A stretch of 64,000 nucleotides of DNA, taken from contig SYJG01000319.1 of the NCBI GenBank assembly GCA_005798445.1, forward strand, positions 1-64,000, given 5' to 3'. Both the position numbers and the translations under genes were made by a program. The stretch's first letter is position 1. Each line of letters starts with the position of its first letter. This DNA comes from Planctomyces sp. Lineage in GTDB: Bacteria; Planctomycetota; Planctomycetia; Planctomycetales; Planctomycetaceae. This document shows, one piece after another, positions 1 through 64,000 of this stretch. Below the pieces are notes generated by a model. That model was not told the DNA's origin. It did no database searches and saw only the letters and a list, made by a program, of their open reading frames with translations.

Positions 1-120
1 CCGCTCGCCATAAACATCTCATTTGAGGCCGCGTGGAGTATAAGCCGCACAGACACGGCAACTCGAAGGTCAGAGCCGTTCACAAGTGGTGCCATGCTCG
101 ATGATGACTCACGAGCCGTT

Positions 121-573
121 CTACACAGCGACTTTCACGACGACTTTTCGAACGGCCGCCGGTTGGCCATCAATGGCGGAGCCGGGAATATGGCCGTCTT
201 CAGGAAAGAAAATCGTGAAACTCCCGGCCGGGACCGTCACGAAACATCCGCTGCCATTGAATAGCGCGTAATCGACCTGCTCATCGTACGGCTTCTTGAC
301 CGTCAACGTTTTGATGTTCGCGTAGCCCATCTCCTCGACTCCAGCAGCGACGAATTGCACGTCGATGTATTTTCGATGCGCCTCCCAAACTCCCTGGTCA
401 CGAGTCTTCGTTGTGTTGTCCTGCACGAGCGCGTAGACCTGCTCGCCTTGAATCGGAATCTTCCCAACGGGCAATTTGGTGCAGTCGTTCTCTTTCAGAT
501 ACTTCAGCGCCGTCACGATCCGTTCGCCGAGCACGAAGTAACGAGCCGCGTTGTCCAACGTGTCGATGATCAT
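121..573 (-). CDS. YhcH/YjgK/YiaL (DUF386) family protein
   Basis: ORF 121..648; likely start MIIDTLDNAARY at 573. Contains GVWEAHRKYIDVQFVAAGVEEMGYA and FTIFFPEDGHIPG, typical of the family. Confidence 0.8.
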   Translation of the reverse strand: MIIDTLDNAARYFVLGERIVTALKYLKENDCTKLPVGKIPIQGEQVYALVQDNTTKTRDQGVWEAHRKYIDVQFVAAGVEEMGYANIKTLTVKKPYDEQVDYALFNGSGCFVTVPAGSFTIFFPEDGHIPGSAIDGQPAAVRKVVVKVAV

Positions 574-651
574 TCGACGAACCTCTTTGAATTCTCTGTC
601 GAGGAATTCGGTTTCGAGTGAGGGAGTGTCTCTGGCGAGGCATGCCAAGTT

Positions 652-2241
652 CTATTTTTCAGATTGCTTGGCCTCGATGCGAAGAATCTGCGTTCGCGTG
701 CGGATGAAGAGACCGCCTTCGGCGATGGCGGGTGTGGCGATGATGCTCTCACCGACATCATTGACGGCAAGCTCCTCGTAGTCCGCCGCGTTCTTGAGGA
801 CCGCGACGTTGCCATTCTCGCTGGCGAGATAGATCTTGCCGTCGCCGAAAATGGGGGACGCAAAGTAGCCGCCGCCGCTTCCGATTCGTTTGGGGCTGCG
901 CACCGGTTCTCCCCGTTTCGTGTCGAAGACGGTGCTGATGCCACCCTCTTTGACCAGAAACATCCGGCCGTCGGAAACGAATGGCGAGACGATGTGATCG
1001 GTGTTCTTCGTCTTGTGTTTCCACAAAAGATGCGTCTTCGTGACGTCCCCTTGGCCACCGCCACGAACCGCCAGAATGAACTGCTCGGCGGCAGCGTCGC
1101 CGCTCACTTTGAAATCGGCTCCGGCAAAGTTGTCGGGATGCAGGAAGGCCACATCCAATTCGCGTCCTTCGAGGAACCCGTCTTTGTTGAGGTCGCCACG
1201 GTCAAACGTCTTCTTAAAGAACGCCTCCGGGATCGGCTGCTTACCGACGAACTTCTGGATCTCGGCCTTGTCGAGCTTGTTGTCGTTGTTGCCGGCCTTC
1301 TCGTCGCGGTCCACGGACGCCAGCCATTGATTGGCGATCGCGCCACTTTGCACCGAGATGTAAATCACTCCGTCGATACAAACCGGCGTCGTCTTGATGT
1401 TTCGCAGCATGACCTTCGCAAACCATCGACGCTTACCAGACTGAGGGTCATAGCCGATCAACCGGCCGGTCCCCGCGACGACGATTTCGTCGCGGCCATC
1501 CACCGTGTTGACGACCGGATGCGAGTAATTCACTGCCATGTCGAGCCGCTCGTCCTTCCATCGCAACTTGCCGGTGGCTTTGTCGAAGGCATAGAAGGCG
1601 GGGTTGAGATCGTCGTCCTGACAGAACAGAACCAAGTCGCGATACAGCACCGGCGACATCCCCGGCCCCCACTTGAAGACGAAGAATGGAGTCGGGAGTT
1701 TCTGCTGCCAAACATCCTTGCCCGTTTGAGCATCGACGGTCAGCAGGCCCAGCGTGCTGAAGTAGAAGTAGACTCGGTCGGCATCAGCGGCGGGAGTGGC
1801 GCTGGCCTGACTGTTTGTCGCATGAACTTCGGCGAGCGGTCCGGTCGCCCAATCGCGTTGCCACAACTTCTTGCCGGTGGCGGCATCGAATGCGAACAGG
1901 CTGACGGTTTCGTCGGCGGTCATGCCACTCACGAACACTCGCCCCGCTGAGACGACCGCACCGCCGACACCGTCACCCACTTTGGCCGACCAGCGAACGT
2001 TTTCCGTGGCCGAAAACTTCACCGGAAGCGGCTTGGTTCCCGTAGACAGGCCCGTGCAATTCGGTCCCCGAAACTGCGGCCAGTCGTCGCCTTGGGCAAT
2101 CACCGGAAAGATCGCGGATGCCAGCAGAATGCCGACTGGGATGAAGCTCCTCAACAGAGCCTTCAGTCCTGAACAATCCTGAGAACAATCGCTGCGGCTC
2201 ATCTCGGTCATCTGAACTCTCCCGTGAATTGAATCTGTCAT
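652..2241 (-). CDS. PQQ-binding-like beta-propeller protein with an embedded EF-hand pair
   Basis: DDWPQFRGPNCTG start of the mature protein and propeller blades (FAFDAATGKKLWQRDW, GYDPQSGKRRWFAKV). Internal DRDEKAGNNDNKLDKAEI / DRGDLNKDGFLEGREL. Start chosen at MTDSIHG. Confidence 0.8.
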   Translation of the reverse strand: MTDSIHGRVQMTEMSRSDCSQDCSGLKALLRSFIPVGILLASAIFPVIAQGDDWPQFRGPNCTGLSTGTKPLPVKFSATENVRWSAKVGDGVGGAVVSAGRVFVSGMTADETVSLFAFDAATGKKLWQRDWATGPLAEVHATNSQASATPAADADRVYFYFSTLGLLTVDAQTGKDVWQQKLPTPFFVFKWGPGMSPVLYRDLVLFCQDDDLNPAFYAFDKATGKLRWKDERLDMAVNYSHPVVNTVDGRDEIVVAGTGRLIGYDPQSGKRRWFAKVMLRNIKTTPVCIDGVIYISVQSGAIANQWLASVDRDEKAGNNDNKLDKAEIQKFVGKQPIPEAFFKKTFDRGDLNKDGFLEGRELDVAFLHPDNFAGADFKVSGDAAAEQFILAVRGGGQGDVTKTHLLWKHKTKNTDHIVSPFVSDGRMFLVKEGGISTVFDTKRGEPVRSPKRIGSGGGYFASPIFGDGKIYLASENGNVAVLKNAADYEELAVNDVGESIIATPAIAEGGLFIRTRTQILRIEAKQSEK

Positions 2242-2263
2242 CGTCCCGCACAGGAGAGCCGTC

Positions 2264-4525
2264 CTACGGCAGTCTCCAGCGGACAACTTCCAAGTGGGTT
2301 TTTCCATCTTCGCCTCGGTACGAATACGACGTGACGAGCACACCGTCATCGAGTTGCACGGTCGGGCCGAAGCCGCCCCCCTGATCCTTGCCGACGGGCG
2401 TTCGCGTGTCGAGCATCAGACGATCGCGAGCAAAATCGAATTCAAATCCGTCGTCCGTTTCGCGGCCGGGGATCGCGCGCACTCCGAGCGGCGGCTTGAG
2501 ATCACGAACCGTGAATGTCAGCAGCAGCCGCTTGTCGTGTAGCCGCAGCAGCGACATGTACATCTCGCCGTAGTCGCCGAAATCGCGGATGCGGTCGAAA
2601 GTTTTTCCACGGTCGGCTGACGAGAACAAAATGAAGTGATCGGCTTGATCGTTTCCCGCTTTGATCGGCCGATCTTTGATCGGCATTTCGTTGCTATCGA
2701 CTCGGACCAACGCCCAGACCTTGCCGGATCGAGCCTGCCACAGCCAGGTCTCGCCGCCGAAGAAGCCGTATTGGCTTTTGAAATCGCGAGGCTCGCACTT
2801 CTGCGACTTGTCCCAAGTCTGCCCGCCGTCGGTCGAGCGCCAGACGAAATACGGACCGCCCCCGCCGTCGTAATCGACACCCAGCAGCAGCAAGCCGTCC
2901 GCCATCTCCAGCACATTGCGAGTCGTGTGATTGCTGGCCTTCGGCTTGATCTGCTCCGATTCGACGCGCGTCGATTGCCACGTCCGGCCGCCGTCGGTCG
3001 AGCGATGCAGGAAACCGGTCGTGTAGCCCCACTCGTTCCGCACGTCCTGCGCCAACAGGTGACCAGTGATGAAGATCGTGCCGTTCTTGAGCACCGTCAG
3101 GTACGGCTCGCGGCCGAGCAAATCGAGCCGTTGCGGACCGGACCATGTGCGGCCGCCATCCGACGACCGAAACAGCAACGTCTGTTCGAGCACCTTGTTG
3201 CCATCTCGCTTGTGCTGATGAAACGCGGTCAGCAGCAATTCGCCACTGGGCAACTTCGCGAGACAAGGCTTGTAGTCATCCACTTCGCCGAGCGGAATCC
3301 GCTCGCAGGCGAGCTTGTCTGTCATCAGCGATTTTCGATTCGCGATGGCAATGTCTTGACTCGCCAAGCGGAACGAGTCCATGACGATCGACTGATCGGC
3401 CTTGCCGTAGGCATCGTCACCACCGACGTGCCCGAAGACGAAGATGCGACCATCCTTCGTTTGCACCGAGCGGGGATAATAAGCCGTGCCAGGGAGGTCG
3501 AGTTTGTGCCAAGTCTGGCCCGCGTCACTGGTCCAATGGATGCCGCTGGTCGCCACGTGCAGGATCGGACCTTCGCGCGTTGCAAGCAGTTCCGGCTGAC
3601 CGCTGTGCGGCAGGACCGATGGGCCAGCCTGCTGCGCGATCCAGGTGTCGCCCGATTTCTTGAGCGTGCTCTGCCAACGTTTGGCATCGCTCGCGCGCCG
3701 GAAAACGCACAGCAAATCACCGTTTGTGAGTTCCGCGATGTCGAACTCTTCGGTCCAGCCGCCACGCTGTTCAACGAGAGTCGCAGCCACCGGCCCTTTC
3801 CAGGTGCGGCCTTGATCGGACGAGACCAGCAGCGCCGGTTCGACCTGTGCACTGAATTCCGCTCGCGTCTGGCTACCGGCTGCCGCCTGCGCCACGCCGG
3901 CCAGCAGGACGATCCGGCCGTCGCGCAAAACACGAATTCGGCGCGGCCAGCTCGAATACTTCGCTGCATCGAGCGGCAATTCCGGCTTACCCCACGTCTT
4001 CGTGCCGTCGCTGGATCGCTGCAAGAAACCTGTCTGCGGCAAGTCTGGATCGTAGGGCAGATAGAATCCGAACACGCCGCGCAACACGGTGCCGTCAGCC
4101 AGTGCCGTCTGCGCCTCATTGGTGACGCCGTTCATGCACGACTTGAAAGGATCGGCACTCACCTGCTGCCATGTCTTCCCCGCATCAGTCGAGCGGAGGT
4201 GGACGTTTTGCAGATCCAGCCCGGTCATGTCGTAGCCTGGGTGCCCCGGCGGAGGCCATGTCAGTCGGTGCTGTACTTCTTTGGGTGCCTGTGGTCGTCC
4301 CTCGATCGGTCCGGTCGCCTGAGTGAAGCTGACCATCAGGCTGCCGTCCGGCATCGTCCAAGCACCGACCCAACTCGTGAAGCCGGGCTTTTGCGGCGAG
4401 TGATAAATCGTCTGGCGTTGGTATTCGCCCGCGGAGAACTCGTCGGCCTTGGCGGTCGCGAGCAGTGCGAAGCCAGCCACGACCAGCAAAGACATTAAAA
4501 TCCGTCGCAAGTTTGCCGTTCTCAT
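2264..4525 (-). CDS. Sialidase/BNR-repeat exo-alpha-sialidase-like protein
   Basis: Repeated Asp-box motifs (STDAGKTW, SSDQGRTW, SSDGGRTW, STDGGQTW). Signal-peptide start MRTANLRRILMSLLVVAGFALLATA. ATGA overlap with the upstream DUF1501 stop. Confidence 0.85.
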   Translation of the reverse strand: MRTANLRRILMSLLVVAGFALLATAKADEFSAGEYQRQTIYHSPQKPGFTSWVGAWTMPDGSLMVSFTQATGPIEGRPQAPKEVQHRLTWPPPGHPGYDMTGLDLQNVHLRSTDAGKTWQQVSADPFKSCMNGVTNEAQTALADGTVLRGVFGFYLPYDPDLPQTGFLQRSSDGTKTWGKPELPLDAAKYSSWPRRIRVLRDGRIVLLAGVAQAAAGSQTRAEFSAQVEPALLVSSDQGRTWKGPVAATLVEQRGGWTEEFDIAELTNGDLLCVFRRASDAKRWQSTLKKSGDTWIAQQAGPSVLPHSGQPELLATREGPILHVATSGIHWTSDAGQTWHKLDLPGTAYYPRSVQTKDGRIFVFGHVGGDDAYGKADQSIVMDSFRLASQDIAIANRKSLMTDKLACERIPLGEVDDYKPCLAKLPSGELLLTAFHQHKRDGNKVLEQTLLFRSSDGGRTWSGPQRLDLLGREPYLTVLKNGTIFITGHLLAQDVRNEWGYTTGFLHRSTDGGRTWQSTRVESEQIKPKASNHTTRNVLEMADGLLLLGVDYDGGGGPYFVWRSTDGGQTWDKSQKCEPRDFKSQYGFFGGETWLWQARSGKVWALVRVDSNEMPIKDRPIKAGNDQADHFILFSSADRGKTFDRIRDFGDYGEMYMSLLRLHDKRLLLTFTVRDLKPPLGVRAIPGRETDDGFEFDFARDRLMLDTRTPVGKDQGGGFGPTVQLDDGVLVTSYSYRGEDGKTHLEVVRWRLP

Positions 4526-5856
4526 AGCAGTTCCTGAATCGGTCGGCCGCTGCCGACGATGCTGGTGGGGCGGCCGCTGGAGTCTTCGTAGTGTGTGTCG
4601 AGCGGAATGCCGAGCGTCTGATAGATCGTCGCCAGCAGATCGAGCGGCGTGACGAGTCGCTCCTGAACACCTCCGCCCCATTTCTCGCTCGCCCCGACGA
4701 TGCGCCCCCCCTGAAGGCCGCCGCCGGCCAGCAGCACGCTGAAGCAATCTGACCAGTGATCGCGGCCCGCGTGACCGTTCATGCGCGGAGTACGGCCGAA
4801 CTCACCAGCACAGTAAATGATGACATCGTCCAGCAAGCCCCGCGCATCGAGGTCTTCGATCAGCGTCGCAATCGCACGATCCAACGGCGGCAAATGTTCG
4901 TCCAGCCCTTTCTCGATGTCGTTGTGATGATCCCAGTTCCCGGTGTTGATGTTCACGCAGCGAGCACCCGCTTCGACCAATCGCCGAGCCAGCAAGGCAC
5001 TCTGACCGTACCGGTGCCGGCCGTACTGATCGCGCACCTTCGGATCTTCCGCGTTGAGGTTGAATGCCGCACGCATCCGTTCCCCGGCAACCATCTCCAG
5101 TGCTTGCTGCTTGAACGTGTCGAGTCCCTCCATCACGCCGGTCTCGTCGATATCGCGACGGAGCGTGTCAAAGGTTTTGAGCAACGCGCGTCGCGAATCG
5201 ACGCTGCGGGCCGTGAGTCCGCTCGGCAGCGATAAGTTTGGGACCTTAAACTCCTTGGCGTTGGGATCGGCTCCCACCTCGAACGGATTGAACGCCTTGC
5301 CGAGATAGACTGCCCCCTGATACCCAAACGATTCCGATTTCGGGATGGTCACATAGGCGGGCATCGGCGGCTGACGCGACCCGAGAGAACGCGCGATGAC
5401 CGAACCCAACGACGGTTTCTGTGCGGCATTGCGAGCCAGCGTCGGACCGAAGTAACCGGTCTGCACCCAGTGAGCCGACGGGGCGTGAATTCCATTCTCG
5501 TGATGCACCGAGCGAACGATCGACACCCGGTCCATGACCTTCGCTTGAAGCGGCAACCGTTCGCTCAGCACGATGCCCGGCACGTTGGTGCCAATCGGTC
5601 GATACATGCCTCGGTACTCGGCCGGCGCATCGGGCTTCACGTCGAAGCTGTCTTGCTGGCTGACTCCGCCGTCCGTCCAGAAGATGATCAGCGATTTTTT
5701 GCTGTTGCTCGTGGGGGGTCCCGCTTCCGCTGCTTGAGATTCTAGTCGCAACAGATCGGCAAGCCCTAAGCCCAGCAGCGGGGCACCGATTTGCAGAAAG
5801 CTTCGGCGCGTGACGCCGGAGCAGTTCTGGAATGAGTGGCCGTCGATTCGCAACAT
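4522..5856 (-). CDS. DUF1501 domain-containing protein
   Basis: CSGVTRRSFLQIGAPLLGLGLADLLRL Tat-like leader, FWTDGGVSQQDSFDVKPDAPAEYRG, GEFGRTPRMNGHAGRDHW. Confidence 0.92.
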   Translation of the reverse strand: MLRIDGHSFQNCSGVTRRSFLQIGAPLLGLGLADLLRLESQAAEAGPPTSNSKKSLIIFWTDGGVSQQDSFDVKPDAPAEYRGMYRPIGTNVPGIVLSERLPLQAKVMDRVSIVRSVHHENGIHAPSAHWVQTGYFGPTLARNAAQKPSLGSVIARSLGSRQPPMPAYVTIPKSESFGYQGAVYLGKAFNPFEVGADPNAKEFKVPNLSLPSGLTARSVDSRRALLKTFDTLRRDIDETGVMEGLDTFKQQALEMVAGERMRAAFNLNAEDPKVRDQYGRHRYGQSALLARRLVEAGARCVNINTGNWDHHNDIEKGLDEHLPPLDRAIATLIEDLDARGLLDDVIIYCAGEFGRTPRMNGHAGRDHWSDCFSVLLAGGGLQGGRIVGASEKWGGGVQERLVTPLDLLATIYQTLGIPLDTHYEDSSGRPTSIVGSGRPIQELL

Positions 5857-5875
5857 GACAGGGACTCCGGGCAGA

Positions 5876-8140
5876 TCAGTGATTGAACAGGAACTCATTC
5901 GTCGCCAGCAGCGACCACAGCAGCGAGCGGCAGGCTTCCGCTCGATCAGGTTCAGCGGCAAGGAAATCGACAGCAGCCTTCAGCTCTTCCGGTCGTGGTC
6001 GTCGGGCCATCGCTCGGAGAAACACTTCGCTCGCGAGTTCGGCGTGTGACTTGTCGCTGGCGGCGAGTCGCTCCGCGTAGCCGGTCTTCTCAGTCAGCTT
6101 GCGTTGGATCTCCGCCGAGTTCACCAGTTCCAGCGCCTGCGTCAGCGCCGGGGAATCGACTCGTTCGCATTCGCAGGCCGACATCCGCGCCGGTCGGCCG
6201 AAGACATCCAGAAAATGTGCGGCCACGTTTTCGTCGGGCAGTTCGATCGCGCGAGTGCCAGCGGCGACGCCTGGAAAGTTCGTCGGCACATCCAGGACTT
6301 GGCTGATGCCGTCGAGCAGCACCTCGGCCGTCACTCGCCGAGGATAGAACCGAGCGAACGTCTGTGTGTCGCCAGCATTACCCGGATGAGGAGTCGATTC
6401 CAAACCGTAGGCGTAGCTGCTGGTGATGACCCGGATGAGATGCTTCACGTCGAAGCCGCTGGCGATGAAGTCTTGAGCCAGCGCGTCGAGTAGTTCGGAG
6501 TTGCTCGGCGGATTCGTGCTGCGAGCGTCATCGATCGGGTGGACGATGCCGCGGCCGAGGAAGTGAGCCCACATCCGATTGGCCATCGTGCGGGCGAAAA
6601 ACGGATTGTCGGCACTGGTCATCCACCGTGCGAGACTGTTGCGCGGATCATCGTGCAGGCCGAGCGAGAACTCCTTCCCGCCGAGCGGTCTTGGCCTCAG
6701 GATTTCGCCGGTGCGCGGATGCAACACGTCGCCGCGTTCCTTGAGGAAAATGATCTCGTCGGTCGGGACTTCGGCATCCGCGAAACCTCCCTTGCGGCCG
6801 ACGCGAGAGAAGACTGCGGCCAAGCCGAAATAGTCCGATTGGCTCCATCGTTCCGTCGGGTGATGATGACACTGAGCACACTGCACACGGACTCCGAGAA
6901 ACGCCTGGGAGACGGACTCGACGTATTCCGGCGACTTCCGCACGGTGCGATACCAGATTGCCGGCGGGTTCTCGTTCTGGCTGCCGCTGGCGGTGATCAA
7001 CTCAGACACAAACTGGTTGTACGGCTTGTTCGCCGCCAGCGAGTCACGAATCCACGCGGCGAAGAGCGTCGTCCCCGCGCGCTGCTTGCTGGTCGAATAG
7101 CCGGCCCCGCGATTCTGCAAGATGTCGGCCCACTTGAGCGCGAAATAGCTGGCGTACTCCGGTCTCTCCAACAGACGGTCGATCAACCGCGAGCGTTTAT
7201 CGAGGCGAGTGTCGGCGAGATACTCGGCAACTTCCTCGTTTGTCGGCAGCGAACCGCAAATGTCGATCGTCACGCGGCGAAGGAACGTCGCATCATCGGC
7301 CGGCGCGGACGGGACGACTCCCAGCCGCCGCCACTGCCGCTGCAAGTGGCGGTCGAATGAAGCCGCTCCGAGTTTCGGTTCCAACAGATCAAGCTGTTGC
7401 TGAGCGGCCGCCATCTTCACCGGATCGCTGGCGAACGGGACCGCCGCATGAAACGTGGCGATCTGCTCGCCGAACCGAGCCATCACTGACACGAGTCCGT
7501 GTTGCGAACTGGTCTTCACCAACCCGTCTGCCTCGACGGACGCGATGTTCGGCTCGTTGGATTGGTACACGGCCTGCCGAGTCACTTCGCGCGACGTCCC
7601 ATCGGAAAAGAACGCCACGACGCGCAGTGGCTGAGACGAGTTGGTCGCGAGGACTTGCTCGCGAGGCGAAAGCTCAATGCGCACCAGTTTCGGATCGTCT
7701 TCTCGCGGTGCTGTCGCTCCTTGAGCGATCCAGTTGCGCAGAATCCGGTAGTCGTCACTGGACTCGTCCAGCCGCCGACCGCCGCCATGTGGCACACGGG
7801 ACGTCGCCTTGAGCAACAGCAAGCTGCGATCCGGGTCAGCGAGAGACAGCCGACGTCCTCGAGCGTCGGTGACGAGCGCGTCGTAATCCACCTCCGGCTC
7901 GAACCCGAACAGCGAGAGCTTGAAACCGTTCTGTCCGGTCGCCTTGCCGTGACAGCCGCCACTGTCGCATCCAAGCTTGGTCAGGATCGGCACGACGTCG
8001 GTTCCGAAACGAACAACGGATCCAGTTGGCTCTGCTGCGACGACTTCGCCCGACAACATCACGAAGGCACCAAGGGAAACCACGGCCCATTTGGTCGCTC
8101 TTTGTGCCTTCGTGTCTTTGTGTGAGATTTGTTCGATCAC
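5876..8140 (-). CDS. DUF1549/DUF1553 (PSD1-type) protein with cytochrome-like CxxCH-type motif
   Basis: LGCDSGGCHGKATGQNGFKLSLFGFEP, VQCAQCHHHPTERWSQSDYFGLAAVF, NPFFARTMANRMWAHFLGRGIVHP. The N-terminus is encoded by a palindromic repeat (see findings). Confidence 0.9.
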   Translation of the reverse strand: MIEQISHKDTKAQRATKWAVVSLGAFVMLSGEVVAAEPTGSVVRFGTDVVPILTKLGCDSGGCHGKATGQNGFKLSLFGFEPEVDYDALVTDARGRRLSLADPDRSLLLLKATSRVPHGGGRRLDESSDDYRILRNWIAQGATAPREDDPKLVRIELSPREQVLATNSSQPLRVVAFFSDGTSREVTRQAVYQSNEPNIASVEADGLVKTSSQHGLVSVMARFGEQIATFHAAVPFASDPVKMAAAQQQLDLLEPKLGAASFDRHLQRQWRRLGVVPSAPADDATFLRRVTIDICGSLPTNEEVAEYLADTRLDKRSRLIDRLLERPEYASYFALKWADILQNRGAGYSTSKQRAGTTLFAAWIRDSLAANKPYNQFVSELITASGSQNENPPAIWYRTVRKSPEYVESVSQAFLGVRVQCAQCHHHPTERWSQSDYFGLAAVFSRVGRKGGFADAEVPTDEIIFLKERGDVLHPRTGEILRPRPLGGKEFSLGLHDDPRNSLARWMTSADNPFFARTMANRMWAHFLGRGIVHPIDDARSTNPPSNSELLDALAQDFIASGFDVKHLIRVITSSYAYGLESTPHPGNAGDTQTFARFYPRRVTAEVLLDGISQVLDVPTNFPGVAAGTRAIELPDENVAAHFLDVFGRPARMSACECERVDSPALTQALELVNSAEIQRKLTEKTGYAERLAASDKSHAELASEVFLRAMARRPRPEELKAAVDFLAAEPDRAEACRSLLWSLLATNEFLFNH

Positions 8141-10671
8141 TCCAAAATCTCCAACGGAAAAAAACTGCTGCCGAAATAGGTTGGTTCATCTTCGACGACA
8201 CCGACCGTGAACAGTCGCAGGAATTGCTGTCGGCCCAGTGGGGCGTCGTCGTTGATGACAATTTGCAGAGTTCCCTTGTCCGTCTGACCGGTGAATGTTT
8301 CGCCTCGTCCACGCAGGCCAACGACGTCCGTCACGCGACCGGGAGCGGCCAGTTCCGTGTGCATCTTGCCAATGAATCCGTTGAGTCGCTTCGCCGAGTA
8401 GCTCAGTTTGATCGTGTCGCCTCGTTTGGCTTGCGTCACCGCGAACGGATCGACTTCCACAAGGATCGCTGTGGGTTGCACGTCGAACGTGACGGGGTTG
8501 CTGACGACCGCGACCGTCTCCGTTTTCTTGTCGGGAGTGGGGACCGTGGTCTCGGCACGGACAACCAGCGAGTAACGTCCGACAGGCATCGTCGGCGGCA
8601 GGTGGAAACTGAGATATCCCTTTTGCTGTCCGGCCGGGATGACGGTCGTTTGATTGTGGATCGAATCCGGAAGCCCCGCGCCAATCATTTTGACTGGAGC
8701 CTGATGACCGGTGTCGCGCCGCTCGATGTGGATGGCAACGTCGAGCACTCCGCCCGGCGAGTGCTTCGGAGAAAGCTTGCCGTAGAGATGATGGTCCAGC
8801 GTCTCGTGCGCATCGGCCGTGATTCGCAACGGCGCTTCGCCGGCGACCGCGATCGGGATTTGCGAAGTGATGCGCCCCCATCCGTTCGGCGTTCCGGATC
8901 GGACGATCGTGCCGCCGCGCACCGGGTGACTCTTCCGTGCAGACTCTTCCGTGACGCCTTCCAGTTTCAATTCGCCGAAGAGAGCCGACGCATTTCGATC
9001 GGCCGAAACAACCAATGTCGTCCCATCCACACCGGGGCCGAACCAGACGTCGGAGCATTCGATTCCCGCTGGGAGATCCTTGGCGGAAACGTGAATCGCT
9101 CCTTCGCAGCCTCGCTGCCGAAACACGAACAGATCGAGCACCTCGCGTCCGCCGCGCCGCACGTTCAAGCCGGCGAAGTCGTCGCGACGCGGAACGGCCA
9201 CGAGTTGAAAATCGGGTTCCTCACGACGAATGCTCAGCCGATAGGTCCGGCGCGGATCGGCTTGCAGTCCGCCAATCAGATTTCGGATCGCCACCAAGTA
9301 GCGGCCATCCGCCGGACAGACCCACCGACCTGCCGGATCGAGATGAGACGTCGGGAATCCACCACCGATGTTTCGTAATTCATCGCCGAACTGCGCCAGT
9401 TCCTGCTGACCCGATGGGTCAAGCACGCTGATCTGCAAATCGACCGGAGCTTGCAGCCGTTGTCCGATCGCCTCGATGAAAAACACTTCGCCGCGCCGAG
9501 CGGGAATCGCAAACCAATCTCGTTCGTCACCGGCTACCAGTTGTCCGCTCACTTCGCACGGAACGATGACCTCCTGCGCTGACGACGGCGAGTGATTGCC
9601 GTCTTGGTTCATCGTCACCGGCACGTCGGTCAAACCGATGACCACTGGCGCGTGACTGCCGGGAATCTGGTAGGCGAATCCTTCGAGCATCGCTTGCGAC
9701 GGCTGCAATCTCACGGGCAATGGCCAGGACGGTTCAGCGAGCGACGCGGGGATGTCCGCATCCAGGCGATCGAACAAATCATCCGGCGAGCGGGGCGGCG
9801 TCAGCCCCCCGGTGGTTGCGAGGGCCGTTGACGACCGGGGGGCTGACGCCGTCCCGCTCGCCTGGGCCAAGTTCCAGCCGTACAGCGAGACGCGCGACGC
9901 CTTGCCACGTTCGATGACGCTGGGTACAGAGAACGCGACGCGCGGGCCGGTGTCGATGTCGAGCCGATAGTAGTGCTCAGCGCTTCCCGACGAAGTCAGA
10001 TCCTGAACCTTCACGATGTAGAAGCCGTCGGCTGGAACACGAAAGTCGATCAGTGGGTCGATGCCGAAGTAACCGCGATTCACCGCGAGTCGTTTTCCCG
10101 TCGCGTCGAAGATCTCCAGTACCGCACGCAATCGGGAGTCGATCCGCTCTGCCAAGCATTCGACGATGACACGCTGTCCCTGTTTCGCTTCGAAGCGGAA
10201 GTGATCCGAGTCGCCGGCTTTGTCGAGTCGCCCGTTGATCACGACATCCAGCGGGACCAACATCGCCGCTGACACCGTTTCGTTTGGCTCGGTCTCCAAT
10301 TGCTCCCTTCGATTGCCAATTGCAAACGTCCTCGGCGAACTGACGCCGTTGTCGCCGACGGCCCACAAGTCGCACAGTCCCGGCGGTGTGTCTGCCGGAA
10401 TCGTCAGTCGCATGCGGCTGGGATCCAATCTCTCACAGCGGACGCCGGGGACATTGCAATGCAGAGTCCGCAGTCCTTGCAGGTTCGTGCCGCTGACCGT
10501 CACTTCCACCGACTGCCCAACCTGCCCGCCTGTGGGGAAGACCGTGTTCAGCACCGGGGGCACCTGTCCGAAAGCCGAGCGCCCAGCGAACGTCGCCAAG
10601 CACACGGCGACGGGCAGCAGCACTTCGCGGTATCGGCTGCGAACAATCATCAACAACTCCCAGAGCGACAT
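8137..10671 (-). CDS. Secreted PPC (pre-peptidase C-terminal) domain-rich protein
   Basis: PPVLNTVFPTGGQVGQSVEVTVSGTNLQG, DSDHFRFEAKQGQRVIVECLAERIDSRLRAVLEIFDATGK. ATGA overlap with the PSD1 start. Exact start uncertain (ORF to 10812). Confidence 0.75.
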   Translation of the reverse strand: MSLWELLMIVRSRYREVLLPVAVCLATFAGRSAFGQVPPVLNTVFPTGGQVGQSVEVTVSGTNLQGLRTLHCNVPGVRCERLDPSRMRLTIPADTPPGLCDLWAVGDNGVSSPRTFAIGNRREQLETEPNETVSAAMLVPLDVVINGRLDKAGDSDHFRFEAKQGQRVIVECLAERIDSRLRAVLEIFDATGKRLAVNRGYFGIDPLIDFRVPADGFYIVKVQDLTSSGSAEHYYRLDIDTGPRVAFSVPSVIERGKASRVSLYGWNLAQASGTASAPRSSTALATTGGLTPPRSPDDLFDRLDADIPASLAEPSWPLPVRLQPSQAMLEGFAYQIPGSHAPVVIGLTDVPVTMNQDGNHSPSSAQEVIVPCEVSGQLVAGDERDWFAIPARRGEVFFIEAIGQRLQAPVDLQISVLDPSGQQELAQFGDELRNIGGGFPTSHLDPAGRWVCPADGRYLVAIRNLIGGLQADPRRTYRLSIRREEPDFQLVAVPRRDDFAGLNVRRGGREVLDLFVFRQRGCEGAIHVSAKDLPAGIECSDVWFGPGVDGTTLVVSADRNASALFGELKLEGVTEESARKSHPVRGGTIVRSGTPNGWGRITSQIPIAVAGEAPLRITADAHETLDHHLYGKLSPKHSPGGVLDVAIHIERRDTGHQAPVKMIGAGLPDSIHNQTTVIPAGQQKGYLSFHLPPTMPVGRYSLVVRAETTVPTPDKKTETVAVVSNPVTFDVQPTAILVEVDPFAVTQAKRGDTIKLSYSAKRLNGFIGKMHTELAAPGRVTDVVGLRGRGETFTGQTDKGTLQIVINDDAPLGRQQFLRLFTVGVVEDEPTYFGSSFFPLEILE
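9785..9862. repeat. Palindromic element, family A, inside the PPC protein CDS
   Basis: GGCGAGCGGGGCGGCGTCAGCCCCCCGGT (9785-9813) vs reverse complement 9834-9862, 1 mismatch. Confidence 0.93.
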
Positions 10672-10829
10672 CAAAATAATGCAACGGTCACCCTCGCCCC
10701 AATATATCGACCTTTGTTGATGCACCGATAGTTCCGAGCGGAAAGACCGAGTTTGGCGGGCCGGGCTTCTGGCCGGTTGTATGAATCCTTCCGTCCGATT
10801 TCTTCTCGGCATGACAAGAGTTGACGCAG

Positions 10830-12161
10830 TCAGGCAACGTCCGGCAATCCAAACGGCGAACGATATTTCTTGCCCAGGAGTTGGTTGGCCTCTTCGCAGT
10901 CGACAAAACGCTCAGACTTGGGATCGAAATCGAGCCGGCCGCGAGTGCGAAGCGCGATCTCTCCCAGATGTACCAGTGCGCAACTGCGATGCGCGACCGC
11001 CGCCGAGGCGCGCGTCGGCGTCCGTTTGCGAACGGCATTGAGGAACTCGGCCATGTGTTCGGCGTAGCCGCGCTCACCGCGCAGTTCTTTCCCTTCAGTT
11101 GGCCCGGGAGTTCCCTTCGGTCCTTGAAAGACACTGAACGCTCCGCGGCGCGAGAAGATCATGTAGCCCTCGGTACCGTAAAACACGTTGCCGTTGTCGA
11201 AGCCATGCAGGCCGTAGGCGGTGAAGGGGTAGTTCTCGTAGATCAGCAGCCGACCGTCGGGGTACTCGTAGGTCACGTTCATGTTGTCCGGGTACTCGCT
11301 GGCGTGACCGTCGAGCAGCATCCGACCGCCGCGCGCGGTGATTTGCTTCGGCAATGTGTCGATGCCAAGTCCCCACGCGGCCATGTCGAGATCGTGAATC
11401 CCGTCATCGCCGATCTCGCCGTTGCCATAGTCGGAGAACATCCTCCACGTCTGATGAAAGCGATGCGGATTGAACGGTCGCTTCGGCGCTGGGCCGAGCC
11501 AGCGGTCGTAATCGACACCCGCCGGAGGCATCCCGTCCGGCAACGGCTTCTCGACCGTTCTGGTTTCCGCCGTCCACGCCCGAGCCACTTTCACTTGTCC
11601 GATGATTCCTTCCTTCAACAGCCGGCCAGCCTTTTCGGTGACTGGACTGCTGCGCATCTGGCTCCCTTGCTGGACGACTCGGCCGTATTTTCTCGCGGCG
11701 GCGATGATCAGCGGCCCCTCGTTGAAGACGTGCGAGATTGGCTTCTCGATGTAGCAGTCTTTCCCCGCCTGCATGGCGGCCAGCGCGATCGGAGCGTGCC
11801 AGTGATGCGGCGTCGCGATGATGAGCGCGTCGACATCTTTGTCGGCGATCAGGTCTTCGTAGCGTGCCGTCCGCTTCGGCGGTGCGGATTGGAAGTCGCG
11901 TGTGACGTGAGCATTCATCTTGTCGATCTGCGCGGGATCGACGTCGCAAAGCCACGCGATCGATACCGCTTCGCGCCGGCTGACGAGACCTTTGACATGG
12001 TTCGTCATGATGCCGCCGCAGCCGATGATTCCCAACCGAACTTTCGCTGGTTTGTCCTCGGCGAAGACAGGCACTCCGCCGAGTGCCGTCGCTGCTGCGA
12101 CGATGGCCGCCGCTTCCGTGGAATGCTGCAAGAACTGACGCCGGTTGGTCTCGCGGTTCAT
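10830..12161 (-). CDS. Gfo/Idh/MocA family oxidoreductase with Tat-like leader
   Basis: TNRRQFLQHSTEAAAIVAAATAL; VRLGIIGCGGIMTNHVKGL; EKPISHVFNEGPLIIAAARK. Confidence 0.93.
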   Translation of the reverse strand: MNRETNRRQFLQHSTEAAAIVAAATALGGVPVFAEDKPAKVRLGIIGCGGIMTNHVKGLVSRREAVSIAWLCDVDPAQIDKMNAHVTRDFQSAPPKRTARYEDLIADKDVDALIIATPHHWHAPIALAAMQAGKDCYIEKPISHVFNEGPLIIAAARKYGRVVQQGSQMRSSPVTEKAGRLLKEGIIGQVKVARAWTAETRTVEKPLPDGMPPAGVDYDRWLGPAPKRPFNPHRFHQTWRMFSDYGNGEIGDDGIHDLDMAAWGLGIDTLPKQITARGGRMLLDGHASEYPDNMNVTYEYPDGRLLIYENYPFTAYGLHGFDNGNVFYGTEGYMIFSRRGAFSVFQGPKGTPGPTEGKELRGERGYAEHMAEFLNAVRKRTPTRASAAVAHRSCALVHLGEIALRTRGRLDFDPKSERFVDCEEANQLLGKKYRSPFGLPDVA

Positions 12162-12478
12162 GATTGGCTCCTGAGGTAATGGATGGGGCGTGATGAACCG
12201 TATTCTGATCAGCCTGTTGGAAAATGTAACCCGAAACGTGAGCGAGGCCTGGATGGCCCTGAATCGTGAATTCCTTGGTGCGCCCGCCCTCGCTGACGCT
12301 TCGAGTTACAAAGTGCGTCGTGCGCCCGCGAAGAATCGGCCGCGAAATCAGAAATTGACACGTTTTCAGCGGACTTCCATAATCCCGCCCCTTCTCAGAT
12401 TGGCCAATTTTGCCTCGTCGTGCGCGAGGTGCGTGTCTTGCCGAACTTCTCGGCTCACCCAGGGAAAGGAATCCCGCG

Positions 12479-14515
12479 ATGAGCGATCTTGCGAACCGCT
12501 CCAGTTTCAACACGGATGTTCCGTCGGTCGTGCTCGAAGACGTGCATGAGGTGCGGCTGCGCGGATTGGCTGCCGCGACCGCGTCGGCTCCGCGAGCGCA
12601 GGTCGATCTGTTCGTCCAGGCCAGCCAAGTTGCCGAGAACCTGCGTGCTCAAGTTGCCGAGCTGGAACGGCGCGAGCGAAATCTCAACGAACAACTTGCG
12701 CAATTTGATCGAGAACAACGGTCATTGCGACTGCGAGCCGCCAATGCCGAGGAAGAGGCGCGGTTGCGAGCCGAGCAGCTTGCACAACAGGAACATGAAT
12801 TCTCCGAACGCTTTCAGCAGACCGAGCAAATTCTTGCCGAACTGAAACTGCGAGAACGCGAGTTGACGCAGGCCAATCAAACACTGGAGCAACAGCGGGC
12901 AACGCTGAAGCAGCGGTTGGAGCGTCAATGCGAAGTCGACAAAGCGGCGATGCAGCACTCGCAGGCGATGGCCGATGCGGAGCGCAAGCAACTGGCCGAC
13001 GAGCGCGAGCGCATGGCCCGCGAGCAGCAAGCGATCCTCGAAGCGGTCAAGTCCGAGATCGACCAGGAAAAGGCAAGACTCCGCAAGGAATACGCGTGGG
13101 AGCTGGACGGCGAGATCGAACACTTCGGCAATCAGAAGGAAACGTGGTTCCAGCAGCAGGCCCAGGAACGCGAGCAACTTGCCGAGGACAAGCGAGTCCA
13201 CGAAGAGGCGTTGCGGAAGTTGCAGGCCGAATGGGCCGAGCAGCGTCGCCAGCAGCAGTCGGATTTGGACGCAACGCGTCGCCAATTGGAACAACAACGT
13301 CAACATCTTCAGCGCGAACATGACGAGGCTCTGCGACGATTGCAATTGAATTGGGAAGCCGAACGACAACAGCTCCGCGTGCAATGGGCGGGTGAGCTCG
13401 ACGAAGAGAAACACGCATTTGCCGAAGAACGAGCGACGTTCGAAGCAGGCCGCGATTCCGATCGATCTGTCATTCAACGCGATCGCGAATCGCACGATCG
13501 CTACGTTCAACAGTCGCTCACCGAATTGCAAAGCCAACGCAAGCAATGGGAGACTGACCTCCGCAAGCTGCGAGACGATCATTCTCAGCAACTGCGAACC
13601 GACGCCGTCGAGTTCGATCAACAGAAAACCGATTGGGAACGTCAACGAGCCGCTCAATGGGCACGACTGGGCGAAATGCAGCGTGAAATGGAGACGACTC
13701 AGCAGGAAATCGCGCGGTCGTGGCAGGCAGGACAAGCCGAGAACTTGCAGCGCTGTGAAGACCTCGACCGGCGTGAATTCCAACTGACGCGGTTCCGCCA
13801 GCGACTCGACGAACGCGAAGGGTCACTGGCCAGCGAAGCCGAAACGCTGCGACGTCTGCTGGCCGACCGCTCGCACGAAATTGTCTCTGAGCAAAGTCGA
13901 CTCGACCGTGAACGGGCAGAGTTTGAGCAACAACGCCTGAGCGAGTCGTCGGCCATACAACAGCAGTCCGTACAGCGGGCTCTGGAAATTGAGAAACTCG
14001 AAGCCCGCCGTCAGCGGTTCGAGATGATGCGCGGCGAGTTGGAATGTTCCAATCGCCTCACGCTGGAATCGCGACTGGCGATGGAAGAAGCGTGGGCGGA
14101 ACTCTTGCCGACCGTCGATCCCGAATTGAGTCGTCGTCGCATCGAGGCGGGGCGAGCGGCAATCGCCGAGCACTATCGCCGGCTGCGAGACGAACTCGAA
14201 GTCGATCGCCAGGAGATTCAACTCGAACGCATGCAGTTCCAGGATCAGGTCCGACGCCAGCAAGACCAACTGCGAGCCGAACGCGATCAGCAACCCGCCG
14301 TGCTGGCGATCCGCGAGGAACAAGTCCGCATCGCCGAGCAACGCCTCAAAGCCGAAGCCAAAGAATGGGAGCAACGCGAACTCCGCTGGCATTCGGCACG
14401 GGCCAACTGGTTGGAAGAGAAACTCGAAGCCGAGCGAATCATTCGCGGGTTGCTCGAGCAATTCGCGACGTCGCATCGGGACGAGGTCGTGTTGCCATTC
14501 GCGAAAGCGGCGTGA
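12479..14515 (+). CDS. Long coiled-coil protein (hypothetical)
   Basis: About 680 aa, nearly all Glu/Gln/Arg-rich heptad-like sequence from MSDLANRSSFNTDVPSVV. Confidence 0.8.
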   Translation: MSDLANRSSFNTDVPSVVLEDVHEVRLRGLAAATASAPRAQVDLFVQASQVAENLRAQVAELERRERNLNEQLAQFDREQRSLRLRAANAEEEARLRAEQLAQQEHEFSERFQQTEQILAELKLRERELTQANQTLEQQRATLKQRLERQCEVDKAAMQHSQAMADAERKQLADERERMAREQQAILEAVKSEIDQEKARLRKEYAWELDGEIEHFGNQKETWFQQQAQEREQLAEDKRVHEEALRKLQAEWAEQRRQQQSDLDATRRQLEQQRQHLQREHDEALRRLQLNWEAERQQLRVQWAGELDEEKHAFAEERATFEAGRDSDRSVIQRDRESHDRYVQQSLTELQSQRKQWETDLRKLRDDHSQQLRTDAVEFDQQKTDWERQRAAQWARLGEMQREMETTQQEIARSWQAGQAENLQRCEDLDRREFQLTRFRQRLDEREGSLASEAETLRRLLADRSHEIVSEQSRLDRERAEFEQQRLSESSAIQQQSVQRALEIEKLEARRQRFEMMRGELECSNRLTLESRLAMEEAWAELLPTVDPELSRRRIEAGRAAIAEHYRRLRDELEVDRQEIQLERMQFQDQVRRQQDQLRAERDQQPAVLAIREEQVRIAEQRLKAEAKEWEQRELRWHSARANWLEEKLEAERIIRGLLEQFATSHRDEVVLPFAKAA

Positions 14516-14646
14516 GCCACTTTGGAGTGCGACGACCAAAGTCGTCGCTTTCCAAAACGCCTCGATTGCGCCCCGAGATACAATCTTTGTCACTGACAAA
14601 TGACAGCGTGTCGAAAAGCGGTGACTCTGGTCACCGCACTCCAAAG

Positions 14647-15195
14647 TTATCGCTGCATCTGTCCGAGGATCGCTTGTTCGAGATCGTCGTCCCGACCGAG
14701 GAGATACCAGCCAGACGGATTGCTCTGCCCAACAACGACGGTCAAGTTGCGTTCCAACGGAGTGTTCTTGCGAAAGGTCGCAGCCCCGGCCGTGTTCTCG
14801 GCAACGCCCGAAACGTCTTCCTTTTCTTTGAACGCTTCGACCCCGACCAGATAACCCCCTTCGACCGGCGTCAGGTCCACCTTCACCTTGCGGCGAATGG
14901 ATTGCAGTGTGCTCTCCAACCGGCTGCCAACTCCAACCGAATCGGCATGCCATGGCTCCAACACGTTTGAGCCGACTCGATAGTCGGTTTCGATGACGCC
15001 ATCCAGTCGGTTCTCGCGAGCGATTGGAAAGTGAAAATTGTGCAACACTTCAACCGCTCGCTCCCAGGCCGCGTGCTGCGAATTCGCCGGCACGAACACC
15101 GGATTCGACACGATCATCGGCCGCGACGACGCGCAGCCGGACAACAGTGTCAGCGCCAGCAACCACAACAGACCGTGAAATCGGACGACAGGCAT
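14647..15195 (-). CDS. Putative lipoprotein
   Basis: MPVVRFHGLLWLLALTLLSGCASS lipobox; no confident family. Confidence 0.7.
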   Translation of the reverse strand: MPVVRFHGLLWLLALTLLSGCASSRPMIVSNPVFVPANSQHAAWERAVEVLHNFHFPIARENRLDGVIETDYRVGSNVLEPWHADSVGVGSRLESTLQSIRRKVKVDLTPVEGGYLVGVEAFKEKEDVSGVAENTAGAATFRKNTPLERNLTVVVGQSNPSGWYLLGRDDDLEQAILGQMQR

Positions 15196-15490
15196 GAGAG
15201 AACTCGCGCGGAAGAGGTGCTCGCGTGAGAGGGGAGGACTCGAAGGGGGCGGAAATGTCTCAGCAATCTCGAAACCGGTAAAGGCGAGTTTTACCGCGAG
15301 AGACCGAGGGTGTGACAAAAACTCTGAAACACTGTCCTGCCAGCATAGCGAATGGCCAACGTCTGAATTTCACATCGTGGCGCAGACCTCACCGATCGGT
15401 CGTTTGCCGACAACAAACGGCAGTAATATACTTGACTCACCAGTCATTTACAAGGCTGGCGGATAGTGTCGGCCGCTGATCGAAACTGGC

Positions 15491-15637
15491 CTACCGCTTC
15501 TTCGCCGCCTTCTTCTTCGCCGCCTGCCACTTCTTCTCGCGATCTTCAAGCACACCCTTGGGGACGGCGACCAGCTTCCGCATCGCTTGGTCGAATTCTG
15601 GGAGCGCTGAAAAGGCTTCTCGGCGCGACGTGCTCAT
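15491..15637 (-). CDS. Small hypothetical protein, possible antitoxin-like
   Basis: MSTSRREAFSALPEFDQAMRKLVAVPKGVLEDREKKWQAAKKKAAKKR; resembles small FDxxxRKLVxVPKxxLDxRExxW proteins. Short, so uncertain. Confidence 0.5.
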   Translation of the reverse strand: MSTSRREAFSALPEFDQAMRKLVAVPKGVLEDREKKWQAAKKKAAKKR

Positions 15638-15789
15638 TTGATGCCTTTGATTTTGCGGGTTGTTGTGGTATTTCTGACTACATAGACCGGCAATTGCTCG
15701 CGTTAGTCTGGTCAGCCTAAAATTCTCTCGAATTTGCACGTCTTGGCCGTATTCTGATTGGCCGCGAGACGTTTCCGATTTGGTTCATC

Positions 15790-16479
15790 ATGGTTTTAAC
15801 ATCGCCAGAAAACGTGCTTGGAATCGGGCTTTACACGCCAGCAGAGGCGGCTTTGTATGCAAGGATCGCCCTTCCGACACTGACGCGATGGCTCTTTGGA
15901 GCAGGTGGCCAAGCAGTCGTCACATCAGAACTTGAAGGCGAGCGCATTGTAACCTTTCTGGACTTCGTTCAAGCAATGGCCGTCCGCTCGATTCGTATCA
16001 CAAAGAAAGTCCCGCTTCAAAAGATCAGGGACGCCGTTAGTTTGGCTCAAGACGAATACCAAGTCCAATATCCGTTAGCAAAGAAGCACACGGTGTTTCT
16101 ATTGGGCGACGACATCATCATCAATGTCGGAAACGAGGAAAGCAAACGTCTTGTTCAAGGCTCTGGAAAAAGGCGACGTAACCTCGTCATGAAAGAGGTT
16201 GCCGAGTTGTACATGAAGGACGTCGGATTTGACCCAGATGGATTGGCGAATCTCTACACCGCATACGAGTGGAGCGAGTTCGTAGTCAAAATGGACCCAC
16301 GTTTGCGATTCGGGGAACCGTTGTTGCCAACGTGTGGATATTCGGCTCAAGCGCTATGGGAAGCGTCGATCGCCGAGGGAAGCATCGCCAACGCGGCCAA
16401 GGTGTATAAAGTCAAGGAGGGAGAGGTAGAGACAGCCTGCCGCTACATCGACCTAATCTCTCCAAAGACAGCAGCGTGA
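15790..16479 (+). CDS. DUF433-type (VapB45-like) antitoxin
   Basis: LGIGLYTPAEAALYARIALPTLTRWLFG N-terminus and overall architecture. GTGA overlap with the downstream gene. Confidence 0.65.
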   Translation: MVLTSPENVLGIGLYTPAEAALYARIALPTLTRWLFGAGGQAVVTSELEGERIVTFLDFVQAMAVRSIRITKKVPLQKIRDAVSLAQDEYQVQYPLAKKHTVFLLGDDIIINVGNEESKRLVQGSGKRRRNLVMKEVAELYMKDVGFDPDGLANLYTAYEWSEFVVKMDPRLRFGEPLLPTCGYSAQALWEASIAEGSIANAAKVYKVKEGEVETACRYIDLISPKTAA

Positions 16480-16952
16480 CACCTCGCTTTATATTCGACG
16501 AATGCTTTGCGAAAGCGGCCATGATCGGACTTGGCGAGCTTCTAAAACCATTTCCTGATCCTCCCGAATTCCGCCACATTTCCGACTTTCAATTGGACGG
16601 GATACGCGACGAGATTTGGATTCCATCATTCGCCAAAGATGGATGGATAACGATCACGGGAGATGGTGGAAAAGCTGGCAGCAAAAAGGGACCGAAACTG
16701 CCAAGGGTCTGTCATGCCCACAAGATGACTCACGTTGTCCTTAGTCCACAACTTCACTGCCTGCCTGTAAAGAGAAAGATCCTCGCCATAGCGTCAGTCT
16801 GGGAGCAAATAGCCAAACTCGGCGAGGAACCTCCGGGATCGCGATTCTCGCTTCGGATGAATCAATCTCGCAGTGCAATTGTGTTGTTGAAAATTGAACT
16901 TGCTGAGGACGGCTTCCCAATTCCAAAACAACGGAATCGAGAGGCTACTTAG
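16476..16952 (+). CDS. PIN-like (VapC45/DUF5615-like) toxin
   Basis: FIFDECFAKAAMIGLGELL, then DEIWIPSFAKDGWITITGDGGK (PIN-like acidic residues). GTG start overlaps the antitoxin stop. Confidence 0.6.
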   Translation: MTPRFIFDECFAKAAMIGLGELLKPFPDPPEFRHISDFQLDGIRDEIWIPSFAKDGWITITGDGGKAGSKKGPKLPRVCHAHKMTHVVLSPQLHCLPVKRKILAIASVWEQIAKLGEEPPGSRFSLRMNQSRSAIVLLKIELAEDGFPIPKQRNREAT

Positions 16953-16996
16953 CCGTCTTTTTCGATGGTTTGCGACCCGGCCGGATCGCTGGCTTA

Positions 16997-17914
16997 TCAG
17001 TAATTTTCACAGAGCTTTCGGTAGGTCAGGCGGCGTCCCACCACTCGGCCCATGACTTCCGCGAATCGCTCGCCGTCGTTCAGCTTGCGACCGTTGAACC
17101 GGCAGACTTGCTCGTCAACGTAGCGGAACAGTTGCCACGGCATGACGCTGATATAGGTGCCGTTTATGCACCGCTTGAGCAGAGACCAGAAGTTTTCCAT
17201 TCCGTTCGTGTGAACGTCGCCGCGAACGTATTCCTTCGAGTGGTCAATCATCTCGTGGGTGAACTCGTCACCCAAACCGATGTAGCTCTTGAGTTCGTCG
17301 GTGTAGACGGTCGAACCGGATTCGACGTTCTCACGAATCGCCTTTTGCACCGCCGGACGTTTCCGGTTTCCGACAACTCCCGCGATGATCTTGCCGCCAC
17401 GCTCAAGAACACCGTGAACGATCGCCTTACCACCCGCACCGCGTCCGGTGATCTTGCGGGCGCGGACGTCCTCGTGCATGTTCTTCGCCTTGCCGCCTAC
17501 GAACGTCTCGTCGCTCTCAACAGTCCCCTTGAGCTTCACAATGCTGCCTTCTTGCATCGCGAGTCGGACCCGGTGAAGCATAAACCAAGCCGACTTCTGA
17601 GTGACCCCAAGAGCGCGGTGTAGTTCGTAGCTGCTGATTCCGTTCTTCGCGTTGACGATGCACCACACGGCCACGAACCACTTGTCGAGACCGAGTGGAC
17701 TGTCTTCAAAGATCGTCCCGACCTTGTAGCTGAATTGCTTTTTGCAATCGCGACACTTCAGAATCTTGCGGGTTTCGAGTTTGTAGCAGTTCTTCCCGCC
17801 ACACTTCGGGCAGTCGATCACACCGGCGGGCCATTTGATGCTGGACATGTACTCGTTGCAGACATCGAGGTCAGAGAAGAATTTGACGGCTTCAATCAGG
17901 GTTTTCGGTTGCAT
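16997..17914 (-). CDS. IS1595 family transposase
   Basis: CPKCGGKNCYKLETRKILKCRDCKKQFSYKVGTIFEDSPLGLDKWFVAVW zinc-ribbon N-terminus, and ESDETFVGGKAKNMH. Confidence 0.93.
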   Translation of the reverse strand: MQPKTLIEAVKFFSDLDVCNEYMSSIKWPAGVIDCPKCGGKNCYKLETRKILKCRDCKKQFSYKVGTIFEDSPLGLDKWFVAVWCIVNAKNGISSYELHRALGVTQKSAWFMLHRVRLAMQEGSIVKLKGTVESDETFVGGKAKNMHEDVRARKITGRGAGGKAIVHGVLERGGKIIAGVVGNRKRPAVQKAIRENVESGSTVYTDELKSYIGLGDEFTHEMIDHSKEYVRGDVHTNGMENFWSLLKRCINGTYISVMPWQLFRYVDEQVCRFNGRKLNDGERFAEVMGRVVGRRLTYRKLCENY

Positions 17915-18004
17915 GATTCTCGCTCCGTTGGTTGGGACGCGAGAAGTTTACCCGTTTGTCGCTGGTGAGTCAAGTATATTATTGCCCAACAAACGTCAGA
18001 GGGA

Positions 18005-18081
18005 AAGGGTACGACGAATTGAGGGAGACGACGAATGTGCTCTCGTTCAATTCGTCGTCTCCCTCAATTCGTCGTACCCTT
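18005..18081. repeat. Perfect 32-bp inverted repeat with 13-nt loop
   Basis: AAGGGTACGACGAATTGAGGGAGACGACGAAT at 18005-18036, exact reverse complement at 18050-18081. Confidence 0.95.
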
Positions 18082-18093
18082 CTTTTTCCCAGA

Positions 18094-19443
<1,350 letters not shown>

Positions 19444-19508
19444 GCTTCATCGGACTCCGTTTAGGCAAGCTACATTGGCGACATTCCTGCCGCCACTATG
19501 ATGCCTGC

Positions 19509-21818
19509 ATGAATTCGGCCACAACCATTTCACGACGACTGATCGCTTCGATCCTCTGCGTGTTCGGAGGAATCGTCGCGCAGACTCTGAGCAGCCAGAC
19601 AATCCTTGGCTCCGAATCGCTCGCGGCGAATTTCTTCAGCCGCGAACTGTGGCAAGCGCAGGTCAAACGGCTGGGTGAGTGGATCCAAAATGACAACTCT
19701 GCCGGAATGTCGGGTGACGTGATCCAGCAGGCCATCCTTGCCGAAGTCCATTTCTTCCCGCTGTTCTGCGTGTGGTCTGTGATCGCCGGAGTCGGCGTGA
19801 CGCTCGCGGCTCGTCTGATTCGCCAACATCACCGTTCGACCTGGAGTGACTCGTTCATCACGGCCGGGTTCGCCTGCGGCTGGTGGTGGCTGATGGGTGT
19901 GTGGGAACTGGCTGGTTTGTTGGCCTTCGTCTTCAATCTGCCCTTCCTCGCACAATTGCAGTTCGTCACGCCGCAATTCTGGCAAGCGATCGCTCTGGCC
20001 GGCTGGCTCGTGCAGCCCTTCACGCGGCGAAGTGGCGAGGGGCGAGGGGCGAGGGACGAGCAAGACAAGAACAACGCGGCGGTCCTGCCTCCCAACTCGC
20101 CCCTCGCCTCTCGCCCCTCGCCCCTCCTCTCCACCTTCGTCTCCCGACACTCGTCCCTCAAATCCGTCGCCGTGCTGATCGCGATCTACATCGTCGTCTT
20201 CACGGCGATGAACTGGCGGCTGTGGCAGAACCTCCGCATCCCGCATGGTGACTCAGCGATGTACGAGGAGCACTTGTGGAATCTGTGGCACGGCAAAGGC
20301 TTTCGCAGCTACCTCGACCAAGGGCTGTTCCTCGGCGAGCACATTCAGGTGATCCACCTGCTACTGTTGCCGCTGCACTTCTTCTGGCCGTCGCACTTGC
20401 TGATGGAGCTGTGCGAATCGACCGCGCTGGCGCTCGGAGCGATTCCGATCTTTCGGATGACTCAACGATCGACCGGCTCGGCGCGCGCGGGGCTGCTGAT
20501 GTCGGCTGCGTTCTTGCTGTACTTCCCGCTGCACTTTCTGGACATCGAAGTCGATCTGAAGACTTTTCGGCCAGAAAGTTTTTGCGTGCCGTTCTTCCTG
20601 TTCGCGTTCGAGGCATTGGAAGAGGGCCGCTTCCGCCGAGCGTTGATCCTGCTCGCGATCGCGCTGTCGGCGAAAGAGGACTACTCAATCATCATCGCCC
20701 CGCTGGGCGTGTGGATCGCCACGACCGCATGGTTCCAGAAACGCCCCAACCCTGCGCTCGGCGCGGGTCTCCTGACCCCGCCGCTCGGTACGACCGCAGG
20801 TCTCCCGCAATCGAACGGAGACCTACGGTCCACTTCAGCGGCGGGGTCGGGAGACCCGCGCCGAGCGCAAGGAAGCGCACCGCATCACCGAATCATTCTC
20901 GGCCTGTGCCTTGCCCTCTTCGGCGTCGTCTATTTACTGCTGGCAATCCTCGTCGTGATCCCGTGGTTTCGTAGCGGGGCGGAACTGCATTACGTCCGCT
21001 ACTTCCCCAAGTTCGGCAACACGATGGTGGAGGTCGCGAAGAACATGCTCACGAATCCGAGGCTGCTGTTCGGCGAGCTACTGACCGCGAAGACTGCGCT
21101 GTACTCGTTGATGATGCTCGCACCGGTCGGCTTCCTCGCGTTGCTCTCGCCAACTCGCCTCGCTGTCGGACTGCCGCTGTTCAGCATCTTGTGTCTCAGC
21201 GAATTTGCGGGGGACGGCCCGCGTCATCACTTCCACGCACCGCTGGTCCCGGTCGTCTTCTGGGCCACCGCCATCGGAGTCGGCAACGCGGGACGAGTCT
21301 TCGCGAAACTCCGATCGCTCGTCACCTTGTCACCCCCGCACCGTGTCACCCCCACACCAGCCGACTCCTTCGCACGCCAATTCGTCTGGGCCAGCGCGTT
21401 CACCAGCGGCCTGTTCTTCAGCCTCGGCCCCGCCGGCATTGCCTTCTGGGATCCCGGATCGCCAATGCCGCTGCGGAAGTTGTACGCTCGCGATCCGCGA
21501 GCGGATCAGTTCGAGAAAGTGTTCACGAAGATCCCTCGCGAGTCGCGAGTCGCCTCGACCGACTTCGTGCATGCGAGATTCACGCATCACGAGCGGTCGT
21601 ACGACTACAGCAAGGTGCTCCGCCGCGTTGCCAACTACGAAGACCGCGTCCCTGACGATACTGACTTCATCGTGATCGACGCACGGGGTCCGTACAGTGG
21701 GATCAAGTCCCCGGACCAAGTCCGCGAACTGCAAACCGAGCCCGACCACTGGGATCTGCTGCTCGACGAAACCGACGGCCACTTCATCGTGCTGCGGCGG
21801 AGAACGTCTCGATTCTGA
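19509..21818 (+). CDS. DUF2079-like polytopic membrane protein
   Basis: Multiple hydrophobic segments; HGDSAMYEEHLWNLWHGKGFRSYLDQGLFLGEHIQVIHLLLLPL. Contains two in-frame palindromic insertions. Confidence 0.75.
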   Translation: MNSATTISRRLIASILCVFGGIVAQTLSSQTILGSESLAANFFSRELWQAQVKRLGEWIQNDNSAGMSGDVIQQAILAEVHFFPLFCVWSVIAGVGVTLAARLIRQHHRSTWSDSFITAGFACGWWWLMGVWELAGLLAFVFNLPFLAQLQFVTPQFWQAIALAGWLVQPFTRRSGEGRGARDEQDKNNAAVLPPNSPLASRPSPLLSTFVSRHSSLKSVAVLIAIYIVVFTAMNWRLWQNLRIPHGDSAMYEEHLWNLWHGKGFRSYLDQGLFLGEHIQVIHLLLLPLHFFWPSHLLMELCESTALALGAIPIFRMTQRSTGSARAGLLMSAAFLLYFPLHFLDIEVDLKTFRPESFCVPFFLFAFEALEEGRFRRALILLAIALSAKEDYSIIIAPLGVWIATTAWFQKRPNPALGAGLLTPPLGTTAGLPQSNGDLRSTSAAGSGDPRRAQGSAPHHRIILGLCLALFGVVYLLLAILVVIPWFRSGAELHYVRYFPKFGNTMVEVAKNMLTNPRLLFGELLTAKTALYSLMMLAPVGFLALLSPTRLAVGLPLFSILCLSEFAGDGPRHHFHAPLVPVVFWATAIGVGNAGRVFAKLRSLVTLSPPHRVTPTPADSFARQFVWASAFTSGLFFSLGPAGIAFWDPGSPMPLRKLYARDPRADQFEKVFTKIPRESRVASTDFVHARFTHHERSYDYSKVLRRVANYEDRVPDDTDFIVIDARGPYSGIKSPDQVRELQTEPDHWDLLLDETDGHFIVLRRRTSRF
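20753..20869. repeat. Palindromic element, family B, inside the DUF2079 CDS
   Basis: TGCGCTCGGCGCGGGTCTCCTGACCCCGCCGCT (20753-20785) vs 20837-20869, 1 mismatch; nested inner stem GACCGYAGGTCTCC. Confidence 0.93.
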
Positions 21819-21830
21819 CATCATGCCTCC

Positions 21831-21888
21831 GTGTTCTCTGTGCCTCTGTGTTTCAAAATATTTGGAAACACAGAGGCACAGAGGACAC
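21831..21888. repeat. Inverted repeat between convergent genes
   Basis: GTGTTCTCTGTGCCTCTGTGTTTC (21831-21854) vs reverse complement 21865-21888, one mismatch; possible bidirectional terminator. Confidence 0.9.
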
Positions 21889-21896
21889 AGAGACGA

Positions 21897-24380
21897 CTAT
21901 GTTGGTTGCAACTGCAAAGCCGTCGCCGCTGCATGAGCCTCAACAAGCATCTGCTCGGTGCTTTGCGAATCGACCTCGCGGCAGCTTGCGGTGACTTGAT
22001 TCGCGAGGTCGCGAAGTTCGTTTTGCCATTCGGCGGCATCGAGTCCCGGCGGACAGTGCGGGATGAATTCCTCCAGCAGCAGCACGAACCGCAGCAGGTG
22101 CCGAAACAAAATTCCCTCTTGCTTGGCCGCTTGCCGCGCGGAGACCAGCTTCTGGAAGTCGCCGCCGAATTGCAGCAACGCACCGACAGCCCAGCAGGCT
22201 TGAATCGGAACGTCGGTCACGTCGGGGAACTCGGCCTGGAAGAGCAGCCGCAGTTTCTCGGCGAGCGTCAGCACGCGCGGGCGATCGTCCTCGTCCCAGA
22301 ATTCTTCTTCCTCTTCGTCGGTCATTGCGCCGAGTTCCGCTGCCGTCGCGAGTCCACGTTGCAGCAGCGCCGGATGCAGGAACTCCATCGCCAGCGGCCC
22401 GAACGGCATGAAGTCCGATCGCGGCACACGCACATACTTCGCCGCCGATCTCGCGATTTCGAGCACGCTTTCAAACGCTTGAATCCGCTCTTCGCGATTC
22501 GCTTTGCCGAGATGCTCGACAAGGAACATGCCGTAGATCGGATTGACGCTGCGAAACGTCATCAGCTCGGCGAGCTTCTCCGTCGGCATCGCGCGATCGG
22601 GACGATAGACGACCTCCGGAGCCGTCGATTGCCCAGTCGCCTCGTGCCGATCCCTCACAGCTTGTCCGAGCAGAAACTTGGCGGCGGAAGACGGTGCCGC
22701 GCTCTCGCTGGTCTCCCTTGCGCTGTGGCCGGTCTCCTGACCGAGCCACTTCGGTTGACCGAAGGTCTCCTCGGACGCCGCTGGACTTTCGGGGAGACCT
22801 GCGGTCGGAACGGCGGCGGGGTCGGGAGACCCGCGCCGAGCGCTTTCGGCTGGTGGCTCCGGCTCCAACGTCACATAGCCGCCTGCCCACAGCGAAATCA
22901 AACGGCGATCAAGTTCCTTCTGAGCTTCCGAGACATGCTTCCCCTCCAGCAATCGCTTAGACACGAAGTCGCGCAGCCGGACGACATCGGGAGTGATCTC
23001 CAACAAGTACGCCAGCAACCGCCACGGCAGCGGGCCTTGGCTCGTCAGCTTGCCTGGCGGAGCGGTTCGCAATTTCTCGAATTGCTCCTTCGACCAATAC
23101 TGCTCGGTCTCGCGACGCTTCGGTTGTTTCTTCTTCATCGCCTTTTTGGCCCGGATCAGCATCGGATCTTTCGCGTCCTCCGGGATCTGATCGTACTTCT
23201 CTTTCCAGCGGAGGATTTTGACATCGTCCTCGTGAGCCAGCGCGTAGACGAAGCCCTCTTTGTCGAACTGCGGGCGGCCAGCGCGTCCGAACATTTGATG
23301 AGCGGCACTCGGCTCGATCACCTTCTTCTTCCCCGGCGGACCTTTGATGAGCGAGGTGATGACGACCGACCGCGCAGGCAGATTGATCCCGGCCGAGAGA
23401 GTCTCTGTGCAGACGCAGACCGAGAGCAGCTTCTGCTGAAATAAGTCCTCGACGATCCGCTTGTACTTCGGCAGCAACCCCGCGTGATGCACCCCCACGC
23501 CGCGAAACAAGATTTGCTTCAGCTTCGGCCCGGCACCTGTCGTGAGATCGAGTTTTTCGATTTCAACGGCCAGCCGCTTTTGCTGCCCGTCCGCGAGCAG
23601 CGACTTCCCTTTGAGTTGTTCAGCCACCTCCCAGCATTCGTCCCGGTTGAAGCAGAACACGAGCGCCGGCGTGCGTCGCGATTCGTCATCGCCGTTGGCC
23701 ATCCATTCGAGATGCTCACTGAGTAACTGGTCCGGCACCCATTGATAGCTCAGCGGCACTCGGCGTTCCGTCCCCTGCACCAGATCGAGCAACCGGCCAT
23801 GCGCCCGCTGCATCCACAGCGTGAAGTCCACCGCATTGCCGACCGTCGCGCTCAGCAACAAGAGCCGCACATGCTTGGGCAACAGTCCGAGCGACAGCTC
23901 CCACACGACGCCCCGTTCTGGATCGGCGAAGCTGTGAAACTCGTCCATCACGACCGCCGAGACATCCGTGAAATCAAACGCCTCGGCGTGCAGCAAACGG
24001 TTGAGCAGAATCTCCGCGACGACGACGAGCACCCGCGCTTCCGGGTTCACTTTGCGATTCCCGGTGACAAGTCCGACGTCATCCGCTTGAAATCCCCAGC
24101 GAACCGCCGCCGCCTGCATCTCGCGAAATTTCTGCTCGGTCAGTGCGATCAACGGCGTGGTGTAGTACGCGATCGTGTTGGAATGCAGCGCCTCGAACAG
24201 TGCCGCCTCGGCAATCAACGTCTTGCCGGTCCCCGTCGGAGCACAGACCAGCACGCCTCGCTCGGCCGTGAACCACGACAGCAACGCCTCCTCCTGCACC
24301 GGATACGGCGGGTACGGCAACTGAGCAAGATACTTTTCAGCGAGTTCATCACGCGAGAGAGTCGGCATTGGGTAGTCCAA
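21897..24380 (-). CDS. DEAD/DEAH-box (Ski2-like) helicase
   Basis: VCAPTGTGKTLIAEAALFEAL (motif I), VVMDEFHSFADPERG, HQMFGRAGRPQFDKEG. Confidence 0.9.
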   Translation of the reverse strand: MDYPMPTLSRDELAEKYLAQLPYPPYPVQEEALLSWFTAERGVLVCAPTGTGKTLIAEAALFEALHSNTIAYYTTPLIALTEQKFREMQAAAVRWGFQADDVGLVTGNRKVNPEARVLVVVAEILLNRLLHAEAFDFTDVSAVVMDEFHSFADPERGVVWELSLGLLPKHVRLLLLSATVGNAVDFTLWMQRAHGRLLDLVQGTERRVPLSYQWVPDQLLSEHLEWMANGDDESRRTPALVFCFNRDECWEVAEQLKGKSLLADGQQKRLAVEIEKLDLTTGAGPKLKQILFRGVGVHHAGLLPKYKRIVEDLFQQKLLSVCVCTETLSAGINLPARSVVITSLIKGPPGKKKVIEPSAAHQMFGRAGRPQFDKEGFVYALAHEDDVKILRWKEKYDQIPEDAKDPMLIRAKKAMKKKQPKRRETEQYWSKEQFEKLRTAPPGKLTSQGPLPWRLLAYLLEITPDVVRLRDFVSKRLLEGKHVSEAQKELDRRLISLWAGGYVTLEPEPPAESARRGSPDPAAVPTAGLPESPAASEETFGQPKWLGQETGHSARETSESAAPSSAAKFLLGQAVRDRHEATGQSTAPEVVYRPDRAMPTEKLAELMTFRSVNPIYGMFLVEHLGKANREERIQAFESVLEIARSAAKYVRVPRSDFMPFGPLAMEFLHPALLQRGLATAAELGAMTDEEEEEFWDEDDRPRVLTLAEKLRLLFQAEFPDVTDVPIQACWAVGALLQFGGDFQKLVSARQAAKQEGILFRHLLRFVLLLEEFIPHCPPGLDAAEWQNELRDLANQVTASCREVDSQSTEQMLVEAHAAATALQLQPT

Positions 24381-24382
24381 AT

Positions 24383-24447
24383 CGTGGGATAGGCTTCCAG
24401 CCTGCCAGTGTTCCGCAAAGCTTGGCAGGCTGGAAGCCTACCCCACG
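24383..24447. repeat. Intergenic inverted repeat
   Basis: CGTGGGATAGGCTTCCAGCCTGCCA (24383-24407) vs TGGCAGGCTGGAAGCCTACCCCACG (24423-24447). Confidence 0.9.
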
Positions 24448-24451
24448 ACTT

Positions 24452-24775
24452 TCAACCAAACAGCTTCTTACTGTCGATCCCCTCATTGAGCATCGCGCGT
24501 TCGGTGCGACCCTTGTGGATATCGATCGGCCCCAGGTGATCAGCCCTCATTGACGGCTCCCATGCACCCTTGCCCCAGCTTCGAGCCTGCCGCCACCTCG
24601 CCCGACTTCGCCTGCGACGCTTCATCCCCCGATTCGGACAGCGTCTTGTGAATGAACGTGTAAGCGTCCATCTCGTGGGACGATGGCGCTCCAGGTGAAG
24701 AGGGCGGATCACACTCCCTGCGGCCGATGGGTCGTCCGAGTCAGATGCCGAAACACCTTCAGGCTTAGTCATCAA
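24452..24775 (-). pseudogene. Possible frameshifted remnant of an unidentified gene
   Basis: Minus strand reads (MDA)YTFIHKTLSESGDEASQAKSGEVAAGSKLGQGCMGAVNEG in one frame, then RADHLGPIDIHKGRTERAMLNEGIDSKKLFG in another. Neither alone is a complete ORF. Confidence 0.35.
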
Positions 24776-25027
24776 CTCACCTCGCCGGCTCGTTCGCTTT
24801 CAGTTCCGCACTCGATGACGTCCGGCAGAGTCACAGAGGTCTCTGAATCAGAGACACTTTAGCCGGGATAATCCCAGCATCGAGGAGCCTGCGCGTCAGC
24901 CGGTTAAGAAGACTGGTTGAGCACGATTTCATCGTGCTCAACTCCCAAAGAAATCGGGCACGTTGGAAACGTGCCCCACGTTTTTCAACACGTTCTGGCG
25001 AACAGGGCGACGGTTTTGAAACGGCTT

Positions 25028-26443
25028 TTAGTCCAGCACGTTTTCGGAGACGCGAATCCCCGCGCGGTTTGTACCGCTCAGATTGCCACGGCTGCCGGTA
25101 CCGATGCGGCAGCCGTGGATCAGGTTGCCGGTCGTGGGCTTGCCGGTGTCGCGCCAGACGATTGCATGCTCCATCAACTTCGGCGAGCGTTGGTCGAGCA
25201 CCGTGCAACCGGAGATCAAAGTGTCCGAGCAGTCCTCCAAGACGAGGCCGTTCGGCGTCCCCTCGAAGATCTGGCAGCCGGTCAGGTTCATACGACGACT
25301 GCGAACGAGTTCGATCAAGCCTTCCTTTTTGTTGGCGACCGCTCCGGCGACTGTGTTTTGTCCGGCGAGAGCGTCTTGGATGATGAGGCCCGTGACCGTG
25401 CAGTCCTCGCAATCGACGAAGCGGATGCCGGTCGAGAGTTCTTTGTCGCCGTAGTCGGGGTTGTGGCCGAGCGTGTTGGCTCCGATGGCGATGCTGCGCG
25501 AGCTTTCGATGACAATGTTTCGCTCGTGCCCGCTGTAGATGTAGTTGCCGGAGATCGCGAAGCCTAACGCCGACGTCAGATGAATGTTGGTCGCCTGGCT
25601 GCCGATCAGGTTGCCAGCGATGGTCCACATGCCGGCTCGATGATTGCCTTTCGAGCCGCTGCCAATGAAACGGATGTTTGCGCCGTTGGGGCTATACGTC
25701 GCTTGGATCGTGTTGCTGCAAATCGTCCCCTCACGGACGGTGCCGTCCTCGACGTCGATGTAGATTTCGGCGGTCGGCTCGGCGTCGGCATCGGGGACAC
25801 CGATCGCGCGGTTGTTGTTGTATTCGATGTCGTTGCCGGTGACTTGGAAGTTGCGAATTTCGCCCCCTTGAATGCGGATACCGCCCAACCGGCAATAGCT
25901 GATGTGGCTGCCGGTGATGATCGTCTGGTGCAGGTTGCAGTGGTCGAGGAAGACTCCGATGCCAGTGTTTTCGTAGATGTGGCAATGACTGATGAGCACA
26001 TTGCGCGACCGTCGCGTGACGTGGATTGCGTTCCGAACTTTGTGGATCAGCACACCGGTCAGCGTCGGCTGCATGACCCCTTCCAGCCGGATGCCGTCCG
26101 CTTCGGGATGCTCGCCGGTGATTTCGATGTCGCTGAGCAGTGGCATCCGCTCGCGCTGCCAAATCTCTGGCTTGAAGCCTTTGGGATCGGCGGACTTGTC
26201 GTGCGAGCCGACGAAGAAGAACACAGGCCCCTTTCCGGCCATGATGACCTTTGCAGTTCCGCCACTGCCCCGAATCGCCGTTCGGCTGAACTTGGCGAGG
26301 TCAACGACGATCGGCTTCGTGATGCGGTAGTCGCCGCGCGGGAATTCGATCAGCCCCTCGCCGTCGGCCAGGGCGTGCTTTATGGCTCCGGTGTCGTCGG
26401 TCTGGCCGTCCCCGGCCGCTCCGTAATCGCGAATGTTGCTCAT
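25028..26443 (-). CDS. Right-handed parallel beta-helix (pectate lyase-like) protein
   Basis: MSNIRDYGAAGDGQTDDTGAIKHAL, repeated NxI/NxxxxN rungs (SGNYIYSGHERNIVIESSRSIAIGANTLG). Confidence 0.88.
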   Translation of the reverse strand: MSNIRDYGAAGDGQTDDTGAIKHALADGEGLIEFPRGDYRITKPIVVDLAKFSRTAIRGSGGTAKVIMAGKGPVFFFVGSHDKSADPKGFKPEIWQRERMPLLSDIEITGEHPEADGIRLEGVMQPTLTGVLIHKVRNAIHVTRRSRNVLISHCHIYENTGIGVFLDHCNLHQTIITGSHISYCRLGGIRIQGGEIRNFQVTGNDIEYNNNRAIGVPDADAEPTAEIYIDVEDGTVREGTICSNTIQATYSPNGANIRFIGSGSKGNHRAGMWTIAGNLIGSQATNIHLTSALGFAISGNYIYSGHERNIVIESSRSIAIGANTLGHNPDYGDKELSTGIRFVDCEDCTVTGLIIQDALAGQNTVAGAVANKKEGLIELVRSRRMNLTGCQIFEGTPNGLVLEDCSDTLISGCTVLDQRSPKLMEHAIVWRDTGKPTTGNLIHGCRIGTGSRGNLSGTNRAGIRVSENVLD

Positions 26444-26468
26444 TGAGTTTCATCATTCTTTGGGGCTT

Positions 26469-26597
26469 CCGCCATTCCTGTTGAATGTGGACCAGGCGGG
26501 AGGGCGAGGCTCCTGCCGAGCCGGGTCGGTGAGCACGCGTAATTCACGTACCGGCTCGGCAGGAGCCTCGCCCTCCCATTCTCAACACGAATGGCGG
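26469..26597. repeat. Nested intergenic inverted repeat
   Basis: Outer arms CCGCCATTC(C/G)TGTTGA; inner GGGAGGGCGAGGCTCCTGCCGAGCCGG and its reverse complement. Confidence 0.9.
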
Positions 26598-26800
26598 AGA
26601 GTCGAACTTTGAGGCTTCCTCAGCCGCACTCTATCGGCCGTTTCGACTGGTTCAACGCGCAGCGTCCACACGACCGGCACGAGTCGCACGCAAGCCAAGA
26701 TCGTGCGCGGCGGCAGTCACCGGTGGACTCTGCCCGGATTCCCCCAGCGGAGTCTGCGGTTGCCGGGGGGCTTGGTTCGATGTTTGGTGAGGCAGACTAA

Positions 26801-26884
26801 CCCGAAGCGCCAGCGAGGGCGGGCGTTCCAAAACGCACTGAATTCACGGCCAACTGGAGCGTTCGCCCTCGCTGACGCTTCGGG
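26801..26884. repeat. Intergenic inverted repeat (CCCGAAGCG-CAGCGAGGGCG family)
   Basis: CCCGAAGCGCCAGCGAGGGCGGGCGTTCCA at 26801-26830 vs near-perfect reverse complement 26855-26884. Confidence 0.9.
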
Positions 26885-27071
26885 TGAGTTTGCAAAGTCA
26901 TCGTCTGGTTCGGGCACCCGTTTCCGGTACGATCGTCAAAGTCAGTTTGACACGTTTTTTTGAGCACTCGTATACTCGCCCCGAATTGGTGGCAGTCGCT
27001 GCGGTTTCTCGACGAGACGTTTCGTTCGTCGGACGGGGCGATGCAAGGATGCTGCCACGAAGGGCGTCACG

Positions 27072-27740
27072 ATGAAAAACAATGTCGGTAAAGTGTTCGT
27101 GGTCCTGACCACGTTCCTGAGCATCGCGTTTCTCGGCTTCTCGTTCTCCGCCCGGATCGCCGGCACGAACTGGGAGGGCGAAGCGGCTGCCTTGGAAAAG
27201 TACACCATCGAAAAGAACGTCAACGAGAAGGAGACGACCTACACCGTCAAAAACATCATTGAGCATTCCAAGCAAGAGCCGCTCAGTAAGACCGCGAAGC
27301 TGCTACCGGAGGTGATCGTGGCTGCCTACAGCCATGAGGCCACGCAACTCAACGCACTGATTCAAGAGCTGGAACCAGTGCCGGAGCAACTCAAGAAACG
27401 GCAAGACGAAATCACGGCTCAGCAGAAGCTGGACCTCAAAGCGATGGAGGGACGGGAGCAGGAGTTGCAGAAGATCTTCTTGGCGCAGGTCAAGACGATC
27501 CAAGAGTTGTCCGTCGAGGGTGTCAAGGTCGCTCAGGAGGCACAGGCGGTTTGGAAGGAAGGGGAGTTGCGTCGCGAAGACGTTGCTCGCCTGCGAAACC
27601 ATTTGGAGGAACTGGAAGTCGATCAATTCCAGTCCCTCGAACAAAAGAAACGACTGCAGGACGAGCTCAGCCGTATGCGCGGAGTGCTGGCTCGCTTGCA
27701 GCGACGAAACGTTCAATTGAAGTCGTCCTACGAAGAATGA
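27072..27740 (+). CDS. Membrane-anchored coiled-coil protein
   Basis: MKNNVGKVFVVLTTFLSIAFLGFSFSARI N-terminal TM followed by coiled coil. Confidence 0.8.
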   Translation: MKNNVGKVFVVLTTFLSIAFLGFSFSARIAGTNWEGEAAALEKYTIEKNVNEKETTYTVKNIIEHSKQEPLSKTAKLLPEVIVAAYSHEATQLNALIQELEPVPEQLKKRQDEITAQQKLDLKAMEGREQELQKIFLAQVKTIQELSVEGVKVAQEAQAVWKEGELRREDVARLRNHLEELEVDQFQSLEQKKRLQDELSRMRGVLARLQRRNVQLKSSYEE

Positions 27741-27774
27741 TCGTGGGACGCGAAAACGACTGGGGGGGCGTGAC

Positions 27775-28647
27775 ATGTCATTTCTCGGAAAACTACTCGT
27801 TGGTTTGCAGCTCTTTTTGAGCATCATGTTCCTGATCTTTGCCGGAGCGGTCTTCTCGACGCAGAAGAACTGGAAAGCGGCCAAAGAGACGGTCGACGCC
27901 AACTACGCGAAGCTCGATGCGGACAAAAAGCAGGTCGAGGAGGCGTTTGCCGCCTACAAGACTCGCCTGGAGATCGATCTCAAGAAGGAGCAGGAGCGAG
28001 CCTCGAACGCCGAGGGACAAGTCAAGCTTCACAAAGATCAGGTTGATGCCGCCAATACGCAGTTAGTCGCCGCCGAGACCGAACGGAATGAACAACGCGA
28101 ACTGGCGAAGGTCTCCGTCGAAGAAGCTCGCCAGCGCCGCGAAGAGGCATTGCTGCAACGCGGAATTAACAACGAGATGCAGAAGTTGCTCAACGAAAAG
28201 AACGACCGCGTCAAGGCGTTGGAAGACATCAAGTTCAACCTGCAAGTGGCCGAAAGAGCACTGCAAGACAAACACTCGAAGTTGCTGAATGATCTTGTGC
28301 TCTTTCAGAAGATCATCGCCGCGAATGGACTGTCGACCGATCCAAAAACGGTTGCCGGCTTGCTCACACCACCGCCGGCCGTCGATGGCGAAGTACTCGA
28401 AACGAAACGAGCCGGCCGTAGCGGTTCGGATTTGGTCGAAATTTCCATCGGCAGCGACGATGGCCTCGCCGAAGGGCACAAGCTCTCGGTCTATCGTCCG
28501 CAACTGGGCGACCGGGCCGCAAAATTTCTGGGCGACATCAAGTTGGTGTATGTGACGCCGGACCGATCGGTCGGTGTGGTGATCCTGCCCGCGAAAAACG
28601 GCAAAATCGAAAGGGGCGACAATGTCACGTCGAAACTCGGACAGTAA
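27775..28647 (+). CDS. Membrane-anchored coiled-coil protein, similar in layout to the upstream gene
   Basis: MSFLGKLLVGLQLFLSIMFLIFAGAVFSTQKNWKAAK TM, coiled coil, globular C-terminus GSDLVEISIGSDDGLAEGHKLSVYR. Confidence 0.8.
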   Translation: MSFLGKLLVGLQLFLSIMFLIFAGAVFSTQKNWKAAKETVDANYAKLDADKKQVEEAFAAYKTRLEIDLKKEQERASNAEGQVKLHKDQVDAANTQLVAAETERNEQRELAKVSVEEARQRREEALLQRGINNEMQKLLNEKNDRVKALEDIKFNLQVAERALQDKHSKLLNDLVLFQKIIAANGLSTDPKTVAGLLTPPPAVDGEVLETKRAGRSGSDLVEISIGSDDGLAEGHKLSVYRPQLGDRAAKFLGDIKLVYVTPDRSVGVVILPAKNGKIERGDNVTSKLGQ

Positions 28648-28768
28648 AGCAGCCAAGGCCACGCCGGACGTTTTCGTCGGCCTGTTGTTCGTCTCCGTCG
28701 CGTCGCTCATCACCGGCATCATCCTGCTGGTTCTGGAGCTGAACCGCTACAACTGGCAGATGGGCTGA
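28622..28768 (+). CDS. 48-aa single-TM protein, not in the supplied ORF track
   Basis: MSRRNSDSKAAKATPDVFVGLLFVSVASLITGIILLVLELNRYNWQMG; overlaps the upstream gene end by 26 nt. Confidence 0.65.
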   Translation: MSRRNSDSKAAKATPDVFVGLLFVSVASLITGIILLVLELNRYNWQMG

Positions 28769-28770
28769 AG

Positions 28771-28844
28771 GAAATTTTGATTGACGATTTTTGATTTTCG
28801 ATTTTGTGTTCAATCGAAAATCAAAAATCGTCAATCGAAAATTC
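28771..28844. repeat. AT-rich intergenic inverted repeat
   Basis: GATTGACGATTTTTGATTTTCGATT followed within 10 nt by its reverse complement. Confidence 0.9.
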
Positions 28845-28845
28845 C

Positions 28846-29895
28846 TCAGCCGCCGACGTACCGAGCGTACAACGCTCGTGCCGCAGCGATCTCCTGCGTA
28901 CCGCGGATGATGGCGCGGCCGTCTCGAAACACGGTCAGCTCGAACTCTCCGCCGGTCAGTGACAGCCGGGCGAGATACGGATTGCGAGTGATCGTCCCGT
29001 GGCCGTTCCATTTCAAGGCGAGATCATCCAGCGACAATGTCGTCGGCGAACTGGGAACGACTTGCACGGAGTTTCGTCCGCAGAGAACCGTCGATCGTGA
29101 GCCGCTTTGTCCCGACAACCACAACCGTTCGCCGCGCTTGCAGGCCGGGCAGTCGCCGCTGACGTGCAAGTTGCCGACATCGAGCGTCCGAAACGTGTGG
29201 TCCCACAAGTCGATCACGGTCAGCACTCGCGGTACGTCGTCGAGATGACCGCTGAGAATCTTCATCGCCAGCATCGCCTGCCAAGACGCGATCACATTGA
29301 CCGTTGGGCCGAGGATGCCAGCCGTTTCACAGGTCTCGGTCGTTCCCGCTTCTGGCGGTGACTCGATCACGCAGCGGAGGCACGCCGACTTACCGGGCAG
29401 GACCGCCATGATTTGTCCGTGACTGCCGATACAGCCGCCGTACACCCACGGGATGCCGGTCTCCAGCGAGAGATCGTTGACGAGGAATCGCGTCTCGAAG
29501 TTGTCGGTCCCGTCGAGAATCAGGTCCACGTCCCGAGCCAACTCGCGGACGTTGCGGCAGTCGATATCGGCAACGACCGCTTCCAGCTCGATTGTGCTGT
29601 TGATCCGCCGCAGCTTCTCGACGGCAGCGACGGACTTCGGCATCTGGGCCGCGACATCGTCTTCGTCGAACAGCACTTGCCGCTGCAAATTCGTCGTCTC
29701 GACGAAATCACGATCGACAATTCGCAAGTGCCCGACACCGGCTCGAGTCAGCGTCTCGGCCAAGACCGTGCCCAGGGCACCGCAGCCGACCAGCAACACG
29801 CGGCTGGCCAGCAACCGCCGTTGCCCGGCTTCTCCCAGCGGAGCAAACCGCGTTTGTCGGCTGTAACGAGCCAGAATGTCTACCGCCTCGGTCAT
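28846..29895 (-). CDS. ThiF/MoeB/HesA family adenylyltransferase (E1-like)
   Basis: RYSRQTRFAPLGEAGQRRLLASRVLLVGCGALGTVLAETLTRAGVGHLRIVDRDFVETTNLQRQVLFDEDD. Confidence 0.93.
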   Translation of the reverse strand: MTEAVDILARYSRQTRFAPLGEAGQRRLLASRVLLVGCGALGTVLAETLTRAGVGHLRIVDRDFVETTNLQRQVLFDEDDVAAQMPKSVAAVEKLRRINSTIELEAVVADIDCRNVRELARDVDLILDGTDNFETRFLVNDLSLETGIPWVYGGCIGSHGQIMAVLPGKSACLRCVIESPPEAGTTETCETAGILGPTVNVIASWQAMLAMKILSGHLDDVPRVLTVIDLWDHTFRTLDVGNLHVSGDCPACKRGERLWLSGQSGSRSTVLCGRNSVQVVPSSPTTLSLDDLALKWNGHGTITRNPYLARLSLTGGEFELTVFRDGRAIIRGTQEIAAARALYARYVGG

Positions 29896-29972
29896 GCGTC
29901 GTTCCTTGAAGTCAGTCACCGGAGTATAAAGCCGACTCGATTCGGCCCCAACGAAGATGGACACGACTTTTC

Positions 29973-30137
29973 ATGCGGCAACACCTGGGCATTTTGTTGC
30001 AAGTGATGGCTCTCGCGTGGCTGCCGTTGTTGATTGTGTACCAACTGAATTTTGGCTTTCGGTTGCTGGTGATGCCGACTTGCACGCTGATTGGGATTGT
30101 CATCTTCTGGATTGGCACAAGGCTCCGCGAGACATGA
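29973..30137 (+). CDS. 54-aa small membrane protein, not in the supplied ORF track
   Basis: MRQHLGILLQVMALAWLPLLIVYQLNFGFRLLVMPTCTLIGIVIFWIGTRLRET; ATGA overlap with the downstream gene. Confidence 0.6.
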   Translation: MRQHLGILLQVMALAWLPLLIVYQLNFGFRLLVMPTCTLIGIVIFWIGTRLRET

Positions 30138-32167
30138 AGTCGATTCTCTCGCTGCTGATTATTTTGGCGCTGGTCGCACCGGCGCAGGCTCAGCTTGTCG
30201 CCACGAATTTGAGCCAGGAAGCGATGACGCTGGACCTGGACAGCGCCGCGACGAAGCGGCTCGCGAGCATTGAGGACTTCGTCGCCGAAAAGCAATGGGA
30301 TGGCGTCGCGACGTTGTTGCGTCAGACACAGTCCGAGAAGGCCGACAAGCTGGTTGCAATTGCCCCAGGGTGGTACGTGAGCGTTGCTCGATTCTGCCAG
30401 TCTCAAGCTGCGCTGCTGCCGTCGCCCGGCTTGACCGCGTTTCGTCGCCAGGTGGATGGCACGGCGAAGAAATGGCTTGATGACATCCAAGACCAGCGAG
30501 GACTCGATCCGTCGCGTCAGCGAGCCGCTTGGCTCCGCATCGTTCGACAAGGCTTCGCGAGCTCCTCTGCTGACGAAGCGCTCGCTCGACTCGCCGAGCA
30601 GTCGTTTGAACGAGCGGATTACGCGGCGGCGCGAACGTATTGGGAGATGCTGCTGCCGGCCTCTGGCTCGCTGCGCTCTGCCGCTGGCTTGGGGCTTCTG
30701 CGGCATCCTGATCCGAGCTGCGATGCCGCGCAAATCCGTGCTCAACTCATCCTGTGCAGTCTCTTCGAGAAGGATACTGAGCGAGTTGGTCAAGAACTCG
30801 CCGCATTTCGCAGGCTGCACGGCAACTCGGAAGGTCGCATTGCAGGTCGAGAAGGAGTGCTGGTCGATCTGCTTTCTTCAATGATTGCCGATCAGATCGC
30901 AGAAGCTTCGAAAGACGGCGAAACGAGTTCGTTGGACCGGCACATGTGGACCGTCGAATTGCCAAATGGTTCGGGGACAGAAGTCGGTGAGATGATTCCC
31001 GTCGTAGTCGGAGAAACACTCTTCATGTCGAACGGCGAATCGGTGTTTGCATTTGATGCCACCACCGGCCGACCGAGATGGTCGGAGACAGCAGAACCAG
31101 CACGCGATCCACAAGCGTCCGTCATTCATTCACTTGCCGATCCAATTGCTCCCAAGCTGTCCATCGACGGACGTGCTCGACATTCGTTGACGGCGTATGG
31201 GGATCGGCTCTACGCACGGCTGGGGACTTCGATCACCGGCAAGGCGAAGCAGGAAACGAATGCGCACAGCGAATTGGTCGGGCTGGATGTTGGCGATGGC
31301 GAAGGCAAGCTTGTTTGGCGAATTGACGCCAAGGAAATCGATCCGCAAGACCCGCTGAGCGTGGCGTCGCCGTGGTGTTTTGAAGGTCCTCCCGCAGCCG
31401 ATTCACAGCGAGTCTTGGTCGTGTTGCGACGCAGCCTGCCTCAAGATCAACTCAATGTCGCTTGTTTTGATGCCGACACGGCGCTGCTGCTTTGGAATCG
31501 CAAAGTGGGGATCACCGTGGCCTCGACCGAAGAAGCCGTAAATTCCACCAGCCACCTGGAGCTCACCGTGGCCGAGGACAGCGCTTTCGTCTCGACCGAT
31601 GCGGGGGCGATCGTCGCAATCAATGTGCACGACGGGGCTACTCGCTGGGTGCGGACGTATGTTTCGGATGCGGTCATTTCTTCTCGCGATGGACGGCGCG
31701 AAGGACACACTCCGCCGATTTATCACGATGGCGTGTTGTATGTCGCTCCGCTTGACACCAACTTGCTGATGGCGATTCATGCCGAAAGCGGATTGTTGCT
31801 GTGGCAGCATCAGTGGCCCGATCCACTTCGCTACGTTTTGGGAATTGCCAGAAATACGTTGATCGTGCAGGGCCGCTCGCTATGGGGAGTCGCCCTGGCG
31901 ACCGGTGAGCCTGCCTGGCCGCATCGACGAGTCGGCAACGAGGATCCCGAAGGATTCTCAGCCGGCCGAGGAGTATTGATTCACGGCGAAGTTTGCTGGC
32001 CAAATCGGGACGAGTTAATCATCGTCGCCGGTGACTCAGGGCAGATCATGAGACGCATCGCGGTGCGAGAATCGTTGGGATTATCCGGCGGACATCTCAC
32101 TAACTGCGGAACGTCGCTCGCCATCAGTCGTGGTGCCCAACTGTCAGTTTTGGGATCGCATCGTTGA
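30134..32167 (+). CDS. PQQ-binding-like beta-propeller protein
   Basis: MKSILSLLIILALVAPAQAQ signal peptide; FAFDATTGRPRWSETAEP, CFDADTALLLWNRKVG, IHAESGLLLWQHQW. Confidence 0.82.
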   Translation: MKSILSLLIILALVAPAQAQLVATNLSQEAMTLDLDSAATKRLASIEDFVAEKQWDGVATLLRQTQSEKADKLVAIAPGWYVSVARFCQSQAALLPSPGLTAFRRQVDGTAKKWLDDIQDQRGLDPSRQRAAWLRIVRQGFASSSADEALARLAEQSFERADYAAARTYWEMLLPASGSLRSAAGLGLLRHPDPSCDAAQIRAQLILCSLFEKDTERVGQELAAFRRLHGNSEGRIAGREGVLVDLLSSMIADQIAEASKDGETSSLDRHMWTVELPNGSGTEVGEMIPVVVGETLFMSNGESVFAFDATTGRPRWSETAEPARDPQASVIHSLADPIAPKLSIDGRARHSLTAYGDRLYARLGTSITGKAKQETNAHSELVGLDVGDGEGKLVWRIDAKEIDPQDPLSVASPWCFEGPPAADSQRVLVVLRRSLPQDQLNVACFDADTALLLWNRKVGITVASTEEAVNSTSHLELTVAEDSAFVSTDAGAIVAINVHDGATRWVRTYVSDAVISSRDGRREGHTPPIYHDGVLYVAPLDTNLLMAIHAESGLLLWQHQWPDPLRYVLGIARNTLIVQGRSLWGVALATGEPAWPHRRVGNEDPEGFSAGRGVLIHGEVCWPNRDELIIVAGDSGQIMRRIAVRESLGLSGGHLTNCGTSLAISRGAQLSVLGSHR

Positions 32168-32417
32168 GTTTCGACCTGTCAAACAACGGCTTTGGTCAAA
32201 ATAACTTTTGACCGCGATTTTGAGGATCTTCTAGAATCGGCCTGTGTTTGGTCGGCGCAATTGGCCGATTCCAACAAAACGGGAAGAGGGATTCCGGCGG
32301 TCCAGTCGGATGGCCTCATCGCCGAAGGACGTTCTCTTGGTTGATGGTTGAATCCAGCGACCAGAGCGCGCAGCCCGACAGGACTACGTGCCCTCAGTTG
32401 CTGGGTGAGGAGGCCGA

Positions 32418-32957
32418 ATGGCTCCGTTGCTCAATGGGGAAGATGTCTTGCGTCGCCTGTTCGCAGGCGCGGCCGAACAGACCTTTGAGGCGGAACTAGG
32501 CATCGCCGATCCGCCCTTAATCGAGTATCTCGTTGGGATGCTGTTGCGCTTCTTGCGGCAAGAGGCAATCTATCGCGTGCGAGACACGTCCGGCCATCGA
32601 TTGACCCAGGTCGTGGACATGGTTCAGGAGGCGGAGCATCGTCCCGCTCGTTCCCGGTGCGAGATCTATCGGCACATCGGCGACTTTACGCTTTTTTATA
32701 GCGGCGTGTTTCCGGAGCATCTGCCGAAGCTGCAAGCTCCCGACTGCAAAGACTTCCTGGTGAATTATTGTCAGCAAGGCAAACGGTCGTATCTCATCGC
32801 CGCCAGCTACTCCGAAGACGACGAGTCTCGCGAACAAGCACCGATCCTGCGGCATCTCAGCGAGGAGTTCGAGCTGTGCTCCGAAGGACTCAAACGCATT
32901 CGTCGTGAAATCGACTTGTTACCCAAGCTCGCGCAGCAAACGGCGGAATGGAACTGA
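32418..32957 (+). CDS. Conserved hypothetical protein
   Basis: 179 aa, normal composition, no overlap with other convincing ORFs. Confidence 0.65.
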   Translation: MAPLLNGEDVLRRLFAGAAEQTFEAELGIADPPLIEYLVGMLLRFLRQEAIYRVRDTSGHRLTQVVDMVQEAEHRPARSRCEIYRHIGDFTLFYSGVFPEHLPKLQAPDCKDFLVNYCQQGKRSYLIAASYSEDDESREQAPILRHLSEEFELCSEGLKRIRREIDLLPKLAQQTAEWN

Positions 32958-33796
32958 GTCGAGAATCTGCGGCCCGATCAATCGATTGCCGCTGAGAAGC
33001 ACGATTCTCTGGATTGAGAACTTTGCTTCGCAATCGCTGACTGAAGTGCAACGCCGCTGCTCCGCTAATCGTTGCCGCCGAGGTTGTCAGGCAAGCTCGG
33101 CCAACAATTGACAGGATCAAATTGGTCGCACGCAATGTAGCGTTGGACGTGCGGGTGCTTCAGGTACGCCAGCGAAGCGTCGATTTGTCTTGTCCCCGGT
33201 TGACGAACCGTATCATCAGCCGAAGAATGACCATGGTTTCAAAAACCTGAGCCCGTTGTCAGTTCCAGGAAATTACCCGCACCGAGATTTTTTTGCTGGA
33301 TATGCGAGAGTCCCTTGATAGGATGTCGTCTTCGTTTCTTGTTGGAGTGGGTGAAACGACGATTGCTACGAAAAAGAACTGAAGTCGAATTTTCGTGTCG
33401 GCAGTTTCGCCGACTCGATCAATGGGTTGGATTGGTTCTCACGTTGAAAGAAAGGAATCTATCAAAGAGAACCCGCTTGTCTGAATTTGCTTGGGAAATT
33501 TCCGAAGAATGTACGAGTCTTGGTGCAAACGAATCGAATTCAGTGGATTCGATTTTCGCTGCAACGGCCGCCGCGAGCGAACAGCGCAAGTCGGCAACGT
33601 GGCCCGCATCAAGTCCGGCTCTGGGCCAAGGTATCGAGCCGCGTGAGATCGGGTGAATCCCAAGTCGCTCAGCAACGGTCGTTGTCAGACTCGATCATGA
33701 CGAGCGATTGCGAAAGCCTCCCGGTCGTGGGACGGCGATTTTCCGAAACCTTGGCGTTGATTGTTCGTCTTCAGTTGATTGTTGATTGAATTTTGA

Positions 33797-35680
33797 TTGT
33801 GCTGGATGTGGAAACCAGACTTTGCCCATGGGAGCCGTGTTCCCCAGAAAGACACTAGGATTTTGGATCTTGAGTTGATCGTGGACCGCAAAGGGAAGTG
33901 CGCTCATTTCGATTTCAACCCAAAGGAGTTTGCCGTGCATCGCTTGTGTAACAGGTTCAATACGCTGATCGAAGAAGTCAAAAAAAATCACGGCGTGATG
34001 ACCTTCCAAATGGTCGATCGTTACCTGCCTGACGAAGGTGGCGATCCAAAAATGGTCGACGAGTTGTTGATTTGGCTCGACGAGAACGCCGTGGAATTGA
34101 TCCACGATGTGGATACGCCCATTGATGATCCCGACTACGTACCTGAAAAGGAACACCCAGTCGAGACGGTGCCGCAGCCAAAGCTGACAGCACAGGAGGA
34201 GCGAGCATTGCTCTCGCGCGATCCCATTCGGATGTATCTCAGCCAAATGGGAAACATTCCGCTGTTGACACGCCGCATGGAAATCTATCTCGCGAAGCAG
34301 ATCGAGATCACCCGCAAGCGATTCCGCCGCGGAATCATGGAATCGGACTTTGCGTTGGAGATGGGCATCGAGACGCTCGAAAAAGTCAACTCCAAGGAGT
34401 TGCCGTTTGAACGTACCCTGCGGACTTCGGAGACAGAGAACACACGCAAGGAACAAATCGAAGGCCGCATGCCCAAGAATCTGCCGCTGCTTAAGAAGTT
34501 GTACGAGCAGCATCGGACTGACCAACTCATCACCATTGATCCGGAAGCATCGGCAGCCGACAAGAAAGTTGCCAAGCACCGTCGCGTCGTGCGCCGCCGC
34601 AAAATGTGTACGTTGATCGAAGAACTTTCGATCCGTACCCAACGTCTGCAGCCCGTAATGAAGCGCATGCATCAGATTGCCGAGCGCATGGAACAGCTAC
34701 TCAAAATGATCGAGGAGGCCAAGAGTCCGCGTGCTCATCATCGCCATAACTACGGCAAAAATCTGATGGATGGCCGCACGGTTGTCACCAAGGACGTCGC
34801 GGTCCTGCAAAAGGAACTGGATGATCTTGTCGCGATGGTTCGAGAGCCGGCGCAAGAGTTCATCCAGCGGTCAAAGACGATCAAGCGTCGTTTCGCACAG
34901 TGGACCGAAGCCAAGCAGAAGTTGTCTGGTGGCAACTTGCGACTCGTGGTTTCGATCGCCAAGAAATACCGTAATCGAGGACTGAGCTTTTTGGATCTCA
35001 TCCAAGAAGGAAACGCTGGTCTCATGCGCGGTGTCGAAAAATACGAGTACCGCCGAGGCTACAAGTTTTCGACTTATGCGACTTGGTGGATTCGGCAAGC
35101 AATCACGCGAGCCGTTGCCGACCATGCTCGCACGATTCGGATTCCGGTTCACATGTTTCAGAGCATCTCGCAGCTTAAAGCCAAGAGCGAGCAGATCCGC
35201 CAAGAAACCGGTCGGGAACCAAGCATGGATGAGTTGGCTCACGCCGTTGGTCTCTCGGTTGAGGAAACTGAGCGGATTATGAAAACTTGGAAGCACCCCA
35301 TCAGCCTTGACACCCCCGTGGGTGAAAGCGAGGACAGCGCCTTCGGAGATTTCCTCGAAGACCAACATCATGGCAGTCCGGCCGAAGCCGCGATGCACGA
35401 AATGCTCAAGGACAAGATCGACGTCGTGCTTCGCAGTCTGACGTACCGTGAGCGAGAGATCATTCGCCTGCGCTACGGCCTCGGTGATGGCTACAGCTAC
35501 ACACTCGAGGAGACGGGCCGCATTTTCAAAGTGACTCGCGAGCGCATCCGCCAAATTGAGTCGAAGGCCTTGAAGAAGCTCCAGCAATCGAACCGTGCTC
35601 AGCACCTCAAAGGCTTCGTCGAAGAACTTCTGCCCAACGAAGCTCCCAAGTCCGAGGAGCTGGTGGGGACAAGTGCATAA
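33797..35680 (+). CDS. rpoD: RNA polymerase sigma-70 factor, RpoD/SigA type
   Basis: [33 protein letters not shown] (1.2), [86 protein letters not shown]...[13 protein letters not shown]. True start may be internal (about 33934). Confidence 0.93.
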
Positions 35681-35750
35681 TCAAAAAGCAGTCGGGGCAC
35701 AGAGCGATCCGATTGGTCCGGTCGGGAAGTTGATCATTCGACAAAAACAA

Positions 35751-35789
35751 AAAAGGCTCCTCAAAGCGTCAGCTTTGAGGAGCCTTTTT
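35751..35789 (+). terminator. Intrinsic terminator downstream of the sigma factor gene
   Basis: AAAAGGCTCCTCAAAGC-GTCA-GCTTTGAGGAGCCTTTTT: perfect stem, tetraloop and T tract. Confidence 0.9.
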
Positions 35790-35805
35790 GAATGACTAGT
35801 GATGA

Positions 35806-36084
35806 CTAAATGTCGATGCGATGATCGCGCGCCGGTCCATGATCCGTACAGTCGTCGTTGTGCCAGAGCGGCATTCCGGCGGCATAACGAGCGGCGAGCA
35901 TCAGCACCTTTTCCTCGGAGCCTGGCTTGGCTTTCGTAGGTTCGCCGGGATCGACTCCCATCGCTTCAAAGTCAACGTCTTCGTACTCGTCGCTAAAGTC
36001 ATCTGACTCACCGACCAGGAAGCCGTCCTCATGAAAGCCAGCGTCGTCATCGAGGTCCGAATCTGCCTCGAGCGGATAAGACAT
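35806..36084 (-). CDS. Small acidic conserved hypothetical protein
   Basis: MSYPLEADSDLDDDAGFHEDGFLVGESDDFSDEYEDVDFEAMGVDPGE... Confidence 0.6.
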   Translation of the reverse strand: MSYPLEADSDLDDDAGFHEDGFLVGESDDFSDEYEDVDFEAMGVDPGEPTKAKPGSEEKVLMLAARYAAGMPLWHNDDCTDHGPARDHRIDI

Positions 36085-36414
36085 GCCCAACTCCAATCTC
36101 TAACGGGGTTTCAGAGACAAACAATTCGGGATGGAACAACACGATATTGGTCACATCCACGTTTCACTCACGGGAAACTCGTGAATCACTGAGCGACGTC
36201 ACGACAACAAGGATTGATTCCCCAATGACGCCCAAACTCGCTCGACCGAAGAAAGCAAAACAGGCGGGAACACAAGCAGAACGGGGCGGATTGTCCGACG
36301 GAAATTGCAGAATGTCAACAACTTTTTTGGAAATCTGAAACGGTCAAAACCGCATGATTCGTCAGGGAAAATCAACGTTTGTAGTAGTCTGAGGTGATGC
36401 TCGCGTATGCATGC

Positions 36415-38508
36415 CTAATCTGGTCGATTGACGCCATAACGTTTGAGTTTGCGGTCCAGTGTCGATCGTTCAATTCCCAAAATCGCCGCCGTCTGTGACT
36501 TGTTCCAATTCGTCTTTTCGAGAGTCGCGAGGATGTGATGTTGTTCGAGTTCATCCAGCGATTTTTCCATTTTCACGGTTTCACCCTGAGCGACAGAGGG
36601 ATTTGCCGCAATGACATTTGTGGGCACCACCATTGTCGGCGTCGGTGCGGTCGCGGCTGAAACACGAAGACCGGACAATTTTATCTCCGATGCGGAAACC
36701 ATGTCGCGGGTACTGAGCACGACGGCGCGCTCGACACAGTTCTGAAGCTCACGCACGTTTCCAGGCCAGTTGAACTGACACAGCACCTCCAGCGCCTCAT
36801 CCGTGAATCCACGCAACGGCCGACTTGTTTTCTTTGCGAAACGATGCAGAAAATAATTGGCCAACACCGGAATATCTGAGGGATGTTCACGGAGAGGAGG
36901 CGGAGTGATCTCCACCACGAACAGCCGGAAGTAGAGATCTTTCCGAAACAGTTTCTCTTGGACGGCGAGTTCGAGATCGCGGTTCGTCGCGGCCACCACG
37001 CGCACGTCCACATTGATTGCCTCGTGGCCGCCGACACGTTCGAAAGGATGTCCTTCGAGGACTCGCAGAAACTTGGCTTGAATCGACAGGCTCATTTCGC
37101 CGACCTCGTCCAGGAACAGTGTGCCGCGATGTGCTTGCTCGAATTTCCCTGGTTTGCGGCCAGTCGCTCCGGTGAACGAGCCTTTTTCGTGACCGAACAA
37201 TTCGCTTTCGAGGAGCGTTTCGCTCAACGCCGCGCAATTCAGGCACACGAACGGGCCATTGCGGCGGTCGCTTCCAAAGTGGACCGCGCGAGCGACCAGT
37301 TCTTTGCCGACACCGCTTTCTCCGCGGATCAGCACGGTTGCGGCGGTCGGAGCGATCCGGCTGATCTGTTGCTTGAGTTGTTGCATCTCAGGGCTGTTTC
37401 CAACCAATTCCGTGTCGATTGCCAATTGGTTGCGCAGCGATTCGTTTTCGTTTCGTGCGCGCGCCAATCCCTCAGCGAGCGATTGCTTCTCACGCACGTT
37501 TTCAAACGCGAGTGCCATTTGATCGGCGACGGCCAGCGTGAATTCAAGATGCTCTGGTTCCAGCGATTCGTCACTGAGCGTCGAATACAAGTGGATCAGG
37601 CCGTAAATGAGGTCCTTGTTGCGGATCGGGGCACAGATAACGCTCCGGGCTGAAATTTCGTCGAGGCTGTCTCGATCGGAGAGCTTGCTGTCATCGGCGA
37701 CATTTTTAGCGAGCACCGCCTCACGATCTTCCAGGACCATGTACGACAGTGCTTTCGAGATGGTCTGATACGATCGATCCCCTTGTGACTTATACGCCAC
37801 AACGCGGAGTTGGTTTGGTTTCGCTCCAGCGGACATCGGCTTTGGGAGCACTAAGACGGCACCGATGTCGGCACCGATTACGGCGAGCAATCCGTCCAAA
37901 ACGACGTCGGCGAGTTGCTTTTCGTCCTTCGCTGAGCCCATCTCGACTGCCAGCTTCCAAAGCTGAGCCAGGTCTTGGCTGAAGCGATCAGCGCCGGCAT
38001 GCTCGGCGGTGCTGGTGGGAGAGTACCGGGTGCGCTTCCGGCGTGAGATGATTTCAGGCTCGCTGGATTTTCCATCCTTTTCTGGAATCGGGATCGCATC
38101 CTGGGTTTGTGTCGGAGATTCGATTTCGGAGTCTTCGTCGTCGGCTGGCTGCGTGTTTTTGGCAAGCTCGTGAGTGAACACGATGTCACACGTTCCGAGC
38201 TGAATCGTCTGCCCTTCTTCCAGCTCCCAATCGCCGGAGATACGGCGTCCATCGACGGTCGTGCCGTTGCGGCTGCCGAGGTCGCGGAGGATCCACATCG
38301 GTCCGGCCTGAAAAATCTCGCAGTGATTGCGGCTGCTCATTTCGCTGCGAATCACGATGCGATTGGTCGGCGCACGGCCGATGGTCATGACTTGGCCAGG
38401 GGTCAGCCGGAACACGTCTCTCCATTTGTCGCCATCGCGCACGACCAAGTATGCCGCCCGGGCGGGGCGGTCGGCGAACGACACGGACGATTCAGATTGG
38501 CGCGGCAT
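36415..38508 (-). CDS. Sigma-54-dependent activator with FHA, GAF, AAA+ and Fis HTH domains
   Basis: [30 protein letters not shown] region; AAA+: [75 protein letters not shown]. Confidence 0.93.
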
Positions 38509-38606
38509 GACGTTGTTTTCAGCACCGACGAGAGGTCGGGGTTGAGATTAAGCCGACCTTTCTGGTTATTCAACACGCCACGACTACTGTTAGAGGCGGC
38601 TTGCCG

Positions 38607-39467
38607 TCAGGAGTTCTCGACGCCGTAGCCGAATGGGTCCGGTTCGGCAGTGATTGTGAAATCTTGTGTCGAGGCAGCGGCTGCCTCTGAGGACTGAGTG
38701 ATTTCTGGTACGGCAATTGGAGAATCGGCAACGATTGAGACTGGCTGACCTTTGGCTGCGTCTTCGTCGAGCAATTCTTCCAGCGCGTGTTGTGCGGCGG
38801 TTTGTTCCGCCTCTTTTTTGTTGGATCCCCATGCGGCGGGAAAGACTCGGCCGGCGACGACCGCGCTGATATGGAACACTTTCGAATGATCCGGGCCGCG
38901 CTCGTCGAGCACTCGATACATCGGCGTCGATCCGAGTTTTTTCTGAGCGATGTGCTGCAAGAGGCTCTTGAAGTTCTGCATGTGCAGCGTCGCGGCGGAG
39001 CTTTCGATTTCGGGGTTCAACAGCGGCATCAGGAACGATCGTGCGGCTTCCAGGCCGCCGTCGAGGTAAATGCCAGCGATCAGTCCTTCAAACGTCCCCG
39101 CCAAGATCGACGAGGGAATGTGACCGCCGTGGTCCAGCCCCTTGCCGACGAGAACGAATTCTTCCAAGTGAACTCGGCTGGCCATCGCCGCGCACGTCGC
39201 GCGGCTGACGACGATCGACTTGATGCGGGTCAGTTCCCCTTCGGCCGCTTCGGGGAAGCGGTGATACAGAGCCTCGCAAACGACCAAACCCAGCACGGCA
39301 TCGCCGAAAAATTCCAATCGTTCGTTCGAGTGCAATCGCGTACGAGCCGACGAGGCATGAGTCAAGCACATTGCCAACAATTCGATGTCGCGAAAGCGGT
39401 AGTTCAATGCCGCCTGGCACTTCTCGAGCAGCACTTCCAGCTCGGCGAAATTATTGACTTCCGGCAT
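38607..39467 (-). CDS. rnc: Ribonuclease III
   Basis: HSNERLEFFGDAVLGLVVCEALYHRFPEAAEGELTRIKSIVVS; dsRBD GSNKKEAEQTAAQHALEEL. Confidence 0.95.
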   Translation of the reverse strand: MPEVNNFAELEVLLEKCQAALNYRFRDIELLAMCLTHASSARTRLHSNERLEFFGDAVLGLVVCEALYHRFPEAAEGELTRIKSIVVSRATCAAMASRVHLEEFVLVGKGLDHGGHIPSSILAGTFEGLIAGIYLDGGLEAARSFLMPLLNPEIESSAATLHMQNFKSLLQHIAQKKLGSTPMYRVLDERGPDHSKVFHISAVVAGRVFPAAWGSNKKEAEQTAAQHALEELLDEDAAKGQPVSIVADSPIAVPEITQSSEAAAASTQDFTITAEPDPFGYGVENS

Positions 39468-39764
39468 ATCTTTAGGTTCCCACCGTTGGCAAATTGGCCG
39501 AGGGGCAGGCTACGACTGCAAAAATTTCCTGTCAACGAGCGGCATCTTGGCGAGCGGCGGATTGCCGTCGTATCATCCTCCATCCAACAGTTGTGACAGC
39601 GACCGCGTAATTTCCACCATTAACCGGTGGAGATGACGCGAGTCTGATCCATCGGAAAGCTCTTGAACAACATTGGCCGTAAATCGACGGCCGCCTGCGG
39701 AAAATTGAAGCAGGTGGACAGGCTCCCGAACGCGGCATCAGGTTTTCAGAAAGGAAGGTTTGCA

Positions 39765-41288
39765 ATGCGACGATTCAGCCAAAACGCGGGATGGATTCTG
39801 GGGATCATCGGAGTCATCTGTTTGGCGATCAATCTTTTGGACGTTCTGCCTCGGCGTGCCGTCACCGCCGCACCGACGGCAGCCGACGCGAGACAGTTGT
39901 CGGCCATCTTCCGCGAAATCTCGCACCAAGCGTTGCCGAGCATCGTCGCGATCGAAACGAAGGGCAAAGCGGCGGCGATGAGTGGTCTTGATCCCGATGA
40001 CGAAGACAATCCGCTCAATGATCTGTTCCGCCAACATCCTCAGTTCCGTGAATTTTTTCGCGATCGGCCTCGGCAGCGGGAAACTCCGCGATCACGCGGC
40101 ATGGGTTCGGGATTCGTCATCGACGAAGCGGGCGTCATTTTGACCAACAGCCATGTGGTGCGCGGTGCGGACGAAGTCAAAGTCCGAACATCGGACGGTC
40201 GCGACTACGTCGTCTCCGAAATCAAGACGGACGAAACTGCGGATATCGCCGTCCTGCGAATCAAAGACGCGAAAGGGTTGAAGGCCCTCCGATTCGGAGA
40301 CAGCGATACCGCTGAAGTCGGCGATTGGGTTCTGGCTGTTGGCAATCCATACGACGTCGGCATGACAGTCACCGCTGGGATCATCAGCGCAAAGAGCCGT
40401 GGCCCGAACATCGCCCGCCGCGAAGATTTCCTGCAAACCGACGCCGCGATCAATCCCGGCAACAGTGGTGGCCCGTTGCTAAACCTCAACGGCGAAGTCA
40501 TCGGCATCAACACGGCCATCAGCAGCCGCAGCGGTGGTTCCGAAGGGATTGGCTTCGCGATCCCGGTCAACATGGTCAAGTGGATCAGCCAACAACTGCT
40601 GACTCACGGTAAAGTCCGCCGAGCGTACCTCGGCATCCAGATTCAGCCACTTACGTCCGCGCTCGCGAAGACGTTCAAGCTGCAAGAGGTCGAAGGGGCG
40701 CTCATCACGCGTGTCAGCAAGGACTCGCCTGCCGCCGACGCCAAGCTGCAAGAGGACGACGTCATCTTGGAACTCGATGGCAAAAAAGTCTCGAACACAC
40801 AGACCCTGCAACTGGTCGTCGAGAGATTAGAAGTCGGTAAGACCTACAAAGCGTTGATTGTCCGTGATGGTGAGACGATGGGTATCCCCGTGACTGTTCG
40901 CGAGATGCCCGAAGGTTTTCTTGCAGGCGGCAATCGTCCGAGCCTCAACGGCGGACGGGGACGAGGTCAGAACCAAACGCCGAAGGAAGAATCCTTCAAT
41001 CCGCTCGGCCTGCAAGTCAAAGAACTGACTGCGGAGATCGCGAAGGAACTTGGCTACGAAGAAACGCCCACCGGCGTTGTCGTCACTCGCATCGATCCGA
41101 ACGGCGTGGCTTCCGAAGCCGGCATCACAGTCGGCCAAGTCATCGAGAAAGTCGGCAACAAAAAGATCGCCTCGCTCAAGGAATTGGACGAGGCTCTGAA
41201 GTCGGCGTCGTTGAAAGACGGTGTCCGCCTTCTCGTCAGCAGCCCAACCGGCAAGCAATCCGTCGTCGTGCAGAGCGACGGCAAGTAG
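39765..41288 (+). CDS. HtrA/Deg-type serine protease with two PDZ domains
   Basis: GSGFVIDEAGVILTNSHVV (His), TADIAVLRI (Asp), INPGNSGGPLLNLNGEVIGINTAI (Ser), two C-terminal PDZ domains. Confidence 0.95.
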   Translation: MRRFSQNAGWILGIIGVICLAINLLDVLPRRAVTAAPTAADARQLSAIFREISHQALPSIVAIETKGKAAAMSGLDPDDEDNPLNDLFRQHPQFREFFRDRPRQRETPRSRGMGSGFVIDEAGVILTNSHVVRGADEVKVRTSDGRDYVVSEIKTDETADIAVLRIKDAKGLKALRFGDSDTAEVGDWVLAVGNPYDVGMTVTAGIISAKSRGPNIARREDFLQTDAAINPGNSGGPLLNLNGEVIGINTAISSRSGGSEGIGFAIPVNMVKWISQQLLTHGKVRRAYLGIQIQPLTSALAKTFKLQEVEGALITRVSKDSPAADAKLQEDDVILELDGKKVSNTQTLQLVVERLEVGKTYKALIVRDGETMGIPVTVREMPEGFLAGGNRPSLNGGRGRGQNQTPKEESFNPLGLQVKELTAEIAKELGYEETPTGVVVTRIDPNGVASEAGITVGQVIEKVGNKKIASLKELDEALKSASLKDGVRLLVSSPTGKQSVVVQSDGK

Positions 41289-41420
41289 TGGTTCTCGATT
41301 TTCTTGTCCTCCATTTTCAGCCCTCCATTTTCAGCCCTCCATTTTTCGCTAGCCGCCTTCGCTCACTCCAGAGAACGGCTGGCTGGCGGAAAATGAAGGG
41401 CGAAATATCGGACAAGAGAC

Positions 41421-42841
41421 TCACAGCAAACCCGGCACAGGTTCGGATTGCTCGACCAACGACATCACCTCGCGAGGCACACCACGAGCCAGCCGCAATG
41501 CGGCGACGTCGAACAGCGTGTGAATCACCGTGCCGAGCAGATGCGACGTCGTCAGCGGTTCGCTGAGCGGCACGTCGTTCTTGCGAGCCGCTTGGCCGAT
41601 GACTTGGCCCATCTTCAGTCCACCGCCTGCGATGGCGAGCGTGCTGAGGTTCGACCAGTGATCGCGGCCGCCGTTCTTGTTGATCTTCGGAGTGCGTCCG
41701 AAGTCGCCGGTGATGATGAGCAGCACTTTCTCGCTCAACCCGCGAGCGGCCACGTCTTCCATAAACGCCGAGACCGCTTGATCGACCGGCCGAGCATCTC
41801 CATGCCGGCGACGATGCCGGGATTGTTGCCGTCCGCGTGCATATCCCAGCCGGCCGAATGGACAGTTACGAACTGGCAACCCGACTCGACCAACCGCCGA
41901 GCGGTCAACATGTGTTGGCCAAGCAACGACGAGCGAAACGACTTCTTGCCGACTTGAATGTGGCTCGTGTCGTACCGCTCGACCAACCGGCGATTCACTT
42001 TTGACAGATCAAACGCTCCCGCCGCGCTCCCCAAAATTACGTCGAACGCCTGCTGCGTGAACCGATCGGCACTGTCGAGCACCTGCAACTCGTCCGCCTC
42101 GGACTTCAGTTGGTCGAGCGAAGCCAACAACTCGAGTCGATTGTCGAGCCGCCCTCGCGGGATATTGAGCCGCATGTTGCGCACCGCGTCGGTCTTGCCG
42201 CTCGGATTGAACGGTCCGAACGCCGCACCCAGCGAATTCGGCTCGGAACCATTTTCGACGCGAGTCCGTTCGTTGCGATACTGCGGATCGACCTCGTCCG
42301 TATTGAGCAACGTGAAACTCGGCATCCCGGTGCGTGGATGATTCGCTCCCGCCAATCGCGAACAAACCGATCCCATGCTGAACCCGGTCTTCCGCTTGCC
42401 GACCGGGTCGGTCCCGCCCGTCAGCATGTGAACGATGGCCTCGACGTGCCCCGTAAGCGGATGCTGCAAGCTTCGCACCACCGCCATCTCGTGAGCGTGC
42501 CGCGCGAGCTGTGGAAATGTCCCGCCGAAAGTCACTCCCGGCAGCGAACTCGTCACCTCGCCGGTCATGCTGCTGTACGGAGCCGGCGCGTCCATGTTCG
42601 GATTGAACGTCTCGATGTGCGACGCTCCCCCGGAGAGAAACAACAGTACGATCGACTTGTCGCGGACAAAGCTCGGCCGCCCAGAATTGCCCACACCAAC
42701 CGTTTCCGCCATCGCCGCCTGCTGCCGCAACCACCACGGCAACGACAGTCCGCCGAGAGCCAACGTACCAGCCTGCACGAAGTCTCGGCGCGAAAGACCG
42801 TCACACGATGGCTGGCCGCGATGATCGAGCAGAGTCAGCAT
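41421..42841 (-). pseudogene. DUF1501 gene interrupted by a frameshift near 41790
   Basis: The N-terminal part (41735..42841) reads GMEMLGRSIKRSRRLWKTWPLAG-stop. The +1 frame (41421..41879) continues VDQAVSAFMEDVAARGLSEKVLLIITGDFGRTPKINKNGGRDHW. Confidence 0.85.
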
Positions 42842-42854
42842 TCGGTGGCACTTC

Positions 42855-42946
42855 CGTTCGTAGTTCCGCCTTCAGGCGGGCGTCATTGTGCGGTCGATCC
42901 GCCTTGCTCGTCCAGTAGGAACCACCTGAAGGCGGAACTACGAACG
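42855..42946. repeat. Inverted repeat between two DUF1501 genes
   Basis: CGTTCGTAGTTCCGCCTTCAGGCGG (42855-42879) vs reverse complement 42922-42946. Confidence 0.9.
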
Positions 42947-42949
42947 AAG

Positions 42950-44482
42950 TCACGCCAGCACATCGTGCAGCACTCTCGCCTTCTCGACACCTGTCAACCG
43001 CGAGTCCAGGCCTTGGTGTTTGACGCTGAAGCGTTCGTGGTCGATACCGAGTTGGTGCAACATCGTGGCGTGGAGGTCGCGGACGTGGACGACGTTCTCG
43101 ACGGAGTTGTATCCGAGTTCGTCGGTCGCTCCGTGAGTCAGGCCGCCGCGCACTCCGCCGCCGGCTAGCCACATCGAGAAGGCTTTGATGTGATGATCGC
43201 GGCCGGGGCCGCCTTTGCCTTGGAACATCGGCGTGCGGCCGAACTCGCCACCCCAGATGATCAGCGTCTCGTCGAGCATCCCGCGCTGTTTGAGGTCGGT
43301 CAGCAAGGCCCACGCCGGCTGGTCGGTCAAGCCGCAGCAGATATTCATGTAGCGGACCAAGTCGCCGTGATGGTCCCAGTCGCGGTGATAAAGCTGAATG
43401 AACCGCACGCCCCGCTCGGCCATGCGTCTCGCGAGCAAACAATTCGACGCGAACGATCCGTCGCCGGGCTTCGCACCGTACATGTCCAGCGTCGCCTGCG
43501 TCTCGCCGGAGAGGTCCATCAACTCCGGCACAGATGACTGCATCTTGAAGGCGAGTTCGTAAGCCGCGATCCGCGCCGTAACCTCAGCGTCTGGCGAGCC
43601 GGCGGGCGTTAGCCCCCGGACAATTTCCGAATTGGCAACATCGTTGGCCACTCGCGACCCGTCCGGGGGCTGACGCCCACCGGCTCGCCTGTCGAACGCG
43701 CCAGCGCGATGTTCATCCAATTTTCGAATCGCATCGACCAATCGCCGCTGCTGAGCCATCGAGACACCCGCCGGGTTGCCGACATAATGCACCGGATCAC
43801 CAGCCGACTCGAATGGCACGCCTTGGAATTGGCTCGGCAGAAATCCCGCCGCCCACATCCGCGACGAGATCGGCTGCGGGTTGCGGCCTCCCTCGCTGGT
43901 GAGCACCACGAAGCCAGGCAGATCCTCCGCCTCGCTGCCGAGTCCGTAGTTGATCCACGAGCCCATTGATGGCCGGCCGTTGATCGCCGTGCCGGTGTTC
44001 ATGAACGTGTGAGCCGGATCGTGATTGATCTGCTCGGTGACCATCGAGCGGAGGATGCAGATGTCATCCGCCATCTTGCCGTGCCACGGCAGAAAATCGC
44101 TGATGACCTGCCCGCTCTCGCCATGCTTGCGGAACCCGATCAGCGGCCCCTGACACGTCAGCTTCTGCCCCTGCAACTGAGCAATCGGCTGCCCCTTCGT
44201 AAACGACTCCGGCATCGCCTGCCCGTGCATCTTCGCCAGCACCGGTTTTTCATCGAACGTCTCCAAATGCGAAGGACCACCAGACATGTAGAGGTAGATG
44301 ACCCGCTTCACCCGCGCCCGATGATGCGGCAACGGCCGCTGCTCGCCCACCGAGTTTGCCGCCCGCCCCTCGCGAGCAGTCAATGCCGACAACGCCGCCG
44401 AACCGAGACTGACTCCGGCCGAGTTGAGAAACGTGCGGCGGTGGATTTGCGCAGCAGTTGTCGATTGAATGTTCATAGTCAC
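42950..44482 (-). CDS. DUF1501 domain-containing protein
   Basis: IHRRTFLNSAGVSLGSAALSAL leader, YMSGGPSHLETFDEKP, GGEFGRTPMFQGKGGPGRDHH. Contains a palindromic insertion at 43593-43689. Confidence 0.93.
   Translation of the reverse strand: MTMNIQSTTAAQIHRRTFLNSAGVSLGSAALSALTAREGRAANSVGEQRPLPHHRARVKRVIYLYMSGGPSHLETFDEKPVLAKMHGQAMPESFTKGQPIAQLQGQKLTCQGPLIGFRKHGESGQVISDFLPWHGKMADDICILRSMVTEQINHDPAHTFMNTGTAINGRPSMGSWINYGLGSEAEDLPGFVVLTSEGGRNPQPISSRMWAAGFLPSQFQGVPFESAGDPVHYVGNPAGVSMAQQRRLVDAIRKLDEHRAGAFDRRAGGRQPPDGSRVANDVANSEIVRGLTPAGSPDAEVTARIAAYELAFKMQSSVPELMDLSGETQATLDMYGAKPGDGSFASNCLLARRMAERGVRFIQLYHRDWDHHGDLVRYMNICCGLTDQPAWALLTDLKQRGMLDETLIIWGGEFGRTPMFQGKGGPGRDHHIKAFSMWLAGGGVRGGLTHGATDELGYNSVENVVHVRDLHATMLHQLGIDHERFSVKHQGLDSRLTGVEKARVLHDVLA
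43593..43689. repeat. Palindromic element, family A, inside the DUF1501 CDS
   Basis: GGCGAGCCGGCGGGCGTTAGCCCCCGGAC (43593-43621) vs 43661-43689, 2 mismatches. Confidence 0.93.
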
Positions 44483-44505
44483 GTCGCGTCGTTTGGGAGG
44501 CCGTT

Positions 44506-44925
44506 ATGGGATACGAAGTTCACATCACACGAAAAAAAGAATGGTCGGACGAAGACGGACCAACGATTTCACTGGATGAGTGGAAAGCGTTCGTCGGCAG
44601 CGATCCAGAAATGTGTTTGGACGGCTTCGCTGAAGCACAAGTTGATGGTGGAACTCTCCGAGTTGAAAGCGAAGGGCTGGCCGTTTGGACTGCGTATTCC
44701 GAGCACGGAAAAAACGGAAACATGGCGTGGTTCAATTTCTTTGAGGGCGACGTGTCCGTAAAGAATCCTGATCCAGAGATATTGCAAAAAATGTGGGTGA
44801 TCGCCGAAAAGCTTGGAGCCAAAGTTCAAGGTGACGAAGGCGAAGTCTATGACTCGTCTGGTCAATCCGACGAGTCGCCGACGTTTGATTCTCCGGCCAA
44901 AAAGCCTTGGTGGAAATTCTGGTGA
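44506..44925 (+). CDS. Conserved hypothetical protein
   Basis: MGYEVHITRKKEWSDEDGPTISLDEWKAFVGSDPEM...KKPWWKFW. Confidence 0.75.
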   Translation: MGYEVHITRKKEWSDEDGPTISLDEWKAFVGSDPEMCLDGFAEAQVDGGTLRVESEGLAVWTAYSEHGKNGNMAWFNFFEGDVSVKNPDPEILQKMWVIAEKLGAKVQGDEGEVYDSSGQSDESPTFDSPAKKPWWKFW

Positions 44926-44938
44926 CTTCGTCCTGAAT

Positions 44939-47449
44939 CTATTGCCGCGTCGTCGTCTCACTCAAATTCAAAAGTGCTCGCGCGACGGCCGTCCAAGCGG
45001 CAAGTTCATGGTCTGGGACGTCGCTTGCAGGCGGAGTCAGGCCGGTCGCGAGTAACTTTTGAGCGGCCGATTCATCTCGCGAATAATCGGTTCGAGCATC
45101 GGCCAGCAAACTCAGCAGCAACGATTGTTCGGCCTCGTCGGGCGGACGCGACGTGGCGAGGCGGAAGGCGAAGGTGATGCACGACTCGTCGGTGTTACCT
45201 CCTTCTTTCAGAATGCGAGCGGCGAAGGCTTTGGCGGCTTCGACGAACGTGGGATCGTTGAGCAACGCCAGCGCGGCGAGAGGCGTGTTCGAGCGCGGCC
45301 GCTGCGCCGTGCATTCTTCACGGCGAGGAGCGTCGAACGCCTTGAACATCGGATGCAGGTATTGCCGCTGCCAATGCACATACACGCCTCGCCGCCATTG
45401 CTTCGAGTCTTTGTCGGCCGCGTAATCTCGCTTCGGAAAGTTGAGGTACTTGTAGTAGCCAGCCGGCTGATACGGCCGCACGCTCGGCCCGCCGACTTCG
45501 TGGACCAGCAGGCCGCTGATCGACAGCGCGTTGTCGCGGATGAATTCGGCGGGGAGGCGGAATCGATTCTGTCGCGCGAACAGACGATTGCTGAGATCGA
45601 TTGCAGCGGTCCCCTCTCCCTCGGGGAGAGGGCTAGGGTGAGGGATGCGAAGGCCGTTTGACGTTGTTTTGTTTCGGTCAGTCGGCAAACGAGAGTCAAT
45701 CGCCGCTCGTCCCTCACCCGGCCTTCGGCCACCCTCTCCCGAAGGGAGAGGGGACAGGTTGGACGTCAAACGATAGACGCGGCTTGTTGCGATCAGTTTC
45801 AAAACGTGCTTCACGTTCCAGCCGCTATCGACGAACTCATGCGCCAGGCGGTCGAGCAACTCTGGATGATCGGGCGGTTGGCCTTGAGCACCGAAATCTT
45901 CCAGTGACCGACACAAGTCCTCCCCAAACATCAGCATCCAAAAGCGATTGACCATGACTCGCGCGGTCAACAAACCGACGCCGTTCTTGGAATCAGTCAG
46001 CCAGCGAGCGAGATCCAGTCGAGTCGCATTTCGATCGCCGTTGTCGAGCCGGCCGAGAAACTCCGGAACAGCGGGAGCCACGATCGGACCTGTGTCATCG
46101 AGCCAGTTGCCGCGAGGAAGAATCCGAATCTCACGCGGTTCGATTGCGGACGAAATCATTGTCAGCCGAGCACCTTTCTCGAATTCGGTCCGTTCTTCGG
46201 CGGTCATCTTCTCCGCGCGAGCACGCTCTCGCTGTGTGAGGACTCGAAGCTCAGGAGCACGCACCGTCGGCGACTGATCGCTTCCCTTCTTGAGATGAGC
46301 CGCTTCATCAAGGTCCGCGAAGAATGCGGCCAGCGAATAAAAATCCTTCGCCGTGTACGGATCGAACTTGTGGTTGTGGCACTGAGCACAGCCGACCGTT
46401 CCACCGAGCCACACGCCCGACAGATTGCGAACGCGGTCGGCGGCGTACATCGCCAGATATTCCTTGGCCTGCACGCCACCCTCGTGAGACGTTTGCAACA
46501 GGCGGTTGTAGCCGGAGGCGATCAGCAGGTCGGTGTCATCAGCACGACGCGCCAGCGAGTGGTCGGTTTGCGGCTCCAATTTACCCTCGACCACTCGCTG
46601 GCGCGTCGTGCTGTTATTGGCAACCAACAGATCCCCCGCCAACTGCGCCTGCGTGAATTGATCAAACGGCATGTTTTCGATGAAGGCGTCGATGACCCAA
46701 TCGCGGTACGGCGAGATGTGATGCTCTTGATCGCCGTGATACCCGACCGTGTCGGCGTAGCGGACGAGATCCAACCACCACACGGCCATCCGCTCGCCGA
46801 AGGCATCGCTGGCGAGAAACTGATCCACCTGCCGTTCCCAAACTCGCGCGTCTTTCTCGCGGAGAAGCTCATCGACCTCGGCGAGTGACGGTGGCAAGCC
46901 GCGCAGGTCGAAGCTCAACCGGCGAAGCAGCGTAATTCGATCGGCATCCGATGCGGGTTTGAGCTGCTCCTGCTCCAGCCGAGCCAGGACGAATCGGTCG
47001 ATCCAATTTGCGGGCCAGCTCTCGTCAGAGACTCGCGGTGGATCGTGTTTGACCGGAGCGACGTAGGCCCAGTGAGTCGCCCACTTCGCGTCTTGCTCGA
47101 CCCAGCGTCGTAGCGTTGCGATCTCGGCGGCAGTGAGCGACTTGCCCGATTTCGCGGGGGGCATCTGCTCGTCCGGGTCTGTCGAGAGGATGCGTCGAAT
47201 CAACTCGCTTTCGTTCGGCTTGCCCGCGACGACGACTGGTTTGGCTCCCGGCTTCGGAGCTTGATCGAGCCGCAAGTCCGCTTCGCGATGTTTGTCGTCC
47301 GGGCCGTGGCAGAAGAAACACTTGTCCGACAGGATTGGCCGCACGTCGCGATTGAAGTCGAGTTTCTCGGTCGCTGCGGTGACATTCGCGGTAGCTACCA
47401 AGATCAGAACTGGCAGGGAACAGCCGCGAACGGACATCGGACACCTCAA
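44939..47449 (-). CDS. DUF1549/DUF1553 (PSD1-type) cytochrome-like protein
   Basis: NRDVRPILSDKCFFCHGPDDKHREADLRLD, GTVGCAQCHNHKFDPYTAKDFYSLAAFFADL, MVNRFWMLMFGEDLC. Contains two palindromic insertions. Confidence 0.93.
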   Translation of the reverse strand: MRCPMSVRGCSLPVLILVATANVTAATEKLDFNRDVRPILSDKCFFCHGPDDKHREADLRLDQAPKPGAKPVVVAGKPNESELIRRILSTDPDEQMPPAKSGKSLTAAEIATLRRWVEQDAKWATHWAYVAPVKHDPPRVSDESWPANWIDRFVLARLEQEQLKPASDADRITLLRRLSFDLRGLPPSLAEVDELLREKDARVWERQVDQFLASDAFGERMAVWWLDLVRYADTVGYHGDQEHHISPYRDWVIDAFIENMPFDQFTQAQLAGDLLVANNSTTRQRVVEGKLEPQTDHSLARRADDTDLLIASGYNRLLQTSHEGGVQAKEYLAMYAADRVRNLSGVWLGGTVGCAQCHNHKFDPYTAKDFYSLAAFFADLDEAAHLKKGSDQSPTVRAPELRVLTQRERARAEKMTAEERTEFEKGARLTMISSAIEPREIRILPRGNWLDDTGPIVAPAVPEFLGRLDNGDRNATRLDLARWLTDSKNGVGLLTARVMVNRFWMLMFGEDLCRSLEDFGAQGQPPDHPELLDRLAHEFVDSGWNVKHVLKLIATSRVYRLTSNLSPLPSGEGGRRPGEGRAAIDSRLPTDRNKTTSNGLRIPHPSPLPEGEGTAAIDLSNRLFARQNRFRLPAEFIRDNALSISGLLVHEVGGPSVRPYQPAGYYKYLNFPKRDYAADKDSKQWRRGVYVHWQRQYLHPMFKAFDAPRREECTAQRPRSNTPLAALALLNDPTFVEAAKAFAARILKEGGNTDESCITFAFRLATSRPPDEAEQSLLLSLLADARTDYSRDESAAQKLLATGLTPPASDVPDHELAAWTAVARALLNLSETTTRQ
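45611..45754. repeat. CCCTCTCCC/GGGAGAGGG palindromic element inside the PSD1 CDS
   Basis: CCCCTCTCCCTCGGGGAGAGGGCTAGGGTGAGGGA and an inverted copy about 65 nt later. Encodes SPLPSGEGGRRPGEG...PHPSPLPEGEG. Confidence 0.93.
46540..46613. repeat. Palindromic element, family C, inside the PSD1 CDS
   Basis: CAGCACGACGCGCCAGCGAGTGGTCG (46540-46565) vs perfect reverse complement 46588-46613. Confidence 0.95.
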
Positions 47450-48888
47450 GGGGAATCGAGTCTCAACAATTTCCGGATGCGTTGCAGTCGCGACCGACCG
47501 GAGGCATCAAGCTCTCCGCTGACGGCATGCGCATCGAGCGGTTTGAGTGTACCATCTCGCGCCGACAGGCGAATCGCATCCGCTAGTTCTGCGTCGGCCG
47601 AGAGTTCGCGAACGAAATCGCGCCGCGCCGCCAGAGTCTCCAGCGGATTCGACTTGAGCACCTCTTTCAGCCGCTTCTCATCGACGTCCAGAGAGCGGCA
47701 GCTCATCTCGTACCCCCAAGGAAACGCCTGGCCCGCTTCAAACTCCCACGCGGTCTTGTTCGCCGCGACAAGTTCGCCGGAGGTCTCGACGATCAACCCC
47801 GGCATCGTCATCGAGTGATGAAAGTACTCCGGGATATTGAAGGCTCCGAACTCACCACAAATTCGTCGAGCCACTTTCCACGTCCGTTCGCCGAACGCCC
47901 GATCGCCGCCGTAGCGCTCCTCCTTGATGCGGTTCGACAGGACGTCCAGCGGCGATTCTTTTTCGGCGTCACGATCCTCCGGGCGATCCGCCAAGTCCAG
48001 CCAGATCAGAATTTCGAGCGTCTTCGATTTATCGAGTGGCTCGCCGTCACGCCGTCGAATCAGTTCGGGCAACTTGTCCGCCGCGAATTTCTTGACGGCA
48101 TTCTCGACACGAGAATCGTCGAAAAAATTCTCCCCAGGTTCCGGCAGTTTCAAACCGCGCCGAGCACACAGCTCGACGAGCCGCCGTTGGGCATCTCGCT
48201 CGTGCTGCGGGAGGTTGTCGCGATGCGTGCCGCGTTCAGCGGCCCATTCGTAAAACAGGTCCACCAGATCCTCGAACCACGGAAAACCGTCGTCGTGCAG
48301 CCACGTTTTTAAACGGGACAGATCGTGACTCTCCTTCAGCCGCTGTGTCAAAACCTCCAGGCCGAATTCGGTCAACAGATCGAACAGTTCGCGACGCGCG
48401 CGACGCATGTCGTCCAGCCGCACGATGTCATTGAGCCGCTCGCTCCAGCGATGCTCGACGACGAATCCGTAATCGATCCGCTCATGCCGTCGCGTTAGTT
48501 TCGCCGAACGTTTCTCGCCGACATCGACCTCGCGCGCGAAATGCTCCGGTAGCTTCGCAACCGAATCGAATCGGCCCCAGGCGGCGAAGTAGACCGGAGT
48601 CTTCGCGGCTCCATCCGCATTCTTTTCCGGTTCAGCCCGGATCGGCAAATCTCGGATCGAGCCGATCCAGTGATCCTCGCGGATTTCACCCGCCCAAGTC
48701 GTCTGCTGCCACAATTCCCGAGACTGTGCGGGCTCCGGAGTTTCGCTTTGCGGCTGATAAATGGCACGCTCGACGCTGCCATCCGAGTGCAGTGTCGTCT
48801 CGCTGCGGAATTCATGAACGCCACATCCGACAAGCACGAGGCCAGCGAATGAGGCCATCACCAAGTCACGCCAACATCGCTCCCGCAT
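47446..48888 (-). CDS. Putative lipoprotein, hypothetical
   Basis: MASFAGLVLVGCGVHEFRSETTLHSDGSVERAIYQP lipobox. Its stop overlaps the PSD1 start by 4 nt. Confidence 0.7.
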   Translation of the reverse strand: MRERCWRDLVMASFAGLVLVGCGVHEFRSETTLHSDGSVERAIYQPQSETPEPAQSRELWQQTTWAGEIREDHWIGSIRDLPIRAEPEKNADGAAKTPVYFAAWGRFDSVAKLPEHFAREVDVGEKRSAKLTRRHERIDYGFVVEHRWSERLNDIVRLDDMRRARRELFDLLTEFGLEVLTQRLKESHDLSRLKTWLHDDGFPWFEDLVDLFYEWAAERGTHRDNLPQHERDAQRRLVELCARRGLKLPEPGENFFDDSRVENAVKKFAADKLPELIRRRDGEPLDKSKTLEILIWLDLADRPEDRDAEKESPLDVLSNRIKEERYGGDRAFGERTWKVARRICGEFGAFNIPEYFHHSMTMPGLIVETSGELVAANKTAWEFEAGQAFPWGYEMSCRSLDVDEKRLKEVLKSNPLETLAARRDFVRELSADAELADAIRLSARDGTLKPLDAHAVSGELDASGRSRLQRIRKLLRLDSP

Positions 48889-48984
48889 GGGTTGCTCCTC
48901 GCGCGGAACAGCGCAACTCCAAGAGCCCGCGAGGTTCGCGAAAATTCCCTCGCGAGCGGAGTTTCGCGATCGTGTGGCCTCGAC

Positions 48985-50562
48985 CTACCGGCTCTTGGCT
49001 TTCAAGTGCTTGTCGAGAAACGCCAGAACCAGCGGGCGAAGGTCTTGTTGTTTAGGTTGCAGATCGAACGTGTGCGGAGCGTCCGGAACTAGAACCAGCT
49101 CGTGTGCGACCCCCGCCTTCTTCAAGGCGGCGGCGAGGATCTCGGATTGCTCGACGGGGACCGTTTTGTCGGCCGTTCCGTGCAGGATCAGAAACGGCGG
49201 GTCTTTCGCATCGGCATGAGTGATCGGCGACGCGAGCTTGTAGAGGTCCGGGGCCTCATCGCGCGTCTTGCCGAGCATCGCCAACGCACTCTTGCTGTCG
49301 CGGACTTCGCCCGCTCCATACATCGGGACAGCACACTGCACAGCACAGGAAAACTCACTCCACGGTTCCTTCGGGTCGAGCCCATCCGCAGGACCGGTCA
49401 GCCCCAGCAGCGATGTCAGATGCCCGCCGGCCGATCCGCCGATGACTCCGATGTGATCGGGATCGATTTGCAGTCGCGCAGCGTTCTTTCTCAACCAGCG
49501 AACGGCTGTCTTGCAGTCGTGGATGTTCGTCGGCCACGATGACGCAGTGTCAGTCGCCAGCAAGTAGTCGATGCTCATGCCGACGTAACCGTTGAGTGCC
49601 AACGTCGTGCCAATGTTCAATTCGCGGCTGGCGTCGCGCGTGCCTCCGGTCCAGCCGCCGCCATGAATGATGACGACCGCCGGTGAGCGAACGTCGGCGG
49701 CTCGATTCAGCGGAACATAGAGGTCCGCTTTCTCATCACGGCCGTCGGCGAGGTATCGGACACTTCGCTCAATCAACACTTTGTCCGCGAGTGTCGTCTT
49801 CAACTTGGCGTCGGCCTCAGCAAGTATCTTCGCCGCCTCGTCCGAGCCGATGTCGCGCACAAAAATGTTTCGCCAACGGATCTCGCCACCGTGTGTTTGC
49901 AGCATGATCGGGCCTCTTGCCGACAGTGGCTGCGACCGAGCCTCGTAGCTCTGCATCACGGAGTCATCGACGACCAGTTTGTCGTTGAGCCACACCCAAG
50001 TCCGCGCCCCAATTTGGCGAATTCGGAACGAATTCCACTCGCCGAAGGGCTTGTCAGCAACGACCAACGGATCGCGGCCGGGCGTTCTCGCTAAGTTGTT
50101 GAACAAGCCGCCGGAGCCTCGGTTCGGATTGCGGTCGGGAGCCGTGTGTAAGCTCGGCTGACTGATGTCCCAAATCTGTACCTGCGGCTGCCCACGCAGA
50201 TAGATGCCGCTGTCCGCTTTGGCGACGGTTTTGTACTCGATCAAGAATTCGATATCGCCGAGTTCCACATCGGTCGTCGCATAGGGCCCGTGCCCGTCAT
50301 TGATCAGCTCACCGTTCTCGACTCGCCAGTTTGTCGGGAACTCATCCCGCATCTTCTTCAGAGCGACGTCAAGTTGCGCCACCGTGAGCTTGAGTTTGTC
50401 CACCGAGTGCGGATTCAGCCCATGCCAGCCGGTCAGGTCTTTGCCGTTGAAGAGTGCTCGGAAGCCAGTGGGAGGAGTCGGTTCCGCGGCGGGCAATGCC
50501 GCCAGTGACAGAACCAGAATTCCAAAAATGGCCACACGGGTGAAGCTCCGAATCATTTTCAA
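48985..50562 (-). CDS. DUF1080 (3-keto-disaccharide hydrolase-like) and alpha/beta-hydrolase fusion
   Basis: N-terminal GFRALFNGKDLTGWHGLN...GIYLRGQPQVQIWD; C-terminal PAVVIIHGGGWTGGTRD, IGVIGGSAGGHLTSLLG, LILHGTADKTVPVEQSEIL. Confidence 0.88.
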   Translation of the reverse strand: MKMIRSFTRVAIFGILVLSLAALPAAEPTPPTGFRALFNGKDLTGWHGLNPHSVDKLKLTVAQLDVALKKMRDEFPTNWRVENGELINDGHGPYATTDVELGDIEFLIEYKTVAKADSGIYLRGQPQVQIWDISQPSLHTAPDRNPNRGSGGLFNNLARTPGRDPLVVADKPFGEWNSFRIRQIGARTWVWLNDKLVVDDSVMQSYEARSQPLSARGPIMLQTHGGEIRWRNIFVRDIGSDEAAKILAEADAKLKTTLADKVLIERSVRYLADGRDEKADLYVPLNRAADVRSPAVVIIHGGGWTGGTRDASRELNIGTTLALNGYVGMSIDYLLATDTASSWPTNIHDCKTAVRWLRKNAARLQIDPDHIGVIGGSAGGHLTSLLGLTGPADGLDPKEPWSEFSCAVQCAVPMYGAGEVRDSKSALAMLGKTRDEAPDLYKLASPITHADAKDPPFLILHGTADKTVPVEQSEILAAALKKAGVAHELVLVPDAPHTFDLQPKQQDLRPLVLAFLDKHLKAKSR

Positions 50563-50566
50563 TTCC

Positions 50567-51148
50567 TCAAGACTTTGGATTTCGATTGGCTCCCGGCACC
50601 CACAGCACGTTGTCGGCTCCGTGGTTGTTGCAGACTTGAGCCAGCACGAACAGCAGGTCCGAGAGACGATTCAAATAGATCGCGACTTGCGAGTTGATTG
50701 TTTCCTTATCGGCCAGTGCGAGCACTCCGATCTCAACACGCCGACAAACAGTGCGTGCGACATGCAGGTGAGCGGCGGCTGGCGAGCCTCCCGGCAGGAT
50801 GAAACTCGTCAGCGGCTGCAGCTTCTCGTTGTGGCCATCGATCCAATGCTCAAGTTGTTCGACCTGAGCGGCGGTGACTCGCAGCGGTTCGTAGCCGAGC
50901 GGCTTATCGGACTCCGGCACGCAAAGGTCGCCACCGAGATCGAACAAGTCGTTCTGAATGAGCGTCAGTTGCCGCCGCACGTCGTCGGGCAACTCGGTGG
51001 TCAGCACGACGCCGATCACCGAGTTCAATTCATCGGTCCCGCCGTAGGCCGCGATGCGGACGTGCGTCTTGGGGACACGAGTCCCGTCACCGAGACCGGT
51101 TTGGCCTCCGTCGCCGGACTTCGTGTAGATGCGGTTGAGGTAAACCAT
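50567..51148 (-). CDS. PduO-type cob(I)alamin adenosyltransferase
   Basis: MVYLNRIYTKSGDGGQTGLGDGTRVPKTHVRIAAYGGTDELNSVIG; FILPGGSPAAAHLHVARTVCRRVE. Confidence 0.95.
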   Translation of the reverse strand: MVYLNRIYTKSGDGGQTGLGDGTRVPKTHVRIAAYGGTDELNSVIGVVLTTELPDDVRRQLTLIQNDLFDLGGDLCVPESDKPLGYEPLRVTAAQVEQLEHWIDGHNEKLQPLTSFILPGGSPAAAHLHVARTVCRRVEIGVLALADKETINSQVAIYLNRLSDLLFVLAQVCNNHGADNVLWVPGANRNPKS

Positions 51149-51153
51149 GTTGA

Positions 51154-51198
<45 letters not shown>

Positions 51199-51238
51199 AC
51201 CTTCGAGCTTCGGATTTCGAGTTTCGGACTTTGCCCAA

Positions 51239-52216
51239 CTATTTCTTTTCGACGATCCAAACGTTGCGGAAATGCACCGGGTTGCCGTGGTCTTGGAAGT
51301 ACAGCGCACCGGGCTTCTCTTCGTTCTGTCCGCCGCCGGGGGTGGCTTTCAGCATGAGCTTGTCGTGGATCACGAAGCCGTTGTGCTTGATCGTGACGAC
51401 GGCGTCTTCGGTTTTCTTGCCGGCAGCGTCGAAGCGAGCACAGCGGAAATCGACGTCGTAGGTTTGCCAGCTCAGCGGTGGGAAGCACATGTTGACCGCC
51501 GGTTTCGCGACCGTGTAGATGCCGCCGCATTCGTTGTTCTCGCCGGAGAGACCGAACGAATCGAGGATCTGACACTCGTATTGATCGACGAGGTACATGC
51601 CGCTGTTACCACGACCTTGGCCGCGAGCTTTGGGCATGAATGGCGTGCGGAACTCGATGTGCAGCGTGAAATCCTGGAATTTCTGTTTGGTCCGCGTGCC
51701 GACTCCCAACAGGTTGCTTTCTTGAATCTTGCCGTTCTGCCAAGCATCCACGTTTGTGCCCACGAAGAGCACTATCGCCCCTTCAGGTGGCTTGGCACCG
51801 AGCGTCTCGGATTTCCGCTCGACCTTCTTCCCTTCGTACTTCACGTCCTCTTCGGCCGTGCCGCTGAGCACCCCGTCTTTGATCATCCCTTTGAAGTTCG
51901 TGCCGGATAGTTCGACGACGCCGTCCTTCGTCTCCCCTTTAAGCATCACCTTCGTCTTGCCGTCCCAGGCTGCGTCTTTCGGACCGCCGGGCAAACCCTT
52001 TTGAAGTAGCACCACATCGAATTTGCCTTCACCCAAAGCGATGACTTGAGCACCGAATTTTGTCTTCTGTCCGATCGTCCCTTCGTACTCGCCCTGTACT
52101 TTGAAGTCCGGTCCGGCTTGTTCGGGATCAATGAACGCTTCACCCGGCGCGGCGTATGCCGAAACGCCGAGGGCAATAATCGCTGACGCCACAATCGCTG
52201 TTAGTCTTCGCATCAT
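51239..52216 (-). CDS. Secreted DUF1080 domain protein
   Basis: MMRRLTAIVASAIIALGVSAYAA signal peptide; NLLGVGTRTKQKFQDFTLHIEFRTPFMPKARGQGRGNSGMYLVDQYECQILDSFG. Confidence 0.88.
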   Translation of the reverse strand: MMRRLTAIVASAIIALGVSAYAAPGEAFIDPEQAGPDFKVQGEYEGTIGQKTKFGAQVIALGEGKFDVVLLQKGLPGGPKDAAWDGKTKVMLKGETKDGVVELSGTNFKGMIKDGVLSGTAEEDVKYEGKKVERKSETLGAKPPEGAIVLFVGTNVDAWQNGKIQESNLLGVGTRTKQKFQDFTLHIEFRTPFMPKARGQGRGNSGMYLVDQYECQILDSFGLSGENNECGGIYTVAKPAVNMCFPPLSWQTYDVDFRCARFDAAGKKTEDAVVTIKHNGFVIHDKLMLKATPGGGQNEEKPGALYFQDHGNPVHFRNVWIVEKK

Positions 52217-52307
52217 TGAATTCTCCTGGTCGAAAAAGAGTTGCCTGCCCGAAAACGAAGGGCGATAGATTAGCCACTGGTCGTGGAGGCGTCTCGCGTC
52301 CGGGTAT

Positions 52308-53728
52308 TTACGGGTTCGACACCGCGCAGCGCACGGCCAGCGCAAGCCGTGAATCGTCTTCCGGCAGCACGCTCCGCAAATCGAGTAACACGTCGTCCTG
52401 CTGAATTCGCCCGAACACTCGGATCGAACCCAGCCGCAATCGGCGTGAAAACTCGTCGGCCGACATCGAACACGACCGTAGCCGCAACACAACCGTCGGC
52501 AGATCGACTCCCGGCAACGAGCCACCACCCACCGCAGCGGTTTCATTCGCGATTTCAATCCGGCAATCCGGCAAAGCGCCGATCTCGTCCAGAACTTGCC
52601 GAGCACGCAATTGCAACGACTCGACCGACGCCGACAGCATCGCCAGCGTTGGAATCTCGGCGATTGCAGTTCCTCGCAGATAGGCATCGAGCGTGGCTTG
52701 CAATGCCGCCAGCGTCAGCTTGCCGACTCGAACGGCGCGTGCGAGCGGATGCTGTCGGATTCGCTCCACGACCTCGCGTTTGCCGAGAATGATCCCGCAT
52801 TGCGGGCCACCCAACAGCTTGTCGCCACTTCCGAGTACCACGTCCGCTCCGGCCGCGAGGCTTTGCTGGAACGTCGGCTCGGCAGGAAGTCCGAAGTCGG
52901 CGACATCGACCAGCGCGCCGCTGCCGATGTCGTCGATCGCGATCACGCTGTGCTTTCGCGCAACCGGCACGAGGTCTTCGATCGTCGGCGTGTCGCTAAA
53001 CCCGATCACGCGAAAGTTCGACGGATGGACGTGCATAATCGCCGCCGTGTGAATGTTGATTGCTGCATGGTAGTCGCCGACGTGCGTGCGATTCGTCGTG
53101 CCAATTTCGCGCAACACCGCGCCACTGAGCGAGAAGATTTCCGGCAACCGAAACGAACCGCCAATCTCGATGAGTTGTCCGCGTGAGATCACGACCTCGC
53201 GTCCGGCACAGAGCGCTTGCAGAGTCAACAAGGTCGCAGCCGCGTTGTTGTTGACGATCAACACATCCTCGCAGCCGGTCAGCGCGCGGAATGTCGCTTC
53301 CAACTGATGCCCACGATACCGCCGCTCGGCCGTTGCGAGATCGACTTCGACGTTGCAGTGTCCGCCATGTTCGCTCAGCGCTTGCCGCGCGGCGGCCGAC
53401 AGCGGTGCGCGACCCAGTCCGGTGTGTAGCACAACTCCAGTCGCGTTGATGACACGGCTGAGTTGCTGCTGGTCCGCGGTTCGAGCTTGTCGTTGCACTT
53501 GCTCTGCTAGCAACTCCGTCCATGCCGTCCGGTCGAACGATGCTGGTCGAGGTCCATCGTTGTTGGACTTGCGATTCGACGAACTGATCCGCTGTCGTGT
53601 CTGATCAAGAACTTCACGCACCCAGCCGAGCACCACCTCCCGGCCATGCTCTGCGATGAGCGGCTCAACGGTCGGATGACTCAAAAGATCTTGAACCGGC
53701 GGCAGACGTGACAAGATGTCGGACGACA
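52308..53728 (-). CDS. selA: L-seryl-tRNA(Sec) selenium transferase
   Basis: LSRLPPVQDLLSHPTVEPLIAEHG, RVINATGVVLHTGLGRAPLS, GSGDKLLGGPQCGIILGK, HPLARAVRVGKLTLAALQATL. Confidence 0.95.
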
Positions 53729-53989
53729 TTCGGACCTCTCTGACAATCGGAAAAGGCTGACGCATTGTCCGAGGAATCGACACGCTCGCCAGTGAGTGAG
53801 CCTGGAGACGTCATTGGCCAAACAACGCCGTTCTGTGCGGTCATACGAATTTTTCCGATTGGGGGGATTTTTTGTTTGCGGTTGAATGGCGATGCCGGTA
53901 ATGTCTCTGCCTCGCTGGGTGGAAAACTTGCCCAATTGATCTTTGGAAACTGGTTGAATGTGGGTTTAGGGCCCAATAGCATCGCAGAC

Positions 53990-54472
53990 ATGGCTGTGGA
54001 CTCCTTCATCACTGGCGAAGCGCGGCGGACCATCGACGATCGCTTCCGAATCACACTGCCATCCGAGATGGCGGAATTGGTGGCGGATTCCGAAGGCAAC
54101 TGCATCCTGGCGAAAGAACGGGCCGGATGCCTGAGCCTCTGGAAAGCCGCCGATTGGACGAAACGGATCGACGACGGCGTCGCGATCCTCAAGCTGCGGA
54201 TTCAGGCCGGCAAGATGGAATCGCGTTGGAGCGAAGTGCAGCGGCTTGGCCGACTACTCTCAACGCGATCAAAAACAGTCACGTTGGCGAATCGCTCGCG
54301 GCTGTTGATCCCGGATGGCTTTCGGGAGTTCCTCGATGTGCCGGTGAACCAAGATGTGATGATCATTGGCGCGGCGATTTGTGTTGAGATTTGGAATCCG
54401 GCCGCCTGGCTGGAGACGCTGCGACACGACATGCCGGAGTTTGGGCCACTGTTCACGGACCTGTCGGCGTGA
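53990..54472 (+). CDS. MraZ/SpoVT-AbrB-like transcriptional regulator
   Basis: [31 protein letters not shown] and second half [42 protein letters not shown]. Confidence 0.7.
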
Positions 54473-54499
54473 CCGAATTGTTTCGGCGAGCGGCAGGAA

Positions 54500-54581
54500 T
54501 CGTCGGAGCTCGCCTTCCGCTCGCGAGACGCAGTCATGGAGGACAAGTTTTGTTTCGCGAGCGGAAAACGCGCTCCGACGA
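54500..54581. repeat. Imperfect inverted repeat downstream of the MraZ-like gene
   Basis: TCGTCGGAGCTCGCCTTCCGCTCGCGAGA (54500-54528) vs 54553-54581, a few mismatches. Confidence 0.8.
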
Positions 54582-54776
54582 AATTGAGAGACGAATCACG
54601 AAACCCACATGGGCAGCCACCTCGCATGCCCGGTTCGAGAATGAGACGCGAAGACTCGCTCAGAGTTTTCAATCCCGCTCACCCCGATTGAAGTCCTCCA
54701 CGGCACCACGGCGGACATCATTAGGCAGGGATGCCGCAACTCGCTCGACCGGGCATGTGCTTTTTTCACGCACGGT

Positions 54777-55637
54777 TCAGACGAAGAAGTCCGGCAAAAG
54801 CTCCTCAGTCGGATCGACTGCGTAGCTCGATAGGTCGCTGATGCCCGAATCGCGCAGGACGTCCTCGTCGAGAAAGAACCGTCCCGTACATTCGCGGCTG
54901 GGCCGAGTGAGGATTGTATGGGCGGCATCGGCGACGATTTCTGGATTGCGGCAGCGGCGTATCGAATTATCGCCTCCAAGTAAGTTGCGAACCGCGGTCG
55001 TCGCGATGGCAGTGCGTGGCCATAACGCATTGACGGCGATTCCGTATGACCGAAATTCCTCGGCCATACCGAGCACACACAAGCTCATTCCGAACTTGGA
55101 CAAACTGTAGGCCAAGTGCGGGGCGAACCAGCGGGCCTCAAAATTGAGCGGCGGCGCGAGGTTGAGGATGTGTGCATTCGCCGCTCGCTTCAAATGCGGC
55201 AAGCAGGCCTGTGATGCCAGAAACGTGCCACGCACGTTGACCGCATGAATGAGATCAAATCGTTTGGCCGGAGTGTCAAGCGTTGCTGCCAGAAAAAGTG
55301 CGCTGGCGTTGTTGACCAGAATATCAATGCCGCCAAATGTCTCGACGGTTTGTTGCACAGCGGCCTGAATTTGATCTTCAAATCGAACATCGCAAAGACA
55401 TGCCAGTCCGTGTCCGCCTGCCGCGTTGACTCGTTCGACGGCCGAGTGGATCGTTCCGGGTAACCGGGGATCTGGCTCGTTCGACTTCGCCGCCACGGCG
55501 ATGTTCGCGCCGTCGCGGGCGGCTCGGAGGGCGATCGCCAAGCCAATGCCGCGACTTGCGCCCGTGATGAACAGCGTCTTGCCGGCCAAGCTGGACACCG
55601 ACCTGTTCTTTCTTTGCAAAGGGAATTGCCAGGCCAA
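54777..55637 (-). CDS. SDR family oxidoreductase (HSDL2-like)
   Basis: LAGKTLFITGASRGIGLAIALRAARDGANIAVAAKSNEPDPRLPGTIHSA; NNAS; YSLSKFGMS. Confidence 0.92.
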   Translation of the reverse strand: MAWQFPLQRKNRSVSSLAGKTLFITGASRGIGLAIALRAARDGANIAVAAKSNEPDPRLPGTIHSAVERVNAAGGHGLACLCDVRFEDQIQAAVQQTVETFGGIDILVNNASALFLAATLDTPAKRFDLIHAVNVRGTFLASQACLPHLKRAANAHILNLAPPLNFEARWFAPHLAYSLSKFGMSLCVLGMAEEFRSYGIAVNALWPRTAIATTAVRNLLGGDNSIRRCRNPEIVADAAHTILTRPSRECTGRFFLDEDVLRDSGISDLSSYAVDPTEELLPDFFV

Positions 55638-55645
55638 TCGAGCAA

Positions 55646-57238
55646 CTAGTCGTCGGATTTGAGCGCTTGTTTTTTGTTGTCGAGTTGGTACAGCGGCAAG
55701 TATCGGTAATACACCTCAAGTGTCAGTGCGTGAATGCTCGTCGACATGACGGGGCCTGCGGAGTGCCCAATTGCAGCCCAGCTTCCCTCGGCGCAACCCT
55801 CTTTGATTTGGGTCGAGAGGAGATGTCGGCGAGCGTTTCGATTCCAGGTGTCCCATTCGGGACCCGGAAGATTGTGCATCACCTGTGTGGCGTAATACAG
55901 AAAATACGAGTCGCCTTTCGCGCCGGCGAGATTGGCCATCACATAGTTCATTCCTTCGACCATGGCAGGCTCGGTGCGCTTCATGCCAGCGTACTGATTA
56001 CAGAGGAGTCCCACTGCGGACATCGCCGGTGAAGGGCCTGACTCCGGCATGTATGAGAACAGTCCGCCAGATTTCCCCTTGGCGACACTGGCTAAGAATT
56101 TCTTCGACTTGACGAGCGTTTGTGGGTTCACCGGCAGGCCGGCCATTTGAGCACTTTTCAAGCCCATCAACTGCCAGCCGACCACTGAGGTATCGCCAAC
56201 AGTGGGTGGATTTGCCGTGTAATGCCAACCACCCGATGAGTCATTTTGTGCGTCCTCAATGAACCGCACGGCCGCCTGAGCCACGTTCTTGAGTTTTTGA
56301 TCTTTGCTGAGGCCGTATGCTTCGCAAATCGCGATGGTCGCCAAGCCATGCTCATACATGCTGCCGCTGCCCAATTGACCGGTTTTTTCTTGATGTGTCG
56401 CCATCCAAAGCAATCCTTTGCGAATGACCGCTTGGTAGGGACCTTTGGATTCGTGAGTTTGACCAGCGGCGAAGAACGGGAGCAATCCGAACGCCGTGGC
56501 GGCCATCGGGTAGTCAGCGCCGGCCCTATGAGCATGTGCCGAGCAACTCGGATCTTTGCACTGCTTGGTGAACTCGATACAGCCCCAGCCTCCGTCGGCT
56601 GCTTGATGCCGAGCCAACCAATTGGTTGCCGCACCGACGGCTCGTTCCGAATCTGCCGTGCCACCGCCACTCGCCAGCATCGCTTGTCGAGATCCTGAAC
56701 CACGGCCACCGAAGCCCTCACCCGCACCGCCACTGCCACCCTTGTCACTGTTGCCGACTCCTGCCCCAACACCGCCGGGGCCACGCACGGCTGGTCCAGG
56801 GCCAAACGCCGAGACGTCAAAACCACCCAAGCCTCCGAAGGAAGGACCAGACGCCGCTGTGCCGCCACCCGCTTCCTCAAAGACTGCCGAGTTGTCATTG
56901 AACTGCGCATCTTGCTCGATGGTGGCGGCGGGTGGTTCGGTCAGCGATTCGGTGTTAAGGACAGTTGGCTCGATCGGCGTTTCGCCAACATCGAAATGTG
57001 TGATCGGCGTTTCTTCGACGGCTTCTTCCACTTCGGTGTCAAAGAAGACCACTTCCTGCAACAGTTTCTTCGCTTGTGGAGCGCCAATCGCGACCCCCAA
57101 GACCACAAAAACCACCAAGTGCGTGCCGACGCTCACGCCCCAGAATTTGCCGTTCTCTTTGAACCATCTCGTGACGTTGGCCTTCAAGTCTTGAGGGGTT
57201 GGAATGGAGTCCTTCAGCAATTTCACAAAATCATTCAT
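55646..57238 (-). CDS. TM-anchored protein with prenyltransferase/squalene-cyclase-like toroid domain
   Basis: TM HLVVFVVLGVAIG, Pro/Glu then Gly-rich linker, C-terminal repeats ATNWLARHQAADGGWGC, GLATIAICEAYGLSKD, AVRFIEDAQNDSSGGWHY. Confidence 0.8.
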   Translation of the reverse strand: MNDFVKLLKDSIPTPQDLKANVTRWFKENGKFWGVSVGTHLVVFVVLGVAIGAPQAKKLLQEVVFFDTEVEEAVEETPITHFDVGETPIEPTVLNTESLTEPPAATIEQDAQFNDNSAVFEEAGGGTAASGPSFGGLGGFDVSAFGPGPAVRGPGGVGAGVGNSDKGGSGGAGEGFGGRGSGSRQAMLASGGGTADSERAVGAATNWLARHQAADGGWGCIEFTKQCKDPSCSAHAHRAGADYPMAATAFGLLPFFAAGQTHESKGPYQAVIRKGLLWMATHQEKTGQLGSGSMYEHGLATIAICEAYGLSKDQKLKNVAQAAVRFIEDAQNDSSGGWHYTANPPTVGDTSVVGWQLMGLKSAQMAGLPVNPQTLVKSKKFLASVAKGKSGGLFSYMPESGPSPAMSAVGLLCNQYAGMKRTEPAMVEGMNYVMANLAGAKGDSYFLYYATQVMHNLPGPEWDTWNRNARRHLLSTQIKEGCAEGSWAAIGHSAGPVMSTSIHALTLEVYYRYLPLYQLDNKKQALKSDD

Positions 57239-57357
57239 CGTACACCTCTTCGACGGAAATCCCGTTGTCGCTGGGGATGACTCCGAACCAACCTCATCAA
57301 TCATGCCGGCTGATGGAAACTAGGCATTCACTCCGGCCGGGCCGCAACATAGTACGT

Positions 57358-58413
57358 TCAACCACCGTCCGGGGCATCCCCGGACTGCGGATTTCTCGGA
57401 TCCTTGGGAAGTGAGACCGGCCGCAATTCCGTGTCGGCGTCGTCTGAGCCTTCCCATTCGGCAAAGATTCCGTCGGATTGCGGGTCTTCGGGTGCTCCTG
57501 CTTCCAGCCAGCGTTCGATGGCGGCGTGATCTGGCGGGGCCGTCGCGTCCAGGCTTTGGTTGCCAGAAGGTCGAGTCCGTTTCCAGGCGACGCCGAACAC
57601 GACGACTGCTCCGGCCACGATGAGCCACTGCCAAACATACCCGTCATTTCGTTGCCGGCGCAACGCCGATCTCGTCAAGTTTTCTCGCCAGTGCAACCGG
57701 CCGATGAGCAGCGGAGCCCAGCGCTTCTTGCCCATCGCATCTTCGTAGGTGAATTGCTTCAAGAAGTAGCCGACGAACGTGGCCTCCTCGTGGATGCTCG
57801 GCTGGATCGCCAGTTCATGGGGCTTGTCGTAGAAGACCAAGCAATACAGCCCGGAACGGGACTCGTTGGTGACACCCCAAGCCTCATAAACTTGCTTGGC
57901 ACCCGCCGAGTTTTCTTCGGCTTCGTGAGCGAGTGCTCGCCGCAGGCTGACTCTCAGGCCGATCAACTCACCCCGGTATTTTTCAGGGGCGTCGGCCAGA
58001 TGTGTGAAGTAAAGATCTTTGCGAGACCGTTCCCACAAATCGTCAAACGACTCGGTCATGCTCCAACGCATGAGCTTCCAATAGGCCGGCATCTCTTCTC
58101 GAGCGAGCGGTTCTTTGTCGGTGACGGCCTGGAAGAGGTAATCGGCCTGAGAGTGCTCGAGTGGCTGCTGATCGTTCGGGCCGCTGACGAGCGTTTCAGC
58201 CTTCTTCTTTTCCGCCGGTGCCGAGTCCCCGTTGGGCTTCTCGGTTGTTGCAGCTTCTTCCTGGACATCGTCGGCGATCCACTTCCACATTGCCGGATCG
58301 CGCGTCCAATAGATGAGCATCGTGACGACGCCCAATAACATCACCGTTCTCACCAGCCGTGACATTTCTCGGCGAGGAAATGAATTCGAGGATCGTGAAG
58401 AACGAGTCAACAT
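57358..58413 (-). CDS. Membrane-associated hypothetical protein
   Basis: MSRLVRTVMLLGVVTMLIYW TM and a second TM WLIVAGAVVVFGVAW; sits inside the ExbBD cluster. Confidence 0.75.
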   Translation of the reverse strand: MLTRSSRSSNSFPRREMSRLVRTVMLLGVVTMLIYWTRDPAMWKWIADDVQEEAATTEKPNGDSAPAEKKKAETLVSGPNDQQPLEHSQADYLFQAVTDKEPLAREEMPAYWKLMRWSMTESFDDLWERSRKDLYFTHLADAPEKYRGELIGLRVSLRRALAHEAEENSAGAKQVYEAWGVTNESRSGLYCLVFYDKPHELAIQPSIHEEATFVGYFLKQFTYEDAMGKKRWAPLLIGRLHWRENLTRSALRRQRNDGYVWQWLIVAGAVVVFGVAWKRTRPSGNQSLDATAPPDHAAIERWLEAGAPEDPQSDGIFAEWEGSDDADTELRPVSLPKDPRNPQSGDAPDGG

Positions 58414-58418
58414 GATGG

Positions 58419-58931
58419 CTACGGCTGCGCGTCCGCGGGAAGCTCGACGAAACTGAGTTTGGTGAGCTTTTCGCCGTTGGGCAATGTCTGTTTCGTGCAG
58501 ACATCGACGATCTGCATCAGTTCTGAGTAGCGCAGTTTGGAACCGACTTGAACAATGACCTGATCGAAGGGACTGTTCGCATCGCTGAGCACGGCCTTCA
58601 AGCGGCCATCCAGAGCGGAGACGCCCGCGACATTTCCTTCGCCGATGGCAAGAGTTTGAATTCGGCCGCCGGGAGTCGAAAAGGCCGAGATCACGAGCGT
58701 ATTAATGGCCTCGACCGCGCTGCGATTGTTGTCATCGTTGCCAGCCTTTTCACCACCCTGCACACCCGCGATCGGCTTCGGTGGGGGCAGTTTCAGATTG
58801 ATCTGTCCTTCGATCGGAGCCGGCTTGAACGTCATGATGAAGAACGCCAGCAGTTGGAACGCCATATCCAGCATCGCCGCCAGATTGAGTTCGACGCCAC
58901 CTTCACTGTGTTTCTTTTTTCGACGACTCAC
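58419..58931 (-). CDS. ExbD/TolR family biopolymer transport protein
   Basis: VELNLAAMLDMAFQLLAFFIMTFKP. Confidence 0.88.
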   Translation of the reverse strand: MSRRKKKHSEGGVELNLAAMLDMAFQLLAFFIMTFKPAPIEGQINLKLPPPKPIAGVQGGEKAGNDDNNRSAVEAINTLVISAFSTPGGRIQTLAIGEGNVAGVSALDGRLKAVLSDANSPFDQVIVQVGSKLRYSELMQIVDVCTKQTLPNGEKLTKLSFVELPADAQP

Positions 58932-58963
58932 AGCGCACCTGCCTATTGTTCTGCTTACTCGGA

Positions 58964-59416
58964 TTACTCAGTGGACCTGTCGGTCGCCTTCAGAGCGAAC
59001 TTTCGAAAGCCGCTGTCCTGACAAGTCTTGATGACGAGATTCAGCAAACCAAACGGTGTGTCTTTATCGGCCCGCACCACGACCGTCGTGGGAAGGTCGT
59101 CCGTGTCCTTGAAGTTTCCGGTCTTTCGCTTGGCCTCAAGTCGTGCCATTTTGGCCTCGGCTTTGAGGTAGGGGACAATGTCTTGCGGCAGCGAATAGAC
59201 CATCAACTGTCCCTCTTTGTTCACGTTGAGGACCAACAAACTTTCCTCACCCTGGGTTTCGACCGGGCGTGCTGAGCCAACCACTGGCAGCCGCAGCGAC
59301 AAATCCAGCGAGGCCGCCTTGAAGCTGGTCACCAGCATGAAAAACGTGATCAACTGAAACACCATGTCGAGCATGGGTGTCAGATCACATTCGCCTTCAT
59401 TTTTTGAGCCAGACAT
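58964..59416 (-). CDS. ExbD/TolR family biopolymer transport protein
   Basis: CDLTPMLDMVFQLITFFMLVTSFKAA; VVRADKDTPFGLLNLVIKTCQDSGF. Confidence 0.93.
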   Translation of the reverse strand: MSGSKNEGECDLTPMLDMVFQLITFFMLVTSFKAASLDLSLRLPVVGSARPVETQGEESLLVLNVNKEGQLMVYSLPQDIVPYLKAEAKMARLEAKRKTGNFKDTDDLPTTVVVRADKDTPFGLLNLVIKTCQDSGFRKFALKATDRSTE

Positions 59417-59456
59417 GGATGCTCAGGCTTAAGAGGTCAGAGGTCAGAGGTCAGAC

Positions 59457-60368
59457 TTACGCAGGCTTGGGAGCCGGTGCCGCTGCCGCTGCCGGAGCGG
59501 GTGCAGCCGCTGGAGCTTTCGCCGCGGCCTTGGCGGCACTCGCCAGTTTTCGGACGAATTCATCCGCGGCAAACATGGTCGTCGCGCTGATGGACGCAAC
59601 ACGGTTCTTGAAGACGGCAAAGAAGAATATCGCCGGGACCGAGAGGGCGACTCCCATGAAGGTGACGACGAGAGCTTCGGAAATCGCCTCGGCAACTTCG
59701 TTGGCCTTGATGCCCGCATCGGATCGGGCGATGACCATGAAGCTGGCGATCATCCCTTTCAGGGTGCCGAGCAAACCGATCATCGGCCCCAGAGATCCGA
59801 GTACAGCCAACATGCTAATCTTCTTCTCCAGCTCGACGACTTGCACCTCAGCCGTTCGCTCCATGGCATCGCGAGCTTCCGCCAACCCCGCCGACAATTC
59901 ACCCAGACCCGACGAGGCATATCGGCTGAACAGGCAATCGGTTTCTTTGATTCCCTGGTAAACCCCCTTGTAGTCCCGCTTTTCCATCTTTTGTTTGAGG
60001 TCTTCCATCAATTCCGGAGGCATCGCCACGATGGGGCGGATATCGATGAACAACCGGCTGACCAATTGGATGAAGTAACACGACAGTCCGATGATGAAGA
60101 TGCCGATGGCCCCCGAAATTCGGAGAACCCAAATGACGACATTCTCTTGGGAATGGCCTTCGCCCTCCGGCACCTTCGCGTCTTTCTTCGCTTTCTGAGG
60201 AGCGGGCTTTGCCTCAGGCTCTTCATCCATAGCGGCTGGTTCCTCCTGAGGATCCTGAGCCACGACCGTCGGCGTCGTCAACCACGGCATCTCGACCGAG
60301 CCAGCCACGAGAGCCAACATCAACACCATCCAAGCCAGCCGCTTCGAGCGGTCAGGTGAGCCAATCAT
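59457..60368 (-). CDS. MotA/TolQ/ExbB proton channel family protein
   Basis: ISMLAVLGSLGPMIGLLGTLKGMIASFMVIARSDAGIKANEVAEAISEALVVTFMGVALSVPAIFFFAVFKNRV; Ala/Pro-rich tail. Confidence 0.95.
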   Translation of the reverse strand: MIGSPDRSKRLAWMVLMLALVAGSVEMPWLTTPTVVAQDPQEEPAAMDEEPEAKPAPQKAKKDAKVPEGEGHSQENVVIWVLRISGAIGIFIIGLSCYFIQLVSRLFIDIRPIVAMPPELMEDLKQKMEKRDYKGVYQGIKETDCLFSRYASSGLGELSAGLAEARDAMERTAEVQVVELEKKISMLAVLGSLGPMIGLLGTLKGMIASFMVIARSDAGIKANEVAEAISEALVVTFMGVALSVPAIFFFAVFKNRVASISATTMFAADEFVRKLASAAKAAAKAPAAAPAPAAAAAPAPKPA

Positions 60369-60750
60369 TACGCAGACCTCGTTGAAAAATCGTCAAACAG
60401 AAAACTGAGAAGTCACGGTCACGACATCCCTTGCGACCGCCGCCGAAGCAAGAAGGACTTGCAAACCCGTCGTCACCGCGAAATGTTCGCCACGATTTGG
60501 CAAGAGCGATTTGCCGCTTCGCAGGCCGCGAGGACACACGGTTCCAATCGGGGACCGCCTGTCACACCGACCGGAAAGAGGGGGACATGCTACAGAGGCC
60601 CTTGGCCGCAAGAAAGTCTGCGGACAGATGCCAAGAGACGGCCACGGTCTGGAGGATCGTCGAGGTTGTCTTTGGAGGGAAAGACTGATTCAGTACCCTG
60701 GAGCGTCCTTCCGACGCCCGCTTGCAGCAACTCCCAAAACCGGACAAGCA

Positions 60751-63700
60751 ATGATGACTTGGTGGACTCGACTGACTGAGATTGCGGCCCTGTTGACGAT
60801 TGGCTTTGTGGCAACCGTGCCAGCGGACGACGTCGTGGTCCGCACGCCTCCCGCCGAGCTAAAGGTCGATCCGTTTCACAAGAAGTACGTCAGCGCCGAC
60901 GGCTATCCGATCGTCGCGTCAGGAACGGTCAACGACTACGCCCTCAAAGAGGCGGCGTACCTCGTCAACTTGATGTTGGCGAAGCGGCCCGACGTGCGCG
61001 AGGCGATGATTAAGTCCGGCTCGCGGCTGTGCATCCTCGCGCACAACGAGTTCACAACCGATGTGCCGGAGTTCGCGTGGCTGAAGCCGAAGGACTTCTG
61101 GGACGCGCGTGCTCGCGGGACAGGCGGGTCGCAGACCGATCCGTATTGCTCGTGCGGCGAGGAGAATTTGTTGTGCTATCCCGGCGACCCGTACTCGACC
61201 GAGAACATTTTGATTCACGAGTTCGCGCACAACATCCATCTGCGCGGCATGGTCAACGTCGATCCGACGTTCGATCGCCGGCTGAAAGAGACCTACGACC
61301 GAGCGATGACCGCCGGACTCTGGAAAGGCAAATACGCGGCGACCAATCATCACGAGTACTTCGCCGAAGGAGTGCAGTCCTGGTTCGACAACAACCGCGA
61401 GAACGACCACGACCACAACCACGTCAATACGCGAGACGAGCTGCTCGAATACGACCCCGGACTGGCCGCGATGTGCCGCGAAGTCTTCGGCGAAACGAAG
61501 CTCGTCTACACGAAGCCGACGACGCGGCTGAAGGATCACCTCGCGGGCTACGACCCGACGACCGCTCCGAAGTTCGTCTGGCCGGAACGTCTCAACGAGT
61601 CTCGCAAGCAGATTCGCGAGAAAGCGGTGAATCGCTCAAAGCCAGCGACAGGTGAGCCGGGGAGCGTCAGCCCCCGGACGGAATCGCGACCGGCTCCGGG
61701 GGCTGACGCACCCCGGCTCGCCAAAGACAAAGAGGACAACCAAAAACCAAACCCGCTGCTGACCATCGATCACTTGTTCGACTCAAAGGACTTCGACGAA
61801 GAGGGGCTCGGTGCGGTGGTTTGGAAGAAAAAGGGGGCGGGATATTTCCAGTTGGACAAGCCGAAGAACAGCGAGTCGGGTCGCGAACTGGTGTGGCATG
61901 ACTCGGCTACGGACGAGACGAAAGTGGTCGTCACTGTTGAGATGCTGACTCCAGCCAACGCTCCGAAGGATGACAAAGGGAATCGAAAGGCACTCAACGT
62001 CGAGTCGTATCAGTTTTCCGACGACGAGTCGAAGTTGCTGATCTTCACGAACAGCAAGCGTGTCTGGCGACGCAACACGCGCGGCGATTATTGGGTGCTC
62101 GACCTCGCGAAGAGCGAGCTCAAACAGCTCAGCGGCGACGATCGCGAAAAGTCCTCGATGATGATGTTCGCGAAGTTCTCGCCCGACGGCTCGCGCGTCG
62201 CGTTTGTGCGCGAGAACAATCTCTTCGTCCAGAATCTCGCCGATATGAGCATCGTGCCGCTGACAAAGGACGGCTCGGCAACGCTCATCAACGGGACGTC
62301 CGACTGGGTCTACGAAGAGGAACTCGAACTGCGCGACGGCTATCGCTGGTCGCCGGACGGCAAGTCGATCGCCTTCTGGCAACTCGACTCGTCCGGCGTG
62401 CGCGAGTTCTTTCTCATCAACAACACGGACGACTCGTACTCGAAACCGATCGGCATTCGGTATCCGAAGGTCGGCGAGCAGAACTCTTCGGCGCGGATCG
62501 GTGTCGTCAGTGCCGCCGGCGTCGAGCCAAAGTGGCTCGACGTCCCCGGCGATCCGCGCAACCACTACCTCGCCCAGATGGAGTGGACGCCGGACGGCAA
62601 GCAGATCGCGCTGCAACAGTTCAATCGTTTGCAGAACACGAATCGAGTGATGCTCGCCGATCCGACCAGCGGAGCGACACGCACGATCCTGACCGAGACC
62701 GATCCCGCTTGGCTCGAAAACGAAAACCCGTTTCGTTGGGTGAAGCAGGGCGAGCAGTTCGTCTGGATCAGCGAGCGAGACGGCTGGCGACGGCCGTATC
62801 TGGCGAGCATTACGCCCAGGCGAGCGGGGGACGTCAGTCCCCCGGTGGGCTCAACTGCAACAGATGACACAACCAAAACTGGACCCACCAGGGGGCTGAC
62901 GCCCCCCGCTCGCCGGATTTGTTCTGCCGACCAATACGATATGATCGGCTTCGACGCCATCGACGAGACGGCGAGCGAGATCTACTTCTCCGCATCGCCC
63001 AACAACGCGACGCAGCGATACCTCTACCGAGCGGCGCTCGACGCCGAGAAGGCCGAGCGAGTGACCCCCGCCGATCAGTCGGGCTGGCACACTTACAATA
63101 TCTCGCCGGACGCGAAGTTCGCGATCCACACGTTCTCGTCGTTCATGCACCGGCCGGTCGTGAAGCTCATTTCGTTGCCGGATCACAAGACGGTGCGAGT
63201 GCTCGCGGCCAATGCGAAGCTCTGTGTGAAGCTGAACGAACTCCAGAAGCCGACCGCCGAGTTCCTGCGGCTAGACATCGGCAACGGCGTTGAGCTGGAT
63301 GCGTGGTGCTTGAAGCCTCCCGGCTTCGACGAGAAGGGGGAGAAAAAATATCCGCTGCTGATCCACGTCTACGGCGAAGCTCACGGACAGACGGTTCGCG
63401 ATGCCTGGGTCGGCAAGCGCGGGATGTGGCATTGGTTGTTGGCTCAGCAAGGCTACGTCGTGGCGAGCGTGGACAATCGCGGCACGATGTCCCCGCGCGG
63501 CCGCGAGTTCCGCAAGATCATCTACCGACAGATCGGCATCCTGCATCCGACCGAACAAGCCGCCGCCGCGCGCGAGCTGCTCAAACGAATGCCGCAACTC
63601 GATCCCGCCCGCATCGGCATCTGGGGCTGGAGCGGCGGCGGCTCATCAACGCTCAACGCGATGTTCCAGTTCCCCGACCTGTACCGCACCGGCATCTCCG

Positions 63701-64000
63701 TCGCCCCGGTCCCGAACCAAAAGCTGTACGACACGATCTACCAAGAGCGCTACATGGGCCTGCCGACCGACAACGCCGACGGCTACACGCGCGGCTCACC
63801 GATCACGCACGCGAAGAATCTCAAAGGCAACCTGCTACTCATCCACGGCACCGGCGACGACAACTGCCACTACCAAGGTGTCGAGCTGCTCATGAACGAA
63901 CTGATCGCCCACAACAAACCGTTCTCGCTGATGGCCTACCCCAACCGCAGCCACGCGATCTCCGAAGGAACGAACACCACGCGACACCTCTACCAAACCA
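60751..64000 (+). CDS. Putative zinc metallopeptidase domain fused to S9 (DPP-IV-like) prolyl oligopeptidase; runs off the window end
   Basis: Open from ATG 60751 to 64000 (no stop, so absent from the ORF track). N-terminal NILIHEFAHNIHLRG and HHEYFAEGVQSWF. C-terminal GIWGWSGGGSSTLNAMF, LLIHGTGDDNCHYQ, NRSHAISE. Confidence 0.88.
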   Translation, partial: MMTWWTRLTEIAALLTIGFVATVPADDVVVRTPPAELKVDPFHKKYVSADGYPIVASGTVNDYALKEAAYLVNLMLAKRPDVREAMIKSGSRLCILAHNEFTTDVPEFAWLKPKDFWDARARGTGGSQTDPYCSCGEENLLCYPGDPYSTENILIHEFAHNIHLRGMVNVDPTFDRRLKETYDRAMTAGLWKGKYAATNHHEYFAEGVQSWFDNNRENDHDHNHVNTRDELLEYDPGLAAMCREVFGETKLVYTKPTTRLKDHLAGYDPTTAPKFVWPERLNESRKQIREKAVNRSKPATGEPGSVSPRTESRPAPGADAPRLAKDKEDNQKPNPLLTIDHLFDSKDFDEEGLGAVVWKKKGAGYFQLDKPKNSESGRELVWHDSATDETKVVVTVEMLTPANAPKDDKGNRKALNVESYQFSDDESKLLIFTNSKRVWRRNTRGDYWVLDLAKSELKQLSGDDREKSSMMMFAKFSPDGSRVAFVRENNLFVQNLADMSIVPLTKDGSATLINGTSDWVYEEELELRDGYRWSPDGKSIAFWQLDSSGVREFFLINNTDDSYSKPIGIRYPKVGEQNSSARIGVVSAAGVEPKWLDVPGDPRNHYLAQMEWTPDGKQIALQQFNRLQNTNRVMLADPTSGATRTILTETDPAWLENENPFRWVKQGEQFVWISERDGWRRPYLASITPRRAGDVSPPVGSTATDDTTKTGPTRGLTPPARRICSADQYDMIGFDAIDETASEIYFSASPNNATQRYLYRAALDAEKAERVTPADQSGWHTYNISPDAKFAIHTFSSFMHRPVVKLISLPDHKTVRVLAANAKLCVKLNELQKPTAEFLRLDIGNGVELDAWCLKPPGFDEKGEKKYPLLIHVYGEAHGQTVRDAWVGKRGMWHWLLAQQGYVVASVDNRGTMSPRGREFRKIIYRQIGILHPTEQAAAARELLKRMPQLDPARIGIWGWSGGGSSTLNAMFQFPDLYRTGISVAPVPNQKLYDTIYQERYMGLPTDNADGYTRGSPITHAKNLKGNLLLIHGTGDDNCHYQGVELLMNELIAHNKPFSLMAYPNRSHAISEGTNTTRHLYQT
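61651..61722. repeat. Palindromic element, family A, inside the S9 fusion CDS (domain junction)
   Basis: GGTGAGCCGGGGAGCGTCAGCCCCCGGA (61651-61678) vs 61695-61722, 2 mismatches. Confidence 0.92.
62819..62914. repeat. Palindromic element, family A, inside the S9 fusion CDS (propeller region)
   Basis: GGCGAGCGGGGGACGTCAGTCCCCCGGTGGGC (62819-62850) vs 62883-62914, 3-4 mismatches. Confidence 0.92.

Follow-up and report, generated by a model that had tools for sequence, protein, structure and literature searches.

The window, a 64,000-nucleotide stretch of a Planctomyces sp. contig (SYJG01000319.1), carries on its minus strand, read from 60368 to 55646, five genes encoding ExbB, ExbD, a second ExbD, a two-TM protein and a TM-anchored alpha/alpha-toroid protein. 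Pfam matches and TM counts agree with this order and common strand, as given in a preliminary description made from the sequence alone. The ExbB/TolQ-like proton-channel subunit (59457..60368, 303 aa; Pfam MotA_ExbB, 3.7e-24) is followed by the TolR-like subunit ExbD1 (58964..59416, 150 aa; Pfam ExbD, 8.5e-21) and a divergent TolR-like paralogue, ExbD2 (58419..58931, 170 aa, GTG start; Pfam ExbD, 1.8e-10). Next come the two-TM protein (57358..58413, 351 aa) and a toroid-tipped putative force transducer (55646..57238, 530 aa), which combines an N-in TM helix of the pattern S-x3-H-x6-L with an acidic, Gly-rich linker and an alpha/alpha toroid. The mechanical ORF of the toroid gene begins at 57304; the start at 57238 given earlier is favoured by homologues and by an AGAGG-type ribosome site. 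Intergenic gaps in the cluster are operon-like (5 to 119 nt). With 11 MotA_ExbB loci across the 8 Mb of the genome, and with other lineages showing the same order of five genes, the grouping from ExbB to the toroid gene is more than chance.

The catalytic residues of the motor subunits encoded near the toroid gene are intact (Asp17, Thr202/Thr236). ExbB T202, T236 and P245 align with TolQ T145, T178 and P187, and the pore Thr pair is retained. The proton-binding Asp17 is invariant in ExbD1, and the same Asp is kept in ExbD2 in an AMLD context. The best score of ExbB is TolQ-like, although at 75.9 bits it lies under the 221-bit cut-off of TIGR02796; ExbD1 scores best as TolR-like. Five ExbB subunits probably surround an ExbD1-ExbD2 heterodimer, a stoichiometry reached by inference. 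TM1 of the window ExbB does not have the Trp of the S-x3-W relay. Ser96 in this helix is conserved among toroid-linked ExbBs, one lineage excepted; it corresponds to E. coli ExbB Ser34 by motif and position only, the profile alignment having stopped short of TM1.

The TM helix of the toroid protein, FWGVSVGTHLVVFVVLGVAIG (about aa 33-54; 57076..57141), carries the motif S-V-G-T-H with Leu at +11, an instance of the Ser-x3-His with which TonB and TolA bind ExbB/TolQ. In cryo-EM structures, TonB S16 and H20 touch ExbB S34 and W38, and W38 touches P190 (PMC12215075). Among phylum-wide non-redundant toroid proteins with a TM helix, [S/A/T]-x3-H was found in 73 of 90 (68 with Ser, 5 with Ala or Thr), and 46 of these 73 also have Leu at +11. 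At the family level, strict S-x3-H occurs in 39/54 non-redundant toroid proteins with a TM helix and A/T-x3-H in 4 more. The strict motif was found in none of 349 other one- or two-TM ORFs of the first locus set, the lone match among these control ORFs being a truncated toroid protein; A/T-x3-H was found in 4. The motif sits at the beginning of an N-in/C-out helix, and does so also in fusion proteins where two TMs come first; the last Ser of SHLS is not conserved (1/73 motif-bearing toroid proteins). These patterns argue, at the level of sequence, for compatibility of the toroid TM helix with ExbBD.

Three loci of the sister lineage, L044-L046, have the full operon and no Ser or His in the toroid helix, so that either the operon can do without the motif or another interface is used in that lineage. 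In the same loci the otherwise conserved Ser96 of ExbB TM1 is replaced by Met. The loss of Ser and His from the transducer and of Ser96 from ExbB counts as a single evolutionary event.

The preliminary description had a Pro/Glu/Gly-rich spacer after the helix. Its Gly-rich and acidic character is borne out, but Pro is not enriched: aa 59-190 contain 27 G, 14 E and 9 P in 132 aa, with a net charge of -16. An acidic juxtamembrane segment within it (about aa 65-108; 56914..57046), F-D-T-E ... HFDVGETPIEPTVLNTESLT, is kept in the nearest toroid clade and is a candidate ExbD contact. It is distinct from the D-box of TonB, a hydrophobic/polar pattern that follows the TM helix and binds ExbD (PMC10907165). 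The D-box pattern is absent from the window toroid protein and present in 12 of 73 relatives.

The toroid domain (aa 177-530; 55649..56710) has three conserved Q...GxW motifs and is predicted by AlphaFold2 with a mean pLDDT of 90.7 and a pTM of 0.90. Its Foldseek neighbours are squalene-hopene cyclase, GH76, epimerases and prenyltransferase beta, with TMq mostly about 0.5-0.6. Pfam SQHop_cyclase_C matches aa 194-290 only (4.4e-7), and the TIGR01787 score is 35.9 bits against a cut-off of 322.7. The cyclase DxDD motif is missing from 60/61 toroid domains, and a cyclase function was rejected on this ground. Where the D-x-C of the prenyltransferase Zn ligand would be expected, judged without residue-level structural superposition, the sequence reads D349-T-S351, with Ser in 60/61. 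D349 and S351, together with Y295, Y445, Y448 and Y449, make up the invariant polar and aromatic residues. Cys227/Cys232 were considered as a family-wide metal site and rejected, being present in only about half of the members.

The two-TM protein matched no Pfam family. AlphaFold2 gives pLDDT >90 over most of aa 80-240, with helices at about 14-38 and 246-279 and, between them, a predicted periplasmic OB-fold domain with five strands at 150-242; the best Foldseek matches are SSB/CST OB folds (E about 5e-4). A hint at an anti-sigma protein (NF052375, 21.6 bits against a cut-off of 100) was dismissed because it reflected a match to the TM region; the fold found was OB instead. The gene is kept beside ExbB-ExbD-ExbD in eight loci with no adjacent toroid gene.

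Of 292 sampled Planctomycetota genomes, 245 contain toroid relatives, usually as multiple copies. Gene order is conserved in part. The five-gene order occurs in several lineages (the window, L040/L056, L043-L046, L059 and L060), but these are all relatives; the four-gene core ExbB-ExbD-ExbD-2TM is spread more widely. An independent arrangement of ExbB, ExbD and a large toroid protein recurs across the phylum, in L062, L065, L077 and L099 and in the distant families of L165-L167 and L172. Most toroid paralogues lie away from ExbBD genes; TonB genes are often not beside ExbBD either (PMC12204202). In four genera a TPR gene adjoins the toroid gene, and in L062/L073 one stands upstream of ExbB; in this genome it is unlinked (C331), and the window cluster has none.

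We consider it likely that these genes specify an ExbBD/TolQR-type motor with a dedicated toroid-tipped force transducer. Proton-motive force would drive the ExbB-ExbD1-ExbD2 motor, and the N-terminal helix of the transducer would dock on ExbB TM1 via Ser-x3-His, as in TonB and TolA. The acidic flexible linker would span part of the periplasm. The toroid, with no cyclase role, would serve as the binding tip and contact a partner in the periplasm or outer membrane; the best candidate for this partner is the TPR protein whose gene adjoins the toroid gene in related genera. The two-TM protein with its periplasmic OB fold would be a motor accessory. We favour this transducer reading because of the intact motor, the helix motif, the joint change of Ser/His and Ser96, the gene linkage, the lack of TonB_C and Plug in the two genomes of this genus and the precedent of vWA transducers. 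Against it weigh the L044-L046 operons without Ser and His, the missing Trp in ExbB TM1, the absence of the last Ser of SHLS and of a D-box, the many toroid paralogues located away from ExbBD, and the eight four-gene cores that have no toroid gene beside them; the Ser96 change, moreover, is one event only. The motor residues, the motif and its conservation, the toroid fold, the linkage and the lack of TonB_C in the genome come from sequence or structure prediction, and from them we infer physical docking, force transfer, a partner and a cellular role. The earlier proposal of a Ton/Tol-like complex with the toroid as effector, argued from topology and gene order, is thus largely supported, best of all by the conserved S-x3-H motif, which it had not noted, and also by the intact ExbB and ExbD residues. 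The opposite case that it had named, a TM helix unsuited to ExbBD on a protein working as a soluble enzyme, is argued against by the motif and by the missing DxDD.

Another possibility, which we regard as unlikely, is that the toroid works in the periplasm as a membrane-anchored enzyme on terpenoids, glycans or proteins and that its link to motor genes is incidental. The nearest structural neighbours are indeed enzymes, the invariant polar and aromatic residues could suit such a role, most toroid paralogues are encoded on their own, and the S/H helix is missing from a few relatives. However, DxDD is missing almost throughout, ExbB-ExbD-toroid clusters recur in distant families, and S-x3-H would be superfluous in a plain signal anchor, yet the motif is kept in most of the toroid proteins surveyed while their linkers are not conserved. 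Less probable still is a regulator or sensor that sits on the TonB-type site of ExbBD and, on meeting a ligand in the periplasm, gates proton flow. This would predict the same helix motif and linkage, signalling towards the channel has been proposed for the S/H relay of TonB (PMC12215075), and a ring is plausible as a ligand-binding module; however, a helix, a long flexible linker and a globular tip fit force transmission better, and the window cluster encodes no other transducer. An ordinary Ton or Tol-Pal system with an unrecognised TonB or TolA C-terminal domain, to which the TolQ-like score of ExbB might point, is highly improbable, since an alpha/alpha toroid is confidently predicted for the C-terminal domain and neither TonB_C nor Plug was found in the two genomes of this genus (G000, 90% complete; G056, 99%), whereas they occur in 12 and 17 of 61 family genomes.

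Compared with TonB-ExbBD, the toroid system shares the ExbB/ExbD catalytic residues, a one-TM transducer with S-x3-H-x6-L, a disordered linker and a globular tip; it differs in having two different ExbDs, an ExbB TM1 without Trp and no TonB-dependent transporter found in this genome. Membership in the Ton system was rejected for want of TonB_C, Plug and a D-box. With Tol-Pal (TolQRA-TolB-Pal) it shares the TolQ-like ExbB and TolR-like ExbD1, and the PD40 propeller, the repeat type of TolB, is fused to toroid transducers in phylum relatives; in contrast, the toroid protein has no TolA C-terminal domain and the cluster no tolB or pal. The toroid fold and Q..GxW motifs recall squalene-hopene and oxidosqualene cyclases and prenyltransferase beta subunits, but here the toroid is single, short, membrane-anchored and motor-linked, without DxDD and with a TM-score of about 0.5-0.6. 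The closest known kind is the family of vWA force transducers described in 2025, which have an SHLS helix and are encoded beside TPR-tolQ-tolR-tolR in PVC bacteria (Williams-Jones et al. 2025, PMC12204202). Both have an SHLS-type N-terminal helix, a flexible linker and a non-TonB globular tip, and both go with a TolQ-like gene, two different TolR-like genes and, in relatives, a TPR gene. The toroid system differs in its tip, in the two-TM OB-fold protein of the operon and in the lack of a TPR gene in the window cluster. The toroid protein would be another variant of the TonB/TolA-type force transducer, new beside the vWA family; the main text of PMC12204202 mentions neither a toroid nor a prenyltransferase. 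We found no paper describing a planctomycete ExbB/ExbD system with a squalene cyclase or prenyltransferase repeat.

Textbooks describe Ton and Tol as the systems through which the inner membrane drives processes at the outer membrane. The toroid relatives across the phylum suggest a previously undescribed route for inner-membrane energy into the periplasm. If the transducer reading is true, the toroid would be the second non-TonB/TolA tip after vWA and likely a core part of planctomycete envelope biology. The uncoupler CCCP stops planctomycetes from taking dextran and whole macromolecules up into their periplasm, a process for which neither an energy-coupling protein nor a machine is known (PMC5394234). 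A phylum-wide, multi-copy family of toroid-tipped transducers that docks on ExbBD in the manner of TonB and does the envelope work of TonB/TolA, possibly including this CCCP-sensitive uptake, is a tentative extension and on present evidence rather doubtful. The toroid and ExbBDD genes are concrete candidates for genetics in Planctopirus limnophila, where the necessary tools are available. Downstream of the toroid gene lies an SDR-family oxidoreductase gene (54777..55637, minus strand; NF006133, 433.7 bits), which adjoins the toroid gene in close relatives only (L039-L047 and L056).

The preliminary description had placed an ExbB-ExbD-ExbD cluster with a toroid protein of TonB-like topology in this window, and both position and gene order agree with our analysis. 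On the minus strand, from 60368 to 55646, five genes encode ExbB (60368-59457; Pfam, 3.7e-24), ExbD1 (59416-58964; 8.5e-21), ExbD2 (58931-58419; 1.8e-10), a two-TM protein without a Pfam family (58413-57358) and a TM-anchored protein with a cyclase-like repeat end (57238-55646), here called the toroid protein, in which a weak SQHop_cyclase_C match (4.4e-7) covers residues 194-290. The source genome (7.96 Mb, ~90% complete) has 11 MotA_ExbB loci. Judged by sequence, the ExbB/ExbD motor is intact, since the proton-carrying Asp of ExbD/TolR is invariant in both ExbDs in alignments with relatives (D17 in ExbD1) and ExbB T202, T236 and P245 align with T145, T178 and P187 of TolQ in solved structures. 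We consider it rather probable that ExbB and the two ExbDs form a proton-motive-force motor, that the toroid protein docks on it, in the manner of TonB and TolA, by its Ser/His helix, and that force passes through this protein to a partner in the periplasm or outer membrane which the toroid holds. Residues, motif, fold and linkage are seen in the sequences and the predicted structure, whereas binding, force, partner and physiology are inferred.

The sole TM helix of the toroid protein is FWGVSVGTHLVVFVVLGVAIG. Cryo-EM of the E. coli complex places TonB Ser16 and His20 in contact with ExbB S34 and W38, the latter also touching P190 (PMC12215075; PMC12905483). Among 54 non-redundant TM-bearing toroid proteins of the same bacterial family, 39 carry a strict S-x3-H and four more A/T-x3-H. 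The 350 remaining ORFs of these loci with one or two TM helices include one with S-x3-H and four with A/T-x3-H; the lone S-x3-H control match (L048) is itself a truncated toroid protein. This enrichment (Fisher p ~1e-40) ignores kinship, related sequences not being independent and the control ORFs being mechanically called. The sequences come from MAGs, with searches conducted within Planctomycetota. Extension to other families of the phylum gave S-x3-H in 68/90 and A/T-x3-H in 5/90; Leu(+11) follows in 46 of these 73 motif-bearing proteins, and the final Ser of the SHLS-type motif is not conserved in this phylum-wide census. Long fusions (e.g. L062, L165) run TM, PD40 propeller, TM, motif helix, linker, toroid; there, as in proteins with two TMs (L050, L106), it is the last pre-toroid helix that carries the motif, in a TonB-compatible orientation. 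A few relatives lack the motif (e.g. L049, L064, L077, L086, L099, L161).

A sister lineage (L044-L046) keeps the whole operon, but both motif residues, Ser and His, are gone from the helix (IAFGSLISF). Exactly these three loci have Met in place of ExbB TM1 Ser96, a residue found in the remaining ExbBs whose operons have the toroid motif. This paired loss is suggestive rather than proof, because it represents a single evolutionary event. The Trp that follows the TM1 Ser in E. coli ExbB/TolQ is absent from the ExbBs here, so the E. coli-type relay is at best partly shared.

Of the systems described so far, the vWA force transducers of PVC bacteria come closest (Williams-Jones et al. 2025, PMC12204202): they combine an SHLS helix, a disordered linker and a foreign tip, and are accompanied by TolQ, a pair of unlike TolRs and a TPR gene. 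The main text of that paper does not mention a toroid; since the tips differ, the two are one kind of protein but separate families. Membership of TonB fails on C-terminal domain, receptor and D-box: the toroid protein has no TonB_C, neither TonB_C nor Plug was found in two genomes of the source genus (G000, G056), and the window protein lacks a strict D-box pattern. Since TonB_C and Plug occur in 12 and 17 of the 61 family genomes, the toroid system does more in this family than just take the place of Ton. Membership of the cyclases fails on the class II motif DxDD, missing in 60/61 toroid domains.

The toroid domain was predicted by AlphaFold2 with pLDDT 90.7 and pTM 0.90. Its Foldseek matches, with TMq mostly between 0.5 and 0.6, are alpha/alpha toroids and barrels of a generic sort (squalene-hopene cyclases, GH76, epimerases, prenyltransferase beta). 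Cyclases were also reached by a profile search (2e-24), which gave weak matches to pectate lyase and thioester domains as well. Conserved features are three Q..GxW motifs along with D349, S351 and a number of Tyr residues.

The five-gene order recurs in the same genus (L040/L056), related MAGs (L043-L046), L048, partial contigs (L039, L041, L042) and two further genera (L059, L060). ExbB-ExbD-ExbD-2TM is a wider unit that elsewhere has no adjoining toroid (L093, L139, L140, L142, L143, L148, L156, L157). Toroid proteins were found in 61/61 family and 245/292 phylum genomes, mostly in several copies, the majority not adjoining ExbBD. In another layout a large toroid protein comes after ExbB-ExbD; this is seen in the same family (L062, L065, L066, L073, L077, L099) and in distant ones (L165, L166, L167, L172).

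In L062 (7930-13145) and L165 (3149-8903), where Pfam confirms PD40 repeats, and in L166, L167 and L172, the large protein carries a PD40 propeller, TM helices and a long linker; its motif helix has S-x3-H, A-x3-H in L167 and no match in L172. Toroid transducers joined to a TolB-repeat-type propeller thus exist in several of the phylum's families. L060 (8526-11954) has one four-gene operon followed by two tandem toroid transducers. The source genome has a second such operon without a toroid gene (L093, contig C408, 3109-6016), with another 2TM paralogue lying divergent at 1966-2967 and a further ExbB/ExbD pair at 7272-8614, and a 2737-residue ORF (L055, 4089-12299) in which a divergent toroid domain follows several TM helices.

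A TPR-repeat protein is the first candidate partner of the toroid. Four genera (L057, L058, L059, L061) have a gene for a TPR protein adjoining that of the toroid protein, and in L062 and L073 one lies upstream of ExbB. The source genome has an unlinked homologue of the toroid-adjoining TPR protein on contig C331 (L192, 188-3004); it and another in the window genus (L197, 7665-10625) lie away from any toroid gene. In G056, two small exported-looking proteins come after the TPR homologue.

Between the two helices of the 2TM protein lies an OB fold, presumably periplasmic because the N-terminus and a stretch after the second helix are basic. The window encodes, at 57358-58413, this membrane-anchored OB fold whose closest solved structures are SSB-like, single-strand DNA-binding proteins. 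Its profile matched 79/392 phylum genomes, many without ExbBD alongside.

Beside the cluster lie two long inverted-repeat elements (61651-61722 and 62819-62914; arms 28-31 nt, 90-93% complementary) with the common core GGGGGCTGACGC. Both fall within a single long plus-strand open frame (60511-63999, running off the end of the window), so the palindromic element appears to be translated; the product resembles a metallopeptidase-type and DPP-IV-type protein.
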